From the NCBI RefSeq assembly GCF_003591005.1, contig NZ_QYYD01000009.1:1-64000 (forward strand): DNA of 64,000 bases, read 5' to 3'. Positions within the stretch are counted from its first letter, which is position 1. Each line of letters begins with the position of its first letter. The position numbers and the translations under genes were made by a program. This document shows positions 1-64,000 of this stretch, in pieces. The DNA comes from Rhodopseudomonas palustris. Lineage in GTDB: Bacteria > Pseudomonadota > Alphaproteobacteria > Rhizobiales > Xanthobacteraceae. Under the pieces are notes generated by a model. It did no database searches, was not told the origin of the DNA, and worked only from the letters and a program-made list of their open reading frames with translations.

Positions 1-86
1 CCCAGCACCCGCGGTATGCGGGCTCCCCCCCCGCCCCCCGGCAATGCCCCCCGTATGCCGGCGGGTGGGGCGGCTCACCCCTTCCC

Positions 87-137
87 GAGTCATTCCGGGG
101 CGGCCGCCGCGCAGCGGCGGGCGAACCCGGAATCTCG
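87..137. repeat. Family A palindromic element, copy A1
   Basis: Imperfect hairpin that begins GAGTCATTCCGGGGCG and closes with CCCGGAATCTCG around a GC-rich centre. It is near-identical to copies at 2521-2572 and 3032-3083. Together with A2 it fills the gene-free stretch downstream of ligA. Bases 1-86 hold only GC-rich short hairpins and no gene that I can support. Confidence 0.85.
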
Positions 138-165
138 CGCGGTGAAGCACCGTGCCGAACACCAT

Positions 166-213
166 CGAGATTCCGGGTTCGCGCAGCTTCGCTGCGCGCC
201 CCGGAATGACTCG
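166..213. repeat. Family A palindromic element, copy A2 (inverted)
   Basis: Inverted copy of A1: CGAGATTCCGGGTTCG to CCCCGGAATGACTCG, with a central small hairpin. A1 and A2 form a head-to-head pair just past the ligA stop codon, where a strong RNA structure could protect or end the ligA transcript. That role is inference. Confidence 0.85.
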
Positions 214-240
214 CGGAGGGGACAGTGGATCAACGAGAGG

Positions 241-3012
<2,772 letters not shown>

Positions 3013-3031
3013 TCAGCCGCTCCCCCCTCCC

Positions 3032-3083
3032 CGAGTCATTCCGGGGCGGCCGCCGCGCAGCGGCGGGCGAACCCGGAATCTCG
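3032..3083. repeat. Family A palindromic element, copy A6
   Basis: CGAGTCATTCCGGGGCG to CCCGGAATCTCG, nearly the same as A1. It lies between the GIY-YIG gene and the recN stop codon. Confidence 0.85.
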
Positions 3084-3090
3084 GCCAAAG

Positions 3091-3121
3091 CGGCTCGCTG
3101 CGCGAGCGTCCCGGAATGACG
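3091..3121. repeat. Family A half-element, copy A7
   Basis: Only the GTCAT-foot half is intact (CGTCCCGGAATGACG), preceded by a small GCTCGCTGCGCGAGC hairpin. It looks like a decayed or partial copy next to A6. Confidence 0.65.
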
Positions 3122-3141
3122 TGCCTGGGGTGAGGCCGCCC

Positions 3142-4827
3142 CTACCCCGCCGCCTTGATCAGCCGGTCCGCCGCGGCTCGCGCTTCGGCCGTGATTTCCG
3201 CGCCGGCCAGCATCCGCGCGATTTCCTCGCGGCGGTGGTCCTGTTCCAGCGCGGCGACGCGGGTGGCGACGCGTTTGCCTTTGTCGAGGGCGGCTTTGGA
3301 GATCAGCAAGTGTTGGTCGGCGCGGGCGGCGACTTGTGGCGCGTGGGTGACGGCCATCACCTGCACCTTCGACGCCAGCCGCGCCAGGCGACCGCCGATC
3401 GCATCCGCGACGGCACCGCCGACGCCGGTGTCGATTTCGTCGAACACCAGGGTCGGCGCCGAGCCCTTGTCTGACAGCACCACCTTGAGCGCCAGCAGGA
3501 AGCGCGACAGCTCGCCGCCGGAGGCGACTTTCATCATCGGGCCCGGCCTGGTGCCCGGATTGGTCTGCACCCAGAACTCGACGCGGTCGATGCCCTGCGG
3601 CCCCGCCGCAGCCGCATCGGCCTCGACCTGGGTCATGAACTTGGCGCGCTCCAGCTTCAGCGGCGCCAGCTCGCCATTGACCGCCTTGTTGAGCTTCTCG
3701 GCGGCTTTGCTGCGGGCAGCGGAGAGCTTGGCGGCGGCGGCGCTGTAGCGGCCGTCCGCTTCGCCGGCGGCTTTCTCCAGCACGACCAGCCGGTCAGCGC
3801 CGGCGTCGATCAGCGCGACATCGGCGGCGTATTGCGCCGCCAGCGCCGCGAGCCCGTCGACCGGCGTCGAATATTTGCGCGCCGCGGCGCGCAGCGCGAA
3901 CAGCCGCTCCTCGATCCGCTCCAGTTCGAGCGGGTCGAAATCGGCGGCGGCGAGCGCGGCGTTGAGGTGCTGATCGGCCTCTTCCAGTGCGTTGAGCGCG
4001 GTGTCGATCGCCCGCACGGCCGGCTCGATCAGCTGCGGCGCGGCGCCGGCGCGGCGTTCCAGCCGGCGCACCGCGGAGGCCAACGCGGCGACGGGCGAAT
4101 GCCGGCCGCCGACCACCTCCTGCGCCTCGCGCAGGTCCGCGGCGATCTTCTCGCCCTGCATCATCGTGCTGCGGCGCTCGGCCAGCGAGGTCTCCTCGCC
4201 ATCCTTGGGCGCGAGCTGCTTCAGTTCGTCGGAGGCGTGGCGCAGATAGTCGGCCTCGCGCGCCGCGCGCGCCATGCCGGCGCGGTGCTCGTCGAGCGCG
4301 GCGCGTGCACTACGGCGGCCTTCCCACAGCGCTTCCAGCGCCGCGACGTCCTTCTCCAGTCCGGCGAAGGCGTCGAGCAGCCGCCGATGGGTGGCGGCGT
4401 CGACCAGAGCGCGTTCGTCGTGCTGGCCGTGGATCTCGACCAGCGCCGCGCCGATCGTCTTCAGGGTCTGCACGCTGACCGACTGGTCGTTGATGAAGGC
4501 GCGGGTGCGGCCGTCGGCGAGTTGGACGCGGCGCAGGATCATCTCGCCGGCGTCTTCCTCGTCGCGATCATCGAGACCGTTGGCGGCCAGGATCGCAAAG
4601 GCCGGGTGGCCCTTGGCGAGATCGAAGGTGGCGGTGACCTGGCCGTGCTCGGCGCCATGGCGGACCAGCGCGGCATCGCCGCGGCCGCCGAGCGCCAGCG
4701 CAAACGCATCGAGCAAAATCGACTTGCCCGCGCCGGTCTCGCCGGTCAGCACCGCAAGGCCGCGGGAAAATTCGATGTCGAGCCGCTCGATCAACACGAT
4801 ATCGCGGATCGACAGGCGGGCGAGCAT
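3142..4827 (-). CDS. recN: DNA repair protein RecN
   Basis: SMC-like ATPase that acts on double-strand breaks in recombinational repair. The 561-residue product has the usual RecN length. Walker A is GETGAGKS (29-36), a long central coiled-coil region rich in Ala, Glu and Arg follows, and near the C-terminus are the Walker B segment [13 protein letters not shown] and the histidine switch of [10 protein letters not shown]. The start [12 protein letters not shown] matches the conserved N-terminus, so no extension is needed. It begins 12 bases after the bamD stop codon on the same strand, so the two are probably co-transcribed. Downstream are family A repeats. Confidence 0.97.
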
Positions 4828-4839
4828 GTGAGGTCAGTC

Positions 4840-5745
4840 CTATCCGAGACCGAGCTTTTTAAAGGACTTGCTGATCCAGGAGCCCTTGTTCTCGGTGGGT
4901 TCGAGTCCACCCGACTTTACAAGAGTATAAGCGTCTTTGTACCACTTGCTGTCAGGAAAGTTGTGGCCAAGCACGGCGGCGGCGGTCTGCGCCTCGCCGA
5001 CGATGCCGATCGACATATAGGCCTCGGTCAGGCGGGCCAGCGCTTCCTCGACGTGGCGGGTGGTCTGATAGCGCGTCACCACGGTCTTGAAGCGGTTGAT
5101 CGCGGCGGCGTAATCGCGCTTGCTCATGTAGTAGCGGCCGACATCCATCTCCTTGCCGGCGAGCTGGTCGCGCGCGCCTTCCAGCTTCTGCTTGGCCTGG
5201 TTGGCGTATTCGGAGGTCGGATATTTGCGGATCACCTCTTCGAGCGAGGCGATCGCCTTCTCTGTGCGGCCCTGGTCGCGGGAGATGTCCGGGATCTGGT
5301 CGTAATGCGAGGCCGCGATCAGATACTGCGCATAGGCGGCGTCCGGGCTGCCGGGATGCAGCGTGACGTAGCGGGTCGCCGAGCCGATGCAGCTGTCATA
5401 GTCGCCGGCCTGATAATACGAATAGGCCGACATCAGCAGCGATTTGCGGGCCCAGTCCGAATACGGATGCTGGCGGTCGACTTCCTCGAACTTCTTGGAC
5501 GCGGCCTTGAGGTCCTTGTCCTTGTTCATCAGGTACAAGCCCTCATTGTAGAGCTTGTCGGCCGGCTCGTCGTTGAACTTGTCGTCGTCCTTGGCGGTGA
5601 ACTTGTCCCAGATCGCGCCGGTGCCGCAGCCGCCGAGCGGCAGCGCCAGCATCGTCAGGCTGAGCAACAGCGGAAGGCTGCGCCAAAACCGATCGCTTCC
5701 GCGCGAGTCCGACCTGTTTCGCAGTCCGAGCCGCTGTGCCGACAT
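4840..5745 (-). CDS. bamD: Outer-membrane assembly lipoprotein BamD
   Basis: Essential lipoprotein of the BAM complex that folds beta-barrel proteins into the outer membrane. The 301-residue product has an N-terminal signal with the lipobox LGGC (lipidated Cys40), then a series of TPR-type helices (for example LYNEGLYLMNKDKDLKAA and AYSYYQAGDYDSC). The start at MSAQRLGL is chosen because it gives a proper lipoprotein signal and has a GGAATTG ribosome-binding site; the open frame continues about 90 codons upstream without conserved sequence. It lies between lpxC and recN in the leftward block. Confidence 0.96.
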   Translation of the reverse strand: MSAQRLGLRNRSDSRGSDRFWRSLPLLLSLTMLALPLGGCGTGAIWDKFTAKDDDKFNDEPADKLYNEGLYLMNKDKDLKAASKKFEEVDRQHPYSDWARKSLLMSAYSYYQAGDYDSCIGSATRYVTLHPGSPDAAYAQYLIAASHYDQIPDISRDQGRTEKAIASLEEVIRKYPTSEYANQAKQKLEGARDQLAGKEMDVGRYYMSKRDYAAAINRFKTVVTRYQTTRHVEEALARLTEAYMSIGIVGEAQTAAAVLGHNFPDSKWYKDAYTLVKSGGLEPTENKGSWISKSFKKLGLG

Positions 5746-6028
5746 CAATTCCAACCTGACAAACTGGAGAACACTGCGCTCCGGCGCTCGGTCGAGCCGT
5801 GCTGGCTCGCTACCGGCCTGCCCCCGAAGCATCGATCTGGCCGCCCGGCTGTTTAGCCGAAAACGGTCGTCGGACCAACCGGGTAAGCAGCCATTCCGCC
5901 GGGAATAAGGCGACCGCGCGGCGGCGTCCAAAGGACGGCGAATGAGAGGCGCAGTGTGACGTCTATAACGGCCCCCATCCAGGGCAATCAAAACGCGCCC
6001 TTTGAAATCAAACACTTTCCCATCCGCG

Positions 6029-6118
6029 CGTCATGCCCGGCCTTGTGCCGGGCATCCACGCCTTGCTGACGGCAATGCAGGAAAGGCGTGGATGGCCGGG
6101 ACGAGCCCGGCCGTGACG
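6029..6118. repeat. Family B inverted-repeat element, copy B1
   Basis: Two inverted half-elements of about 36 bases around a short spacer. The left half begins CGTCATGCCCGG and ends CATCCACGCCTT; the right half is its reverse. Each half is itself a hairpin (GCCCGG...CCGGGC). It occupies the lpxC-bamD gap; bases 5746-6028 hold no other gene, only the bamD leader. Confidence 0.9.
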
Positions 6119-6170
6119 TGTGGCGACGGGAGTGCCCTCAATCTAACTCGAGCGGGGCGCGTTCCGTGGA

Positions 6171-7133
6171 TCAGGACATGTCCGGCCCGTAGGCCGGCGC
6201 GATCATGCCGCCGACCAGACCGGTGACGGCTTCGGCTGCGCCACGGACGGCGCGGCGGGCCGGCTCGGCTTCGATCACCCGGAAGTTGGTGCGATCGGCC
6301 AGCAGCGCGGTCAGCACTGCATGGTTCAGCTTGTGGCCACCGCGGACCGAGCGATAGGCGCCCATGATCGGCAGGCCGGCCAGCGCCAGATCGCCGATCG
6401 CGTCGAGCAGCTTATGGCGGGCGCATTCGTCGGCATAGCGCAGGCCTTCGGCATTCAGCAGGCGCTCGTCGTCGAACACCACCGAATTCTCGAACGAGGC
6501 GCCGCGGGCGTAGCCCATCTCCCACAGCCGGGCGACATCGCTCATGCAGCCGAAGGTGCGGGCGCGGGCGACTTCGCGGCGGAACGCTTCCGGCTCGACG
6601 CCGAGCGTGTAGCTCTGCTGACCGATCACCGGATTGGCGAAGTCGATCTCGACCTCGACGCGGAAACCGGCGGCATGCGGCCGCAGCTCGCCAACCGATT
6701 GGCCGTGCGCAACGCGCACCGGCTTGAGAACCTGAATATAGCGGCGCGGCGCGGACTGTTCGCGGATACCGGCCTGGTCGATGGCGGCGACGAACGGGGC
6801 GGCGCTGCCGTCCATGATCGGCACTTCGGCGCCGTCGACTTCGATGGTCGCGTTGTCGACACCCATGCCGCGCAATGCAGCCAGAACGTGTTCGGCGGTG
6901 GAGACCAGCGGGCCGTTGCTGTCGCCCAGCACGGTGGCAAGCTCGGTGGCCACCACCGATTTGGCATTCGCCTTGATCTCGCGGTCGGCGCCGTCGAGGC
7001 CGGTGCGGACAAAAATATAACCCGCATCGATGGATGCGGGCCCAATGGTAAGGTTGACCGGAAGGCCAGAATGGACGCCTACGCCCGTCACCGTGGCTTG
7101 CGAACGCAGCGTCGTCTGCCGGCTGAATTTCAT
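6171..7133 (-). CDS. lpxC: UDP-3-O-acyl-N-acetylglucosamine deacetylase LpxC
   Basis: Zinc hydrolase that removes the acetyl group from UDP-3-O-acyl-GlcNAc, the committed step of lipid A synthesis in the cytoplasm. The product is 320 residues. Family motifs are present: the first zinc histidine in STAEHVLAAL (His82), the second zinc site HKLLDAIGD, and the catalytic histidine region GGHKLNH. The start MKFSRQTTLRSQ is the conserved N-terminus; 37 upstream in-frame codons are not conserved. It lies downstream of ftsZ but beyond an intrinsic terminator, so it probably has its own promoter in 7134-7432. Confidence 0.98.
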   Translation of the reverse strand: MKFSRQTTLRSQATVTGVGVHSGLPVNLTIGPASIDAGYIFVRTGLDGADREIKANAKSVVATELATVLGDSNGPLVSTAEHVLAALRGMGVDNATIEVDGAEVPIMDGSAAPFVAAIDQAGIREQSAPRRYIQVLKPVRVAHGQSVGELRPHAAGFRVEVEIDFANPVIGQQSYTLGVEPEAFRREVARARTFGCMSDVARLWEMGYARGASFENSVVFDDERLLNAEGLRYADECARHKLLDAIGDLALAGLPIMGAYRSVRGGHKLNHAVLTALLADRTNFRVIEAEPARRAVRGAAEAVTGLVGGMIAPAYGPDMS

Positions 7134-7432
7134 GCGTGAACTGCCCACCAATGACCACCTGTCAGTCAGCACCGGACGGCTTTCTGATCTTGTTTCAAGA
7201 TCTTGTCCGGGCGACTCGATGTGTCCCCAAGTCCCGAAAACCATAGCACTGCCCCAAAGAGCGCCAACTCACGCTTTTTTACGGATTGTTACCCCAACTC
7301 CGCCGTATTACCGCCGCCGCGGTCCAGAACTCAGACGCAATGATGGCAGAAGGTGATCCCTACCGGCCTGCTACGATCTCGAAATACCCTTTAAAATCAA
7401 TTACCTAAAAACGTCCGACGGGTTTGCAGCGC

Positions 7433-7468
7433 ACAACAAAATGGCCCCGGAGGTGTTCCTCCGGGGCC
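7433..7468 (-). terminator. Intrinsic terminator after ftsZ
   Basis: Perfect 11-bp GC-rich stem (GGCCCCGGAGG with CCTCCGGGGCC) around a 4-base loop, followed on the minus strand by ATTTTGTTG. It lies 28 bases past the ftsZ stop codon and should separate ftsZ from lpxC transcription. The remaining 7134-7432 stretch holds no gene and is presumably the lpxC promoter and leader. Confidence 0.9.
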
Positions 7469-7496
7469 CTGTAACAGTCCGAAATGTGGCAGGCGA

Positions 7497-9269
7497 TCAC
7501 GTCGCCTGGCGGCGCAGGAACGCCGGGATATCGAGATGGTCGTCACCCTGTGGCGCTTGCGCAACAGGCGCTGGACGGCCGTGGATATCGAGGCCCTGCG
7601 GGCGCTTGGCATATTCCGACACCGGATCATGGCCCATCTGCTCGGCGACGCTGCGCTGCGGCCGACGCTCCGGCAGCGGCGGCATCTGCGGCACCGCCGG
7701 CGCAGCGGCGACCCGCACCGGCGCGGCCGGCTCGGCTTCGTCGTCGCGGCGGCTGAGGCCGTTGGCCAGCCGCTGCAGCAGCGACAGCCGGGTCTTCTGC
7801 GGCTCGTCGTCGGTCTCGCCGCGGGCGGCCTGACGGATCTCGTTCTGGGCCGGCACCGGCAGTTCGTCGAACCGCGGCATCCGCGGCGCGCGCAGAGCGG
7901 CGCGGTCGGGCTGCTGCGGAATGAACGAATCCGGGGTCTCCGGCTCTTCCGACACCGCGCGAGTCTGCTCCATGTCGGGGAACAGCGACGGCTTCTGCGG
8001 GATCGGGCGAACCGTGACGTCGCCATAGGCGGCCGGCTGCACCGGGGCCTGCGCGACCTGCGGGGCCGGCATCTGCTCGGTGCTGACCGCGGCGGCGATC
8101 GCCGCCAGCGCGGCGCGCTCGACGTTCGGGTTGCGGGCCACCGGAGCCGGCGCGACCGGAGCCTGCGCCGCGCGGGCGGCGGCGGCTTCGGCGATGCGCT
8201 GGTTGTCGGCGCGAAGCTTGGCAGTCAGTTCAGCCAGACGGCTGTCCGCCGGCGCAGCAGCCTGGGCAGCCGCGCCGGCCGCGGCTGCGTTCCGCGACAA
8301 CTGATCCTTCTCAATGCCGGTCGCCACGACCGACACGCGGATGATGCCATCGAGGCTCTCGTCGAAGGTGGCGCCGACGATGATGTTGGCGTCCTGGTCG
8401 ACTTCCTCGCGGATGCGGGTGGCGGCTTCGTCGACTTCGAACAGCGTCAGGTCCTTGCCGCCGGTGATCGAGATCAGCAGGCCGCGGGCACCCTTCATCG
8501 AGGAGTCGTCGATCAGCGGGTTGGCGATCGCGGCTTCGGCGGCGGTCAGCGCGCGCTTCTCGCCGGAGGCTTCGCCGGTACCCATCATCGCCTTGCCCAT
8601 CTCGCGCATCACGGCGCGGACGTCGGCGAAGTCGAGGTTGATCAGGCCTTCCTTGACCATCAGGTCGGTGATGCAGGCGACGCCGGAATACAGCACCTGG
8701 TCGGCCATCGCGAAGGCGTCGGCGAAGGTGGTCTTCTCATTGGCGACCCGGAACAGATTCTGATTCGGGATGATCAGCAGCGTGTCGACGACTTTGTGCA
8801 ACTCGGTGATGCCGGACTCCGCGGTCCGCATCCGGCGTGCGCCTTCGAAGTGGAACGGCTTGGTCACCACGCCGACGGTCAGGATGCCCATCTCGCGTGC
8901 GGCCTTGGCGATCACCGGCGCGGCGCCGGTGCCGGTGCCGCCGCCCATGCCGGCGGTGACGAACACCATGTTGGCGCCGGTGAGGTGATCGCGAATCTCA
9001 TCAATGACTTCCTGCGCTGCAGCGGAGCCGACGTCGGGCTGCGAGCCGGCGCCGAGGCCCTGGGTCACCTGGGTGCCCATCTGGATCAGCCGCTGCGCCT
9101 TCGACATCGTCAGCGCTTGCGCGTCGGTGTTGGCGACCACGAAATCAACGCCGTCGAGGCCGGCGGTGATCATGTTGTTGACCGCATTGCCGCCGGCGCC
9201 GCCGACGCCGAACACGGTGATGCGGGGCCGCAGCTCGCGAATGTCAGGAACGTTGAGATTGATGGTCAT
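7497..9269 (-). CDS. ftsZ: Cell division GTPase FtsZ
   Basis: Tubulin-like GTPase that forms the Z-ring at mid-cell. The 590-residue product has the GTP-binding loop GGGTGTG (109-115), the T7 loop region and a conserved core to about residue 320. A long Ala/Pro-rich disordered linker of about 250 residues follows, ending in the FtsA-binding peptide [13 protein letters not shown]. Long linkers are usual in alphaproteobacteria. The start [10 protein letters not shown] has a GAGAGG ribosome-binding site; 20 upstream in-frame codons are excluded. It follows ftsA by 93 bases and is closed by a strong terminator. Confidence 0.99.
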
Positions 9270-9362
9270 GGTTGCCTCTCGATTACGCGCGCGTTGGTTC
9301 GTTGAGTCCCCGGCAAACGGCCTGGACAATCTGTGATGGCGGAAGGGGGCGGAAAAGAGTCA

Positions 9363-10688
9363 TCAGAAGCCCTCACGCAGCCAGCGGCCGACTTTGCCGA
9401 AGTAACCGGCCTGATCGGCACCGCGAATGGGACGGGCATGCCGTGGCTCGATGTGCTCCAGATGGGCGTATTGCGGATACACCAATAGGCCGGTGGGAAC
9501 CGCGAAGGATGCGCTCTTGGCTTCGGTCGGAAGCCGGCCGAAGCCGAGCGGACGGCCGACCCGCACTGGGCGGCCGAGAATGCGAGTGGCGAGTTCGGGA
9601 ATGCCGGTGAGCTGCGACGCGCCGCCGCTCAGAACCACGCGGGCGCGCGGCTCAGCAGCAAACGGCGAATCCGCCAGCCGGTCCCTGACCATCTCAAAAA
9701 TCTCCTCGGCCCGATGCCGAATGATGTTCGCAATCGTGGCGCGGGAGATGAGCTGGGGTGTGTCCCGCTCATTGTCTCCGGCGGCCGGGATCGTCATCAG
9801 TTCGCGCGCATCAGAACCGCCGGTTAGTACCGTGCCATATAACGTCTTGATTCGCTCGGCATCCGCAATGCAGGCGCTGAGGCCGCGGGCGAGATCCATC
9901 GTGATGTGGTGACCGCCGAGCGCGAAGCCGCTGGCATGCACGAAGCGGCCGCCCGAATAGATCGCCATCGTGGTGGTGCCCGCCCCCATCTCGATCAACG
10001 CGGCGCCGAGATCGGCTTCGTCGTCGGTCAGCACCGAGAGACCTGCGACGTAAGGACTCGCCGCCATCGCCTCGACGTTGAGATGGCAGCGCTCGACCGC
10101 CAGCATGATGTTCTTGGCGACGGTGGCGTCGGAGGTGACGACGTTCATGTCGACGCCGAACTGCCGCGCCACCATGCCCTTCGGATCGCGGATGCCCTTG
10201 ACGCCGTCGAGCGTGTAGCCGACCGGCAGCGCGTGCAGCACGGCGCGGCCGGGCGCGGTCGCGTGATGCATGCCGGTCGACGTCACGCGGCTGACATCGT
10301 CGGCGTTGACCGCGCCGCCCTTGATATCGGCCGCGGCTTCGATCAGCTGGCCCTGCAGCCGGCCCGCGGACACCGAGAGCAGAACGGATTCGACCCGCAC
10401 CTTGGCCATGCGCTCGGCGAGCGCGACGGCATGGCGGATCGCCTTCTCGCATTCGACCATGTCGACCACGGCACCGGCCTTGACGCCGCGCGACTGGATC
10501 TGGCTGTAGCCGACCAGTTCGATGGCGTGGCTGCGGCCGCGCAGCGCGTCCTTCGGCGGCGACGGCTTGAGCCGTGCGATCATGCAGGCGATCTTGCTGG
10601 TGCCGATGTCCAGCGACGCCACCATGGCGGTTCGATGCGGCGGCATCGGGCGGGTCTTCGGGGTCTGGGTGCGATCGAAGCCGGTCAC
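9363..10688 (-). CDS. ftsA: Cell division protein FtsA
   Basis: Actin-like ATPase that tethers FtsZ to the membrane and recruits later division proteins. The 441-residue product has actin-fold motifs (SLDIGTSKIACMIAR near 25-39; ALIEMGAGTTTMAIYSGG; VVLSGGASQLTG) and a C-terminal amphipathic segment VGRWLREGF that would bind the membrane. The start codon is GTG at 10688, overlapping the ftsQ stop codon as GTGA, which points to translational coupling with ftsQ. Confidence 0.98.
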   Translation of the reverse strand: MTGFDRTQTPKTRPMPPHRTAMVASLDIGTSKIACMIARLKPSPPKDALRGRSHAIELVGYSQIQSRGVKAGAVVDMVECEKAIRHAVALAERMAKVRVESVLLSVSAGRLQGQLIEAAADIKGGAVNADDVSRVTSTGMHHATAPGRAVLHALPVGYTLDGVKGIRDPKGMVARQFGVDMNVVTSDATVAKNIMLAVERCHLNVEAMAASPYVAGLSVLTDDEADLGAALIEMGAGTTTMAIYSGGRFVHASGFALGGHHITMDLARGLSACIADAERIKTLYGTVLTGGSDARELMTIPAAGDNERDTPQLISRATIANIIRHRAEEIFEMVRDRLADSPFAAEPRARVVLSGGASQLTGIPELATRILGRPVRVGRPLGFGRLPTEAKSASFAVPTGLLVYPQYAHLEHIEPRHARPIRGADQAGYFGKVGRWLREGF

Positions 10689-11686
10689 GCGTCACCAGCC
10701 TTCTTTTTGGACTTCTTGTCCTTGAACAGCTCTTCGCGCGCCTTGGCGGCGGCGTCGGACAGCCGCACCGTGAGCCGGTCGGGCAACCGCATGTCGATCG
10801 TGGTGATGTCGCGCGAGAACAGCTTGTCCTCCTGATCGAGCCTGGTCAGCGTCGCCAGCGAATTGCCGACCTCGTGCTCCGGCAGGCGGATGACCAGGCC
10901 GGTGCTCAGCCAGATATTCCAGCGCCGCTCGCCGACCAGCGCGATTGCGCGGATCTGCGGCTTCACCTGCGGATAGCGATCGAGCAGCGCAAGGAAGTCC
11001 TTGGCACGGGCCTCGGCGCCCTTGCCGACAACCAGAGGCAGCGACATGAAGCGCTTCGCCACATACGGCTCGAGCACGGCGCCGTCGTCGGCGATCACCA
11101 CGGTGCGTCCGTCGAGCTGCCAGCGTGCAAACGCGGTGCGCTCGACGATGTCGATCTGCAACTCACCCGGATAGAATTTCAGCACCGTGGCGTCGGCAAT
11201 CCACGGATTGGCCTTCAACCGGTCGCGCACCGCCGCGGCGTCGAGAAACAGCAGCGAAGAGCGGCCGGTGACGCCGCCGATCGCCAGCACTTCGTCCTGC
11301 GTCAGCTGCTTGCGCCCGGCGATCGCGACCTGATGGATGCGGAAGCCGGCAATGTTGGCGACGGCATTGCGGGCGTCGTCGAGGCCCTGCACGAACTCGT
11401 CGACATGGCCGCCCTTGACGATGCCGAGGCCGGCGCTGCCGAGCAGGATGAACAGCGTCGCGACCACGCCGATCCGCCGCGGCGTATACCGCTCCAGCGT
11501 GGCGATGAAACCGTCTGCAGGCTCGGGACGAACCAGGCGGGCCGGACGCGCCGGCTGTGCTTGCGCCCGTTTGCGGCGCGCCCAGCGATGGCGCAGCAGT
11601 GCGACGATCGCCGCCGCGACCGCTTTCAGATCAGACTGAAACCCCGACAGTCGCGACGACCGGGCGAGGCGCCCTCCACCATCCAT
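10685..11686 (-). CDS. ftsQ: Cell division protein FtsQ
   Basis: Bitopic inner-membrane divisome protein linking early and late division proteins. The 333-residue product has an Arg-rich cytoplasmic tail, one transmembrane helix (about 72-90, IGVVATLFILLGSAGLGIV), a periplasmic POTRA domain (FRIHQVAIAGRKQLTQDEVL), and the FtsQ domain ending in a Lys-rich tail. The start MDGGGRL is the first ATG of the frame. It overlaps ftsA by four bases. The 273-base gap to ddl upstream may hold a promoter for ftsQAZ, but I cannot place one with confidence. Confidence 0.96.
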   Translation of the reverse strand: MDGGGRLARSSRLSGFQSDLKAVAAAIVALLRHRWARRKRAQAQPARPARLVRPEPADGFIATLERYTPRRIGVVATLFILLGSAGLGIVKGGHVDEFVQGLDDARNAVANIAGFRIHQVAIAGRKQLTQDEVLAIGGVTGRSSLLFLDAAAVRDRLKANPWIADATVLKFYPGELQIDIVERTAFARWQLDGRTVVIADDGAVLEPYVAKRFMSLPLVVGKGAEARAKDFLALLDRYPQVKPQIRAIALVGERRWNIWLSTGLVIRLPEHEVGNSLATLTRLDQEDKLFSRDITTIDMRLPDRLTVRLSDAAAKAREELFKDKKSKKKAGDA

Positions 11687-11959
11687 TGCACAAGCTCATA
11701 CACGTTAGGCCCGCAACCAACCGGGCTCAGGCGCAGGACGTCTCGGTGCGCGGGAATCGATCGCGGGACGGAATGTCCGCCCGGTCGCGCCTCGGCAGCC
11801 GAGCGCCAATATGCGCGGCCAGCGTTAACCTTCGGCCCTACTGGTAAACAAAAAGTAAAGACCGCCGACTCATGGCGGGATTTGTTGCGTTTGATGAGGG
11901 ATTTGGCGGCTGCAGCGGCAATTCTGCAGCGGATCCGCGGCGCTCTCGCGGCGCGGTCG

Positions 11960-12949
11960 TTAACGCCGCACGGCACGCTCCGCCAAAGCGATCTGCCCGT
12001 GCATGAAGTCTGTGAAGGCGATCCCCTGCGCCGCGAGCGCCTTGGGATAGAGGGACGCCTTGGTCAGCCCCGGCAGCGTGTTGGTTTCGAGAAAGATCGG
12101 CCCATCGGCGGCGACGATGAAATCGGAGCGCGAATAGCCGCGGCAGCCCATCACCCGATGCGCCTTGACGGCGTAATCCATGATCACCGCCGAGACCTCC
12201 GGGGCGAACCTGCCCGGACAGATCTCCTGGGTGGATTTGGCGAGATATTTCGCCGTGTAGTCGAAGCCGCCGTCGGCTGGCACGATCTCGATGGGAGGCA
12301 GCGCCAGCAGCGCGCCATCCGCCTGCTCCAGCACGCCGCAGGTCGCCTCGATGCCCGAGACGAACGGCTCGATCAGATAGTCTTCGGTCCTGGCGGCATC
12401 GCGCACCGCGACCAGATCCTGCCTGGCGTTGATGAAGAACAGCCCGTAACTTGAGCCGTCGCGCGTCGGCTTGGCGATCAGCCGGCCGTGTGCCTCGAGC
12501 GCGGTTTCGGCTTCGGCCAGCGTGACACTGGAGGGCGCGCGCACGCCGGCGATCGCGGCGAAGCGCTTGGCCGCGACCTTGTCGAACGCCAGATGCGAGG
12601 CCGCGGCGCCGGAGCCGGTGAACGGCACCGCACGCATCTCGCACATCGCCTGCAATTCGCCGTTCTCGGCGACGCCGCCGTGCAAGCCGAGCACCAGCAG
12701 CCGTTGTTCGGCAGCGGCCCGGTCGAGCGCTTCGACCAGCGTGCCGAGCGCCGGCGCTGTCGGCTGGAAAGCCTCTTCGAACGGCCTGGTGTGAGCCAGC
12801 AGCGCCTGCGGCGTCACCGCGTAGACGCGGTCGTCGGCATCCCAGAACCAAAGATCGGCGTCCGGCAGCGCGGTGTGCAGCGCCTGCGCGGACGCGACCG
12901 ACACCAGCCGCTCCTTGCTGGTGCCACCGAAAAGTATCGTCTGTCGCAT
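11960..12949 (-). CDS. ddl: D-alanine--D-alanine ligase
   Basis: ATP-grasp enzyme that joins two D-alanines for the peptidoglycan stem peptide. The 329-residue product shows Ddl motifs: LFGGTSKERLVSVASA at the N-terminus, LGLHGGVAENGELQ, KPTRDGSSYGL (ATP binding), and DFIVAADGPIFLETNTLPG near the C-terminus, with the metal-binding Glu and Asn. The sequence is fairly divergent, so another ATP-grasp dipeptide ligase is a remote alternative. The start MRQTILFGG is chosen by homology; 45 upstream codons overlapping the neighbouring gene end are excluded. Its place between murB and ftsQ is the usual one for ddlB. Confidence 0.92.
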   Translation of the reverse strand: MRQTILFGGTSKERLVSVASAQALHTALPDADLWFWDADDRVYAVTPQALLAHTRPFEEAFQPTAPALGTLVEALDRAAAEQRLLVLGLHGGVAENGELQAMCEMRAVPFTGSGAAASHLAFDKVAAKRFAAIAGVRAPSSVTLAEAETALEAHGRLIAKPTRDGSSYGLFFINARQDLVAVRDAARTEDYLIEPFVSGIEATCGVLEQADGALLALPPIEIVPADGGFDYTAKYLAKSTQEICPGRFAPEVSAVIMDYAVKAHRVMGCRGYSRSDFIVAADGPIFLETNTLPGLTKASLYPKALAAQGIAFTDFMHGQIALAERAVRR

Positions 12950-13087
12950 CGATGGGTCCGCCGGGCGTCCGTGTTGAGTCGATCTGGTCCGTGCAGCGCG
13001 GGCCGGCGCGGACGCAATCTCTCCGATTTGGCTGATTCGGAGAAGCCGCCGAAGGGCGCTTAAGAACCAGTGACGTCGCGGCATCCG

Positions 13088-14404
13088 TCAGCGCGCGCGG
13101 CGCAGGCAGACAAATCCCCAGCCGAGCAGCACCACGATCGCCGGCGTCGCCAGCCCCACCACTCGCAGCGGGTGCCACACCCCGCCCTCGGTCGCGACCA
13201 TGCCGAGCCACATCACGCCGGCCCAGGCGATCAGTGTCGGCACGGCCGTGACCTTGCCGCTGCGCCGCCATGCGTCGAGTTGCACCACGGCGACCAGCGG
13301 CGCCACGAAGGCGACGTAGTTCGGCTGCGACACCGACAGCAGCACCGGCAACGCCGCGCAGACGATCGCGCCGCCGATCAGCAGCGCATCGGAGACCGCC
13401 GGCTGCGGACCCCGCAGCCGCCAGAACCGGCCATGCCCGATCCACAACAAGGCGCCGATGAACACCGCATCGAACGCCAGCTGACCGACCGTCGCGAACG
13501 CCGGCAGCTTGTCGTCGACCGGCAGGCCCCAGGCGCCGATCCGCGCCAGCATCGCGCCGATGCTCAGCATATCGTACGAAGTGAAGGTGATCTCGGCGGC
13601 GATCTTGTCGTTCGGCGTGCCGGTGAAGATGCCGCTGAGATGCTGTGTCCACATTGCCGTGTAGAGCTTCACCACTTCGGCCGGGCCGAGGCACAGCACC
13701 GGCACCACGAACAGAAACACTGCACTGAAGCCCGCCGTCGCGAGCAGAGTCTTCACGTCCCGACGCAGCACCGGAAACAGCAGCAGCACCAGCGGAAACA
13801 GTTTGATGGTGAAGCCCAGCGCCAGCGCCAGCGCGGCGCTGTAAATCCGGCCGCGCACATACAAGATGAGAAACGCCACCATCGTGAGCAGGATGAGCGC
13901 ACTGGGCTGACCGCGGCCGAACCCGTCGCCGATGAACGGCATCAGCGCCGCGATCGGGCCGAGCCGCAGCATCCACCAGCCGCTCCACGCAGTCTGCGTA
14001 AGCGCCGGCACGCCGCGCTCGAGCGCCCTCGCCCACCAATCGACCGCCAACAGCAGCGCCGCGACGCTGAACGCGTACCAGACCGCGACCGACATCGGCA
14101 GCGGCATCGCCCAGGCCGGCCGCGGATAGCCGTCGAGCGGGTGGCCGAACGGCCCCATCAGCAGCGCGAACAAGGGCGGGTAGTGATAGGTCCAGCCGTG
14201 ATGATCGGCGACCTCGTAGAGCGGATAGCCGGTCCATACCGCCCATCCGGCGCGGAAGAACACCTGAACGTCGCCGAAGCCGTGCACGGCCGAACGCTTC
14301 ACCACGATCGGCAGATAGATGCACAGCGCCAGCACCACGCCGGCGATCATGGCGATCTCGTACCAGTGCAGATGTCGCAGGCGCGGCGCGAATTGTCGTT
14401 GCAA
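13088..14404 (-). CDS. GT87-type polytopic glycosyltransferase (DUF2029 family)
   Basis: Multi-pass inner-membrane protein of about 438 residues with roughly ten hydrophobic helices. The first periplasmic loop carries GDVQVFFRAGWAVWTGYPLY and then HYPPLFALLMGPF, typical of GT87/DUF2029 enzymes, which transfer sugars from polyprenyl-phosphate donors. The natural substrate is unknown. The start is uncertain: a TTG at 14404 has a GGAG ribosome-binding site eight bases upstream and keeps the segment RHLHWYEIA; the first good ATG is at 14350. It lies between murB and ddl on the same strand, so it may act on an envelope glycan, but that is inference. Confidence 0.8.
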   Translation of the reverse strand: MQRQFAPRLRHLHWYEIAMIAGVVLALCIYLPIVVKRSAVHGFGDVQVFFRAGWAVWTGYPLYEVADHHGWTYHYPPLFALLMGPFGHPLDGYPRPAWAMPLPMSVAVWYAFSVAALLLAVDWWARALERGVPALTQTAWSGWWMLRLGPIAALMPFIGDGFGRGQPSALILLTMVAFLILYVRGRIYSAALALALGFTIKLFPLVLLLFPVLRRDVKTLLATAGFSAVFLFVVPVLCLGPAEVVKLYTAMWTQHLSGIFTGTPNDKIAAEITFTSYDMLSIGAMLARIGAWGLPVDDKLPAFATVGQLAFDAVFIGALLWIGHGRFWRLRGPQPAVSDALLIGGAIVCAALPVLLSVSQPNYVAFVAPLVAVVQLDAWRRSGKVTAVPTLIAWAGVMWLGMVATEGGVWHPLRVVGLATPAIVVLLGWGFVCLRRAR

Positions 14405-14700
14405 CAGGAGCGCTCCAGTCCGTCGGCCCGGGGGATGCCACGCCGGCCCGGCAGAACCATGGCGTCGATGCGTCAACTTACGTGAAGGTCGCGGCGCTCC
14501 ACAATCTGGACCACCCCTGCATTTAAGCAGCGGAGGGCTGCTTTGTTGTGGCTTTCCACGTCGCTGTTCTGTGCAGCAGCCGAGGTGGACGAGTGCGATC
14601 AATCGGGCCAATGTCCGCCGCGTCAAGAGCGAGACGCACCGCTCGATTCGCTGCACGAATTCTGAGCAGCAGTCCGAACGACGAATTGACGGGAACCACG

Positions 14701-15534
14701 ATGATCAGGGCTTGGCTCGACCTCTCCACCACCGGCACCTTCGTGACGCTGGCGCTGCTGTATTACGGCGTCGCTTTCGCACTCGTCCTTGTGACTTTCG
14801 TCTCGCCGGCGCGTGGCCCGATCTCCAAGCTCAACGGCGTCGTTGCCCCGTTCTTTTCGTCGGTTGCCGTGCTGTTCAGCCTGCTCACCGGCTTCCTCGG
14901 CTACGAAGTGACCGAACGCAACCGCCGGGCCACCAGCGCGGTGCAGAGCGAGGCCGGCGAACTGCAGAACCTCTACACGCTGAGCGTCGCGTCGGTTACC
15001 GACATGCACAACATCCGGATCGCACTGAAAGATTACGCCAGATCGGTGGTGCGAGAGGAGTGGCCGGCCTCGCGCGGCGACAGCGCTCCGGCCACGACCG
15101 AGGCTTACGACGAACTTCTGACGCAGCTCAGCGACCCCGGCATCAGCCGTGATGCGAGCGCGGCGGTTCACGTCGCGATGCTGAGCGCGGCGGTCCGGGT
15201 CGGGACTGCGCGCAACTCGCGGCTCAGCCTGTCGACGGACCGCACCAGCGAGCTGAAATGGATTTCGGTGCTGCTGCTCGGCATCATCACCCAGGTTGCG
15301 CTGACGCTGGTGCATCTGGAGAAGCCGCGGGCGATGGCCGCCGCGCTAACGGTCTTCGCGACCGGAGCCGTCGTGGCGCTCGGACTCATCGCCCTGCAGG
15401 AGGATCCGTTCAGCGGCGTGTTCCGGGTCTCATCGGCGCCGCTCGAACACGTCATCACGCTGCCGGACACGCCGACCTTGCCGCCGTCGGCACAGCCACC
15501 GGTGAAGCCATCACCGCCACCGGCCGCGAAGTAA
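14701..15534 (+). CDS. DUF4239 (bestrophin-like) membrane protein
   Basis: Product of 277 residues with two N-terminal transmembrane helices (about 10-30 and 45-68), a soluble middle segment, two further helices (ISVLLLGIITQVALTLVHL and AMAAALTVFATGAVVALGLI), and a Pro-rich C-terminal tail. This is the DUF4239 layout; the family is loosely related to bestrophin channels and has no settled function. The start ATG has a GGGA ribosome-binding site and is followed directly by the first helix. It is transcribed against the dcw genes, divergent from the GT87 gene and convergent with murB. Bases 14405-14700 hold only the two divergent leaders. Confidence 0.85.
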   Translation: MIRAWLDLSTTGTFVTLALLYYGVAFALVLVTFVSPARGPISKLNGVVAPFFSSVAVLFSLLTGFLGYEVTERNRRATSAVQSEAGELQNLYTLSVASVTDMHNIRIALKDYARSVVREEWPASRGDSAPATTEAYDELLTQLSDPGISRDASAAVHVAMLSAAVRVGTARNSRLSLSTDRTSELKWISVLLLGIITQVALTLVHLEKPRAMAAALTVFATGAVVALGLIALQEDPFSGVFRVSSAPLEHVITLPDTPTLPPSAQPPVKPSPPPAAK

Positions 15535-15541
15535 TCGCTAG

Positions 15542-16468
15542 TCAGCGCGCGGCGGCGACGCCGATGCGCTTGATCTCCCACTGCAGCTCGACGCCGGACT
15601 GCGCCTTGACGCGCTCGCGCACGGTCTCGCCCAGCGTCTCGATATCGGCGGCGGTGGCCTCGCCGGTGTTGATCAGGAAGTTGCAGTGCATTTCGGAGAC
15701 CTGTGCGCCGCCGATCCTGAGCCCGCGGCAACCGGCGGCGTCGATCAGCTTCCAGGCGCTGTGACCCGGCGGATTCTTGAAAGTGGAGCCGCCGGTCTTC
15801 TCGCGGATCGGCTGCGCCATTTCGCGATGCGCCTGCACCTCGTTCATCTTGGCGCGGATCGCGTCGGATGACGCCGGCGTCCCGCGAAACCGCGCGGATG
15901 TGAAGATCAGTCCGGCATCCGCGCCGCTGTGCCGGTACGAGAACTGCATCGCCGCATTGTCGAGGACATGAACGCGGCCGCTGCGATCGACCGCGGTGGC
16001 ATCGATCAGCACCTCGCGCGTTTCGCGGCCATTGGCGCCGGCGTTCATGCGGAGCGCGCCGCCGATCGTACCGGGAATTCCGTAGTAGAATTCGAGCCCG
16101 CCGAGACCGGCCGCAGCCGCCGTCTCGGCGACACGCTTGTCCAGCGTCGCAGAGCCGGCGTGCACCACCTCGCCGTCGGCGCGGACGTCGCCGAAGCCGC
16201 GCGGCGCCAGCCGGATCACCACGCCCGGCAGGCCGCCGTCGCGCACGATCAGATTGGAGCCGACGCCGATGCACAGCGCCGGCACGTCGGCGGGCAAGCG
16301 CGACAGGAAGTAACCAAGGTCCTCCACATCCGCTGGCGTGAACAACACCTGCGCCGGCCCGCCGACCCGAAACCACGTCAGCGGCGCCAGCGGCTCGTTA
16401 GCCAGCAACCGCCCACGTAGTTCCGGCATCGCGGCTTTCAGATCAGGAGTGATGTCCGGAAAGCTCAT
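15542..16468 (-). CDS. murB: UDP-N-acetylenolpyruvoylglucosamine reductase MurB
   Basis: FAD- and NADPH-dependent reductase that makes UDP-MurNAc, the second step of peptidoglycan precursor synthesis. The 308-residue product has [14 protein letters not shown] and [15 protein letters not shown] (FAD binding), [18 protein letters not shown], the catalytic serine region [10 protein letters not shown], and a C-terminal Glu in [11 protein letters not shown]. The start [10 protein letters not shown] is the conserved one. Fifteen further codons are open upstream but are translated repeat B2, which begins 12 bases before the start. It would follow murC directly, were it not for repeats and a GIY-YIG gene in between. 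Confidence 0.97.
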
Positions 16469-16480
16469 GACGTTGCAGCC

Positions 16481-16517
16481 AAAGGCGTGGATGGCCGGGA
16501 CAAGCCCGGCCATGACG
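16481..16517. repeat. Family B half-element, copy B2 (next to murB start)
   Basis: AAAGGCGTGGATGGCCGGG to CCCGGCCATGACG. It lies immediately upstream of murB and would be in the murB leader RNA. Confidence 0.88.
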
Positions 16518-16587
16518 GAGCTAAGTTAAATCTGCTATCATCACCCCGAACACTCACCCAACCACTCTTAAAACAACCTCTCAACTC

Positions 16588-16623
16588 GTCATGGCCGGGC
16601 TTGTCCCGGCCATCCACGCCTTG
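16588..16623. repeat. Family B half-element, copy B3 (left bracket of GIY-YIG gene 2)
   Basis: CGTCATGGCCGGGCTTG to CCATCCACGCCTT. The ATG inside its GTCATG foot (16591) is in frame with the GIY-YIG gene that follows. Confidence 0.9.
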
Positions 16624-16635
16624 CGGAGCTTCGGC

Positions 16636-16926
16636 ATGGCCGGCGGCTGTGTTTACATCCTCACCAACCGCCCCAACGGCGTCTTGTATGTCGGTGTGAC
16701 CAGCGACCTTGTGAAGCGCGTGTACGAGCACCGTGCCGGCTTCGTCGACGGTTTCACGAAGCGTTACGGCTTGAAGCGCCTGGTGTACTTCGAGCGTTTC
16801 GACGACATCCGCACTGCCATCCAGCGCGAACATACCATCAAGCATTGGCCGCGTGAATGGAAGGTCCGCAAGATCGAGGCCGACAATCCTGACTGGGACG
16901 ACTTGTATCCGGTGATAGCTCGTTGA
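16636..16926 (+). CDS. Small GIY-YIG nuclease-domain protein (copy 2)
   Basis: Product of 96 residues with a single GIY-YIG domain: VYIL (6-9), LYVGVTSDLVKRVYEHR (17-33), REHTIKHW and the C-terminal DNPDWDDLYPVIAR. It is about 60% identical over its length to the copy at 2590-2877. The start MAGGCVYIL is chosen because the match begins there, but the frame is open from an ATG at 16591 inside repeat B3, which would add 15 residues ([11 protein letters not shown]...). The stop codon overlaps the first bases of repeat B4, so the gene and its bracketing repeats form one compact unit. The unit interrupts the murC-murB junction on the opposite strand. Function is unknown beyond probable DNA cleavage or nicking. 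Confidence 0.88.
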   Translation: MAGGCVYILTNRPNGVLYVGVTSDLVKRVYEHRAGFVDGFTKRYGLKRLVYFERFDDIRTAIQREHTIKHWPREWKVRKIEADNPDWDDLYPVIAR

Positions 16927-16961
16927 AGGCGTGGATGGCCGGGACAAGCCCGGCCATGACG
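16925..16961. repeat. Family B half-element, copy B4 (right bracket of GIY-YIG gene 2)
   Basis: GAAGGCGTGGATGGCCGGG to CCCGGCCATGACG, inverted with respect to B3. The GIY-YIG stop codon TGA overlaps its first two bases. Confidence 0.9.
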
Positions 16962-17033
16962 GGCTGAGAGGTGGTACTTTCGACACGGCTTCCCAGACCC
17001 TGCGGTCAGCTCCGGAGAGAACCCAAAAACGTT

Positions 17034-17069
17034 CGTCATGGCCGGGCTCGTCCCGGCCATCCACGCCTT
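17034..17069. repeat. Family B half-element, copy B5
   Basis: CGTCATGGCCGGGCTCG to CCATCCACGCCTT. It ends 15 bases from the murC stop codon. Confidence 0.88.
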
Positions 17070-17084
17070 GCAGCGTCGCGGCCA

Positions 17085-18488
<1,404 letters not shown>

Positions 18489-18558
18489 GGGGCAAGTCTC
18501 TCAGGGTCGGTCAGCAGGCCCGGGCCGGGCCGCGACGATTCAGGGCACTTCATGCAAG

Positions 18559-18590
18559 ACGAGGATGGCCGCGACAAGCCCGGCCGGGAC
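18559..18590. repeat. Degenerate family B element, copy B6
   Basis: GAGGATGGCCGCGACAAGCC with a decayed right end lies between murG and murC. It resembles one family B half but has lost the clean palindrome. Confidence 0.55.
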
Positions 18591-18613
18591 AAAAGCGCGG
18601 GACCGCGCTCCGC

Positions 18614-19714
18614 TCAGACCCGCGCCACCCGCATGACCAGATCGGCGAGCCGGTCGGCGGCGTCGAGCCGGCCGACCGTGCGGGCGGCGGTGGCCATGGC
18701 GGGCAGTTTGGCGGGGTCGGCGGCCAACGCGGTGATCTCGGCGGCGAGGCGTTCGGGGGTGAAATCAGCTTGCACGATGCGGATTGCAGCGCCGGCATCG
18801 GCCAGCACGCCGGCATTGGCGAACTGGTCCTGATCGAGCGCTCCGGGAAGCGGTACCAGGATGGAGGGGCGGCCGACCGCGCCGAGTTCGGCGACGGTGC
18901 CGGCGCCGGAACGGGACACCACCAGCTGGCTGGCGGCCAGCCGCGCCGGCAGGTCGGTGAAGAACGGCGCCAGCTCGCAGGTCAGCTTCAGCCGGTCATA
19001 GACCGCCCTCACCCGCGCCATGTCTTCCTCGCGGACCTGCTGGGTCAGCACCAGCCGGGCCTGCAGCTCGGGGTCGAGCCGCTCGAGCGCGCCGGGGACG
19101 ATATCAGCCATCACCCGGGCGCCCTGGCTGCCGCCGACCACGAGCAGCCGCAGCGGCCCGGCCGGATCGAGCGGCGCGAACGGCACCGCGGCGGCGGCGA
19201 GGATCGCCGGGCGCATTGGCGTGCCGGTGGTGGTCGTCTTGCCGGCGAGCGCCGGATCGCGGTCGAGCACGCCGGGCAGCGAGGTGGCGATCGCGCTGAC
19301 GCGCTTCGACAGCAACCGGTTGGCGCGGCCCATCACCGCATTGGCGTCGTGGATCAGCGTCGGGATTTTGAGCGCGCGCGCCGCGAACAGCGGCGGCAGC
19401 GTCGGATAGCCGCCGAAGCCGATCACCGCGGCCGGCTTTCGCTGCAGCATCAGCGCCATCGCCTTGGCGGTGCCGGCGCCGAGCATCAGCCCGGTGCGGG
19501 CCAGCGCCCACGGCGTCTTGCCCCGCACCGTCTCGCTCGGCACCACGTCGATCATGTCGGCGGAGAATAGCCCGCTGTAGCGCATCGCGCGGCTGTCGGT
19601 GACCAGCCGAACGCGCAGCCCGCGCTTCATCAGCACGACGCCAAGCGCCTCGGCGGGAAACAGATGGCCGCCGGTGCCGCCTGCGGCGAGGAGGATCAGG
19701 GGCGCGTCGCTCAT
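18614..19714 (-). CDS. murG: Lipid II synthase MurG
   Basis: Membrane-associated GT28 glycosyltransferase that adds GlcNAc to lipid I to form lipid II on the cytoplasmic face. The 366-residue product has the N-terminal glycine loop AAGGTGGHLFPA (10-21), VIGFGGYPTLPP, HDANAVMGRANR, GGSQGARVMAD and the UDP-GlcNAc-binding segment SRSGAGTVAELGAVGRPSILVP, slightly split by ordinary family variation. It starts four bases after the ftsW stop codon, so the two are co-transcribed. Confidence 0.98.
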   Translation of the reverse strand: MSDAPLILLAAGGTGGHLFPAEALGVVLMKRGLRVRLVTDSRAMRYSGLFSADMIDVVPSETVRGKTPWALARTGLMLGAGTAKAMALMLQRKPAAVIGFGGYPTLPPLFAARALKIPTLIHDANAVMGRANRLLSKRVSAIATSLPGVLDRDPALAGKTTTTGTPMRPAILAAAAVPFAPLDPAGPLRLLVVGGSQGARVMADIVPGALERLDPELQARLVLTQQVREEDMARVRAVYDRLKLTCELAPFFTDLPARLAASQLVVSRSGAGTVAELGAVGRPSILVPLPGALDQDQFANAGVLADAGAAIRIVQADFTPERLAAEITALAADPAKLPAMATAARTVGRLDAADRLADLVMRVARV

Positions 19715-19718
19715 GGCC

Positions 19719-20861
19719 TCACGCGTAGCTGCCGGCGGCTTCGATGGCGTGAATTTCCGTCTGCGGGCGCTGCCGGGTCAGCGCCAGCATCATGCCGACG
19801 CCGTAGGCCAGCGACACCATCGACGAGCCGCCATAGGAGATGAACGGCAGCGTCATGCCCTTGGCGGGGATCAGCTGCAGGTTCACCGACATGTTGATAG
19901 CGGCCTGGATGCCGAACAAAATCGCCAGTCCGGAGGCGGCGAAGCGCGTGAACAGATCGTCGGATCTGTAGGCGCGCGACAGCGTGCGCAGCACGATGAA
20001 GCTGAACAACGCCAGCAGCGCCAGGCACAGCACGATGCCGAATTCCTCGGCCGCCACCGCGAACACGAAATCGGTGTGGCTGTCCGGCAGGCTGCGCTTG
20101 GCGATGCCCTCGCCCGGCCCGAGCCCGAACCAGCTGCCGTTGCTGAAGGCTTCGCTCGCCATATCGACCTGGAAGGTGTCGCCGGAGGCGGGATTCATGA
20201 AGCGCTTGATGCGGCCGGCGACGTGCGGGACGAACAGATAGGCGGCGAACAGGCCACCGGCGGCGAGACCGGCCAGACCAAAGACCCAGATCACCCGCAT
20301 GCCGGCGATGAAGAACAGCGCGCCCCACACCATCGTCACCAGCATGGTCTGGCCGAAGTCGGGCATCATCACCAGCAGCGACACCAGCGTCAGCACCAGC
20401 ACCAGCGACATCGAGGTCGCCGGCATTTCCGGCCGCCGCGCCGCTTCCGAGAACAGCCAGGCGGCGAGCACCACGAACGACGGCTTGGCGATTTCCGAAG
20501 CCTGGATGTTGATGCCCAGCAGCGTGATCCAGCGCCGCGAGCCCTTCACTTCCGGGCCGAACATCAGCGTCGCGACGATCAGCACGATCGCCAGCACGAA
20601 CACGATCAGCGCGCTGCGCCGGATCTGCCGCGGCGACAGGAACGACACGCCGATCAGCACGATCAGCGACGGCGCCAGGAACAACACATGGCGATTGAAG
20701 AAGTGAAACGGATCGAGTCCGATCCGCGTCGCGACCGGCGGCGATGCCGCCAGCGACAGGATCACCCCGGCCAGCATCAGCGCGATCAGCGCCGCCAGCA
20801 GCACGCGATCGACGGTCCACCACCATTCACTGAACGGCGTGCGTTGTTCACGGGAAATCAT
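19719..20861 (-). CDS. ftsW: Septal peptidoglycan glycosyltransferase FtsW
   Basis: SEDS-family polymerase of septal peptidoglycan that works with FtsI. The 380-residue product has about ten transmembrane helices and SEDS landmarks: KGSRRWI, QASEIAKPSFVVLAAWLF, MMPDFGQTMLV, the loop GLGPGEGIAKRSLPDSHTDF with the key acidic region FAVAAEEFG, and KGMTLPFISYGGSSM. The start MISREQRTPFSEWW has a well-placed AGGA ribosome-binding site. About 50 upstream in-frame codons are excluded; they are not conserved and run over a hairpin repeat. Confidence 0.98.
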   Translation of the reverse strand: MISREQRTPFSEWWWTVDRVLLAALIALMLAGVILSLAASPPVATRIGLDPFHFFNRHVLFLAPSLIVLIGVSFLSPRQIRRSALIVFVLAIVLIVATLMFGPEVKGSRRWITLLGINIQASEIAKPSFVVLAAWLFSEAARRPEMPATSMSLVLVLTLVSLLVMMPDFGQTMLVTMVWGALFFIAGMRVIWVFGLAGLAAGGLFAAYLFVPHVAGRIKRFMNPASGDTFQVDMASEAFSNGSWFGLGPGEGIAKRSLPDSHTDFVFAVAAEEFGIVLCLALLALFSFIVLRTLSRAYRSDDLFTRFAASGLAILFGIQAAINMSVNLQLIPAKGMTLPFISYGGSSMVSLAYGVGMMLALTRQRPQTEIHAIEAAGSYA

Positions 20862-20973
20862 CGGCAATCCTGGGCCAAGGGTCGCCCCATTGGTGCGCCC
20901 GTGTGGTTGCCAAGCGGTTAACGGGATGCGCGGCATTTGAGTTGTGATCGGACGGCGCCGCCCCGCCCTACTC

Positions 20974-21002
20974 TCGTCATCCCCCGCGCATGCGGGGGGT
21001 CC
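20974..21002. repeat. Family E hairpin with GTCAT foot
   Basis: CGTCATCCCCCGCGCATGCGGGGGGTCC, read across 20975-21002: a foot followed by a strong CCCCCGC/GCGGGGG hairpin. It lies between the acyltransferase and ftsW. It has no T-run on the minus strand, so I do not call it a terminator. Confidence 0.7.
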
Positions 21003-21043
21003 AAAGCAACACACACGCGATCAATCGGAGCCCGGTCTCCAAC

Positions 21044-22144
21044 CTACGCCGCCGCCGCCGTGCTCGGTTTTGCCTCGTCCGCCCACAGCAATCGCCGCAG
21101 CGGCCGGCCGGGGAACTCGATCAAGGTGAAGCTCGCCAGTGCCAGCAGCGCGATCACCGGCAGGCAGATCGCGACGCGCAGCAGCGGGTCGCCGCTCGGG
21201 GCGTCCATCTGGTACAGCCGCAGCACGATCGCGTGCCAGGCGTAGATCGAGAAGCACATGATGCCGGGAATCCGCAGCACGTCGATCGACAACGCCCGCG
21301 CCGCACCGTTGTCGCGTAGCAGCAGCGCGTTGGTGGTCAGCAGCAGACCGACATTGATCAGCGAATAAGTGATTGCCTGGCTCCAGGCCGGCACTTGGCC
21401 GGCGTGCCAGGCATCCGACAGCAGCGGCGCAGCGATCAGCATGATGAGGCCGACCGGGACGCACAGCAGCGGCAGACGGACCCGCCGCACCAGCAGTGCG
21501 GCCGCCACCATCCCCAGCACGAAGTCGTCGATCCGTCCGAAGATCGTGTCGGTCAGCGAATTGACGTTGGACTCGTCCGCCGGCACCAGCGCGAAGGCCA
21601 TTACGCGAATCGCAAAGCCGATCACCACCGCGGCGACGGCGACGCGCGCCAGCCCGGCGCGCGCGATCACATCCAGCAGCAGCGGCATCGCCAGCGCGAA
21701 ATAGATTTCAGTCCCGAGCGACCACAACACGCTGTTGCCCGGCGGCAAGAACGCCGGGCTGTAGAACGGAAACACCAGCGTCAGGCTGGCGGCGAAATTG
21801 ATCCAGCTTTGCGGCTGGTCGAGCTTGCCGAGGAAGATGAAGCCGATGATCAGCGACAGATAGAACAGCGGCAGCAGCCGCACGGCGCGATGGCGCAAAA
21901 AGGCGACGGCGTCGGCGCGCGTCGCCATCCGGCGCTGCCCCGCCGCGTAGGGCAGATACAGCACCAGCCCTGACAGGAAGAAGAACAGATTGACGCCCAT
22001 CCAGCCATTGGCGGCGAATGGGTTGTTGGCGAGCGTCACACCGGCCAGCGTGATCGGCGTCTGCCAGGTGTCGGCAATCATGTGATGCCAAACCACGCCG
22101 AGGATGGCGATCCCGCGCAATCCATCGACGGAGGGGATCCGCAT
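21044..22144 (-). CDS. Acyltransferase-3 family membrane protein
   Basis: Polytopic membrane acyltransferase of 366 residues with about ten helices (OafA/OatA membrane-domain family). The family histidine lies in the first helix region (IPSVDGLRGIAILGVVWHHM), followed by NGWMGVNLFFFLSGLVL and the RLLPLFYLSLIIG segment. Members move acyl groups, often acetyl, onto sugars of peptidoglycan, O-antigen or exopolysaccharide. It has no periplasmic SGNH domain. It lies between murD (8 bases upstream) and ftsW on the same strand, an unusual place that suggests a peptidoglycan or precursor substrate, though this is inference. Confidence 0.9.
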   Translation of the reverse strand: MRIPSVDGLRGIAILGVVWHHMIADTWQTPITLAGVTLANNPFAANGWMGVNLFFFLSGLVLYLPYAAGQRRMATRADAVAFLRHRAVRLLPLFYLSLIIGFIFLGKLDQPQSWINFAASLTLVFPFYSPAFLPPGNSVLWSLGTEIYFALAMPLLLDVIARAGLARVAVAAVVIGFAIRVMAFALVPADESNVNSLTDTIFGRIDDFVLGMVAAALLVRRVRLPLLCVPVGLIMLIAAPLLSDAWHAGQVPAWSQAITYSLINVGLLLTTNALLLRDNGAARALSIDVLRIPGIMCFSIYAWHAIVLRLYQMDAPSGDPLLRVAICLPVIALLALASFTLIEFPGRPLRRLLWADEAKPSTAAAA

Positions 22145-22152
22145 CGTAGGCC

Positions 22153-23559
22153 TCAGCCCGGCGTGACGGACGCGACGCCGGGCAGCGCCAGCACGAGATC
22201 GCGGAACTTGGTGCCGCGGATTTCGAAGTTGCGGAACTGATCGAATGACGCGCAGGCCGGCGATAGCAGCACCACCGGCTCAGGCAAGCCCGACGCCGCC
22301 GCATCGCGCGCCGCAGCCGGCACAGCGTTGTCGAGCGTCCGGCTGATCTCGTAGGGCACGCGGCCGTCCAGCGTCCTGGAGAACTCCGCCGCCGCCTCGC
22401 CGATCAGATAGGCCTTGCGGATACGCGGGAAGTACTCGGCGAGGCTCTCGATGCCGCCGGTCTTCGGCTTGCCGCCGGCAATCCAGAAGATGTCGCCGAA
22501 CGAGGACAGCGCCTTGGCGGTGGCGTCCGCATTGGTGCCCTTGGAGTCGTTGACGAACAGCGTTGTGTCCTTGCGGCCGACCTGCTCCATGCGGTGCGCC
22601 AGGCCGGGGAAGCTGCGCAGGCCCTGCTGCAATACGTCCGGCGCGACGCCGAGCGCCAGCGCGGCGCCGGCTGCTGCGGCAGCGTTCTGGGCGTTGTGCA
22701 GGCCGCGCAGCGAGCCGATGCCGCCGAGCCGGGCGATCTCCTGCGCGGCGCCGCCGGTGACACGCGAAATCACATCGCGATCGGCGACGATGCCGTCGGC
22801 CAGCGGCTGCTTCACTGAAATCCGCACCACGCGCTGGCCGGCGCGCTCCAGGCGGTCGGCGATGTCGCGGCCGAAGCCGTCGTCGACGCCGACGAGCGCG
22901 GTGCCGCCGTCCTGCACGCCAGCGACCAGCCGCTCCTTCACCGCCGCGTAGTGCTCGATGGTGCCGTGGCGGTCGATGTGATCCTCGGTGACGTTGAGCA
23001 GGATGCCGACGGTCGGATCGAGCGAAGGCGTAAGATCGATCTGGTACGACGACATCTCGATGACGTGGACGCGGCCGGCTTGCGGCGGCTCCAGCGACAG
23101 GATCGCGGTGCCGATATTGCCGCCCATCTGGGTGTCGTAACCGGCCTCGCGCATCAGATGCGCGATCAGCGCGGTGGTGGTCGACTTGCCGTTGGTGCCG
23201 GTGATGGCGACGAACGGCGCATCCGGCGCATGCAGCTTGCGCTCGCGGCAAAACAATTCGACATCGCCGATCACTTCGACGCCGGCGGCCTGCGCTTTCA
23301 GCACCGTCCAATGCGGCGCCGGATGCGTCAGTGGCACGCCGGGCGTCAGCACCAAAGCGGCAAAATTGGTCCACGGCAGATTGCGCAGGTCCGCGGTAAT
23401 GAAGTTGGCCTGCGCGGCCTCGACCATGCGGTCGAGATTGTCGTCGCAGGCAATCACCTCCGCCCCGCCGGCACGCAGCGCATGGCAAGACGCCAGCCCC
23501 GACCCGCCGAGGCCGAACACCGCAACCGACTGGCCGGCCAGAGACGTGATGGGGATCAT
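22153..23559 (-). CDS. murD: UDP-N-acetylmuramoyl-L-alanine--D-glutamate ligase MurD
   Basis: Adds D-glutamate to UDP-MurNAc-L-Ala. The 468-residue product has the N-terminal [14 protein letters not shown] dinucleotide-like fold, the ATP loop GTNGKST (121-127), the [12 protein letters not shown] motif and the C-terminal [11 protein letters not shown] and [12 protein letters not shown] motifs. The start [10 protein letters not shown] has a GGAGAGG ribosome-binding site. The frame is open 20 codons further up into repeat C1, which is excluded. The acyltransferase gene starts 8 bases past its stop. Confidence 0.98.
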
Positions 23560-23573
23560 CGCAAGCCTCTCCC

Positions 23574-23653
23574 CGTCATTGCGAGGAGCGCAGCGACGAA
23601 GCAATCCAGCTCCGTACACTGCGCTGGATTGCTTCGCTTCGCTCGCAATGACG
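23574..23653. repeat. Family C inverted-repeat element, copy C1
   Basis: CGTCATTGCGAGGAGCG...GCAATCCAG, spacer, then the inverted half CTGGATTGCTTCG...CGCAATGACG. It lies between mraY and murD, inside the dcw operon and in the murD leader. Confidence 0.9.
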
Positions 23654-23677
23654 AAATTGAAGTCCTCCCCATCTCCC

Positions 23678-24763
23678 TCACCGCAGCTTCAGCGTCGACA
23701 GGCCGGCGAGCGCCAGCACCACCGCGATGATCCAGAACCGGATCACGATCTGCGGCTCGGTCCAGCCCTTCTGCTCGAAGTGATGATGGATCGGCGCCAT
23801 GCGGAACACGCGCTTGCCGGTGAGCTTGAACGACGCCACCTGCACGATCACCGACACCGCCTCGAGCACGAACAGCCCGCCGATCACCGCCAGCACGATC
23901 TCGTGCTTCACCGCCACCGCGATCGAGCCGAGCATGCCGCCGAGCGCCAGCGAGCCGGTGTCGCCCATGAAGATCGAGGCCGGCGGCGCGTTGAACCACA
24001 AAAAGCCGAGACCGGCGCCGAGCAACGCGCCGCACAGCACTGCGAGTTCGCCGGTGCCGGCGACGTAGTTGATCTGCAGATATTCGGCGAACACCGCGTT
24101 GCCGGCGAGATATGCGATCATGCCGAAGCTTGCTGCTGCGATCATCACCGGCACGATGGCCAGGCCATCGAGGCCGTCGGTGAGGTTCACCGCATTGCCG
24201 GCGCCGACGATCACGAAGGCGCCGAAGATGATGAAGTACCAGCCGAGATTGAGCACGACCTCCTTGAAGAACGGGATCACCAGCGAGCTCGACAGCGTGC
24301 CGCGCCCCAGCCACACCAGCGCGAAACACGCCGCGCCCGCGATGGCGAATTCGATCGCCAGCCTGGTGCGGCCGGAGATGCCCGCGTGAGTCTGCTTGGT
24401 GACCTTCATGTAGTCGTCGTAGAAGCCGACGAAGCCGAAGCCGAGCGTCACCGCCAGCACGATCCACACATAGGGATTGAGCGGGTTGGCCCACAAGATG
24501 GTGCCGACCGTCAGCCCCGACAGGATCATCAGCCCGCCCATCGTCGGCGTGCCGCGCTTGCTGACGAGATGCGACTGCGGACCGTCGGAACGAATCGGCT
24601 GGCCCTTGCCCTGCCGCAACCGCAGATTGTCGATGATCCAGGGACCGCACAGGAACACGAACAGCGCACCGGTCACCACCGCGCCGCCGGTGCGGAAGGT
24701 GATGTAGCGGAACACGTTCAAGGCCGGAAAGGAGCTGGAGAGGTCGACCAACCAATAGAGCAT
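23678..24763 (-). CDS. mraY: Phospho-MurNAc-pentapeptide transferase MraY
   Basis: Integral membrane enzyme that links phospho-MurNAc-pentapeptide to undecaprenyl phosphate, giving lipid I. The 361-residue product has about ten helices and all family motifs: [45 protein letters not shown], and the histidine motif [13 protein letters not shown]. It starts 10 bases after the murF stop codon on the same strand. Confidence 0.99.
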
Positions 24764-24773
24764 TCAAGCCGCC

Positions 24774-26213
24774 TTACACCGCAGCATCGTCGCGCGCGGC
24801 CTTGTCGGAAAAGCGCTTCTCGAGCGCGGTGACAATCGTTTTCATGCGCGAGCCGAGCGAACCCTTGATCATCAGCACGTCGCCGGGCCGCACTGCCGCG
24901 ACGACCTGAGATTCGAGCTCGGCCGCGGTCTCTGCATAGCCGCCCCGCCTCCCGGAGGAAAGGGCGTCCCACAGCTGCCGCATCAGCGGCCCGCAGCAGA
25001 ACACCAGGTCGATTCCCTGGGTTTTCACCGCCTCGGCGAGGCCGCGATGCAGTTCCGGACCGGTCGGCCCGAGTTCGAGCATGTCGCCGAGCACGGCGAT
25101 GCGCCGGCCCTGTCCGGAAATCTCCGCGCTGCCGAGCACGCCGATCGCCGCCGCCATCGACGCCGGATTGGCGTTGTAGCTTTCGTCGATCAGCGTCGCT
25201 TGGCCATGACGAAGCTCGAGTGGGCGGCGGACGCCGCGACCGGCCGCGGGCTGCACCTGCGACAGCGCCAGCGCCGCCAGCGCCAGATCGGCGCCGACCA
25301 GTTCGGCCGCCGCCAGCACGGCCAGCGAATTCATGGCGATGTGGCGACCCGGAATGCCGAGCTTGTAGGTGACGTCGTGGCCCAAAATGTTGGCATGCAC
25401 CGCCGAGCAATCGGCGTGCAGCGCGACGTCGAGCAGTCGCGCCTCGGCCTTCGGATCAACACCGAACGAGACGATGCGCTTCACGCCGGCCTTGGCGGCG
25501 TTGTCGCTCAATCGCGCGAACATCGCATTGTCGCGGTTCAGCACCGCCGCCCCGCCCGGCTCGAGGCCGGCAAAGATCTCCGCCTTGGCGTCGGCGATGC
25601 CTTCGATGCCGGAGAAGAATTCGAGATGCACCGGCTCCACCGTGGTGATGATCGCCACATGCGGCCGCACCATCTTCACCAGCGGCTCGATTTCGCCGGC
25701 GTGGTTCATGCCGACCTCGAACACCGCGTAGCGCGCGCTTGCCGGGCAGCGCGCCAGCGTCAGCGGCACGCCCCAATGATTGTTGAACGAGGCCACCGAC
25801 GCATGGGTCTCGCCCTGCGGGCCGAGCACGCCGCGCAGCGCCTCCTTGGTCGAGGTCTTGCCGACCGAGCCGGTGACGGCGATCACTTGGCCGCTCAGCC
25901 GCGCCCGCGCCGCCCGCCCGAGCCCGCGCAGCCCGTCGAGCACGTCGTCGACGATCAGCAGCGGGGCATCGGCGGCGAAGGTGTCGCGCTGCGCGGCTTC
26001 GACCACCGCGAGCGCGGCGCCGGCTTTGAGCGCGGCCTCGACGAAGGCGTGGCCGTCATGCACGTCGCCCTTGATGGCGAAGTACGCGTCGCCCGGCGCC
26101 AGCGTGCGGCTGTCGATCGAGATGCCGAACACGTCGCGCGGCAGCGTGCCGCTGGTTGCGGCGTGCATCGCGCTCGCCATCGCGTCCGAAGTCCATAGCG
26201 GCTGTTTGCTCAT
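24774..26213 (-). CDS. murF: UDP-MurNAc-tripeptide--D-alanyl-D-alanine ligase MurF
   Basis: Adds the D-Ala-D-Ala dipeptide made by Ddl to the UDP-MurNAc-tripeptide. The 479-residue product has SIDSRTLAPGDAYFAIKG, the ATP loop GSVGKTS (115-121), FNNHWGVPLTL, FEVGMNHAGEI and the C-terminal DESYNANPASM and LGDMLELG motifs. Its ATG overlaps the murE stop codon (ATGA), indicating translational coupling. Confidence 0.98.
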   Translation of the reverse strand: MSKQPLWTSDAMASAMHAATSGTLPRDVFGISIDSRTLAPGDAYFAIKGDVHDGHAFVEAALKAGAALAVVEAAQRDTFAADAPLLIVDDVLDGLRGLGRAARARLSGQVIAVTGSVGKTSTKEALRGVLGPQGETHASVASFNNHWGVPLTLARCPASARYAVFEVGMNHAGEIEPLVKMVRPHVAIITTVEPVHLEFFSGIEGIADAKAEIFAGLEPGGAAVLNRDNAMFARLSDNAAKAGVKRIVSFGVDPKAEARLLDVALHADCSAVHANILGHDVTYKLGIPGRHIAMNSLAVLAAAELVGADLALAALALSQVQPAAGRGVRRPLELRHGQATLIDESYNANPASMAAAIGVLGSAEISGQGRRIAVLGDMLELGPTGPELHRGLAEAVKTQGIDLVFCCGPLMRQLWDALSSGRRGGYAETAAELESQVVAAVRPGDVLMIKGSLGSRMKTIVTALEKRFSDKAARDDAAV

Positions 26214-27673
26214 GCTGCACTCGCTGACAACGCCGCCGCGGCGGCTTCGTGATCGCTGAAATGCAGCACCGTGCCCTGCACGATCTGCCCGGTTTCGTGG
26301 CCCTTGCCGGCGATCAGCAGCGCGTCACCCTGCTGCAATTCGCCGATCGCAATGCGGATCGCTTCGGCGCGGTCGCCGATCTCGCGCGCGCCCGGCGCAG
26401 CGGCCAGAATGGCGGCGCGGATCGTGGCGGGATCTTCGCTGCGCGGATTGTCGTCGGTGACGATCACGCTGTCGGCGTGCTCGGCGGCGATCGCGCCCAT
26501 CAGCGGCCGCTTGCCGGCGTCGCGATCGCCGCCGGCGCCGAACACCACGACCAGCTTGCGCTTGGCATAAGGCCGCAGCGCCTGCAGCGCCTTGGCGAGC
26601 GCATCCGGCTTGTGCGCGTAGTCGACGAACACCGGCGCGCCATTATGCGCACCGACAAGGTCGAGCCGCCCCGGCGCGCCTTCGAGATGTTCGAGCGCCG
26701 CGAACGTCGCCGCCGCATCGCCGCCGGTGCCGATCACCAGACCGGCCGACACCAGCGCGTTCTCGATCTGGAATTCGCCGACCAGCGGCAGCTTGAGCGC
26801 GACGCGGCGGCCGGCATGCTCGATCAGAAGCTTCTGGCCGACCCCGTCGATCGCCGCGTCGATCAGCTTGATGCCATCGCCCGGATCGCCGTTGCGGCCG
26901 ATCGTGATCAGCCGCAGCCCGCGGTTGCGTGCGGCTTCGATGACTTCGGCCGAACAGTCATGATCGGCCGAGATCACCGCGGCGCCGCCGTCCTGCACCA
27001 GATCGCGGAACAGTCGCAGCTTGGCGCCCAGATAGTGCGCGACCGTCGGGTGATAGTCCATGTGATCGCGCGACAGATTGGTGAAGCCGCCGGCGGCGAC
27101 GCGGACGCCGTCGAGCCGGAACTGATCGAGTCCGTGCGACGAGGCTTCGAGCGCCAGATGCGTGATGCCCTCGCCGGCGATCTCGTCGATCGAGCGATGC
27201 AGCGCGATCGGATCGGGCGTGGTCAGCGAGCCGTAGACGCTGCGCGTCGGCGTCACGAGGCCAATGGTGCCGATGCTCGCGGAGGCGTAGCCGAGCCGCT
27301 GCCAGATCTGCCGCGTGAACGCCGCCACCGAGGTCTTGCCGCTGGTGCCAGTGACGGCCGCGATCACCTGCGGCTGTCCTGGATAAAAGCGTGCCGCCTC
27401 CAGCGCCAACGCGCGGCGCGCATTGTGAAGCGTCACGAACGGCACGGCGAGATCATCAGCGGGCGCATGCTCGCCAGCCACCGCCACCGCGCCGGCCGCA
27501 AGCGCCGCCGCGATGAACCGCGCACCGTCAGTCTTGGCCCCGGCCAGCGCAAAGAACAGATCGCCCGGCTTCACCGCGCGGCTGTCGACCGCAAGCCCGC
27601 CGATGTCGATGCCGGCGGCCTCCGCCGGCATCGCGGCGACGTCCGCATCGCTGAAGAGGTTACTGAGCTTCAT
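26210..27673 (-). CDS. murE: UDP-MurNAc-tripeptide synthetase MurE (meso-diaminopimelate adding)
   Basis: Adds the third stem residue. The 487-residue product has VDSRAVKPGDLFFALAG, the ATP loop GTSGKTS (109-115), the DHMDYHPTVAHY motif and DDNPRSEDP; the DNPR signature marks meso-diaminopimelate rather than lysine as substrate. Two adjacent ATGs give MMKLSN; the second is used because a GAGG box directly abuts the first. The frame remains open 38 codons upstream into repeat C2, excluded as non-conserved. It overlaps murF by four bases. Confidence 0.97.
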   Translation of the reverse strand: MKLSNLFSDADVAAMPAEAAGIDIGGLAVDSRAVKPGDLFFALAGAKTDGARFIAAALAAGAVAVAGEHAPADDLAVPFVTLHNARRALALEAARFYPGQPQVIAAVTGTSGKTSVAAFTRQIWQRLGYASASIGTIGLVTPTRSVYGSLTTPDPIALHRSIDEIAGEGITHLALEASSHGLDQFRLDGVRVAAGGFTNLSRDHMDYHPTVAHYLGAKLRLFRDLVQDGGAAVISADHDCSAEVIEAARNRGLRLITIGRNGDPGDGIKLIDAAIDGVGQKLLIEHAGRRVALKLPLVGEFQIENALVSAGLVIGTGGDAAATFAALEHLEGAPGRLDLVGAHNGAPVFVDYAHKPDALAKALQALRPYAKRKLVVVFGAGGDRDAGKRPLMGAIAAEHADSVIVTDDNPRSEDPATIRAAILAAAPGAREIGDRAEAIRIAIGELQQGDALLIAGKGHETGQIVQGTVLHFSDHEAAAAALSASAA

Positions 27674-27715
27674 CATCCTCGGAGCCTGATGGATCGCGTA
27701 GCCATTCGCCCCATC

Positions 27716-27792
27716 CGTCATTGCGAGCGCAGCGAAGCAATCCACTTCCGTGCACGGCGCTCCTGGATTGCTTCGCTTCGCTCGCAATGACG
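27716..27792. repeat. Family C inverted-repeat element, copy C2
   Basis: CGTCATTGCGAGCGC...GCAATCCA, spacer, inverted half ending CTCGCAATGACG. It lies between ftsI and murE. Confidence 0.9.
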
Positions 27793-27894
27793 GGGCGAGT
27801 CATCAATTCCCTCGGGACGCCGGTGACAGCCGGCGATGCAAAAACGTACGGCGCAGACCGCGCCTTTAGGCGTATCCGCCGTCCCACGCAACAA

Positions 27895-29661
27895 TCAGCG
27901 CGGTTCCGCCTGGGCCGTCCGCGATGCCGCAAGAATGAGGCGGTCCGGCGGCGGCAGGTCGAAACGTGGCTCGATCCCGAGCAGCGGCGCGATTCGGGCG
28001 ATGACGTTGCCCCCCGTCGGCACAGCGTTCCAGCCCGAGGTGATGAAGCCGTGGGTTTCCGGCAGCGCCTTCGGCTCGTCCAGCATCACCAGCACCTGAT
28101 ATTGCGGATTGTCCATCGGCAAGACCGCGGTGAACGAGTTCAGCACCTGCTTCTTGGCATAACGGCCGTTGATGACCTTTTCGGAGGTGCCGGTCTTGCC
28201 GCCGAGATAATAGCCCTTGGCGATCTGGTCGGCGGTCTTGGCGGTACCGGTCTCCGCGTTCAGCCGCATCAGATAGCGGATCTTGTCGCTGGTCTCTTTC
28301 TTGACGACGCGCTTGGCCATCTTCAGCGCGTCTTCTTCGGTGCGGCGCAGGAAGGTCGGCGGGATCAGATAGCCGCCATTGACCATGGCGTTGATACCCA
28401 TCACCGCCTGCAGCGGCGCCACCGCGACGCCGTGGCCGAACGAGATGGTGATGGTGTTGAGTTCGCCCCAGCGCTTCGGCACGATCGGCGACGCGCTCTC
28501 CGGCAGCTCGGTGCGCAGCCGGTCGAGCTGGCCGACCTTTTTCAAGAACGCCTTATGCGCGTCGACGCCCATCGACAGCGCGACCCGCGCCGCGCCGACA
28601 TTCGACGAATAGGTGAAGACTTCCGACAGCGAGATCGCGCGGCCCATATTGTGGGTGTCGTGGATCTTGAACCGGCCGTAGTGCAGCGGGCCGCGCGCGT
28701 CGTACATCGAGTTCAGCGTCGCCTTGCCGGCATCGAGCGCCATCGCCAGCGTCAGTGTCTTGAAGGTCGAGCCCATCTCGTACACGCCGGTGGTGAGCCG
28801 GTTGATGCGATCGGGATCGTTGGCCTCTTTCGGATTGTTCGGATCGAAGTCCGGCAGCGACACCATCGCGACGATCTCGCCGGTCCTGACGTTGGAGACC
28901 AGACCCGACGCCGCCTTGGCGCTGAACTTCTCCTTGGCCTTGAGCAGTTCGTCGCGCAGCGCGTGCTCGACACGGATATCGACCGCGAGCTCGACCGGCT
29001 TCTGCAGCCGGTCCGAGGCGAAGCCGGCGCGATGCAGATCGGCGAGGCCGTTATTGTCGAGCCATTTCTCGATGCCGGCGATGCCCTGGTTGTCGATGTT
29101 GACGAGGCCGATCAGATGCGAGACCTCGGGGCCGGTCGGATAGACGCGCTTGTTCTCGCGCAAGAAGCCGATGCCCGGAATGCCGAGCTTCTTGATATCG
29201 GCCTGCTGCCGCGGCGTGATATCGCGCTTCAGCCAGACGAAGCCCTTCTTCGACGCCAGCCGCTCGCGCACTTCCGGCGTTTCGAGATCGGGCAGCGTCG
29301 CCGTCAGCAATTCGACCGCTTCGTCCTGATCGATGATGCGGCGCGGTTCGCCGAACAGCGACGGCGATTTGACGTCGGTGGCCAGGATGGTGCCGTTGCG
29401 ATCGACGATGTCCGGCCGCGCGGTGGCGATCGCGTCGGAGCCGCCGCTGCGCCGCGCGCCGTGGCTGTCGCCGAACGCGGCGATCATCGTCAGCTTGAAC
29501 ATGATGATGCCGTAGACGCCGGCGAAGGCGATCATCGCCAGCCCGACGCGCGCGCGCGCCTTGGCGTCGCGATCGACATCGCGGCCGTAGATCAGGCTGC
29601 GGATCATGCGCCGGCGCCAGTTGACGTGATGGCCGACAAGAGGGAGCGAGGGTTCGGTCAA
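27895..29661 (-). CDS. ftsI: Septal penicillin-binding protein FtsI (PBP3)
   Basis: Class B transpeptidase that cross-links septal peptidoglycan together with FtsW. The 588-residue product has a cytoplasmic tail, one transmembrane helix (about 40-63), a pedestal domain, and transpeptidase motifs STFK (298-301, catalytic Ser), TYSSNVG and GGKTGTSEK. The start is inferred as TTG at 29661, which overlaps the ftsL stop codon as TTGA and gives the sequence (M)[12 protein letters not shown]; the open frame upstream is ftsL read in another frame. The first ATG downstream (MIRSLIYG) would still leave the membrane helix intact, so the exact start is uncertain. Confidence 0.96.
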
Positions 29662-30041
29662 TGCGCTGGCTCCGGCACCGGCAACGATCCGGTGATGATG
29701 TCGGGATCGATCTTCTCGATCATCGAGGCGATCGGATCGGGGTCGCCCGGATTGACGATGCTCGGCGGCCGCTCCGGCAGGTTCTTGAGCTGGTCGAACT
29801 GCCGGGCGTTGATCGGCTTCAGCTTGAGGTGGCGCTCGGCGAGGCCCTGCAGCCGCCCGGGTGCGTCGAGCCTGGCCCATTCGGCGCGCAGTTGCGCGAT
29901 CGCCTCGCGCTCCTTGCGAACTTCGGAATGCAGCTGCAGCACCTTCTCGGTGCGCACCGTCGACTCCATCTTGATGCGGTAGACATAGGCGGCTGCGAAT
30001 ACCAGCATGCAGATCACCGCCACATGAATGATGCGCATCAT
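29658..30041 (-). CDS. ftsL: Cell division protein FtsL
   Basis: Small bitopic divisome protein that activates FtsWI. The 127-residue product starts [20 protein letters not shown], a single membrane helix at the N-terminus, then a heptad-like periplasmic coiled coil (about 30-70: [18 protein letters not shown]) and a Pro-rich tail. Sequence conservation in the family is poor; the call rests on topology and on its place between rsmH and ftsI. It overlaps both neighbours: ATGA with rsmH and the ftsI TTG start with its own stop. Confidence 0.93.
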
Positions 30042-31045
30042 CGGCCGGCCCTCGCGCCCGGCGCCAAGACACGCGCCAGCGTCGGCCAGCCCGGCAGATC
30101 GTCCGGCGCATGCGCCGGCGCAGCGGTGCGTTCGCCGCCGCGCAGCTTGGCGGAGCGCGCGCGCGGATTGGCGGCGATCTCGGCATCGCTGGCGACGATC
30201 GGGCGCTTGGTCAGCACCGTGAAGCTCGGCTTCGCCAGCGCCATCTCCGGGAGATGCCGCGAGCCGCCGCCGACCCGGCCGCGCTCGGCGAAGAACGTCT
30301 TGACGATGCGGTCTTCCAGCGAATGGAACGACACCACGGCAAGCCGGCCGCCGGGCCTCAGCACGCGCTCGGCCGCGGCCAGCGCCTGATACAATTCGTC
30401 GAGCTCTTCGTTGACGAAGATCCGCAGCGCCTGAAACGTCCGCGTCGCCGGATGGATCTCGCCGGGCTTGCTGCGCACCACCTTCCCGACGATGTCGGCG
30501 AGCGCCCTTGTGGTGGTGATCGGCGCCTCGGCGCGGGCCGCGACGATCGCCTTGGCGACGTGACGCGAATAGCGCTCCTCGCCAAAGATGTAGATGATGT
30601 TGGCGAGATCGGTTTCCGACGCCCGCGCCACCACGTCGGCCGCGCTCGGTCCGCTGCCGCCCATCCGCATGTCGAGCGGCCCGTCGAGCCGGAACGAGAA
30701 GCCGCGCTCGGCCTGGTCGACCTGCATCGACGACACGCCGATATCCATCACCACGCCGTCGACCGTTTCATGTCCCTGAGCGGCGCAGACCTCGGCCAGA
30801 TTGGAAAAGCGGTCTTCGACCAGCGTCAGCCGGCCGCCGGCGCTCTGCACCAGATCGAAGCCGCCGGCGATCGCCGTGCGGTCTCGGTCGATCGCGATGA
30901 CCCTGGTGTCGGCCGCATCGAGAATCAGCCGCGTGTAACCACCGGCGCCGAAGGTACCGTCGACATAGACGCCGCCGTCCCGCGGCGCCAGCAGGTCCAC
31001 GGCTTCTGGTCCGAGCACCGGAATATGCGGCCGCTGCCCGGTCAT
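30038..31045 (-). CDS. rsmH: 16S rRNA (cytosine-1402-N4)-methyltransferase RsmH
   Basis: AdoMet-dependent enzyme that methylates C1402 of 16S rRNA; also known as MraW. The 335-residue product has [19 protein letters not shown], the AdoMet loop [32 protein letters not shown], and the C-terminal [18 protein letters not shown] motif. The start [11 protein letters not shown] is the conserved one, with a GAGG box about 12 bases upstream; 58 further open codons are not conserved. It heads the dcw cluster here, with no mraZ in front. Confidence 0.97.
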
Positions 31046-31601
31046 GCGCGCCCGGCCTCGCAGCGCCGGCAGGCGGCGGCCGTACAACAAGGCAGCGACA
31101 TCGGAAGCGACCGGTGCATCGTGGTTCGAAACTCCCGGTTCGACGCGGATTTGCGCCAGACGTCCGGCCATCGACCTTGGCTGGCCCGCGGCTCCGGCGG
31201 AAATCTGATGGATTGCCATCGGCTTATGGGCTGTCCAGAGGGGGCTCGGCCGTTCCCGGCGACGTGGCTCTTCACCCCTCAGTAACGTCTCTTAGGCTTA
31301 AGAAACCGTTGACGCCGACGCCTCATGGTCAGGTCTGCCGGGCTATTTCAACCGCTTGCCCCGCCGGTAACTAGCTGATGCTGATCCTCAACACTCCACA
31401 GAAAACGTCGAAATCGTGACAGCGACGCGTTGCGGCCCGGGATTATGGCCGGGATAGTGAATGCGGCGCTGCGCCGTGTTCGCGCCGGCGCCCTCGCCGC
31501 TCTCTTGCCGTTTGGATAGTGTGATGCCAGCTTCGTCCGCGTCTGCCGGTCCAGAGTCGAAACAACGACGTGCCATCCCACTGCCCAAGGGCATCGTGGC
31601 C
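31046..31601. other. Divergent leader region between rsmH and the amidase gene
   Basis: A 556-base stretch with no supported gene. Open frames here lack conserved sequence and none resembles MraZ. It contains an AT-richer patch near 31285-31310 (a CTTAAG palindrome) that could hold the rsmH promoter, but I see no clear -10/-35 pair. Confidence 0.5.
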
Positions 31602-32387
31602 ATGCAGAGCTTCCTGCCCGATTCGTCGGTGGTCTCCGACATCATCCCGTCGCCGAATTTCGGCGAGCGCAACAAGGGCCGGCAGCCCGACATGATCGTG
31701 CTGCACTACACCGGCATGCCGGATGTCGAAGGCGCGCTGACCCGGCTGTGCAAGCCCGGCACTGAAGTGTCGGCGCACTACGTCGTGCTCGAGGACGGCC
31801 GCATCCTGCAATGCGTGCCGGAATCCAAGCGCGCCTGGCACGCCGGCATCGCCAAATGGGCCGGCGAAGAGGATATCAATTCCTGCTCGATCGGCATCGA
31901 GATTATCAATCGCGGTCATGATTGGGGCTACCCGGACTTCCCGCTTCGCCAGATCGCCGCGGTGATCGCGCTGTGCCGCGGCATCATCATCCGCCGCGGC
32001 ATCGCCCCGCACCGCGTGCTCGGCCATTCCGACGTCGCCCCGGCACGCAAGAAGGATCCCGGCGAGAAATTTCCGTGGCGCTCGCTCGCCGCCTCCGGCG
32101 TCGGCCATTACGTCGAACCGGCACCGATCGAACCCGGCGAAGCCCTGCGGCCAGGATCCAACGGCGACGACGTCCGCGCGCTGCAGCAGGCGCTGGCCGG
32201 CTATGGCTACGGCATTGCCGTCAACGGCAAATACGACAACGCCACCGCCGAAGTGGTCACCGCCTTCCAGCGCCACTTCCGCCCCGCCAAAGTCGACGGC
32301 ATTGCCGACGCCTCGACGCTGGCGACGCTACAGGCGCTGCGGGCCGCACTGCCGGAAGATGTCCGCACCGCCGCTGCGCTGGGCTGA
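31602..32387 (+). CDS. AmpD-like N-acetylmuramoyl-L-alanine amidase with peptidoglycan-binding domain
   Basis: Zinc amidase that cuts the bond between MurNAc and L-Ala, probably on recycled anhydro-muropeptides. The 261-residue product has an Amidase_2 domain (about 25-165) with zinc ligands in MIVLHYTG (His35) and HRVLGHSDVAP, and the catalytic region ARKKDPGEKFPW, then a PG_binding_1 domain (LRPGSNGDDVRALQQAL onward). No signal peptide is visible, so it may be cytoplasmic as AmpD is. The start is ATG 31602; a GTG six bases earlier (31596) is as plausible, and longer in-frame starts exist. It diverges from rsmH and precedes rnpB. Confidence 0.93.
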   Translation: MQSFLPDSSVVSDIIPSPNFGERNKGRQPDMIVLHYTGMPDVEGALTRLCKPGTEVSAHYVVLEDGRILQCVPESKRAWHAGIAKWAGEEDINSCSIGIEIINRGHDWGYPDFPLRQIAAVIALCRGIIIRRGIAPHRVLGHSDVAPARKKDPGEKFPWRSLAASGVGHYVEPAPIEPGEALRPGSNGDDVRALQQALAGYGYGIAVNGKYDNATAEVVTAFQRHFRPAKVDGIADASTLATLQALRAALPEDVRTAAALG

Positions 32388-32406
32388 CCTAGCGCCACCA
32401 TCGCCC

Positions 32407-32435
32407 TTGACGGCGACACGCGCAGCCCGCATGGC
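32407..32435 (+). promoter_or_regulatory. Candidate rnpB promoter
   Basis: A TTGACG -35 box (32407-32412) and, 17 bases later, a weak -10 at about 32430-32435. A start of transcription six to seven bases further would fall exactly on the first paired base of RNase P helix P1. The fit of position is better than the -10 match. Confidence 0.45.
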
Positions 32436-32441
32436 TTGCCG

Positions 32442-32930
32442 CGTCAGTCGGCCGGACGGCCGCTCCGGCAAGCGCCGAAAGGCCGCCGGGGAGGAAAGTC
32501 CGGGCTCCATCGACATACGGTGCCGGATAACGTCCGGCGGGGGCGACCCCAGGGAAAGTGCCACAGAGAACGAACCGCCCGCCTACGCCCCTTCGGGGCT
32601 TCGGCGCGACAAGCTCACGAGCCTGCCGCGCCATAGCAGCGCAAGCTGCGACGGCGGGTAAGGGTGAAAAGGTGCGGTAAGAGCGCACCGCGTCGCCGGC
32701 AACGGAGACGGCATGGTAAACCCCACCGGGAGCAAAACCGAATAGGGACGGCATCGCGGATAGTTTGCTGCTCGCAGCAATAACTCCGCAGGGTGATGTC
32801 AAACCCGCCGTCCGGGTAGGTTGCTCGAGGCGCTGTGCAAACAGCGTCCCAGAGGAATGGCCGTCGCGCAGCGCCCCGCTTCACCGCGAGCGCTGCCCTC
32901 CAGAACCCGGCTTACAGGCCGGCTGATACT
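32442..32930 (+). ncRNA. rnpB: RNase P RNA, bacterial A type
   Basis: Catalytic RNA that removes the 5' leader from pre-tRNAs. Universally conserved blocks are present in order: GAGGAAAGTCCGGGCTCC near the 5' end (about 32489-32510), AGGGAAAGTGCCACAGAGAA (about 32551-32571), GGTAAACCCCACCGGGAGCA (about 32714-32734), CCAGAGGAATGGCCGTC, and AACCCGGCTTACAGGCC near the 3' end. Ends are set by helix P1: TCAGTCGGCC (32444-32453) pairs with GGCCGGCTGA (32917-32926), with one U-G pair. Length is about 490 bases, as expected for alphaproteobacteria. Confidence 0.97.
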
Positions 32931-32936
32931 CATCAT

Positions 32937-32966
32937 GAAGGGCTCGGCGGAGACGCCGGGCCCTTC
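32937..32966 (+). terminator. Hairpin after rnpB, probable terminator
   Basis: A 13-bp stem (GAAGGGCTCGGCG with CGCCGGGCCCTTC, one G-U pair) around GAGA, seven bases after the end of RNase P RNA. No T-run follows, so termination may be weak or need processing. Confidence 0.6.
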
Positions 32967-33098
32967 GCCTATTCGCTGCGCGAGAGCTGATACGACTCTC
33001 ACCTACACGGAGTCAGTGCAGCCACTCCGACGACCGGCGTTATCCTGAATGCCTGACCGGAAATGTGGCCTCGAGATCCAGGCAATTTCGTTTCCACG

Positions 33099-33188
33099 AG
33101 TCATGCCCGGCCTTGTGCCGGGCATCCACGCCTTGCTGACGGAAACGCCGAAAAGGCGTGGATGGCCGGGACAAGCCCGGCCATGACG
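33099..33188. repeat. Family B inverted-repeat element, copy B7
   Basis: A complete double element: GTCATGCCCGGCC...CCACGCC, an 18-base spacer, then GGCGTGGATGGCC...GGCCATGACG. The gene-free stretch 32967-33389 otherwise holds only copy C3. Confidence 0.92.
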
Positions 33189-33249
33189 GATCTCAGAGTT
33201 AACTAAGCCATATCGAAGTGGTTGATAATCGGCTCTGAATTTGGGCCGC

Positions 33250-33330
33250 CGTCATTGCGAGCGAAGCGAAGCAATCCAGCGCAGCGCAGGTAGCATGGAT
33301 TGCTTCGTCGCTTCGCTCCTCGCAATGACG
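33250..33330. repeat. Family C inverted-repeat element, copy C3
   Basis: CGTCATTGCGAGCGAAGCG...GCAATCCAG and its inverted half ending CGCAATGACG, just downstream of the efflux transporter gene. Confidence 0.92.
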
Positions 33331-33389
33331 AACGGTGTGCCCCCGCCGCAAATTAGCAAGGCCCGAGGGGGGGGCTAACCTGAAACGGC

Positions 33390-34973
33390 TCAATGCCCGC
33401 CCCCCGCCGCCGCTGGGTTTCCCGGCTTGGCCACCAACACCACCAGCGTGCTCAGCCCGATATAAAAGAACGTCAGCAGGAAGAACGCGTCGCCGAAGCT
33501 CATCGTCACGGCCTGGCGGTGGACGATCTGGTTGAATTGCTTCAGCGCCATCATCGAGGCGTCGCCCATGCCCTGGAAGCGCTGGGTCAGCGTGTTAAGG
33601 AAGTCGACCGCCTGCGCGTTGCCCCAATTCACCTTGTCGTGCAGCCGCGAGATGTGGAAGTCGGTGCGGCCGTCGAGGATGGTGTTGATCAGGGCGAGGC
33701 CGAGCGCGCCGCCGAGGTTGCGGGTCAGGTTGAACAGGCCGGAGGCGTTCTTGACGCGGTCCGGCGGTAGCGTGCCGAGCGCGATGTTGTTGACCGGCAC
33801 CATCGCCATCATCATGCCGACGCCGCGGAAGATCTGCGGCCACAACAATTCGTAGAAATCGAAGTCGCGCGTGATCCATGTCATCTGCCAGGTGCCGCCG
33901 GCGAACAGCAGGAGGCCGACCGCGATCAGGATGCGCATGTCGATCAGCGTCATCAGCCGGCCGACCAGCGGCGCCGACAGGAACATCGCGATGCCGGAGA
34001 CGAACATCGTCTCGCCGATCATCAGCGCGCTGTAGCCGCGCACTTCGGCGAGGTAGCGCGGATAGATGTAGGTCAGGCCGTACAGGCCGATGCCGACGCA
34101 GAACGAGAACAGGCAGCCGAACGCGAAATTGCGGTTGGTGAAGGCGCGGATGTCGACGATCGGCTCGCGCGCGGTCAACACCCGCGCAAAAAACCCGACG
34201 CCGCAGACCACGCAGACGATGGCGAAGATGAAGATCGACTCGTCGCCGAACCAGTCGTTGCGCGGGCCCTCTTCCAGCACGTATTCGAGCGAGCCGAGGA
34301 AGCCGGCCATGAAGCCGAGCCCCCACCAGTCGAAATGATCGAGCAATTCGTAATGCGGCTCGTCGAAATCGACCAGCGCCAGCACGCCGAGCGTGATGCC
34401 GATGCCGGGTACGACGTTGATGAAGAACAGCCAGTGCCACGACATCAGATCGGTGATGTAGCCGCCGACCGTCGGACCAATGGTCGGCGCCAGCGTCGCG
34501 ACAAGGCCGATGATCGGCCCGACCAGGTTGAACTTAGAGCGCGGAAACACCGTGTAGGCCGAAGCGAACACGGTCGGGATCATGCCGGCGCCGAGGAAGC
34601 CCTGGATCGCGCGCCACACGATCATCTCGGCGATCGACGAGGTGAAGCCGCACATCAGGCTGGCGAAGGTGAAGCCGGCGGCGGAGATCGCGAACAGGTT
34701 GCGCGTGCCGAGGGCGCGCGACAGGAAGCCGGACAGCGGGATCGCGATCACTTCTGCGATCAGATACGAGGTCTGGACCCAGGAGACTTCGGACGACGAC
34801 GCCGACAGGCCGGCCTGGATTTCGGACAGCGATGCCGAGACGATCTGGATGTCCAGGATCGACATGAACATGCCGAACACCATGATCATGAAGGCGATCA
34901 GCCGGCTCGCCGGCACATGCTCCGACGGCGCCTGCGGCACAGCTCCGGCAGTTGCGGTGGTCGATGCCGACAT
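33390..34973 (-). CDS. emrB: EmrB/QacA-type multidrug efflux transporter (MFS, DHA2)
   Basis: Proton-driven drug exporter with 14 predicted membrane helices, 527 residues. DHA2 motifs include DIQIVSASLSEIQ in helix 1, WVQTSYLIAEVIAIPLSG, the motif C-like segment GPTVGGYI and WHWLFFINVVPG. The start MSASTTATAG has an AAGGA ribosome-binding site. It pairs with the HlyD-type adaptor upstream, the usual EmrAB arrangement, although a family C repeat separates the two. Substrates are unknown. Probable control is by the TetR regulator divergent from the adaptor gene. Confidence 0.95.
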   Translation of the reverse strand: MSASTTATAGAVPQAPSEHVPASRLIAFMIMVFGMFMSILDIQIVSASLSEIQAGLSASSSEVSWVQTSYLIAEVIAIPLSGFLSRALGTRNLFAISAAGFTFASLMCGFTSSIAEMIVWRAIQGFLGAGMIPTVFASAYTVFPRSKFNLVGPIIGLVATLAPTIGPTVGGYITDLMSWHWLFFINVVPGIGITLGVLALVDFDEPHYELLDHFDWWGLGFMAGFLGSLEYVLEEGPRNDWFGDESIFIFAIVCVVCGVGFFARVLTAREPIVDIRAFTNRNFAFGCLFSFCVGIGLYGLTYIYPRYLAEVRGYSALMIGETMFVSGIAMFLSAPLVGRLMTLIDMRILIAVGLLLFAGGTWQMTWITRDFDFYELLWPQIFRGVGMMMAMVPVNNIALGTLPPDRVKNASGLFNLTRNLGGALGLALINTILDGRTDFHISRLHDKVNWGNAQAVDFLNTLTQRFQGMGDASMMALKQFNQIVHRQAVTMSFGDAFFLLTFFYIGLSTLVVLVAKPGNPAAAGGGH

Positions 34974-35009
34974 CGGACGTCCTTAAAAAGCGACCTGGAA
35001 AGCCCTATC

Positions 35010-35091
35010 CGTCATTGCGAGCGAAGCGAAGCAATCCAGAGCCGCAGTGCAGAGACTGGATTGCTTCGTCGCTTCGCTCCTCGCAATGACG
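35010..35091. repeat. Family C inverted-repeat element, copy C4
   Basis: A complete double element lying between the emrA-like and emrB-like genes, in what should be one transcript. Confidence 0.92.
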
Positions 35092-35137
35092 CGTGGTGTA
35101 TGCTTCGTGCTAGTCGGTGGCTAATGCCAGCCGGCGC

Positions 35138-36379
35138 CTACTTCCCGGTCCGCGTATCGACCTTGACATACACCGACATGCCGGCGCGCAGCAGGCCTTC
35201 GCGGGCGACGTCGGCGGGGACGCGGATGCGGACCGGGACGCGCTGCACGATCTTGGTGAAGTTGCCGGTGGCGTTGTCGGGCGGCAGCAGCGTGAACACC
35301 TGCCCGGCGGCCGGCGCCAGGCTTTCCACCGTGCCCTCGATCTTGCGGCCGGAGTAAGCGTCGACCGAGACGTCGACGGTCTGGCCGGGCTTCAGCCGCG
35401 CAAGCTGGGTTTCCTTGAAGTTGGCGTCGACATAGACACCGTCGAGCGGGACGATGTTGGCGAGCCGCTGGCCGGCATTGATGTAGTCGCCGGTGTTGAC
35501 CATGCGGTTGGAGAACGTGCCGGTGACGGGGGCGCGCACATTGGTGAATTCGAGGTCGCGCTCGGCCTTGGCCAGCGCGCTCTGCAGCTCGGCGAGCTGG
35601 GCGCGGGCCTCGTTCTGCTGCGCCTTGGTGACTTCGACATTGTCGCGCGCGGCGTCGTAGGCCGCCTTGGCGGCGGCGACCGAGGCGACGCCCTGGTCGC
35701 GGCTGGCCTGCGAGGTCTCGAACACGGCGCGCGAGGCGAAGCCCTTGGTGCTCAGCGCCTGCTGCCGGTCGAAATCGAGCGTCGCGCGCTTGGCGGCGGC
35801 TTCGGCGGAGTTGCGTTGCGCTTCGGCCTGCTCGACGGCGCTTTGCTGCGCGATCACCTGGCGGCCGATGCGCTCGATGGTCGCCTGCTGGGTGGCGATC
35901 TTGGCGCGCGCGCTGTCGACCGCAATCTTGTAGTCGCCGTCGTCGATCTTGAACACGACGTCGCCGGCCTTCACCAGCGTGTTGTCGCCCGGCAGGATCG
36001 CGGCGATATGGCCGGCGACGCGGGCGCCGAGCGTGGTGTTATTGGCACGGACGTAAGCGTCGTCGGTCGACACCATGAAGCGGCCGACCAGCATGTATTG
36101 CGTGCCGAAGTAAGCGGCCGCGGCCAGCACCGCGAGCGCGACGCCGAGCAGCACCATCCGCTTGCGCTTCGGCTTCTTCACCGCCGCCGCCGGCGCGGCT
36201 GCGGCGATCGGCTCGTCGGCATCATCCTGCGGCAGCCCGGCGAGCTTCAACGAAGACTCTTCATGCGGCAGCTTGCGAGGCTCGAGAGCCGCCGCGTCGC
36301 GTTCGGACGGGGGAACGACTGCATCCGGTTGAGGCTCTGGCCTGATCACGCGGGCAGCAGCTTGGTCGCGACCGGACAT
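35138..36379 (-). CDS. emrA: EmrA-type membrane fusion protein (HlyD family)
   Basis: Periplasmic adaptor linking the inner-membrane pump to an outer-membrane channel. The 413-residue product has a charged cytoplasmic tail, one membrane helix (about 74-92, VLLGVALAVLAAAAYF), the biotinyl-lipoyl-like half MVSTDDAYVRANNTTLGARV, a long Ala/Gln-rich coiled-coil hairpin (about 150-270), and FTNVRAPVTGTFSNRMVNTG with the closing beta-barrel. The start MSGRDQAAA has a GGGAG ribosome-binding site. It is the first gene of the efflux operon and faces the TetR regulator across the operator. Confidence 0.95.
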   Translation of the reverse strand: MSGRDQAAARVIRPEPQPDAVVPPSERDAAALEPRKLPHEESSLKLAGLPQDDADEPIAAAAPAAAVKKPKRKRMVLLGVALAVLAAAAYFGTQYMLVGRFMVSTDDAYVRANNTTLGARVAGHIAAILPGDNTLVKAGDVVFKIDDGDYKIAVDSARAKIATQQATIERIGRQVIAQQSAVEQAEAQRNSAEAAAKRATLDFDRQQALSTKGFASRAVFETSQASRDQGVASVAAAKAAYDAARDNVEVTKAQQNEARAQLAELQSALAKAERDLEFTNVRAPVTGTFSNRMVNTGDYINAGQRLANIVPLDGVYVDANFKETQLARLKPGQTVDVSVDAYSGRKIEGTVESLAPAAGQVFTLLPPDNATGNFTKIVQRVPVRIRVPADVAREGLLRAGMSVYVKVDTRTGK

Positions 36380-36452
36380 GAATGCGTCTCCCTGACTGGC
36401 TCACACCTGAGCACCTGGCGGGATTTCGCCCCGACAGCTACTCTCATTTAAA

Positions 36453-36473
36453 TTGACCGAACGGTTCGGTCAA
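36453..36473. promoter_or_regulatory. Palindromic operator of the TetR regulator
   Basis: A perfect 21-base palindrome with 10-base arms TTGACCGAAC and GTTCGGTCAA around a central G. It sits between the divergent emrA-like and tetR-like genes, the normal place for a TetR-family operator. TTGACC also resembles a -35 box, so the bound repressor would block the promoter. Confidence 0.85.
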
Positions 36474-36563
36474 GGTAGCCTACTGTGCAAACCCTAGCAG
36501 CGCTGCCCAAGCTTTGTGCTCACAGGCCGTAGCGCTGATCACTTTTTCGGACAAGCTGAACCT

Positions 36564-37202
36564 ATGGTTGCGCCTGCCACCCTCCCCGGCTCCGACGACG
36601 ACAGCGCCAAGCGGCGCCAGATCGTCAAGGGCGCCCGTACCGTGTTTCTCGAGCACGGCTTCGACGGCGCCAGCATGGGCGAGATCGCGCGTGCAGCCGG
36701 CGTGTCGAAGGGCACCCTGTACGTCTATTTCGCCGACAAGACCTCGCTGTTTTGCGCGATCATGGAGCAGGAGAGCCTGGCGCAGGGCATGTCGGCGTTC
36801 GAGTTCGTGCCGACCCGCGACGTCGAGACCTCGCTGAAAGTATTCGGTGCCGCCTACATCAAGCTGCTCTGCGACCCGCGCGGCGCCTCGGCGATCCGCA
36901 CCGTGATGGCGATCGCCGAACGGATGCCGGAGGTCGGCCAGCGTTACTACGAGCGGGTGATCGCCAATTCGCTCGGCAAGTTCACGCGCTATCTCGAACA
37001 GCAGGTGCAGGCCGGCACGCTGCAGATCGACGACTGCCATCTCGCCGCGGCGCAATTCACCAAGCTGTGCCAGGCGACGCTGTTTCTGCCCTTCATCTTC
37101 CAGATGAGCGACGCCCCCTCCCCCGAACGCATCGCCGAAGTAGTCGACAGCGCGACCCGGATGTTTTTGGCGACCTATCGGGCGAAGCCGGGCGTCAACT
37201 GA
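36564..37202 (+). CDS. TetR-family transcriptional regulator
   Basis: Product of 212 residues. The N-terminal helix-turn-helix (about 38-57: [19 protein letters not shown]) is a clear TetR DNA-binding domain; the rest is a helical ligand-binding and dimer domain of the AcrR/TetR_C type. The start is [10 protein letters not shown]; the ribosome-binding site is weak and 16 further codons are open upstream. It is divergent from the EmrAB-type operon with a perfect palindrome between them, so it most likely represses its own gene and the pump until an inducer binds. Confidence 0.93.
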
Positions 37203-37235
37203 TTACGTAAGATCTCAGGTACAATCCTAACCACA

Positions 37236-37399
37236 CGTCATGCCCGGCACTCGGGTCCGGCTTCGCCGGCCCGAGCACAGGCTCTTGTGCCGGGCATCCA
37301 CGCCTTGCGGCCGGAGATGCAGGAAAGGCGTGGATGCCCGGGCCTTCGCCGCGCCGAAGCGGCTTCGGCCGCGCAGGCGGGACAAGCCCGGCCATGACG
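37236..37399. repeat. Long family B element, copy B8 (with inner duplications)
   Basis: Begins CGTCATGCCCGGC and ends GGCCATGACGG as other B copies do, but each half is lengthened: CTCGGGTCCGGCTTCGCCGG sits inside the left half and a matching Gly/Arg-codon-like GC block inside the right half. It fills the tetR-extensin gap. Confidence 0.85.
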
Positions 37400-37470
37400 G
37401 AGTTAGTGAGCGATTGAACCGAGCTCAAGCGCGGTTGAAATCTCGGCTAGAGTTCGGCTCAGCCCTCAGG

Positions 37471-38661
37471 CTAATCGTCTTCCGCCTCGTCGCGACTGAC
37501 GACCTTGCGGGCCGAGGGGCGGCCGATCGAGCCGGTCGGGCCGTTGAAGCCGCCCGACGCGTAGCCGTTACGCTGCTGCAGCCGCGCCGCGACGACTTCG
37601 CCCGGGATAGCGGCCGGCTTGCAGATGCTGCGCGCGCTCTTGCGGCGCATCAGGTCGACGTGGATGTGGTCGTAGTGATAAATGTTCGATCCCGGCGCCA
37701 GCACCGTGGTGAACATGCCGCAGGCCGAGTTCTGCACGTCGTGCAGGAACGCCTGCTCCTCCGGCAGCCCCTTCCAACCGCCCTTGACGGTGATGCGCCG
37801 GCCGTCCGCGAGCACGAAGGCGGCGATGTCCAGCGCATTGCCGAACGCATGCTCCGAAATATGCGCATTCGGATTGCCGTTCATGCCGCGGCAGGAATAT
37901 GCCGAGATCTGCTTGATCTCGACCACGCGGACGCCGAACCAGCGCATCGCCGAGGGCTGCACCGATTCCGCCAGCCAGCGATCGAGCGCCGACACGATCG
38001 GACACGCCAGCGTCGCGGCCGGCTTGACGGCGACCGGGCCGACCGAGCCGGTGACGTTGCCCTGCGACGGGCCAAGCCGCGGCAGCGGCTGCTGCTCTTC
38101 GGGATAGCGCGGCTGGACGTTCGGAGCGCGCGAATAGCCAGTGACGCTCTCGGCCGGCGGACGCTCCGCGGCCTCCGGCGGCAACTCGATGTCCTCCGTG
38201 GCCGGCACGGTGCCGGGCGCGTTCAGCGACACCGGTCCGCCGCGGCCATTGTCATAGGCGGCATTCGCGCCATAGCCGGTCGGCGCGGCGCCGTAGGACG
38301 GCTGTTGCGGCGGATAGCTGCGCGGCTGCGCGTAAGTCTGCTGCGCGCCCGGCCAACGCGGCTGGCTTGCGCCGCCGATCGCGGCCGGCGGCCGGAGGTC
38401 GTTGGCAAAGCCGAGCGCGCTGCTCTCTCCGAGCGCCGCGACCTTGAGGGGAAATTCGGCGCCACACACGCCCGGTCCTGAGATCGGATCGATCCGGACC
38501 AGTTCGGGCGTCTCCTTGACGGCGCCCGATTTGAGACATGCGACTTCGGCCTCGGTGCGCCACGGTTCGCGTTCGGCGGTCTGAAACAGACCGCGCCCGC
38601 AGCCAGCAAGCGAGACGAGGACGAAGGAGCCGACGAGATACAAACGAACTCCGCGCGTCAT
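37471..38661 (-). CDS. Extensin-like lipoprotein (peptidase M15-like fold)
   Basis: Product of 396 residues with a signal peptide and lipobox LAGC (first helix VRLYLVGSFVLVSLAGC). The middle is a long low-complexity Pro/Gln/Gly/Tyr region (about 90-215). The C-terminal half is the bacterial extensin-like domain, with AHISEHAFGNALDIAAF and HYDHIHVDLM, histidine/aspartate motifs shared with zinc D,D-peptidases of the VanY/M15 type. A role in peptidoglycan trimming is likely but unproven. The start is ATG 38661; a TTG six codons upstream is possible. Confidence 0.88.
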   Translation of the reverse strand: MTRGVRLYLVGSFVLVSLAGCGRGLFQTAEREPWRTEAEVACLKSGAVKETPELVRIDPISGPGVCGAEFPLKVAALGESSALGFANDLRPPAAIGGASQPRWPGAQQTYAQPRSYPPQQPSYGAAPTGYGANAAYDNGRGGPVSLNAPGTVPATEDIELPPEAAERPPAESVTGYSRAPNVQPRYPEEQQPLPRLGPSQGNVTGSVGPVAVKPAATLACPIVSALDRWLAESVQPSAMRWFGVRVVEIKQISAYSCRGMNGNPNAHISEHAFGNALDIAAFVLADGRRITVKGGWKGLPEEQAFLHDVQNSACGMFTTVLAPGSNIYHYDHIHVDLMRRKSARSICKPAAIPGEVVAARLQQRNGYASGGFNGPTGSIGRPSARKVVSRDEAEDD

Positions 38662-38779
38662 GCGCGCACATTCGCTCAATCTGATTAATGAGAATTGAAT
38701 GGTATCGCGTTAGTCGGTGTTAACTATAAGTCGGTGCGGCGGAACTTGTTAGTTGGCCGACGTTCGCGCTCAATTTCGG

Positions 38780-38870
38780 CGTCATGGCCGGGCTTGTCCC
38801 GGCCATCCACGCCTGTGTCTAAAACTTCGGCCCGAAGGCGTGGATGCCCGGGACAAGCCCGGGCATGACG
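38780..38870. repeat. Family B inverted-repeat element, copy B9
   Basis: CGTCATGGCCGGGCTTG...CCACGCC, spacer, GGCGTGGATGCCCGGG...GGGCATGACG. The two halves differ by compensating changes (GGCCGGG in one, GCCCGGG in the other), which keeps each hairpin paired. Confidence 0.9.
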
Positions 38871-38903
38871 AGTGCTGTGTGTATTGCTCGAACGCTAGGT
38901 GTC

Positions 38904-40874
38904 CTACGCCGACCGCACCTCGCGCAGGAACGCCTGCACCTGAGCCTTCAGCGCCTCGCCGGTGTGCGACAGCTCGGTCGCGGCGTCGACCACCTGGCTG
39001 GCGGCGACACCGGTCTCGCGCGCGGCGTCGCTGACGTGCACGATGTTGCTGGACACCTCGCCGGTCGACCGCGCCGCCTCGGCGACGTTGTGGGCGATCT
39101 CGCGCGTCGCGGTGCCCTGCTCGCGCACCGCGCTGGCAATCGCCGTGGCGATTTCATTGACGCGGCCGATGATCATGGTGATGCCTTCGATCGCCGTCAC
39201 CGAGCTCTGCGTCGCCAGCTGGATCGCGCCGACCTGCGAGGAGATTTCCTCGGTCGCCTTCGAGGTCTGCTCGGCCAGCGCCTTGACCTCGGCCGCCACC
39301 ACCGCGAAGCCGCGGCCAGCCTCGCCGGCGCGCGCCGCCTCGATCGTGGCGTTGAGCGCCAGCAGATTGGTCTGTGACGCGATATCGCTGATCAGCGTCA
39401 CCACTTCGCCGATCTTCTGCGCGGCGTCCGCCAGCCCCTTGACCTCGTCGTTGGTGCGGCTGGCCTGCCCGGCCGCTTGCCCGGCGACCTGCGCGGACTG
39501 ATCGACATGCTTTCCGATTTCGGCGATCGAGGCATCGAGCTCTTCGACCGCGGCCGCGACCGCCTGCGCGTTCGACGTCGCTTCGGCCGAGGCCGTGGTG
39601 GCGGCGCTGATGCGCCGCTCGGATTCGGTCGCGGTGCCGGCCATCGAATCCGCGGTCCCGCGCAGTTCGGTGGCAGCCGAGCCGACCAGATCGACCACGC
39701 TGCCGACGCTCGACTCGAACCGGGCCGCCAGTTCGAGCATGGTGGCGCGGCGCTCGTTCTCGTGGGCGACGCGCTGCTCGTCCTGCGCGGCGCGCAGCCG
39801 CTCGGTCTCGATCAGGCTCTCCTTGAACAGTTCGACGGTACGCGCCATCGAGCCGACTTCGTCGCGCCGATCGCAGCCCGGCACCTCGATGGCATGGCGG
39901 CCCTGGCTGATCTCGCGCATCGCGCCGTCCAGCGCCACGATCGGCCTGGCCATGCCGCGGCCGAGCCAGACCGCGACCGCCGCGGCGGCCAGCGCCGCCG
40001 CCAGCGTCGCCAGTGCCAGCCACTGCATCGCACTGGTGGTCAGTGCCTGGTAGGCACTGGCATCGCGGACGATCTGCAGCACGGCCACCGGGGCACCGGA
40101 GAAGTTCTTGATCTGGCCGAAGCTGATGCCGGCGGCCTTGCCGTCGAGTTCGCCTCGGCTGATCACCAGCTCGCCGCCCATCGCACGGCGCACGGCCGCG
40201 TCATCCGGCTTCAACCCGGGGATCGACGACGCGATGATCTTGGCGCCTTCAGCGGAGGGCTGCAGGATCGCGACGTCGACGCCGAACCGCGATTTCATCC
40301 GCGTCACGAACGACTCGCCGAACGGCGCGCCGACATCCATCGATCCGATCAGACCCTTGTCGTCGATAATCGGCGCAGTCCCGAACACGGTGAGATTGTC
40401 GCGACCCGGCTCGATGCCGCCATGGGACTTGGACAGCGACAGCGTGTCGGTCACCATCCTGCGGCGGCCCGAGACGTCGTCGCCGAACGTGTCCGGCTTG
40501 TGAATGCGCAGGAAGGTGGTGGACGGCGGAACCTGGATCGTGATCAGGTCGAGTCCGCGCGCAGCAGTCTTGCCGTGCGCTTCCTTGAGCAGCGTCAGCG
40601 CGGCGTCGCGATTGCCGGCGCGGATCGCGTCCTTCACCGGACGCACCGCCGCCAAGGCTTCGCTGACGGTCAGCACGGTGCGAGACTCCGCCTCGATCGC
40701 GCCGGTCAGGTTGGCGTAGTCGGAGCGCAGCTCGCGTTGCAGCGCGACCTCGATGGTCGCCTGCTGGCGCCAGAAGCTGAAGCCCGCCAACATGGCGCAG
40801 GATCCAATCGCCACCAGCATGATCGCCACGATCATGCGCGCCGAAATCGATTTCAGCATCCGTCCAGTCCCCAT
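38904..40874 (-). CDS. Methyl-accepting chemotaxis protein
   Basis: Transmembrane chemoreceptor of 656 residues. An N-terminal helix (about 14-35), a periplasmic cache-like sensor domain of some 250 residues ([39 protein letters not shown]), a second helix (about 285-310), a HAMP domain ([20 protein letters not shown]) and a C-terminal signalling domain follow. The hairpin tip [20 protein letters not shown] is the universally conserved CheA/CheW contact. The start is ATG 40874 (MGTGRMLKS); ATGs at 40859 and 40886 are alternatives. No che genes are nearby. The ligand is unknown. Confidence 0.95.
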
Positions 40875-41064
40875 GTTTCCACGCATCGATCGATGCGCGC
40901 CAGCATTCGCCCACTCGCGGTAAACGTGTATTGGCAGAGGGAACAACAGAGTCTTAACGGAGGGAACCGGCGCTAGTCATGCAACCCCGCCGCGGTAAGG
41001 TTGATCAGTTAGGTTAAGGCGGCAATTGCGTTGACGGGGGCGGACGGGGTGATCATCTGTCCGC

Positions 41065-41301
41065 ATGATAAAGGACGACGACTACGTACTCGACTCCTCC
41101 GGCAACAGGGTGCTGATCGGCCTCACTGCAGACGAGACCGCCGAGTTCTTCCGGCTGGACGAGATCATCAGCAAGAGCGGGCCGCCACCCTCGAACGCGG
41201 AGGAATGGTACAGGCCCGAGGACCGCCGCTGGCTCGAGCTCTACGAAAAACACGAATCCGCCCGCCGGCCGTTCCTCAAGAGCAGCAAGACGATGCATTG
41301 A
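41065..41301 (+). CDS. Small hypothetical protein
   Basis: Product of 78 residues, polar and acidic at the N-terminus (MIKDDDYVLDSSG) and basic at the C-terminus, with a RVLIGLTADETAEFFRLDE core. No membrane helix or known domain is recognised. Codon use is like the neighbours (G/C in third positions), and the frame is compact between intergenic sequence and the HAD gene, which is why I keep it. The ribosome-binding site is weak (GGGG well upstream). Confidence 0.65.
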   Translation: MIKDDDYVLDSSGNRVLIGLTADETAEFFRLDEIISKSGPPPSNAEEWYRPEDRRWLELYEKHESARRPFLKSSKTMH

Positions 41302-41394
41302 GGACACCCGGCTCCGAGCTCCACGCTCCGGGCTGGTCCTCGCCGCCGACCCATGCTAGCGGTCCGCCAAACAACAGCGGGGAGACGGAACGCG

Positions 41395-42027
41395 ATGGTC
41401 GAGGCGGTGATCTGGGATTTCGGCGGGGTGCTGACGACCTCGCCGTTCGAGGCGTTCGCGCGGTTTGAAATCGCGCGCGGGCTGCCGGCGGACATCATCC
41501 GCAACACCAACGCGGCCAATCATTTCGAGAACGCCTGGGCCAAGTTCGAACGCGCCGAGATCGATCTCGACACCTTCGACGAGCTGTTCGCCGCGGAGTC
41601 GCGTGCGTTCGGCGCCGAAGTCCGCGGCCGGGAGGTGCTGCCGCTGTTGTCCGGCGAGCTGCGGCCCGAGATGGTCGAGGCGCTGCGCCGCATCAAACAG
41701 AACCACAAGACCGGCTGCATCACCAACAACCTGCCCGCCAACGCGATCGGCTCGGCCTCCGGCCGCACGCTATACGTCGCCGAGGTGATGGCGCTGTTCG
41801 ATCACGTCATCGAGTCCGCCAAGATCGGGCTGCGCAAGCCCGATCCGAAGATCTACCGGATGATGACCGACACGCTCGGCGTCGATCCGAAGCACTGCGT
41901 CTATCTCGACGACCTCGGCGTCAACCTGAAGCCGGCGCGCGACATGGGCATGACCACCATCAAGGTGGTCACCGCCGAGCAGGCCCTGACCGACCTCGAA
42001 GCCGCGACCGGGCTGAAGCTGCGTTAG
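41395..42027 (+). CDS. HAD-superfamily hydrolase (IA-type, DFGGV subgroup)
   Basis: Cytoplasmic HAD-fold enzyme of 210 residues. Motif I is IWDFGGVLT with nucleophile Asp8; motif II lies in GCITNNLP, motif III in SAKIGLRKPDPKIY (Lys), and motif IV in CVYLDDLGVNLKPAR. The residue two after the nucleophile is Gly, not the usual Asp, as in the DFGGV subgroup related to the ACAD10 and epoxide hydrolase N-terminal domains. Substrate unknown. The start MVEAVIWDF has a GGGAG ribosome-binding site. Confidence 0.92.
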   Translation: MVEAVIWDFGGVLTTSPFEAFARFEIARGLPADIIRNTNAANHFENAWAKFERAEIDLDTFDELFAAESRAFGAEVRGREVLPLLSGELRPEMVEALRRIKQNHKTGCITNNLPANAIGSASGRTLYVAEVMALFDHVIESAKIGLRKPDPKIYRMMTDTLGVDPKHCVYLDDLGVNLKPARDMGMTTIKVVTAEQALTDLEAATGLKLR

Positions 42028-42051
42028 AGCGAGCGCTGTGCTGAACTCAGG

Positions 42052-42255
42052 TCAGCCCTTCTTGGCCAACTTCTTCTCGACTGTCTTGCGGACGTTGCCG
42101 ACCTTCTTGACGGCCTTTTTCACCGCGGGCGCCGAGCGGCCGGTCTTCTTGGCCTCATAGGCGACTTCGTAGTCCTGCCCGCCGGCGACGCGGGCCCGAT
42201 CCTGCTTGCGCCCGCGTGCAGTGGTGGTTTTCTTGGTGGTCTTCTTCGCAGCCAT
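42052..42255 (-). CDS. DUF3606 small basic protein
   Basis: Product of 67 residues, very rich in Lys and Ala, with an N-terminal AAKKTTKKTTT tail and a DUF3606-like core QDRARVAGGQDYEVAYEAKK. The function of the family is unknown; a DNA- or RNA-binding role would suit its charge, but that is inference. A strong AGGAGG ribosome-binding site seven bases before the ATG fixes the start. It converges with the HAD gene. Confidence 0.88.
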   Translation of the reverse strand: MAAKKTTKKTTTARGRKQDRARVAGGQDYEVAYEAKKTGRSAPAVKKAVKKVGNVRKTVEKKLAKKG

Positions 42256-42360
42256 GCTGACCTCCTGATGTTGCAGATTGAGCAACGCTTTGAGGAATCG
42301 CAGGTTCCGTAAGTGTGCTGGGAGTTCGAGCGCAAGCGGGCCGAGCACAGCGCTTCCATC

Positions 42361-42440
42361 CGTCATTGCGAGGAGCGAAGCGACGAAGCAATCCAGCTTC
42401 GTGCTCGGCGCTGGATTGCTTCGCTTCGCTCGCAATGACG
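42361..42440. repeat. Family C inverted-repeat element, copy C5
   Basis: CGTCATTGCGAGGAGCG...GCAATCCAG and its inverted half ending CGCAATGACG, between the tryptophanase-family gene and the DUF3606 gene. Confidence 0.92.
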
Positions 42441-42459
42441 CATGGGGATGCGATGACCT

Positions 42460-43908
42460 CTACAAACTATCCCCAAAATCCTCGCGGAATTTGGCGACCA
42501 GATGGTTCTGCCAGTCCGACACCGGCTTCAGCAGGCCGTAGAAGAACCGCAGCACCTGCGGCTCCTCGACGAAGGTGAGGCCGCCGATCAGCTGGCGGTT
42601 GGCGTACAGCCAGGCGATGCGGTCGACGGCGTATTTGACCTGCGACAGCGTGAACACGCGGCGCGGCATCGCGAGGCGGACCAGTTCCATATTGGCGAAG
42701 ATCTCGCTGCCGTCCGGCTCGCGCTGCTCCGACAGCGTGCCGCGCTCCATGCCGCGGATGCCGGAGGCGATGTACAGCGCGCTCGCCAGCGCGCCCGCCG
42801 GATATTGCGACTGCGGGATGTGGTCGACGAAGCGCTTGGCGTCGATGTGGCAGCCGAGCCCGCCAGCCGGCGTGATCACCGGCACGCCGCGTTCCTGCAG
42901 CTGCTCGACCATGAAGCCGATGAACATCGGCCCCTGGTTGATCATCTCCTCGTCCATGGTCTCGTCGAGGCCGACCGTGAGCGCTTCCATCTCGCGCACC
43001 GACATGCCGCCATAGGTGAGGAAGCCCTCGTACAGCGGCACCAGCGGCCGCATCTTCTCGTACAGCGCGCGGTCGCGGATGCAGATGCCGCCGCCGCGCG
43101 CACAGCCGAGCTTGCGCGCCGAGAAATAGATGATGTCGCAGAGGTCCGCGGTGCGGCGGGTGATCTCGCGGATCGACAACGCCTTGCAGTGATCCTCGCG
43201 GGTCTTGTTGAAGTACAGATTGTCGGCCAGCAGGCTGGCGTCGAGCACCAGCGGGATGCCGTGCTCCTTGCAGACGTTGCTGACGTCGGCGAGGTTCTGC
43301 AGCGACACCGGCTGGCCGCCGATCAGATTGGTGCCGCTCTCCATGCGGACGAAGCCGATGTTGTCGGCGCCGTGCTGGGCGATCACGGCGCGCAGCCTGG
43401 CGATGTCCATGTTGCCCTTGAACGGGTTGGCGCTGACGACTTCCAGTCCGGCGTCGGTCACCAGTTCCTCCACCGTGCCGCCCAGCAGCGTGATGTGCGC
43501 CTTGGTGGTGGTGAAGTGATAGTTCATTGGCACCACCTTGCCGGTTGACACGAACACCTTGGCGAGGATGTGCTCGCAGGCGCGGCCCTGATGCGTCGGC
43601 AGGAAGTAGTTCATGCCGAAGATCTCGCGCAGCTTGGTCTCGAGCCGGGTGTAGGTGGCGCTGCCGGCGTAGCTGTCGTCGGCGACCAGCATCGCCGCCT
43701 GCTGGCGGTCGCTCATGGCGTTGACGCCCGAGTCGGTCAGCATGTCGAGAAAGACGTCGTCGTTCTTGAGCAGGAAGGTGTTGTTGCCGGCCTCGGTGAT
43801 TTTCTCGAGCCGGCGCTCGACCGGCGGCAGGCTCAGCTTCTGCACGATCCGCACCTTGTGCATCTCGAGCGGCACCGTTTCGTTGCCGTAGAATTTCACC
43901 GTCGCCAT
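42460..43908 (-). CDS. Tryptophanase / tyrosine phenol-lyase family PLP enzyme
   Basis: Beta-eliminating lyase of 482 residues. Family hallmarks are LLTDSG-like FLDMLTDSGVNAMS (53-66), the phosphate-binding THQGR (105-109), GGQPVSLQNL (198-207), the PLP-binding Asp223 in LVLDAS, the Schiff-base lysine in YFSARKLG (Lys266), and LTYGGMSVREMEALTVGL. Known members release indole from tryptophan or phenol from tyrosine with pyruvate and ammonia. The region around the lysine (ARKLGCARGGGICI) differs from E. coli TnaA (SAKKDAMVPMGG, from memory), so the substrate cannot be assigned. It has a GGGGGAG ribosome-binding site and no tnaB permease or tnaC leader is seen. Confidence 0.9.
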   Translation of the reverse strand: MATVKFYGNETVPLEMHKVRIVQKLSLPPVERRLEKITEAGNNTFLLKNDDVFLDMLTDSGVNAMSDRQQAAMLVADDSYAGSATYTRLETKLREIFGMNYFLPTHQGRACEHILAKVFVSTGKVVPMNYHFTTTKAHITLLGGTVEELVTDAGLEVVSANPFKGNMDIARLRAVIAQHGADNIGFVRMESGTNLIGGQPVSLQNLADVSNVCKEHGIPLVLDASLLADNLYFNKTREDHCKALSIREITRRTADLCDIIYFSARKLGCARGGGICIRDRALYEKMRPLVPLYEGFLTYGGMSVREMEALTVGLDETMDEEMINQGPMFIGFMVEQLQERGVPVITPAGGLGCHIDAKRFVDHIPQSQYPAGALASALYIASGIRGMERGTLSEQREPDGSEIFANMELVRLAMPRRVFTLSQVKYAVDRIAWLYANRQLIGGLTFVEEPQVLRFFYGLLKPVSDWQNHLVAKFREDFGDSL

Positions 43909-44181
43909 TGCTAACTCCCCCAGCCAACCCGCACCACGCGGCGGCCCCGGGCTTACCGGCAGGCCGGCCGGTTCGAAATGCGCCCGATCAAACGGCCGCC
44001 GTCACGCGCTGCGGGGCCGGTGCTCGGCCACCGCAGACGAAACAAATCCCTACCGCGACGAAACCAAATTGGGAGGTCGACGAAAACCTCCGGAAACCGG
44101 CGCCGCGCTACTGATAGCGCCAACAAGTCGCCGAAAACGGCGCTGGCGGACAAAACAGGCGTTCACGGCAGGGAGCAAGTC

Positions 44182-44898
44182 ATGTCTCGTAAGATCAACC
44201 ATTTCGCGCTTCTCGGCGGCGCCGCCGCGCTGGCCGGCGTTGCGATTGTCGCGCTCGCGGCCAGCCCGGCCAGCGCCGCTCAGCCGCTGCCCTTCCCGTT
44301 CCTGCTGCTGCCGCAGCCGGCCGAGACGCAGCCGATGGCCTATGCGCCGACCGAGCCGAGCTTCCCCGCGGTCCAGTCCGCGCCGCAGGACGATGACGGC
44401 TCCGCCGAGTTGCCGGCACGGCTGAAGCGCCAGATCGTCACCTACGCGACCCGCGAAGCGCCCGGCACCATCATCATCGATACGCCGAACACCTATCTGT
44501 ACTACGTGCTCGGCGGCGGCCGCGCCGTGCGCTACGGCGTCGGCGTCGGCCGCGACGGCTTCACCTGGTCGGGCACGCAGTCGATTAGCAAGAAGGCCGA
44601 GTGGCCGGACTGGACGCCGCCGCCGGAGATGATCGCCCGGCAGCCGTATCTGCCGCGGCACATGGCGGGCGGGCCCGGTAATCCTCTGGGGGCGCGCGCG
44701 ATGTATCTCGGTGGAACGATCTACCGCATCCACGGCACGAACGCGCCATCGACCATCGGCACCCACGTGTCGTCCGGGTGTATCCGGCTCACCAACGACG
44801 ACGTCACCGATCTGTATGCACGGGTCAGCGTCGGCGCCAAGGTCATTGTGCTGCCCGACAACCGCCGCGCCGATAACACCAGCGGTCGCCGCGGTTAG
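44182..44898 (+). CDS. L,D-transpeptidase (YkuD family), secreted
   Basis: Periplasmic enzyme that forms 3-3 peptidoglycan cross-links or attaches proteins to peptidoglycan. The 238-residue product has a signal peptide ending in ASPASAA (cut near 33), a Pro-rich linker, and a YkuD domain (about 95-225) with IYRIHGTNAP (His184) and the catalytic motif GTHVSSGCIRL with Cys200 and His195. The start has a GGGAG ribosome-binding site six bases upstream; the longer open frame before it has no signal sequence. Confidence 0.95.
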   Translation: MSRKINHFALLGGAAALAGVAIVALAASPASAAQPLPFPFLLLPQPAETQPMAYAPTEPSFPAVQSAPQDDDGSAELPARLKRQIVTYATREAPGTIIIDTPNTYLYYVLGGGRAVRYGVGVGRDGFTWSGTQSISKKAEWPDWTPPPEMIARQPYLPRHMAGGPGNPLGARAMYLGGTIYRIHGTNAPSTIGTHVSSGCIRLTNDDVTDLYARVSVGAKVIVLPDNRRADNTSGRRG

Positions 44899-45104
44899 CC
44901 TGCCTACAGCAAGATCAGGCGGCGCGGGCGACCGCGCCGTCTTGGCGTTGAGCCGGCCCCAACGTGTCCGCTGCGACACATCGGCATCGCAGCCGGTGCG
45001 ACATTGCGGCGATTTAACCCGTGGACCACCGCGGAGCGGGCGCCCCGGCTGGCGCCAAACGGCGCAGGGCTGTATGGTCCGGGCCGTTTCAGCCCGGGGA
45101 ATTG

Positions 45105-46643
45105 ATGAGTTTCAAAACTGTCCTGATTGCGCTCGCGATTGTCGCGCTGTCATTCGGTATCACGCTGGTGGGCTTCCAGTGGCTATCGCCGCCGGGAGTA
45201 GTCCCGCCGACCCTTCAGGCGTTGCCGCCGCTGCCGCCGATCCGTCAGTCGTCGGTCGTCGTACCGGTTTCGGTGCCGCTGACGGCGATCCGCGATCTGG
45301 TCGACCGCACTGCCCCGCGCAACTTCGCCGGTAAGGCCGACAACCCGCTGCCGCAGCTGGTGCAGAACGCCGATATCAACTGGACGGTGGCGCGCGGCGC
45401 GGTCGCGGTCAAAGGGGCGCCCGAACAGGTGACCGTGACGGCGCCGCTGACCGGCACGCTGTCGGCGAAAGGCTCGCTGTCGGCCAGCACGCAGAGCAAG
45501 GTCGGCGATACGCTCGGGCGAATCTTCGGCGACAAGGTCGCCAAGCAGGTCGGCGTCAACATCAAGTCGCTCAGCGCCAGCGGCGAGATCAAGGGCACGA
45601 TCGCCATCACGGCGCGCCCGAAGGTGCTGCCCGACTGGCATGTCGATCCCAATCTGAGCGCCCAGGTGCTGCTCGCCGATTCCAATATCGGCGTCGCCGG
45701 CGCGCGCATCAACATTCCGGCGCAGGTCAAGCCGGTGATCGACAAGGCGGTCAACGAACAGGTCGCGCAGCTGCAGCAGACGATCCGGAGCGACGGCGCG
45801 CTGGAGCGCAGCGCCCGGCGAGAATGGGCGCGGATCTGCCGCTCGATCCCGCTGCAGGGCGCCGGCGTGCCGAACGGCTTCTGGCTCGAGCTGCGGCCGA
45901 CCCGCGCGCTCGCGGCCCAGCCGCAGATCGACGCCGCCACCGTGGCGCTGACGCTCGGCATCGTCGCCGACAGCCGCATCACCACCGCGCCGACCAAGCC
46001 GGAGTGCCCGTTCCCGGCGGCGCTGGAGATGGTGGCGCCGAACAGCACCGGCGTGAAAGTCGCAGTGCCGATCGACATTCCGTTTCAACAGCTCAGCCGG
46101 GTGATCGAGCCGCAATTCGTCGGCCGCACCTTCCCGGAAAGCGGCAACGGCGCCGCCGCCGTTACGGTGAAGAGCGTCAACGTCGCCGCCAGCGGCGATC
46201 GCCTGCTGGTGTCGATGCTGGTCGATGCGAAGGGGTCGAAGGGCTGGTTCGGTTTCGGCGGCGAAGCCACGCTGCACATCTGGGGCCGCCCGGTGCTCAA
46301 TCAGGAAGACCAGACGCTGCGGCTCGCCGACGTCCGGCTTGCGGTCGAATCCGAAGCGGCGTTCGGCCTGCTCGGCGAGGCCGCCCGCGCAGCCGTGCCT
46401 TATCTCCAGAAGGCCATCACCGAGCGCGCGGTATTCGATCTCAAGCCGGAATCCAGCAACGTCCAGCGCCGCATCGGCGCCGTGATCGCCGCCTATCAGC
46501 GCAACGAAGACGGACTGCGAATATCCTCCGAGATCTCCAGCCTGCGGCTGACCGATGTCGCCTTCGACTCGTCGATGCTGCGGGTCACAGCGGAAGCCAA
46601 CGGCATCCTCGAAGTGACGATTACCAAGCTGAAGGCTCCGTAG
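45105..46643 (+). CDS. DUF4403 envelope protein
   Basis: Product of 512 residues with an N-terminal membrane anchor or signal (FKTVLIALAIVALSFGITLV) and a large beta-rich periplasmic region of the DUF4403 type (PVSVPLTAIRDLVDRTAPR, then repeated amphipathic strands). The family has no settled function. The start ATG at 45105 has a GGGGA ribosome-binding site five bases upstream. It follows the L,D-transpeptidase gene in the same direction with a 206-base gap, so co-transcription is possible but not shown. Confidence 0.88.
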   Translation: MSFKTVLIALAIVALSFGITLVGFQWLSPPGVVPPTLQALPPLPPIRQSSVVVPVSVPLTAIRDLVDRTAPRNFAGKADNPLPQLVQNADINWTVARGAVAVKGAPEQVTVTAPLTGTLSAKGSLSASTQSKVGDTLGRIFGDKVAKQVGVNIKSLSASGEIKGTIAITARPKVLPDWHVDPNLSAQVLLADSNIGVAGARINIPAQVKPVIDKAVNEQVAQLQQTIRSDGALERSARREWARICRSIPLQGAGVPNGFWLELRPTRALAAQPQIDAATVALTLGIVADSRITTAPTKPECPFPAALEMVAPNSTGVKVAVPIDIPFQQLSRVIEPQFVGRTFPESGNGAAAVTVKSVNVAASGDRLLVSMLVDAKGSKGWFGFGGEATLHIWGRPVLNQEDQTLRLADVRLAVESEAAFGLLGEAARAAVPYLQKAITERAVFDLKPESSNVQRRIGAVIAAYQRNEDGLRISSEISSLRLTDVAFDSSMLRVTAEANGILEVTITKLKAP

Positions 46644-46750
46644 CCGGAAGCGCTTGTTGCGCGCCGACCTCGCCCGAGGCCATGCGTCCTTAGGCTGAGA
46701 GCCTAGCAGGGGATCTGCCGTCCGCTATCAGACGTACTATCCTCTCCACG

Positions 46751-46840
46751 CGTCATGCCCGGCCTTGTGCCGGGCATCCACGCCTTACTGAAGCTGATGC
46801 AGTAAAGGCGTGGATGGCCGGGACAAGCCCGGCCATGACG
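46751..46840. repeat. Family B inverted-repeat element, copy B10
   Basis: Complete double element, CGTCATGCCCGGCC...CCACGCC, spacer, GGCGTGGATGGCC...GGCCATGACG. The gene-free stretch 46644-47134 holds this, C6 and a terminator. Confidence 0.92.
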
Positions 46841-46874
46841 GAGTTGATCATCAGATGGAAGGCATGCGCGCCTG

Positions 46875-46950
46875 CGTCATTGCGAGCGCAGCGAAGCAAT
46901 CCAGGAGGCTTTTGCTGGATTGCTTCGTCGCTTCGCTCCTCGCAATGACG
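46875..46950. repeat. Family C inverted-repeat element, copy C6
   Basis: CGTCATTGCGAGCGC...GCAATCCAG and an inverted half ending CGCAATGACG, 34 bases after B10. Confidence 0.92.
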
Positions 46951-47041
46951 GCGTTCAAGGCCGCGTTTGACGCAGAAATTATCGACGAAGCTTCATCATG
47001 AAGCGGGCAAAGTAATAAAACGTCTCAATCTGCCAGGCGCA

Positions 47042-47073
47042 CGAAAAAGCCGGGCGGCAGACGCCACCCGGCT
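47042..47073 (-). terminator. Intrinsic terminator after the PRC-barrel gene
   Basis: A 10-bp stem (AGCCGGGTGG with CCGCCCGGCT on the minus strand, one G-U pair) around a 6-base loop, followed by TTTTTCG. It lies about 60 bases past the PRC-barrel stop codon. Confidence 0.88.
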
Positions 47074-47134
47074 GGTTCGCTCCGATCATCCGGCTGGCGA
47101 CAAGCGCCGGCCGGGTTCGATCAGAAAGTCACTC

Positions 47135-47698
47135 TTACGAGCGGCCGTACTTGAATTCCGGCATCGACTTCAGTTCGTCCTTGGTGGCGTTGAACACCGC
47201 GTGGTCCGGATACATCCGCTCGGCGGTGCTGTTGGTGTTCGCCGAAGTGGTCGTCGTGGTGGTGGTCGCCGCACCCGTGGTCGTGCCGGTCGCCGGCGCA
47301 GTGGTGGTGGCGGTGCCGCCAGCCGGAGCGGTCGTCGAAGCGGTGTTCGACTGAACCGGGGTGTCGACGAACTTGATCTTGTCGAACGGAACGGCGACGT
47401 CACGCTGGCCGACGCCCAGGAAGCCACCCACGCCGATCACGACCGCATGGACCTTGCCGGACTTGTCGAGCAGCACTTCGGAGATGTCGCCGAGCTTCTC
47501 GTTGGCCTGGTTGTAGACGTTCAGACCGACCATCTTCGAAGCGCGCCATTCCGCGCCGGAAGCCATGCTGCTGGCGGCAGGCGCCGCGGTGGTCTTCGAC
47601 ATCGAGCTGTCGGTGGTGGCCGGCGACTGCGCGAACGCGGCGGTGGCGATCAGCGTCGAGCCGAGCAGGCCAGCGATAACGGTGTTGGTCTTCTTCAT
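47135..47698 (-). CDS. PRC-barrel domain protein, secreted
   Basis: Product of 187 residues with a signal peptide (MKKTNTVIAGLLGSTLIATA, cut after AFA) and a PRC-barrel domain (about 50-115: ASKMVGLNVYNQANEKLGDI, VHAVVIGVGGFLGVGQRDVA). A Thr/Ala/Gly tract follows (about 122-155, with a run of seven Thr codons) before a charged C-terminus. PRC barrels often bind RNA, pigment-protein complexes or partner proteins; this secreted type is common in rhizobia and has unknown function. The start has a GGAGGG ribosome-binding site. A terminator closes the gene. Confidence 0.9.
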   Translation of the reverse strand: MKKTNTVIAGLLGSTLIATAAFAQSPATTDSSMSKTTAAPAASSMASGAEWRASKMVGLNVYNQANEKLGDISEVLLDKSGKVHAVVIGVGGFLGVGQRDVAVPFDKIKFVDTPVQSNTASTTAPAGGTATTTAPATGTTTGAATTTTTTTSANTNSTAERMYPDHAVFNATKDELKSMPEFKYGRS

Positions 47699-47854
47699 TG
47701 TGTAGTGCCCTCCATGTTGGTGACGGTCCCCAACAAACGGGCAAGGGGGCGAGCAGTTCCGGTATTGGACCGCATTATTGTGTCGAACTAAGCACCAAAT
47801 CGTCACACCGGCGTCACCTCAAACGATCGGCCGCTATGACGCGCACGCCGCATA

Positions 47855-47887
47855 ACAAAATCCCCACCACGATGACCGTGGCGGGGA
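47855..47887 (-). terminator. Intrinsic terminator downstream of the large membrane protein gene
   Basis: An 11-bp stem (TCCCCGCCACG with CGTGGTGGGGA on the minus strand, one G-U pair), 5-base loop, then TTTTGTTATG. It lies about 108 bases past the stop codon at 47995. The rest of 47699-47994 holds no gene. Confidence 0.85.
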
Positions 47888-47994
47888 TCCTGGTTCCAAC
47901 GGCGTCACTCGTCGGTTAATACATCACCAACCACGAACGGACAGATCTGATAGTTGTTCCCGCGGAACTCCGAAAGTTCGAACGGCTCGATCTG

Positions 47995-49479
47995 TCAGCG
48001 GGTGGGATCGATCTTGGGCTCGATGCTGTGAACTGCGCCGGGCCTGCGCAGATGAATGGTGGCGATCTCGTCGCTGAAAACCTTTTGCCAGCCGTCGACC
48101 TGATCGAGCAGCTTGGTGGCGGGGTCTGCGGTGCCGAGCAGCGTGGCGTCGATACGATAGCGGTCGAGCAGCTCGAACAGCTTGGCGGGTGGCCGCAGCC
48201 GCACCGCCGCGTACTGCTCGACGACGAAGCGCTCGCCATAGAGTTCGGTGCGGCCGTCGATGAACGGCGCGACACCGGAGGCGATCAGATAGCCGCCGAA
48301 ATCATAATCGTTGAACACGCGCTGCACGCCGAGGCGCTTCAGCGTCGCCACCGCCGCGGCCGGCGTATGCGTCTGCGGCGGCGCGAACGCGTGAAGCGTG
48401 ACGAACGCCAGCGTGCCGCCGATCGCCAGACTGAGCGCCGCCGCGATGGCGCCGCCCGCCGGCTGCGTTGCCGAACCCTCGCCAGTTTCGGCGCCGCCGA
48501 TCTGCCGCGCCAGCGGCGCCGCGATGATCAGCGGCGTCAGCAGCGCCAGCACTTCGAGGTTGCGGTTGGCACTCAGCGCCATGTGCAGCAGGCCGAGCAG
48601 CATCAGGATGCGCAGCGGCGGCAGCGTCACGCCGCGCCACAGCGCGAGTCCGAGGCCGACCAGCAGCGTGATTTCAAGCGGGCCGATCCGCGAGAAATCG
48701 GTCGGCGCCCACTCCCCGATGGTTCGCAGCGCCGCGCCGAGATCCAGGATGCGCCGCGACGCCAGGATTGCGTCCCAGCCGTACGGATTGGCACAACTCG
48801 CGAGCAGGGCCAGCACGCCGAAGCCCGACCAGCGCAGCAGCAGCGACCAGCGCCGCTGCGGCGCGCCGAGCGCCGCATCCAGCCCGATCGGCGCGATCAG
48901 CGCGAGGCCGAGCACGAAGCCGCCGTGCAGATTGGCCCACAGCGCCATCAGCGGCAGCAGCCATAGCGACGGCGCCGCGCGCCGATCGGCTGCCTGCATC
49001 AGCGCCGCGACCCAGGCGACCATCACCGGCATCGCCATCACGTGCGGCCGCGCCACCATGTGCGGCGCCATCAGGATCAATGCGGCGATCACGAACACCA
49101 GCGTGGTGCTGTCGCGCAGCGTGCAGCCGAGCGCGCGCGCCAGCAGCGCCAGCGTCAGCCCCAGCGAGCCGGCCGCGATCACCACCGGCCCGGCCCAGCC
49201 GCCCAGCGTATAGCTGATCGCCAACAGCACCTGCGCCAGCCACTGCGTCGAGATCCACGGCTGGCCCGCCATCGTGAACGAGTACAGATCGACGTGGGGC
49301 ACCGCGCGGTGATCGATGATCCACTGCCCGATCGTGATCTGCCACAGCGTGTCGGGATCGTTAAGCAGCCGGTCGCCGACGCTGATCAGCACCGCATAGA
49401 CCACCAGCCCGACCCACAGCGGCAGCAGGCTGCGCCGCGTGCCGGCCAGGCTCGTCGTCTCGGCAGTGAGGATCGTCAT
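47995..49479 (-). CDS. Large polytopic membrane protein, GT-C-like
   Basis: Product of 494 residues with about ten membrane helices in the first 370 and a soluble C-terminal domain (about 375-494). The first loop after helix 1 has DRLLNDPDTLWQITIGQWI and VDLYSFTMAGQPWISTQWLA, conserved acidic and Trp residues of the kind seen in GT-C glycosyltransferases such as the PMT type. Glycosyltransfer is therefore only an inference from layout. It is leftward, ends at a terminator and has no evident operon partner. Confidence 0.85.
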   Translation of the reverse strand: MTILTAETTSLAGTRRSLLPLWVGLVVYAVLISVGDRLLNDPDTLWQITIGQWIIDHRAVPHVDLYSFTMAGQPWISTQWLAQVLLAISYTLGGWAGPVVIAAGSLGLTLALLARALGCTLRDSTTLVFVIAALILMAPHMVARPHVMAMPVMVAWVAALMQAADRRAAPSLWLLPLMALWANLHGGFVLGLALIAPIGLDAALGAPQRRWSLLLRWSGFGVLALLASCANPYGWDAILASRRILDLGAALRTIGEWAPTDFSRIGPLEITLLVGLGLALWRGVTLPPLRILMLLGLLHMALSANRNLEVLALLTPLIIAAPLARQIGGAETGEGSATQPAGGAIAAALSLAIGGTLAFVTLHAFAPPQTHTPAAAVATLKRLGVQRVFNDYDFGGYLIASGVAPFIDGRTELYGERFVVEQYAAVRLRPPAKLFELLDRYRIDATLLGTADPATKLLDQVDGWQKVFSDEIATIHLRRPGAVHSIEPKIDPTR

Positions 49480-49551
49480 CGGCGCGGTCCGGTTGATCAG
49501 GTTCCCGGATCAAACACGCCGCCGGATAATTTGCGGTAAACCGGCCGGGGC

Positions 49552-50328
49552 CTAAACGAGGCAGTCTCGGCCAGCATCACTCGATTGGTCGGTGGTGCAC
49601 AGCGGCTGCAGCAGGTCGGCGATCTGGCGGCCGTCCTGCTGCTGCAGCCGCTCCAGATCGCGCCATTTGTCGATCAGCGGCTTGGTGGTGCGATAGATAT
49701 GTTCGCGCCCGATGGCCTCGGCACGTCCGATCTGACGGTTCTTGATGACCGCGACCATCTCGACATGGTCGTCATGGGCCTTGCTGACGATGTCCAGGGT
49801 GAACCAATGATAGCGAAGCGCATAGATGAACGGCAGCGGCGAGCGTTCCAGGATCGTCAGCAGCCGCTGATTGCCGGCGGTCCGGTTGATCGCCTGGTGA
49901 AATGCGATGTTGAGCTCGATCCAACGATCGCAAACCTGCGCAGACCATTCGCCGCCGCTCACCAAAGCGGCGGTGCGATCGAGGATGTCGCCGACCCTGG
50001 CCTCGCCCTCAGGTGAAAAGCCGGCTTCGGCTGCCTGGCGGTTCGCCAGTCCCTCGAGCACGGCTCGTACTTCGAAAACATTCTCGAGGTCGCGCGCCGA
50101 GTAGGTGCGGATCGCATAGCCGCTGTTGGGCGTGTAGTCGATCAGATCCTGCGTCGCGAGCGCCGTCAGCGCGGCGCGGACCGGCGTCCGCGATACGCCG
50201 AGACGCTGGGACAACTCGATCTCGTTCAGCCGCGTTCCCGGAGCCAATTGCCCTGACAGAACCAGGTCGCGCAAGGCTTCATGCACCGCCTGGCCGCGGG
50301 TCGTGACGTGGGCGTTGACTTTGGTCAT
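49552..50328 (-). CDS. GntR-family regulator (FadR/FCD type)
   Basis: Product of 258 residues. The N-terminal winged helix (about 10-75) carries GQAVHEALRDLVLSGQL and RLNEIELSQRLGVSRTPVR, the GntR recognition region; the C-terminal helical FCD domain has the metal-binding type of histidines (NIAFHQAINRTAG, HDDHVEM). FCD regulators usually sense small acids and repress nearby uptake and degradation genes. It starts 16 bases past the nitrilase stop codon on the same strand, and ATTG-4-CAAT sites lie at both divergent promoters, so it probably controls the nitrilase gene and the ABC importer. Confidence 0.92.
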   Translation of the reverse strand: MTKVNAHVTTRGQAVHEALRDLVLSGQLAPGTRLNEIELSQRLGVSRTPVRAALTALATQDLIDYTPNSGYAIRTYSARDLENVFEVRAVLEGLANRQAAEAGFSPEGEARVGDILDRTAALVSGGEWSAQVCDRWIELNIAFHQAINRTAGNQRLLTILERSPLPFIYALRYHWFTLDIVSKAHDDHVEMVAVIKNRQIGRAEAIGREHIYRTTKPLIDKWRDLERLQQQDGRQIADLLQPLCTTDQSSDAGRDCLV

Positions 50329-50344
50329 GTCGCATCCGCCGACA

Positions 50345-51400
50345 TCAGGCGTTGTCCTGAATGTCCGTGAACCGCATCGGCAAGAGGTCTTGCGCCGCAC
50401 CGATCTGGGCCGCCGGAGCCGGATTGGTATTCATGTTCAGGCTGAGAACGTGGGGGACGGCGTAGTGGCCGCCGGGATCGCACATATATTTCGCGTAGAT
50501 CACCATCTCCAGCGGAATGTCCGCATACACCAGCCCCTCCTCGCCTGCCGGAAGATTGCGTCCGATCGAACTGCCGTCGGGCGCGATGATCCGGGATCCG
50601 CCGCCTCCGATCCGGTAAGTGTCCGGCGGCGCGCCGGGTGCGAGCGCATCGACGGCATCCTGCAGCATCACGTGAGCGCACAACAACACGAAGGTCTGCG
50701 TCGCCATGGCGTAGTTACGGCTGATCACCTCGATCGGGCTGAGCGGATTCTGGTCAGGGCTGATCGGCCCGATATGGGCGTCGCGGATGTCGAGCATCGC
50801 CTCGAACGGACCGCCGCGGACGTAGCCGCCGACCGGCCACGACGCGACATGCACCTGCTCGTTCTTGAAACTCATCGCCGCCGAGGTCAGCGGCACGAGA
50901 TGCTCCCAGCACAGCAATCCGCCGAGATTGCCGATCGGAGACGCGATCACCGGCAGCATGCTGCCGTCACCCTCGCCCCAGATGTAACGCTCGGGTCCCG
51001 TCGGCTTGAGCTTGCGATGGCGTGCGATCAGGTCGCCGTTCGGGTCGAACCAGAGCTGTGACAGATACAGCGAGCCGCGTTCGCGCTCGGTGACGCTGAT
51101 ACACACATAGATCCTGGCGTCCCGCGCCGCTTTGCTGAGGCGGGCCACCGCTGCGCCGGGGATCTCGACCGCGTTCTGATACAGCCGCCCATACAGCGTG
51201 GCGCTGTGTCCCATCGGCCCGGCCTTGAAGATCCAGGCCGGATAGCCCGGCACATACGACTCCGGAAAGCCGATCAAACGGGCGCCGGCTTCCCCCGCCT
51301 CGCGGATCAGCGCGCAGGCCTTGTCGATCGATCCGCTCAAATCCAGGAACACCGGACCGGCCTGAACCGCGGCGGCCTTGAACACGGGGTAGCTACTCAT
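50345..51400 (-). CDS. Nitrilase (carbon-nitrogen hydrolase, aliphatic nitrilase-like)
   Basis: Hydrolyses nitriles to acid and ammonia. The 351-residue product has the catalytic triad of the nitrilase superfamily: Glu47 in GFPESYVPGYPAW, Lys130 in RHRKLKPTGPER, and Cys164 in GLLCWEHLVPL. The CWEH motif marks true nitrilases rather than amidases. The C-terminal DTYRIGGGGSRIIAPDG segment is also typical. A substrate cannot be given from sequence; aliphatic nitriles or cyano acids are plausible. It shares a strand with the GntR gene and diverges from an ABC importer, suggesting uptake and hydrolysis of one compound. Confidence 0.93.
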   Translation of the reverse strand: MSSYPVFKAAAVQAGPVFLDLSGSIDKACALIREAGEAGARLIGFPESYVPGYPAWIFKAGPMGHSATLYGRLYQNAVEIPGAAVARLSKAARDARIYVCISVTERERGSLYLSQLWFDPNGDLIARHRKLKPTGPERYIWGEGDGSMLPVIASPIGNLGGLLCWEHLVPLTSAAMSFKNEQVHVASWPVGGYVRGGPFEAMLDIRDAHIGPISPDQNPLSPIEVISRNYAMATQTFVLLCAHVMLQDAVDALAPGAPPDTYRIGGGGSRIIAPDGSSIGRNLPAGEEGLVYADIPLEMVIYAKYMCDPGGHYAVPHVLSLNMNTNPAPAAQIGAAQDLLPMRFTDIQDNA

Positions 51401-51417
51401 GACGTCTCCAGACGATG

Positions 51418-51429
51418 ATTGTATCCATT
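51418..51429. promoter_or_regulatory. Candidate GntR operator, nitrilase side
   Basis: ATTGTATCCATT, the reverse complement of AATGGATACAAT. It matches the site on the other side of the divergent region in ten core bases (TGGATACAAT) and lies 18 bases upstream of the nitrilase start. ATTG-4-CAAT-like half-sites suit a GntR dimer. Confidence 0.6.
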
Positions 51430-51605
51430 AGACCAAGCCTCATTCAGTCACGTCTCGCTGTCCCAGATCAAGCCGCGGATTGCGCCGACCCCGGCATTGC
51501 TGCAAAAATCACCGCAGTTGCGCGCTATTTCGACAGGAACGCAGGCGTCCTGCTCATTTTTCGAGCCGACGGGAGAAGCTCGGTCTTGTATAAATCAGGA
51601 AGTGC

Positions 51606-51617
51606 ATTGGATACAAT
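51606..51617. promoter_or_regulatory. Candidate GntR operator, importer side
   Basis: ATTGGATACAAT, an imperfect palindrome ATTG-4-CAAT, 15 bases before the ATPase start. The embedded TACAAT resembles a -10 box. The same core sits at 51418-51429 in opposite orientation, so both divergent promoters carry one copy. Confidence 0.6.
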
Positions 51618-51632
51618 AATGGAGCCGGGCCA

Positions 51633-52469
51633 ATGGCGAGTCGGGCGATACGATCGGCGCAAGCGGTTCAGGATGCGCCCGGGGCGGATGGCCGGCCGCA
51701 GGCGGGCGATGCCAGCCTGCTGCAGTTCTGGCGCGTCGACGTCGAGCTTCAGGGCAAGCCGATTCTACGCGACGTCGACCTGTCGATCGGCAAAGGCGAG
51801 ATCGTCTGCGTGGTCGGGCCGTCGGGCAGCGGCAAGACGACGATGTTGCGGACACTCAGCGGCTTCACGCCGCCGACCAGCGGACGCGTGCTGTTCGACG
51901 GCCAGGACATCCGCAAGCCGCGCCAGGACATCGCCATCGTGTTCCAGGATTACGGCCGCGCGCTGCTGCCATGGCGCAATGCCGCCAGGAACGTCGAACT
52001 GGCGATGGAGGCCGGCAACACGCCGCGCGCCGGCCGCGCCGCCGAGATTCAGCGCCTGTTGTCGTTGATGGGGCTTGCGGCCCACGCGGACAAATATCCG
52101 GGCCAGATGTCCGGCGGCATGCAGCAGCGCTTGCAGATCGCCCGCTGTCTCGCACAGACGCCGGCGGTGATCCTGATGGACGAGCCGTTCGGCGCGCTCG
52201 ACGCGATGACCCGGCAGACGCTGCAGGACGAGGTGCTGAAGCTCGTCCAGTCGATGAACACCACCGTATTCTTCGTCACCCACGATCTCGACGAGGCGAT
52301 CTATCTGGCCGACCGGGTGGTGGCGCTGCTGCCCAATCCGGGTCGGATCGGACAGATCTTCGACGTCGACCTGCCCTACCCCAGAGACCAGATCTCGACG
52401 CGCGAGCACCCGACCTTCCTGAAGCTGCGGCGTCAGCTCTTCAACTACGTCAAGAGCGCCGAACAATGA
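51633..52469 (+). CDS. ABC importer ATPase (SsuB/TauB type)
   Basis: Cytoplasmic ATPase of a nitrate/sulfonate/taurine-class importer. The 278-residue product has Walker A GPSGSGKT (62-69), the Q-loop VFQDYGRALLPWRN, signature MSGGMQQRLQIAR, Walker B VILMDEPFGALD and the switch histidine in FFVTHDLDEAI. The start has a GGAG ribosome-binding site. Its stop overlaps the next permease start (ATGA). The substrate is probably the nitrile or related compound handled by the divergent nitrilase, judged only by context. Confidence 0.95.
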   Translation: MASRAIRSAQAVQDAPGADGRPQAGDASLLQFWRVDVELQGKPILRDVDLSIGKGEIVCVVGPSGSGKTTMLRTLSGFTPPTSGRVLFDGQDIRKPRQDIAIVFQDYGRALLPWRNAARNVELAMEAGNTPRAGRAAEIQRLLSLMGLAAHADKYPGQMSGGMQQRLQIARCLAQTPAVILMDEPFGALDAMTRQTLQDEVLKLVQSMNTTVFFVTHDLDEAIYLADRVVALLPNPGRIGQIFDVDLPYPRDQISTREHPTFLKLRRQLFNYVKSAEQ

Positions 52470-53242
52470 CCGCAGCCTCGAAGCCGTTTGGCACAATGCG
52501 GGGGCTGGTCGTCCCCGTCGTGCTGATCGTGGCCGCCGAACTCGGCGGCCGGCTGGCGGCGCTCGACAGCCTGACGCTGGCTCTGCCGTCGCAGATCGTG
52601 GTCGCGCTGGCCGCCGCGCTCGCCGACGGCACGTTGCTGCAGGCGACCGCCGAAACGCTGTGGAGCGTGCTGAGCGGCGTCACGATCGGAACCGCGCTCG
52701 GTCTCATCCTCGGCCTCGCGCTGGGGCTGAGCCGGCCGCTCGACCGCCTGCTCGCCGTGCTGATCGAACTGCTGCGACCGATCCCGACGGTGGCGCTGAT
52801 TCCCCTCGTCATCCTCATCGCCGGCCTCGGCTACGTCACCGAGATCGTGATCGTCGCCTTCGGCACGATGTGGCCGGTGCTGATCATTTCGCGCGGGGCG
52901 ATTCTCGGGGTCGAGCCGCGGCTGTTCGAGGTCGCGCAGGCGCTGGGATTTTCATGGCCGCGCCGCATTCAGAAATTCGTCCTGCCGTCGATCGCGCCGC
53001 GCGTCTTCCTGGCATTCCGGCTCGCCGTCGGCTTCGCGCTGATCATCGCCGTGACGGTTGAGATCACCACCAACCCGCTCGGTCTCGGCAACGCCATGGT
53101 GGTGGCGCAGAATGCGCTGAATCCGGCGCTGACGCTGGCCGTGCTGGTGTGGATCGGCTTGATCGGCTGGCTGCTCAGCAGGGCGCTGGTCGAGCTCGAA
53201 CGCCTGGCGTTTCCGGGCGCTGGATCGGCGGTGCGCCGATGA
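52466..53242 (+). CDS. ABC importer permease 1 (BPD_transp_1, SsuC type)
   Basis: Inner-membrane permease of 258 residues with six predicted helices. The cytoplasmic EAA-type loop that docks on the ATPase is FEVAQALGFSWPRRIQKFVLP (split here by normal variation), near residues 155-175. It starts at ATG 52466, overlapping the ATPase stop by four bases, and its own stop overlaps the next permease start in the same way. Confidence 0.93.
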   Translation: MTAASKPFGTMRGLVVPVVLIVAAELGGRLAALDSLTLALPSQIVVALAAALADGTLLQATAETLWSVLSGVTIGTALGLILGLALGLSRPLDRLLAVLIELLRPIPTVALIPLVILIAGLGYVTEIVIVAFGTMWPVLIISRGAILGVEPRLFEVAQALGFSWPRRIQKFVLPSIAPRVFLAFRLAVGFALIIAVTVEITTNPLGLGNAMVVAQNALNPALTLAVLVWIGLIGWLLSRALVELERLAFPGAGSAVRR

Positions 53243-53994
53243 AACGCGCCGGCTGGTGGCTGGCGAGCCTCGGCGTGGTCGCGGCGGCCGTCTATGGCTG
53301 GCAGCTCGTGACGGCGGCGGGCCTGGTCTCGCCGGTGTTCGTGCCGAGCCCGCAGCGGGTGTGGAGCGCTCTGCAACGCGGCATCCAAACCGGCGCGCTC
53401 ACCAACTACACGCTGCAGACCGTGGTCCACATGTTCTGGGGCTGGTTCGCGGCGTCCTGTGCGGCGATCGCGCTCGGATCGATCATCGGCATGTCGCCGA
53501 CGATCCGCGCCTATCTGCAACCTTCGCTCGAACTGATGCGGCCGCTGCCGGCGTCCGCCACGATTCCGATCTTCACCCTCGCGCTCGGCCTCAATGACGG
53601 CCTGGTGCTCAGCGTGATCGCCTTCGGCGCGGTGTGGCCGACGCTGCTGTCGACGATCTACGGCTTCGAGTCCGTCGATGAACGACACTACGAGGTCGCC
53701 GCAGCGCTCGGCATGTCGAGGTTCGATATCGTGCGCAAGATCGCGCTGCCGAGCGCGCTGCCCGACATTCTGGCGGGGATGCGGGTGAGCGTCACCATCG
53801 CGCTGATCCTGACCATCGTCTGCGAAATGATCGCCGGAGTCGGCGGCCTCGGCCAATGGATCCTCAACGCCGGCCGCACCTTCCGCGCCGACAATTTGTT
53901 CGCCGGCATCTTCGTGCTCGGTCTGCTCGGCCTGATCAGTACCAACCTGATCGTCGGCGCGGAGCGCTACATGCTGAGATGGAAACAGACTTAA
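53239..53994 (+). CDS. ABC importer permease 2 (BPD_transp_1, SsuC type)
   Basis: Second permease, 251 residues with six helices; the EAA-type loop is YEVAAALGMSRFDIVRKIAL, near residues 155-174. Two different permeases suggest a heterodimeric channel, which is unusual for the SsuABC/TauABC class where one permease gene is the rule. Starts with an ATGA overlap. Confidence 0.93.
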   Translation: MKRAGWWLASLGVVAAAVYGWQLVTAAGLVSPVFVPSPQRVWSALQRGIQTGALTNYTLQTVVHMFWGWFAASCAAIALGSIIGMSPTIRAYLQPSLELMRPLPASATIPIFTLALGLNDGLVLSVIAFGAVWPTLLSTIYGFESVDERHYEVAAALGMSRFDIVRKIALPSALPDILAGMRVSVTIALILTIVCEMIAGVGGLGQWILNAGRTFRADNLFAGIFVLGLLGLISTNLIVGAERYMLRWKQT

Positions 53995-54011
53995 CCAGCA
54001 AAGGACACGAC

Positions 54012-54947
54012 ATGGTTCGTCACGCGTTCGCAGCCGTCTTCGCCGCAATTCTCGCGATCACCGCGATGTCACCCGCGCAGGCCCAGCAAAGCCTCAAGCT
54101 CGGCATCGGCGTCACCTCGGATTTTCTCGCCGCCTACATGGCGCTCGATCAGGGCCTGTTCGAGAAGCACGGGCTTAAGGTCACCCCGGTGTCGATGGCC
54201 GGTTCAGCGGGATCGAACCAGATCGCGGCGCTGGTCGCCGGCTCGTTCGACGTGCTCGCCGCCTCAGGTCCCGGCCTGATCCAATCCGCCGACGCCGGAT
54301 TGCCGCTGGTCGGCATCGCCAACGGATCGGTGCTGCCGACCTTCGGCAATCTCGGGATCGTGGCCAGGACCGGCAGCAACATCGCCAAGCCGGCGGATCT
54401 GGTCGGCAAGAAGGTGGCGATCGCCGGGCTGAACAACATCCTGCATTTCGCCGCGCAAAACTGGCTGGCCGAGAACGGCGTGGACTATAAGAAAATCCAA
54501 TGGGTCGAAGTGTTGTTCGCCCAGCAGCAGGATCTGATGAAAGCCGGGCAGTTCGACGCCGCGGTGATGACCGACCCGTTCTTCACCACCACGGTCAATC
54601 AGGGCATCGGCTATCCGGCCGGCAAGGTCTACGACAAGGCGCCCGCCGGCGTGACGCTCGGCCTCTACATCGCCACGCGGAGCTGGGCCGACAAGCACCC
54701 GCAGGAATTGGCGTCGTTCCGTGCGGCGCTGGCCGACGGCGAGGCGCTGGCCAAGAGCGATAACAAGCTAGCGATGGACGTGCTGGCGAAATACACCAAG
54801 CTGCCGGCCGCGGCGCTGGCCCTGGTCGGAATGCCGAATCTGGCCACCAAGCTCGAACCGGGCAATCTCGAATGGTGGTTCAACGTGCTGCAGAAGCAGG
54901 ACGTCCTCACCAGCAAGATCACGGCGTCCGACGTCGTGTTCAAGTAA
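54012..54947 (+). CDS. ABC importer substrate-binding protein (NMT1/SsuA-like)
   Basis: Periplasmic binding protein of 311 residues: signal peptide (cut after MSPAQA, near residue 24), then an NMT1/SsuA fold with LKLGIGVTSDFLAAYMALDQ, GLFEKHGLKVTPVSM, AALVAGSFDVLAASGPGLIQ and a second lobe with FDAAVMTDPFFTT. The ligand is not identifiable from sequence. An AAGGA ribosome-binding site lies six bases before the ATG. It is last in the operon; 54948-55092 holds no gene. Confidence 0.94.
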   Translation: MVRHAFAAVFAAILAITAMSPAQAQQSLKLGIGVTSDFLAAYMALDQGLFEKHGLKVTPVSMAGSAGSNQIAALVAGSFDVLAASGPGLIQSADAGLPLVGIANGSVLPTFGNLGIVARTGSNIAKPADLVGKKVAIAGLNNILHFAAQNWLAENGVDYKKIQWVEVLFAQQQDLMKAGQFDAAVMTDPFFTTTVNQGIGYPAGKVYDKAPAGVTLGLYIATRSWADKHPQELASFRAALADGEALAKSDNKLAMDVLAKYTKLPAAALALVGMPNLATKLEPGNLEWWFNVLQKQDVLTSKITASDVVFK

Positions 54948-55092
54948 CCGCGTCCTTCATCGCCGCAGCGATCGGCCGCGCGGATGCGGTTCCGGCAGGC
55001 GCCGGGACGCTGCCGCGCGGCAGACGCCCGCGCGAGGCGGGCCGAGCCGCAAGGTTGCAACCGCGGCGAAAAAGATCCCGCCGAATGCCACG

Positions 55093-55120
55093 TTGACACC
55101 AAGGGCCATCGGCCTACATT
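55093..55120 (+). promoter_or_regulatory. Candidate promoter of the thi operon
   Basis: TTGACA (55093-55098), 16-base spacer, TACATT (55115-55120). The predicted start of transcription, about 55127, falls right at the 5' edge of the TPP riboswitch. Confidence 0.65.
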
Positions 55121-55129
55121 GGATTCGTT

Positions 55130-55255
55130 CCGAGGGGGGCTCCGACGAGGAGCTGAGATACTGCAAGCTCGCCGTTTCGATCTTTTGTCGGATTGAATGA
55201 GCGGGACCGCAGTGACCCTTTGAACCTGATCCGGGTCATGCCGGCGAAGGGACAG
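55130..55255 (+). promoter_or_regulatory. TPP riboswitch (THI box)
   Basis: Senses thiamine pyrophosphate and shuts down the thi operon. The two conserved halves are present: CTGAGATACTGC (55152-55163) in the pyrimidine-sensing arm, and TGAACCTGATCCGGGTCATG with CCGGCGAAGGGA (55221-55252) in the pyrophosphate arm and closing P1 strand. The GAAGGG that ends the aptamer is also the only Shine-Dalgarno-like sequence for thiO (six bases before its ATG), so ligand binding would hide the ribosome-binding site: translational control. Confidence 0.95.
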
Positions 55256-55257
55256 GG

Positions 55258-56394
55258 ATGCATCAGAGACTTGAAGGCCGTCGCGGGGCCGAATCCGCTC
55301 ATTCACCCATCTACGCATCTGCACCGGCGAGCGCGCCCGCACCGGCCCGCTCGGCCGCCGAGACGGCTGCCGCGGCGCAGCGCAGCGAAAAGCCCGATCT
55401 GCGCAAGGACGCGCCGGCCTCGGTGATCGGCGCCGGCATCTCCGGCGCGTGGCAGGCGCTGCTGCTGGCCCGCGCCGGCCGCAAGGTCACTCTGTACGAG
55501 CGCGGCGACAGTGCGATGACGCAGGCCACCAGCCATTGGGCCGGCGGCATGCTGGCGCCGTATTGCGAGGCCGAGGGCGCCGAGCCGATGGTCGGCGAGA
55601 TGGGCCTGCGCTCGCTGGAGATGTGGCGCAAGGAGTTCCCCGAGACCGCGTTCAACGGTTCGCTGGTGGTGGCGCATCCGCGCGACCGCGCCGATTTCGA
55701 GCGCTTCGCCAGGATGACCACCGGCCACCGGCGGCTCGACGCCGACGGCGTCGCCGAGCTCGAGCCGGCGCTCGCCGGCCGGTTCCGCGAGGGCTTGTAC
55801 TTCCCCGACGAAGGCCATGTCGAACCGCGCCTGGTGCTGGCGCAACTGCACAAGCGGCTGGTCGAAGCCGGCGGCACGATCCATTTCGAGTCGGAGATGA
55901 CGCCCGAGGATCTGGACGGCCTGGTGATCGACTGCCGCGGCATGGCGGCGCGTGACAAGGCGCCGGAGCTGCGCGGCGTCAAGGGCGAGATGGTGGTGAT
56001 CAAGACCGCCGAGGTGACGCTGTCGCGCCCGGTGCGGCTGATGCACCCGCGCTGGCCGCTCTACGTCATCCCGCGCGAAAACAATCACTTCATGCTCGGC
56101 GCCACCACGGTCGAGAGCGAGGACGAGCTGGTGATGGTGCGCTCGGCGCTGGAGCTGCTCAGCGCGGCCTACGCGGTGCATCCGGCGTTCGGCGAAGCGC
56201 ATATCGTCGAGATCGGCGCCGGCCTGCGCCCCGCCTTCCCCGACAATCTGCCGCGCATCGCCATCGGCAACCGCCGCATCGCCACCAACGGCCTCTACCG
56301 CCACGGCTTCCTGCTGGCGCCGGCGCTGGCCGAGAAGATGCTCAACTACGTCGAACGCGGCGAGATCGACAACCAGGTGATGCGATGCTTGTGA
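55258..56394 (+). CDS. thiO: Glycine oxidase ThiO
   Basis: FAD enzyme (DAO fold) that oxidises glycine to the imine used for the thiazole ring of thiamine. The 378-residue product has the FAD motif VIGAGISGAWQALLLARAG (about 56-74), the ATSHWAGGMLAPYCEAEG segment, and C-terminal GAGLRPAFPDNLPRIAIG. The first 50 or so residues are a low-complexity Ala/Ser/Pro/Glu stretch not expected in the family, yet the ATG at 55258 is the one set by the riboswitch-embedded ribosome-binding site. It overlaps thiS by ten bases. Confidence 0.94.
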   Translation: MHQRLEGRRGAESAHSPIYASAPASAPAPARSAAETAAAAQRSEKPDLRKDAPASVIGAGISGAWQALLLARAGRKVTLYERGDSAMTQATSHWAGGMLAPYCEAEGAEPMVGEMGLRSLEMWRKEFPETAFNGSLVVAHPRDRADFERFARMTTGHRRLDADGVAELEPALAGRFREGLYFPDEGHVEPRLVLAQLHKRLVEAGGTIHFESEMTPEDLDGLVIDCRGMAARDKAPELRGVKGEMVVIKTAEVTLSRPVRLMHPRWPLYVIPRENNHFMLGATTVESEDELVMVRSALELLSAAYAVHPAFGEAHIVEIGAGLRPAFPDNLPRIAIGNRRIATNGLYRHGFLLAPALAEKMLNYVERGEIDNQVMRCL

Positions 56395-56582
56395 CGGTGA
56401 ACGGCGAACAACGCGAGGTTTCGTCCACCAGCGTCGCGGCGCTGATGCAGGAACTGGACTGCACCGCCGGCCACTACGCGGTCGCGATCAACTACGACGT
56501 CGTGCCGCGCGGCAAATGGGACGAAACCACGCTCGCCGCCGGCGACGAAATCGAAATCCTGACGCCGCGGCAGGGAGGATGA
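56385..56582 (+). CDS. thiS: Sulfur carrier protein ThiS
   Basis: Ubiquitin-like sulfur carrier, 65 residues, that ends in the required Gly-Gly (TPRQGG); the C-terminal thiocarboxylate gives sulfur to ThiG. The start overlaps the end of thiO. It is separated from thiG by a 178-base gap that contains a hairpin repeat. Confidence 0.96.
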   Translation: MLVTVNGEQREVSSTSVAALMQELDCTAGHYAVAINYDVVPRGKWDETTLAAGDEIEILTPRQGG

Positions 56583-56621
56583 GGATGGCCCCTATGACCG
56601 CCACACACCGCAGCGCCCCTG

Positions 56622-56721
56622 CTCCCCTCCCCCTTGCGGGGAGGGGTCGGGGGTGGGGGTCCCCAGGCACAGCGCCCGCGTCGCCCTCACCCCAGCCCTC
56701 TTCCGCAAGCGGGAGAGGGAG
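56622..56721. repeat. Family F GC-rich inverted element inside the thi operon
   Basis: Left half CTCCCCTCCCCCTTGCGGGG with GAGGGGTCGGGGGTGGGG, right half CCCTCACCCCAGCCCTC with TTCCGCAAGCGGGAGAGGG. Each half is a CTTGCGGG/CCGCAAG-type hairpin, and the halves are mutually inverted. This type is widespread in high-GC alphaproteobacteria. It lies between thiS and thiG. Confidence 0.85.
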
Positions 56722-56760
56722 CGAGGCGCAGCGGACTAATCAAGATGCGGAGCAACACGC

Positions 56761-57529
56761 ATGGTGAAATTCTACGATCGCGAGATCTCCTCGCGCCTCC
56801 TCATCGGCAGCGCCCTGTATCCGTCGCCCGCCATCATGCAGGACGCCATTCGCGAGTCCGGCGCGGAGATCGTCACCGTGTCGCTGCGCCGTGAGGCCGC
56901 CGGCGGCAAGGCGGGCGATCAGTTCTGGTCGCTGATCCGCGAACTCGGCGTCACCGTGCTGCCCAACACCGCCGGCTGCCGCAGCGTGCGCGAGGCGGTG
57001 ACCACCGCCAAGCTGGCGCGCGAGCTGTTCGCCACGCCGTGGATCAAGCTCGAAGTGATCGCCGACAACGACACGCTGCAGCCCGACGTCGTCGGCCTGG
57101 TCGAAGCCGCGCAGATCCTCAGCAAAGACGGCTTCGAAGTGTTTCCCTATTGCACCGAGGATCTCAGCGTCGCCAACCGCCTGGTCGATGCCGGCTGCCG
57201 CGTCATCATGCCGTGGGCGGCGCCGATCGGCAGCGCCCGCGGCATCACCAATCGCGATGCGCTGAAGCTGCTGCGCGACCGCCTGCCGGACATCACGCTG
57301 GTGGTCGACGCCGGGCTCGGCGCGCCGAGCCACGCCGCCGAGGCCTTAGAGCTCGGCTACGACGCCGTGCTGCTCAACACCGCAATCGCCAAGGCCGAAG
57401 ATCCGGTGGCGATGGCGCGCGCCTTCAAGCTCGCGGTCGAAGCCGGCCGCACCGGATACGAAGCGGGGCTGATGGGCGCCCGCGATTTCGCCTCGCCCTC
57501 CACCCCAGTCATCGGGACCCCGTTCTGGC

Positions 57530-57543
<14 letters not shown>
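56761..57543 (+). CDS. thiG: Thiazole synthase ThiG
   Basis: Condenses 1-deoxy-xylulose 5-phosphate, the glycine imine from ThiO and sulfur from ThiS into the thiazole phosphate. The 260-residue TIM-barrel product has the Schiff-base lysine in TPWIKLEVI (Lys96), the start [18 protein letters not shown], the conserved [10 protein letters not shown], and [17 protein letters not shown] with [17 protein letters not shown]. It overlaps thiE by 14 bases. Confidence 0.98.
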
Positions 57544-60242
<2,699 letters not shown>

Positions 60243-60265
60243 GGGCAGGCTCTCCCCAAGCACAA

Positions 60266-60296
60266 CGTCATGCCCGGGCTTGACCCGGGTTTGACG
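60266..60296. repeat. Short family B-like element, copy B11
   Basis: CGTCATGCCCGGGCTTGACCCGGGTTTGACGG: GTCAT foot plus a CCCGGG/CCCGGG hairpin, lacking the CCACGCC tail. It lies 24 bases past thiC; its stem plus TTTG might slow RNA polymerase. Confidence 0.65.
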
Positions 60297-60358
60297 GTGT
60301 ATTGAAATTGGGTGCGCTTTTTAGCGATTCTCGAAGCTGCTATTATTTTGGCAATCAA

Positions 60359-61408
60359 ATGAGCATGGATCTTGGAACAGTTGCCGGGCTGCTGGGCGTC
60401 GCCTTAACAGTAATATTTTTCGTGATTGGTTACAGGCAAACAATTGGCGCGCGAAAAGAGAGGGCAGCAGCAACAAACCGCGACATTGCAGATACACTAC
60501 TTCGCCGCCTAACGCTCGAATCTACATTTCAGATCACCTACCACGACATCGATCGATTTGCCGCCGGCAAGACGCTTGAAAACCGAGTAAAGCGATCTGA
60601 CTCACTCTCAGTTGAAGAGCTCTTAGTGCTTCTTTACTCTCGTGTGGTCAGCAGCGACTACATCGGCACTGATCAAAGGCAGCAATTGCTGGACAAGATC
60701 AATAAGTGCTTCAAATCGGAGAGCCAGGACGAAGGGCGACTGAATAGGATTGAATTGGTTTCCGAAAGGGCGACCTCCGATGGAGCAGCCTCACAGATGG
60801 CCACTGACGTCAAGGGGCGCGATGAAAAACAGTTCATTCTTCTCGGGCTCATCTCAAGTCTTCTCGCAGGCATATCGACCGTGCTCGCGACTGGAATATT
60901 CGAGAGTACTTTAGATGGCCGGATAACGTCACCCCGCATTTTAATAATCGGGGGAGCGCTAATCCTAGTTACTTCTGCAGCTCTAGTTCTTGTTTATTGG
61001 TTGCGAGAGAGGTCTGCAGCAACACGCCAAATTGAGCCGGTACGTAACTTTGCACTCAAAGCTCAAGATTTCGAGCGCCGGTTCGTGCGGGCAATACGCG
61101 CATCAGGCATGGTCGCAACAGTCTCAAATGATTCGGCGGTCGATCTCGTCCTTTCATGCGGTGACAAGAAGTTCGCAATCGAACTAAAACTGTTTCCGCC
61201 CAACGTCCGAACGACCGCTGCCATTATAAAGCGAATGTCGGATGCCCTTCCTCGGTTGGGATGCGAGATGGGCTATCTTGTGGTCGCAACGGCAGTTCCC
61301 GAAGTCATCAAAGAAGCCGGCACTGAGAAGATCATCGTTGTAAATGACGAAGAATTCTTCAGTAAGTTTGGCAATCAAAATGGAAAGCCCGTAGCCCGTA
61401 GCCCGTAG
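60359..61408 (+). CDS. Membrane-anchored PD-(D/E)XK nuclease-like protein
   Basis: I do not recognise a named family. The 349-residue product has one N-terminal membrane helix (about 4-25), a soluble helical segment, two more helices (about 159-181 and 194-215), and a C-terminal restriction-endonuclease-like domain (about 240-340). The domain shows a PD-(D/E)XK signature AVDLVLSCGDKKFAIELK: Asp262, then 12 residues, Glu275 and Lys277, followed by an alternating strand/helix pattern (MGYLVVATAVP). The bases are clearly AT-richer than flanking genes, with many ATT/AAA-type codons, suggesting recent transfer. The start is uncertain (ATG 60359 or 60365; a TTG at 60302 is possible). Its last codons and stop come from the adjacent repeat. 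Confidence 0.72.
   Translation: MSMDLGTVAGLLGVALTVIFFVIGYRQTIGARKERAAATNRDIADTLLRRLTLESTFQITYHDIDRFAAGKTLENRVKRSDSLSVEELLVLLYSRVVSSDYIGTDQRQQLLDKINKCFKSESQDEGRLNRIELVSERATSDGAASQMATDVKGRDEKQFILLGLISSLLAGISTVLATGIFESTLDGRITSPRILIIGGALILVTSAALVLVYWLRERSAATRQIEPVRNFALKAQDFERRFVRAIRASGMVATVSNDSAVDLVLSCGDKKFAIELKLFPPNVRTTAAIIKRMSDALPRLGCEMGYLVVATAVPEVIKEAGTEKIIVVNDEEFFSKFGNQNGKPVARSP
61388..61408. repeat. Triple tandem of a 7-base REP-foot unit
   Basis: CCCGTAG occurs three times in a row (61388-61394, 61395-61401, 61402-61408), merging into REP D1. It encodes the last residues and stop codon of the nuclease-like gene. Confidence 0.85.
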
Positions 61409-61487
61409 GGCGGATTAGCGAAGCGTAATCCGCCGCTGCCGCGAACGCCGCTCGGCGGGTTACGCCTTTGGCTAACCCGCCCTACGG
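61404..61487. repeat. REP pair (BIME-like), family D copy D1
   Basis: Left REP: GTAG foot then hairpin GGCGGATTA-GCGAAGCG-TAATCCGCC. Right REP: inverted, GGCGGGTTACGCC...GGCTAACCCGCC then CTAC. The GTAG foot with an adjoining hairpin is the canonical REP signature recognised by RAYT enzymes. Confidence 0.93.
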
Positions 61488-61497
61488 TCGAGCGTCG

Positions 61498-62028
61498 CTA
61501 CGCCTCACCGAACTCTCCTTCGACACCGGCATCGCCCGTCCAGTCGATCGGAAACACGCCGCGACAGACGTCGCGGTGAAACGACGAATACGGCCAGTCC
61601 TGCACCAGACTGACCAGTCCATGCTTCACTGGATTGATCATGCAATACTCGACGTGGCGCGCGTAGTCGTCCTCGTCTCGGATCAGATGCTCCCAGAACC
61701 GGCGCTGCCAGATGCCCCGCTCGCGGCGCCTTGCGCGAACGACGCTCAGTCGTTCTTGCTTTGGTAGCCCCTTGGCGAAATGCGTCTTGATCAGCCGCCA
61801 GCGGGTGGAAAAATCGGCATCCTCGGGCGGCAAGGTCCAGACGGCGTGAAGATGGTCAGGAAGTACCACAACGGCATCGATCTCGAATGGAAGCCGCTGC
61901 CGCGTGCGCGCGACTGCGTCGCGCAGGATCGCGATGTGATCGACCAGTAGGGTATTTCGGCGTTCGAGCAGATTGACGGTGAAGAACCAGCATCCACCCG
62001 GCACAAAGGCGCGACGGTAGTTTGGCAT
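61498..62028 (-). mobile_element. REP-associated tyrosine transposase (RAYT, Y1 HUH family)
   Basis: Product of 176 residues, TnpREP/RAYT type. It has the HUH metal motif in VLPDHLHAVWTLP and the nucleophilic tyrosine in VEYCMINPVKHGLV; the ends MPNYRRAFVPGGCWFFTVNL and VQDWPYSSFHRDV are also typical. These enzymes nick single-stranded REP hairpins and are thought to spread them without moving themselves. The gene is flanked by GTAG-type REPs on both sides (D1 and D2). It appears intact, so it may be active on family D. No ribosome-binding site is visible. Confidence 0.95.
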
Positions 62029-62065
62029 GATTGATGTTAGCAGAATTGGCGGCGGCGTGCCGTGC

Positions 62066-62099
62066 CGGCGGGTTACGCCTTCGGCTAACCCGCCCTACG
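62066..62099. repeat. Single REP, family D copy D2
   Basis: GGCGGGTTACGCC-TTC-GGCTAACCCGCC then CTAC foot on the right, 37 bases upstream of the RAYT start. It is almost identical to the right half of D1. Confidence 0.92.
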
Positions 62100-62280
62100 A
62101 GCTCGCCCGGAGCATCTATCGATCATCCGCCAGCGTCATCCGCCCGTCCACATTAACACCGCCTCAACCATGCTTCGGCGCAAGGCTCCGTTCGAGCCGG
62201 CCGTCAACCGTCCTGACAGCCCGCGGCCCGCATCATCGCGGTGAAGCGCTCCTGCTTCCAACAAACAACAAGGATCACCG

Positions 62281-62703
62281 ATGCGGCCCCAAACCTCTGC
62301 GATGGCGATCGCCATGCTGGCCTGCGTCGGCCCCGCCGCCGCGCATGATGCGCCGCATGGCTACCCGGCGGTGCCGCTGCTCTCCACCGGCACGACGATC
62401 CTCGGCGAAACCATCCGCTACCCGGCCGGCGACGCCCATGTCACCGCCGCCATCGTCACCCTGGCGGCTGGCGAGCGCACCATTCTGCACAAGCACGAGG
62501 TGCCGCTGTTCGCCTACATCCTCGAGGGCGAACTGACCGTCGACTACGGCCCTCAGGGCACCCGGATCTATCGCACCGGCGATGCGCTGATCGAGGCGAT
62601 GGGCGTCGCGCATTTCGGCCACAACACCGGCGCCGTGCCGATGCGCCTGCTCGGCGTCTATATGGGGGCGACCGGGATCAAGGACGTCACACCGGTCAAT
62701 TAG
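62281..62703 (+). CDS. Secreted cupin-domain protein
   Basis: Product of 140 residues with a signal peptide (MAIAMLACVGPAAA, cut near 21) and a single cupin barrel. Cupin motif 1 is ERTILHKHEVPLFAYILEGE with two metal-type histidines and a glutamate; motif 2 includes GDALIEAMGVAHFGHN. Such small periplasmic cupins have no common function. The start has an AAGGA ribosome-binding site. It is flanked by family D repeats. Confidence 0.9.
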   Translation: MRPQTSAMAIAMLACVGPAAAHDAPHGYPAVPLLSTGTTILGETIRYPAGDAHVTAAIVTLAAGERTILHKHEVPLFAYILEGELTVDYGPQGTRIYRTGDALIEAMGVAHFGHNTGAVPMRLLGVYMGATGIKDVTPVN

Positions 62704-62704
62704 C

Positions 62705-62788
62705 CCGTAGTGCGGATGAGCGAAGCTCATCCGTCACTCTCGCAAGCGCCGCCCGGCGGGTTACGCCTTCGGCTAACCCGCCCTGCGA
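62705..62788. repeat. REP pair, family D copy D3
   Basis: Left REP: GTAG then TGCGGATGAGCGAAGCTCATCCG. Right: GGCGGGTTACGCC...GGCTAACCCGCC with a decayed foot (CTGC). It lies two bases past the cupin stop codon. Confidence 0.85.
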
Positions 62789-62789
62789 G

Positions 62790-63254
62790 CTACCCATCTC
62801 GCGGCTGCTTCATGTTGCGCAGGATCATCTCTACGATCGCCGGTCCGTTCTGCTCCATGTCGCGCGCGACTTCGCGGGCTCGGGCCGGTGAGATGAGGCG
62901 CCCCTCTTCGCCATCGAAGATCACGCCGGAGGTCGCTTCGGCGTAGGCCGCGGCGGCCAGATAGGCGCTGGCGCCGGCGTCGAAATCGGCGCCCCAGCGA
63001 AACGCCAACGCGTGCCGCCACGGACGATCGAACGCGATCTCGGTGAGCTCCGCCATCAGCTTCGCAGCGTCCCACTGATCGCATTCGAACGCGGTCGGGC
63101 GATCGCGCAGCTTCACCGGCAACGCACCTCCGATTTCTGCGAATGGCCGCCCGGTCGACAATTGCAGCGGGCTCCCGGCTGCATCGATCGCCTGTTGCCA
63201 GGCCGCGATGGTGTCGAGCCGTTGGTCCGCGAGTACGAATATTTCTAACGACAT
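62790..63254 (-). CDS. Hypothetical protein
   Basis: Product of 154 residues (MSLEIFVLADQRLDTIAAWQ...), soluble, mixed alpha/beta, with DRPTAFECDQWDAAKLMAEL and a C-terminal helix rich in Arg/Glu. I do not recognise a family. A convincing AAGGA ribosome-binding site lies eight bases before the ATG, and codon use matches the genome, so it is probably real. Forty-two further open codons upstream are excluded. Confidence 0.75.
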   Translation of the reverse strand: MSLEIFVLADQRLDTIAAWQQAIDAAGSPLQLSTGRPFAEIGGALPVKLRDRPTAFECDQWDAAKLMAELTEIAFDRPWRHALAFRWGADFDAGASAYLAAAAYAEATSGVIFDGEEGRLISPARAREVARDMEQNGPAIVEMILRNMKQPRDG

Positions 63255-63349
63255 GAAAAATTCCTTCAAGAAACAAGAACGGCAATAGGTAATCGGTGAG
63301 GCTTGTAACGACGCGAAAAATAAACGCATCGCCATAGAGAGCGAACTCG

Positions 63350-63424
63350 CGAAGCGTAGGCCGCCATCCGGCACATGCAACCGCCAAAACGGCCGGGCGA
63401 GTTACGCCTTCGGCTAACCCGCCG
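63350..63424. repeat. Degenerate REP pair, family D copy D4
   Basis: Left part GCGAAGCGTAGGCCGCC is decayed; the right part GGGCGAGTTACGCCTTCGGC with TAACCCGCC retains the hairpin. The gene-free stretch 63255-63547 holds this and nothing else I can support. Confidence 0.7.
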
Positions 63425-63547
63425 GCCAGCCGCGGCGCGAGGTCCGACATCGCTCTTAACGATTCGTTAGGCATAATCCACCGTTAGCGCGAACCAGACA
63501 GTTGACATCGCATTTATCACGTCATCAGCAAACGACGGAGTGAGACG

Positions 63548-63736
63548 ATGAGTGAAGCGACGTTGATCCTTCCGAATATGCGCGGCGGCTGTGCGACGGT
63601 GGACGGCAAGGTGCACACGCTGTTTCAACTCAGTAGCCGCAGCAGCCGCAAGATGGCGCGGCCCGACGCGGCGAGCCCGGCGCCGACGCGTGACGACAGC
63701 GGCGCGGAGAACGCGGCGCAAGGGCGCGGCGAGTAG
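63548..63736 (+). CDS. Small hypothetical protein
   Basis: Product of 62 residues with a hydrophobic N-terminal half (SEATLILPNMRGGCATVDG) and a Ser/Arg/Pro/Glu-rich tail. No domain recognised. A GGAG box lies about nine bases before the ATG, which favours expression, but the short length and repeat-rich surroundings leave doubt. Confidence 0.45.
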   Translation: MSEATLILPNMRGGCATVDGKVHTLFQLSSRSSRKMARPDAASPAPTRDDSGAENAAQGRGE

Positions 63737-63751
63737 TTCAGGTCGTCATGG

Positions 63752-63791
63752 CGATTCCGGGTTCGCCGCTGTGCGGCGACCCGGAATGACG
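63752..63791. repeat. Family A element, copy A8
   Basis: GCGATTCCGGGTTCG-CCGCTGTGCGG-CGACCCGGAATGACG, a compact form of family A far from the other seven copies. Confidence 0.8.
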
Positions 63792-63810
63792 AACGTGAGG
63801 CCCGCCGGCC

Positions 63811-63921
63811 CGTAGCCTCGATGCAGCGAAGCGAAATCGAGGGGCCGCGTATGAGGCGGCCGATCTCCGGCGCCTCGCCTTGGCGCGTCCCGGATTGCGC
63901 TGCGCTCCATCCGGGCTACGG
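63811..63921. repeat. REP pair, family D-related copy D5
   Basis: Left: GTAG then CCTCGATGCAGCGAAGCG with AAATCGAGG hairpin. Right: CCCGGATTGCGCTGCGCTCC with ATCCGGG then CTAC foot. The hairpins differ from D1 but both GTAG feet and the opposed layout are kept. Confidence 0.85.
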
Positions 63922-63922
63922 C

Positions 63923-63950
63923 TTGACAATTTTCCTATACGGACTATAAT
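63923..63950 (+). promoter_or_regulatory. Near-perfect sigma-70 promoter facing out of the window
   Basis: TTGACA (63923-63928), 16-base spacer, TATAAT (63945-63950). Both hexamers match the consensus exactly, rare in this genome type. The transcript would start near 63957 and run beyond the window end, so its product cannot be seen. A stable RNA gene or another repeat-borne RNA are the leading ideas. Confidence 0.75.
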
Positions 63951-64000
63951 CCGCTCGTCCCGTCCGTGAGGGGCGCTTCTCGAGGGCGCTTGGAAGCGGG

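Follow-up and report, generated by a model that had tools for sequence, protein, structure and literature searches.

A predicted membrane-anchored PD-(D/E)XK nuclease-like protein encoded downstream of thiC in Rhodopseudomonas palustris, a candidate single-gene defence at the site of DNA entry

Introduction

Shedu, Kiwa and Zorya are DNA-targeting defences, and the Shedu protein SduA is a single-gene PD-(D/E)XK nuclease. The multi-gene systems Kiwa and Zorya operate from the inner membrane (PMC12904381). In SNIPE (PD-lambda-1), a nuclease held at the inner membrane cuts DNA during its injection, which constitutes a direct defence without cell death (PMC13190303). SNIPE is encoded by a single gene found on mobile DNA and combines an N-terminal membrane part with one transmembrane (TM) helix, a middle cytosolic domain (DUF4041) and a C-terminal GIY-YIG nuclease, the latter being its most conserved region.

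Here we describe a gene of R. palustris located in a stretch of 64,000 nucleotides, the whole of which is referred to as the window (Table 1). The predicted product resembles SNIPE in its single-gene format, the order of its parts and its family's association with mobile DNA. However, it has three predicted TM helices, an unnamed helical domain and a PD-(D/E)XK domain, and the membrane-proximal segment rather than the nuclease is best conserved in its family. Pfam detected DUF4041 and GIY-YIG neither in the window protein nor in a tally of the nine family members, and hence the protein is not SNIPE. As a putative DNA-targeting defence it also resembles Shedu, Kiwa and Zorya, but differs from the latter two in being encoded by one gene. 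No match was obtained with the Pfam and PADLOC models for these three systems, and the SduA core (DUF4263) was not matched by Pfam or PADLOC in either the window protein or its family. With PADLOC-DB 2.0.0 the window protein had no profile match, and the best value within the family, 0.0013 to pPIWI_RE_REase for one member, reflects a weak and generic nuclease similarity. The family is unnamed; it most likely works in the manner of SNIPE while being built from different domains.

Table 1. Features of the thiC-RAYT region, in window positions
Feature	Position	Strand	Basis
thiC, conserved left border of the hotspot	58302..60242	+	Pfam ThiC, 9.4e-185
REP-like repeat GTCATGCCCGGGCTTGACCCGGG, left edge of the insert	60267..60289	+	same-genus homology stops at 60289
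Gene encoding the nuclease-like, predicted membrane-anchored protein (349 aa)	60359..61408	+	ORF and whole-protein homologues
Predicted TM helix 1 (TM1), residues about 5-26	60371..60436	+	hydropathy; helix 5-53 in the model
GYRQTIGARKER signature directly after TM1, best conserved stretch of the family	60428..60463	+	alignment; segment conservation 0.68
Predicted all-helical domain in the cytosol, residues about 36-125	60464..60733	+	model, pLDDT about 80
Predicted TM helix 2 (TM2), residues about 157-180	60827..60898	+	model and hydropathy
Predicted TM helix 3 (TM3), residues about 194-216	60938..61006	+	model and hydropathy
Predicted PD-(D/E)XK (Mrr/Hjc-like) nuclease domain, residues 237-340	61067..61378	+	domain model; Foldseek; hhalign
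E239 codon (glutamate of helix alpha-A; invariant where the site is intact)	61073..61075	+	
D262 codon, invariant in all nine members	61142..61144	+	
E275-L276-K277 codons (E-x-K)	61181..61189	+	
Right-hand inverted repeat GTAGGGCGGATTAGC...GCTAACCCGCCCTAC; relatives are homologous again from about 61400	61405..61485	+	
REP-associated tyrosine transposase (RAYT), neighbour in most members of the genus	61498..62028	-	NF047646, 5.6e-59

A rare family with a conserved membrane module

Eight whole-protein homologues (L005-L012) were found, giving a family of nine. Searches of genome contigs with the window sequence singly returned no relative. A weak plasmid match led to the Pandoraea plasmid pPF72-1 (L005), whose copy (L005:2459-3489) is broken up by two lesions, a frameshift and an in-frame stop, and shows full-length homology at E 1e-24 when its pieces are read together; its N-terminal part was checked on the separate pieces. 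Only the C-terminal part of this plasmid copy is annotated, as a restriction endonuclease. The two-sequence profile made from the window protein and L005 then identified five relatives in genome contigs, namely from Hydrogenophaga (L006), Zeimonas arvi (L007), a Nitrospirae MAG (L008), Silicimonas (L009) and Thermoleophilaceae (L010), as well as two in proviral contigs (L011 and L012). Plasmid pPF72-1 is the sole plasmid on which a relative was found, and phage records contained no relative of the three queries used.

The family is very rare. Beyond the query genomes, no full-length member was detected among 297 genomes of the same family, 385 of the same class and 398 of the same phylum as the window genome, nor among 399 of the order of Z. 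arvi and 369 of the class of the Hydrogenophaga member; these roughly 1,850 genomes represent samples or pattern-limited scans, and the family is known from nine sequences. The remaining genome matches are Mrr-type nucleases, which match in the C-terminal domain only, or a few weak partial matches. Several candidates were rejected: L002 matches residues 64-136 alone and its ORFs resemble other genes, the weak family-search matches L003 and L004 contain stops, and L070, retrieved by a scan with the pattern GYRQTIGA, is a chance match.

All members share TM1, YRQTIGARKER-like residues, the helical domain, the TM2/TM3 region and the nuclease domain, with TM2 falling under the hydropathy threshold in the Thermoleophilaceae protein and in L011. 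In the window protein, hydropathy supports the three membrane helices proposed by the initial annotation and predicts that they start near residues 5, 159 and 194. Conservation is highest just after TM1 and drops to 0.45 in the nuclease domain. The GYRQTIGARKER segment is positively charged and hence probably cytosolic, and by the positive-inside rule residues 27-155 and the C-terminal domain would both lie in the cytosol. Together with the three hydrophobic helices, this suggests an inner-membrane anchor with a cytosolic nuclease. The AlphaFold model of the full-length protein, based on an alignment of eight sequences from which the Pandoraea plasmid row was left out, shows a confident helical N-terminal half and a confident C-terminal domain, and the helical domain is retained in the alignment by all members whose sequence spans that region.

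Mrr-type nucleases with two N-terminal membrane helices (L013, L038, L039, L040 and L044) are recurrent in Pseudomonadota and represent another, commoner membrane-nuclease architecture. The Mrr_cat (PF04471) proteins belong to the same nuclease domain superfamily as the window protein. However, the Mrr-type proteins found here lack the N-terminal module consisting of TM1, the GYRQTIGARKER segment and the helical domain, and mostly have QxK where the window family has ExK.

The predicted C-terminal nuclease domain

The window protein alone has no family match in Pfam, PADLOC or PHROGs, and a direct sequence search of the PDB returned nothing meaningful for it. The evidence for its C-terminal fold comes from structural models and from relatives. 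Modelled alone with AlphaFold, the domain reaches a pLDDT of 81.7 and a pTM of 0.75 and has the order alpha-beta-beta-beta-alpha-beta. In a Foldseek search of the PDB with this model, archaeal Hjc ranked first (TM 0.57/0.64), followed by Ecl18kI, Bax1, AF1548, Can2, DdmD and Avs4, while the full-length model retrieved EcoO109I, Can2, Hjc, Bax1 and Avs4. The E-values of these PDB matches lie between 1e-3 and 1e-2 (best 1.6e-3), and the leading ones belong nearly all to the PD-(D/E)XK superfamily; in the viral Foldseek library, matches named restriction endonuclease reach 1e-4. An hhalign comparison of the nuclease domain with the Mrr-type protein L013 gave 91.6%, compared with 0.1% for a control against the unrelated RAYT. 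For Mrr_cat, the window protein remains below the Pfam gathering cut-off, but three of the nine members match at E<=1 and the Pandoraea homologue scores 25.2 bits against a cut-off of 21. The domain model and Foldseek thus agree with the initial annotation in assigning the C-terminal domain, as predicted, to the PD-(D/E)XK fold, whose core is present in the model.

Hjc lacks a membrane part and is a small soluble dimer with a housekeeping role. While it is the best structural match, its sequence similarity is weak: a profile of the domain placed peroxiredoxin noise at the top of the PDB matches and recovered Hjc at just E 0.2. Hjc of P. furiosus has E9, D33, E46 and K48 in an E...D-x12-E-x-K layout, and these residues show the same spacing as E239, D262, E275 and K277 of the window protein except for the first gap.

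The D-x12-E-x-K motif at residues 262-277 had been the starting point for the nuclease assignment. As 9% of shuffled copies of the window protein contain D-x12-[DE]-x-K, the bare motif was rejected as proof of a nuclease. Its significance derives from the homologues, one of which matches Mrr_cat, and from the predicted fold.

Genomic contexts of the relatives

A survey of gene neighbourhoods, proposed to look for defence islands, found one relative in an integron cassette, two in proviral contigs and one each on a conjugative plasmid and in a defence island. The Z. arvi gene has attC-type sites directly upstream (L007:780-908) and across its stop codon (L007:1918-1978), where 0.15 per strand would be expected by chance, and the presence of such sites on both sides identifies it as an integron cassette. 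By inspection, half of an attC-type signature was seen downstream of the Hydrogenophaga gene. No attC sites were found around the window gene, and hence the window copy is not recognisable as a cassette. In Silicimonas, the next gene encodes Avs2 (1.5e-185) and the other side is occupied by HmaC (2.5e-67) and an AAA_21 ATPase, a set of neighbours that marks a defence island. L011 belongs to a provirus and follows a phage Q antiterminator there. An Rz spanin is encoded close to L012, which sits at the edge of its proviral contig, and the large conjugative plasmid of Pandoraea has its copy next to ParAB and Rep. Both integron cassettes and the accessory loci of phages are known reservoirs of defence genes (PMC12409362; PMC9122126).

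Two further genes lie beside the Z. arvi member (L007:1997-3319 and 3461-4249), the first right after its attC site. Neither has a Pfam or PADLOC match, and they are possible further defence cassettes.

Proposed function

We hypothesize that the window gene encodes a single-protein anti-phage (or anti-plasmid) nuclease that is confined to the membrane, and assign this reading a probability of about 0.5. TM1, the GYRQTIGARKER segment and the cytosolic helical domain would anchor the protein in the inner membrane, and the same part may sense a partner, which could be the phage injection apparatus, a host import protein or a disturbance of the membrane. TM2 and TM3 would bring the chain back to the cytosol, where the Mrr/Hjc-type PD-(D/E)XK domain, with E239, D262, E275 and K277, would cut DNA entering at the membrane. 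Confinement to the membrane would spare the nucleoid, as for SNIPE. A SNIPE-like defence against DNA entry is favoured by the anatomy, the single-gene format and the mobile and defence contexts taken together. If it is correct, membrane confinement of a nuclease as a way of telling entering from resident DNA has more than one evolutionary origin, and the membrane modules and nuclease folds involved are unrelated. Since the membrane-proximal segment is the most conserved one, the family would also be suited to the question of what the protein senses where DNA enters.

A conserved membrane-proximal module and an Mrr-type nuclease without a modification partner are also what might be expected of an abortive-infection effector, in which the membrane and helical parts sense phage-induced membrane damage and the infected cell is then killed through degradation of host DNA by the nuclease. 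The provirus, integron and defence-island contexts fit this equally well. However, a membrane-tethered nuclease is poorly placed to reach the nucleoid, and SNIPE, which has the same layout, is a direct defence without cell death. We consider an abortive role unlikely, while noting that sequence cannot decide between the cutting of entering DNA and an abortive response, both of which the initial annotation had offered.

The homologue beside ParAB and Rep raises the question of whether the family forms a barrier against plasmids or other conjugative DNA, or against natural transformation, rather than against phage. For a large conjugative plasmid, a function akin to exclusion would be plausible, and the nuclease would sit at the surface where DNA enters. 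In contrast, the two proviral homologues and the one next to Avs2 point to phage, and the plasmid copy is itself broken by its frameshift and stop. A dedicated plasmid barrier thus appears improbable.

The variation of the active site among relatives bears on whether these proteins cut DNA at all. The presumed catalytic residues are intact in the window protein, yet they are not universal across the family. The site is intact in five of the nine members (the window protein, L005, L006, L007 and L011), and in a domain alignment of these five the sole invariant columns are E239, D262, I274, E275 and K277. The E-x-K element is degenerate in the other four, reading AVK in L008, LVK in L009, QTM in L010 and ETM in L012, and D262 is the only residue of the nuclease domain common to all nine. 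The Asp262-Glu275-Lys277 motif suggested earlier is therefore present in the window protein and kept in full by the five, while the concern that homologues might lack it proved justified for the four that have lost E275, K277 or both. This degeneration argues that cutting is not the sole selected role. One could go further and propose a DNA-binding, non-cutting membrane protein, in which the PD-(D/E)XK fold serves as a scaffold, any intact sites being incidental or ancestral, and which causes a block similar to that by Kiwa, whose KwaB binds without cleaving (PMC12904381). The fold and the membrane part are indeed retained where E or K has been lost. However, the residues invariant in the window protein and the other four site-intact members are precisely the catalytic ones, and a purely binding role seems just as improbable as a dedicated plasmid barrier.

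Returning to a membrane-confined defence against entering DNA, a version that covers the whole family can be put forward tentatively, and with less confidence than the proposal for the window protein. The nine proteins may constitute an unnamed one-gene family whose conserved membrane module of three helices, different from those of SNIPE, Kiwa and Zorya, guards the surface of DNA entry, with an Mrr/Hjc-type domain that would be catalytic in some members and is degenerate, and probably only grips DNA, in others.

An insertion hotspot downstream of thiC

The initial annotation had pictured a transferred gene of lower GC content between thiC and a RAYT, and this picture holds. Both neighbours were identified by profile match. 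The GC content of the ORF at 60359-61408 is 50.7%, compared with 66.3% for the window, and its GC3 is 0.52 versus 0.90 in thiC. Searches of 15 other same-genus genomes did not recover the gene; 14 of these genomes contain the end of thiC. Based on its composition, its absence from these genomes and its position in a hotspot of variable cargo, the gene is foreign and was acquired horizontally. Positions 7001-7500 are the sole other 500-bp stretch of the window with a GC content below 57%.

The slot following thiC (60243-61400; L047-L059) is AT-rich in all 13 genomes with enough sequence, with a lowest 400-bp GC of 43-54%. It is bounded by repeats, often with a RAYT beside it. Its cargo differs between these genomes and includes membrane proteins, hydrolase-like proteins, a DUF6602 protein, an AAA ATPase and IS elements; the DUF6602 protein and the AAA ATPase were assigned by Pfam, and most cargos tested had no Pfam assignment. 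Homologous cargo was seen in one pair among those compared (G067/G109, 76%). In six of 14 genomes (the window genome, G171, G157, G191, G067 and G216) the cargo ORF is closed inside the repeat AGCCCGTAGGGCGG and ends in RSP or LSP, and the location of its stop codon inside this repeat indicates that the cargo was joined right at the repeat. The thiC slot is thus a genus-wide hotspot of exchange next to a RAYT. It may supply new defence systems of the single-gene type, and it provides a set of additional single-gene candidates that are as yet uncharacterised.

A second ATG of the gene, at 60365, aligns better with the starts of the homologues. No clear ribosome-binding site and no sigma-70-type promoter above chance were found for the gene, and its stop codon is supplied by the right-hand repeat (61405-61408), suggesting that it may be poorly expressed or recently captured. 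These features, and the mostly unrelated cargo of the other genomes, would be compatible with a neutral or decaying passenger of the repeat-bounded hotspot with no present function, but such a passenger is hard to reconcile with 349 codons open without frameshift or stop and with intact catalytic residues, and we regard it as very improbable.

Further along the window, positions 62790-63380 (-) encode an unnamed 196-aa protein, for which no Pfam or NCBIfam match was found. A look-alike is encoded at 600-1109 of the L050 hotspot (MSMEVYVLSDQRL.. versus MSLEIFVLADQRL..), and further look-alikes occur nearby in the genus; they are perhaps an immunity- or antitoxin-like family.
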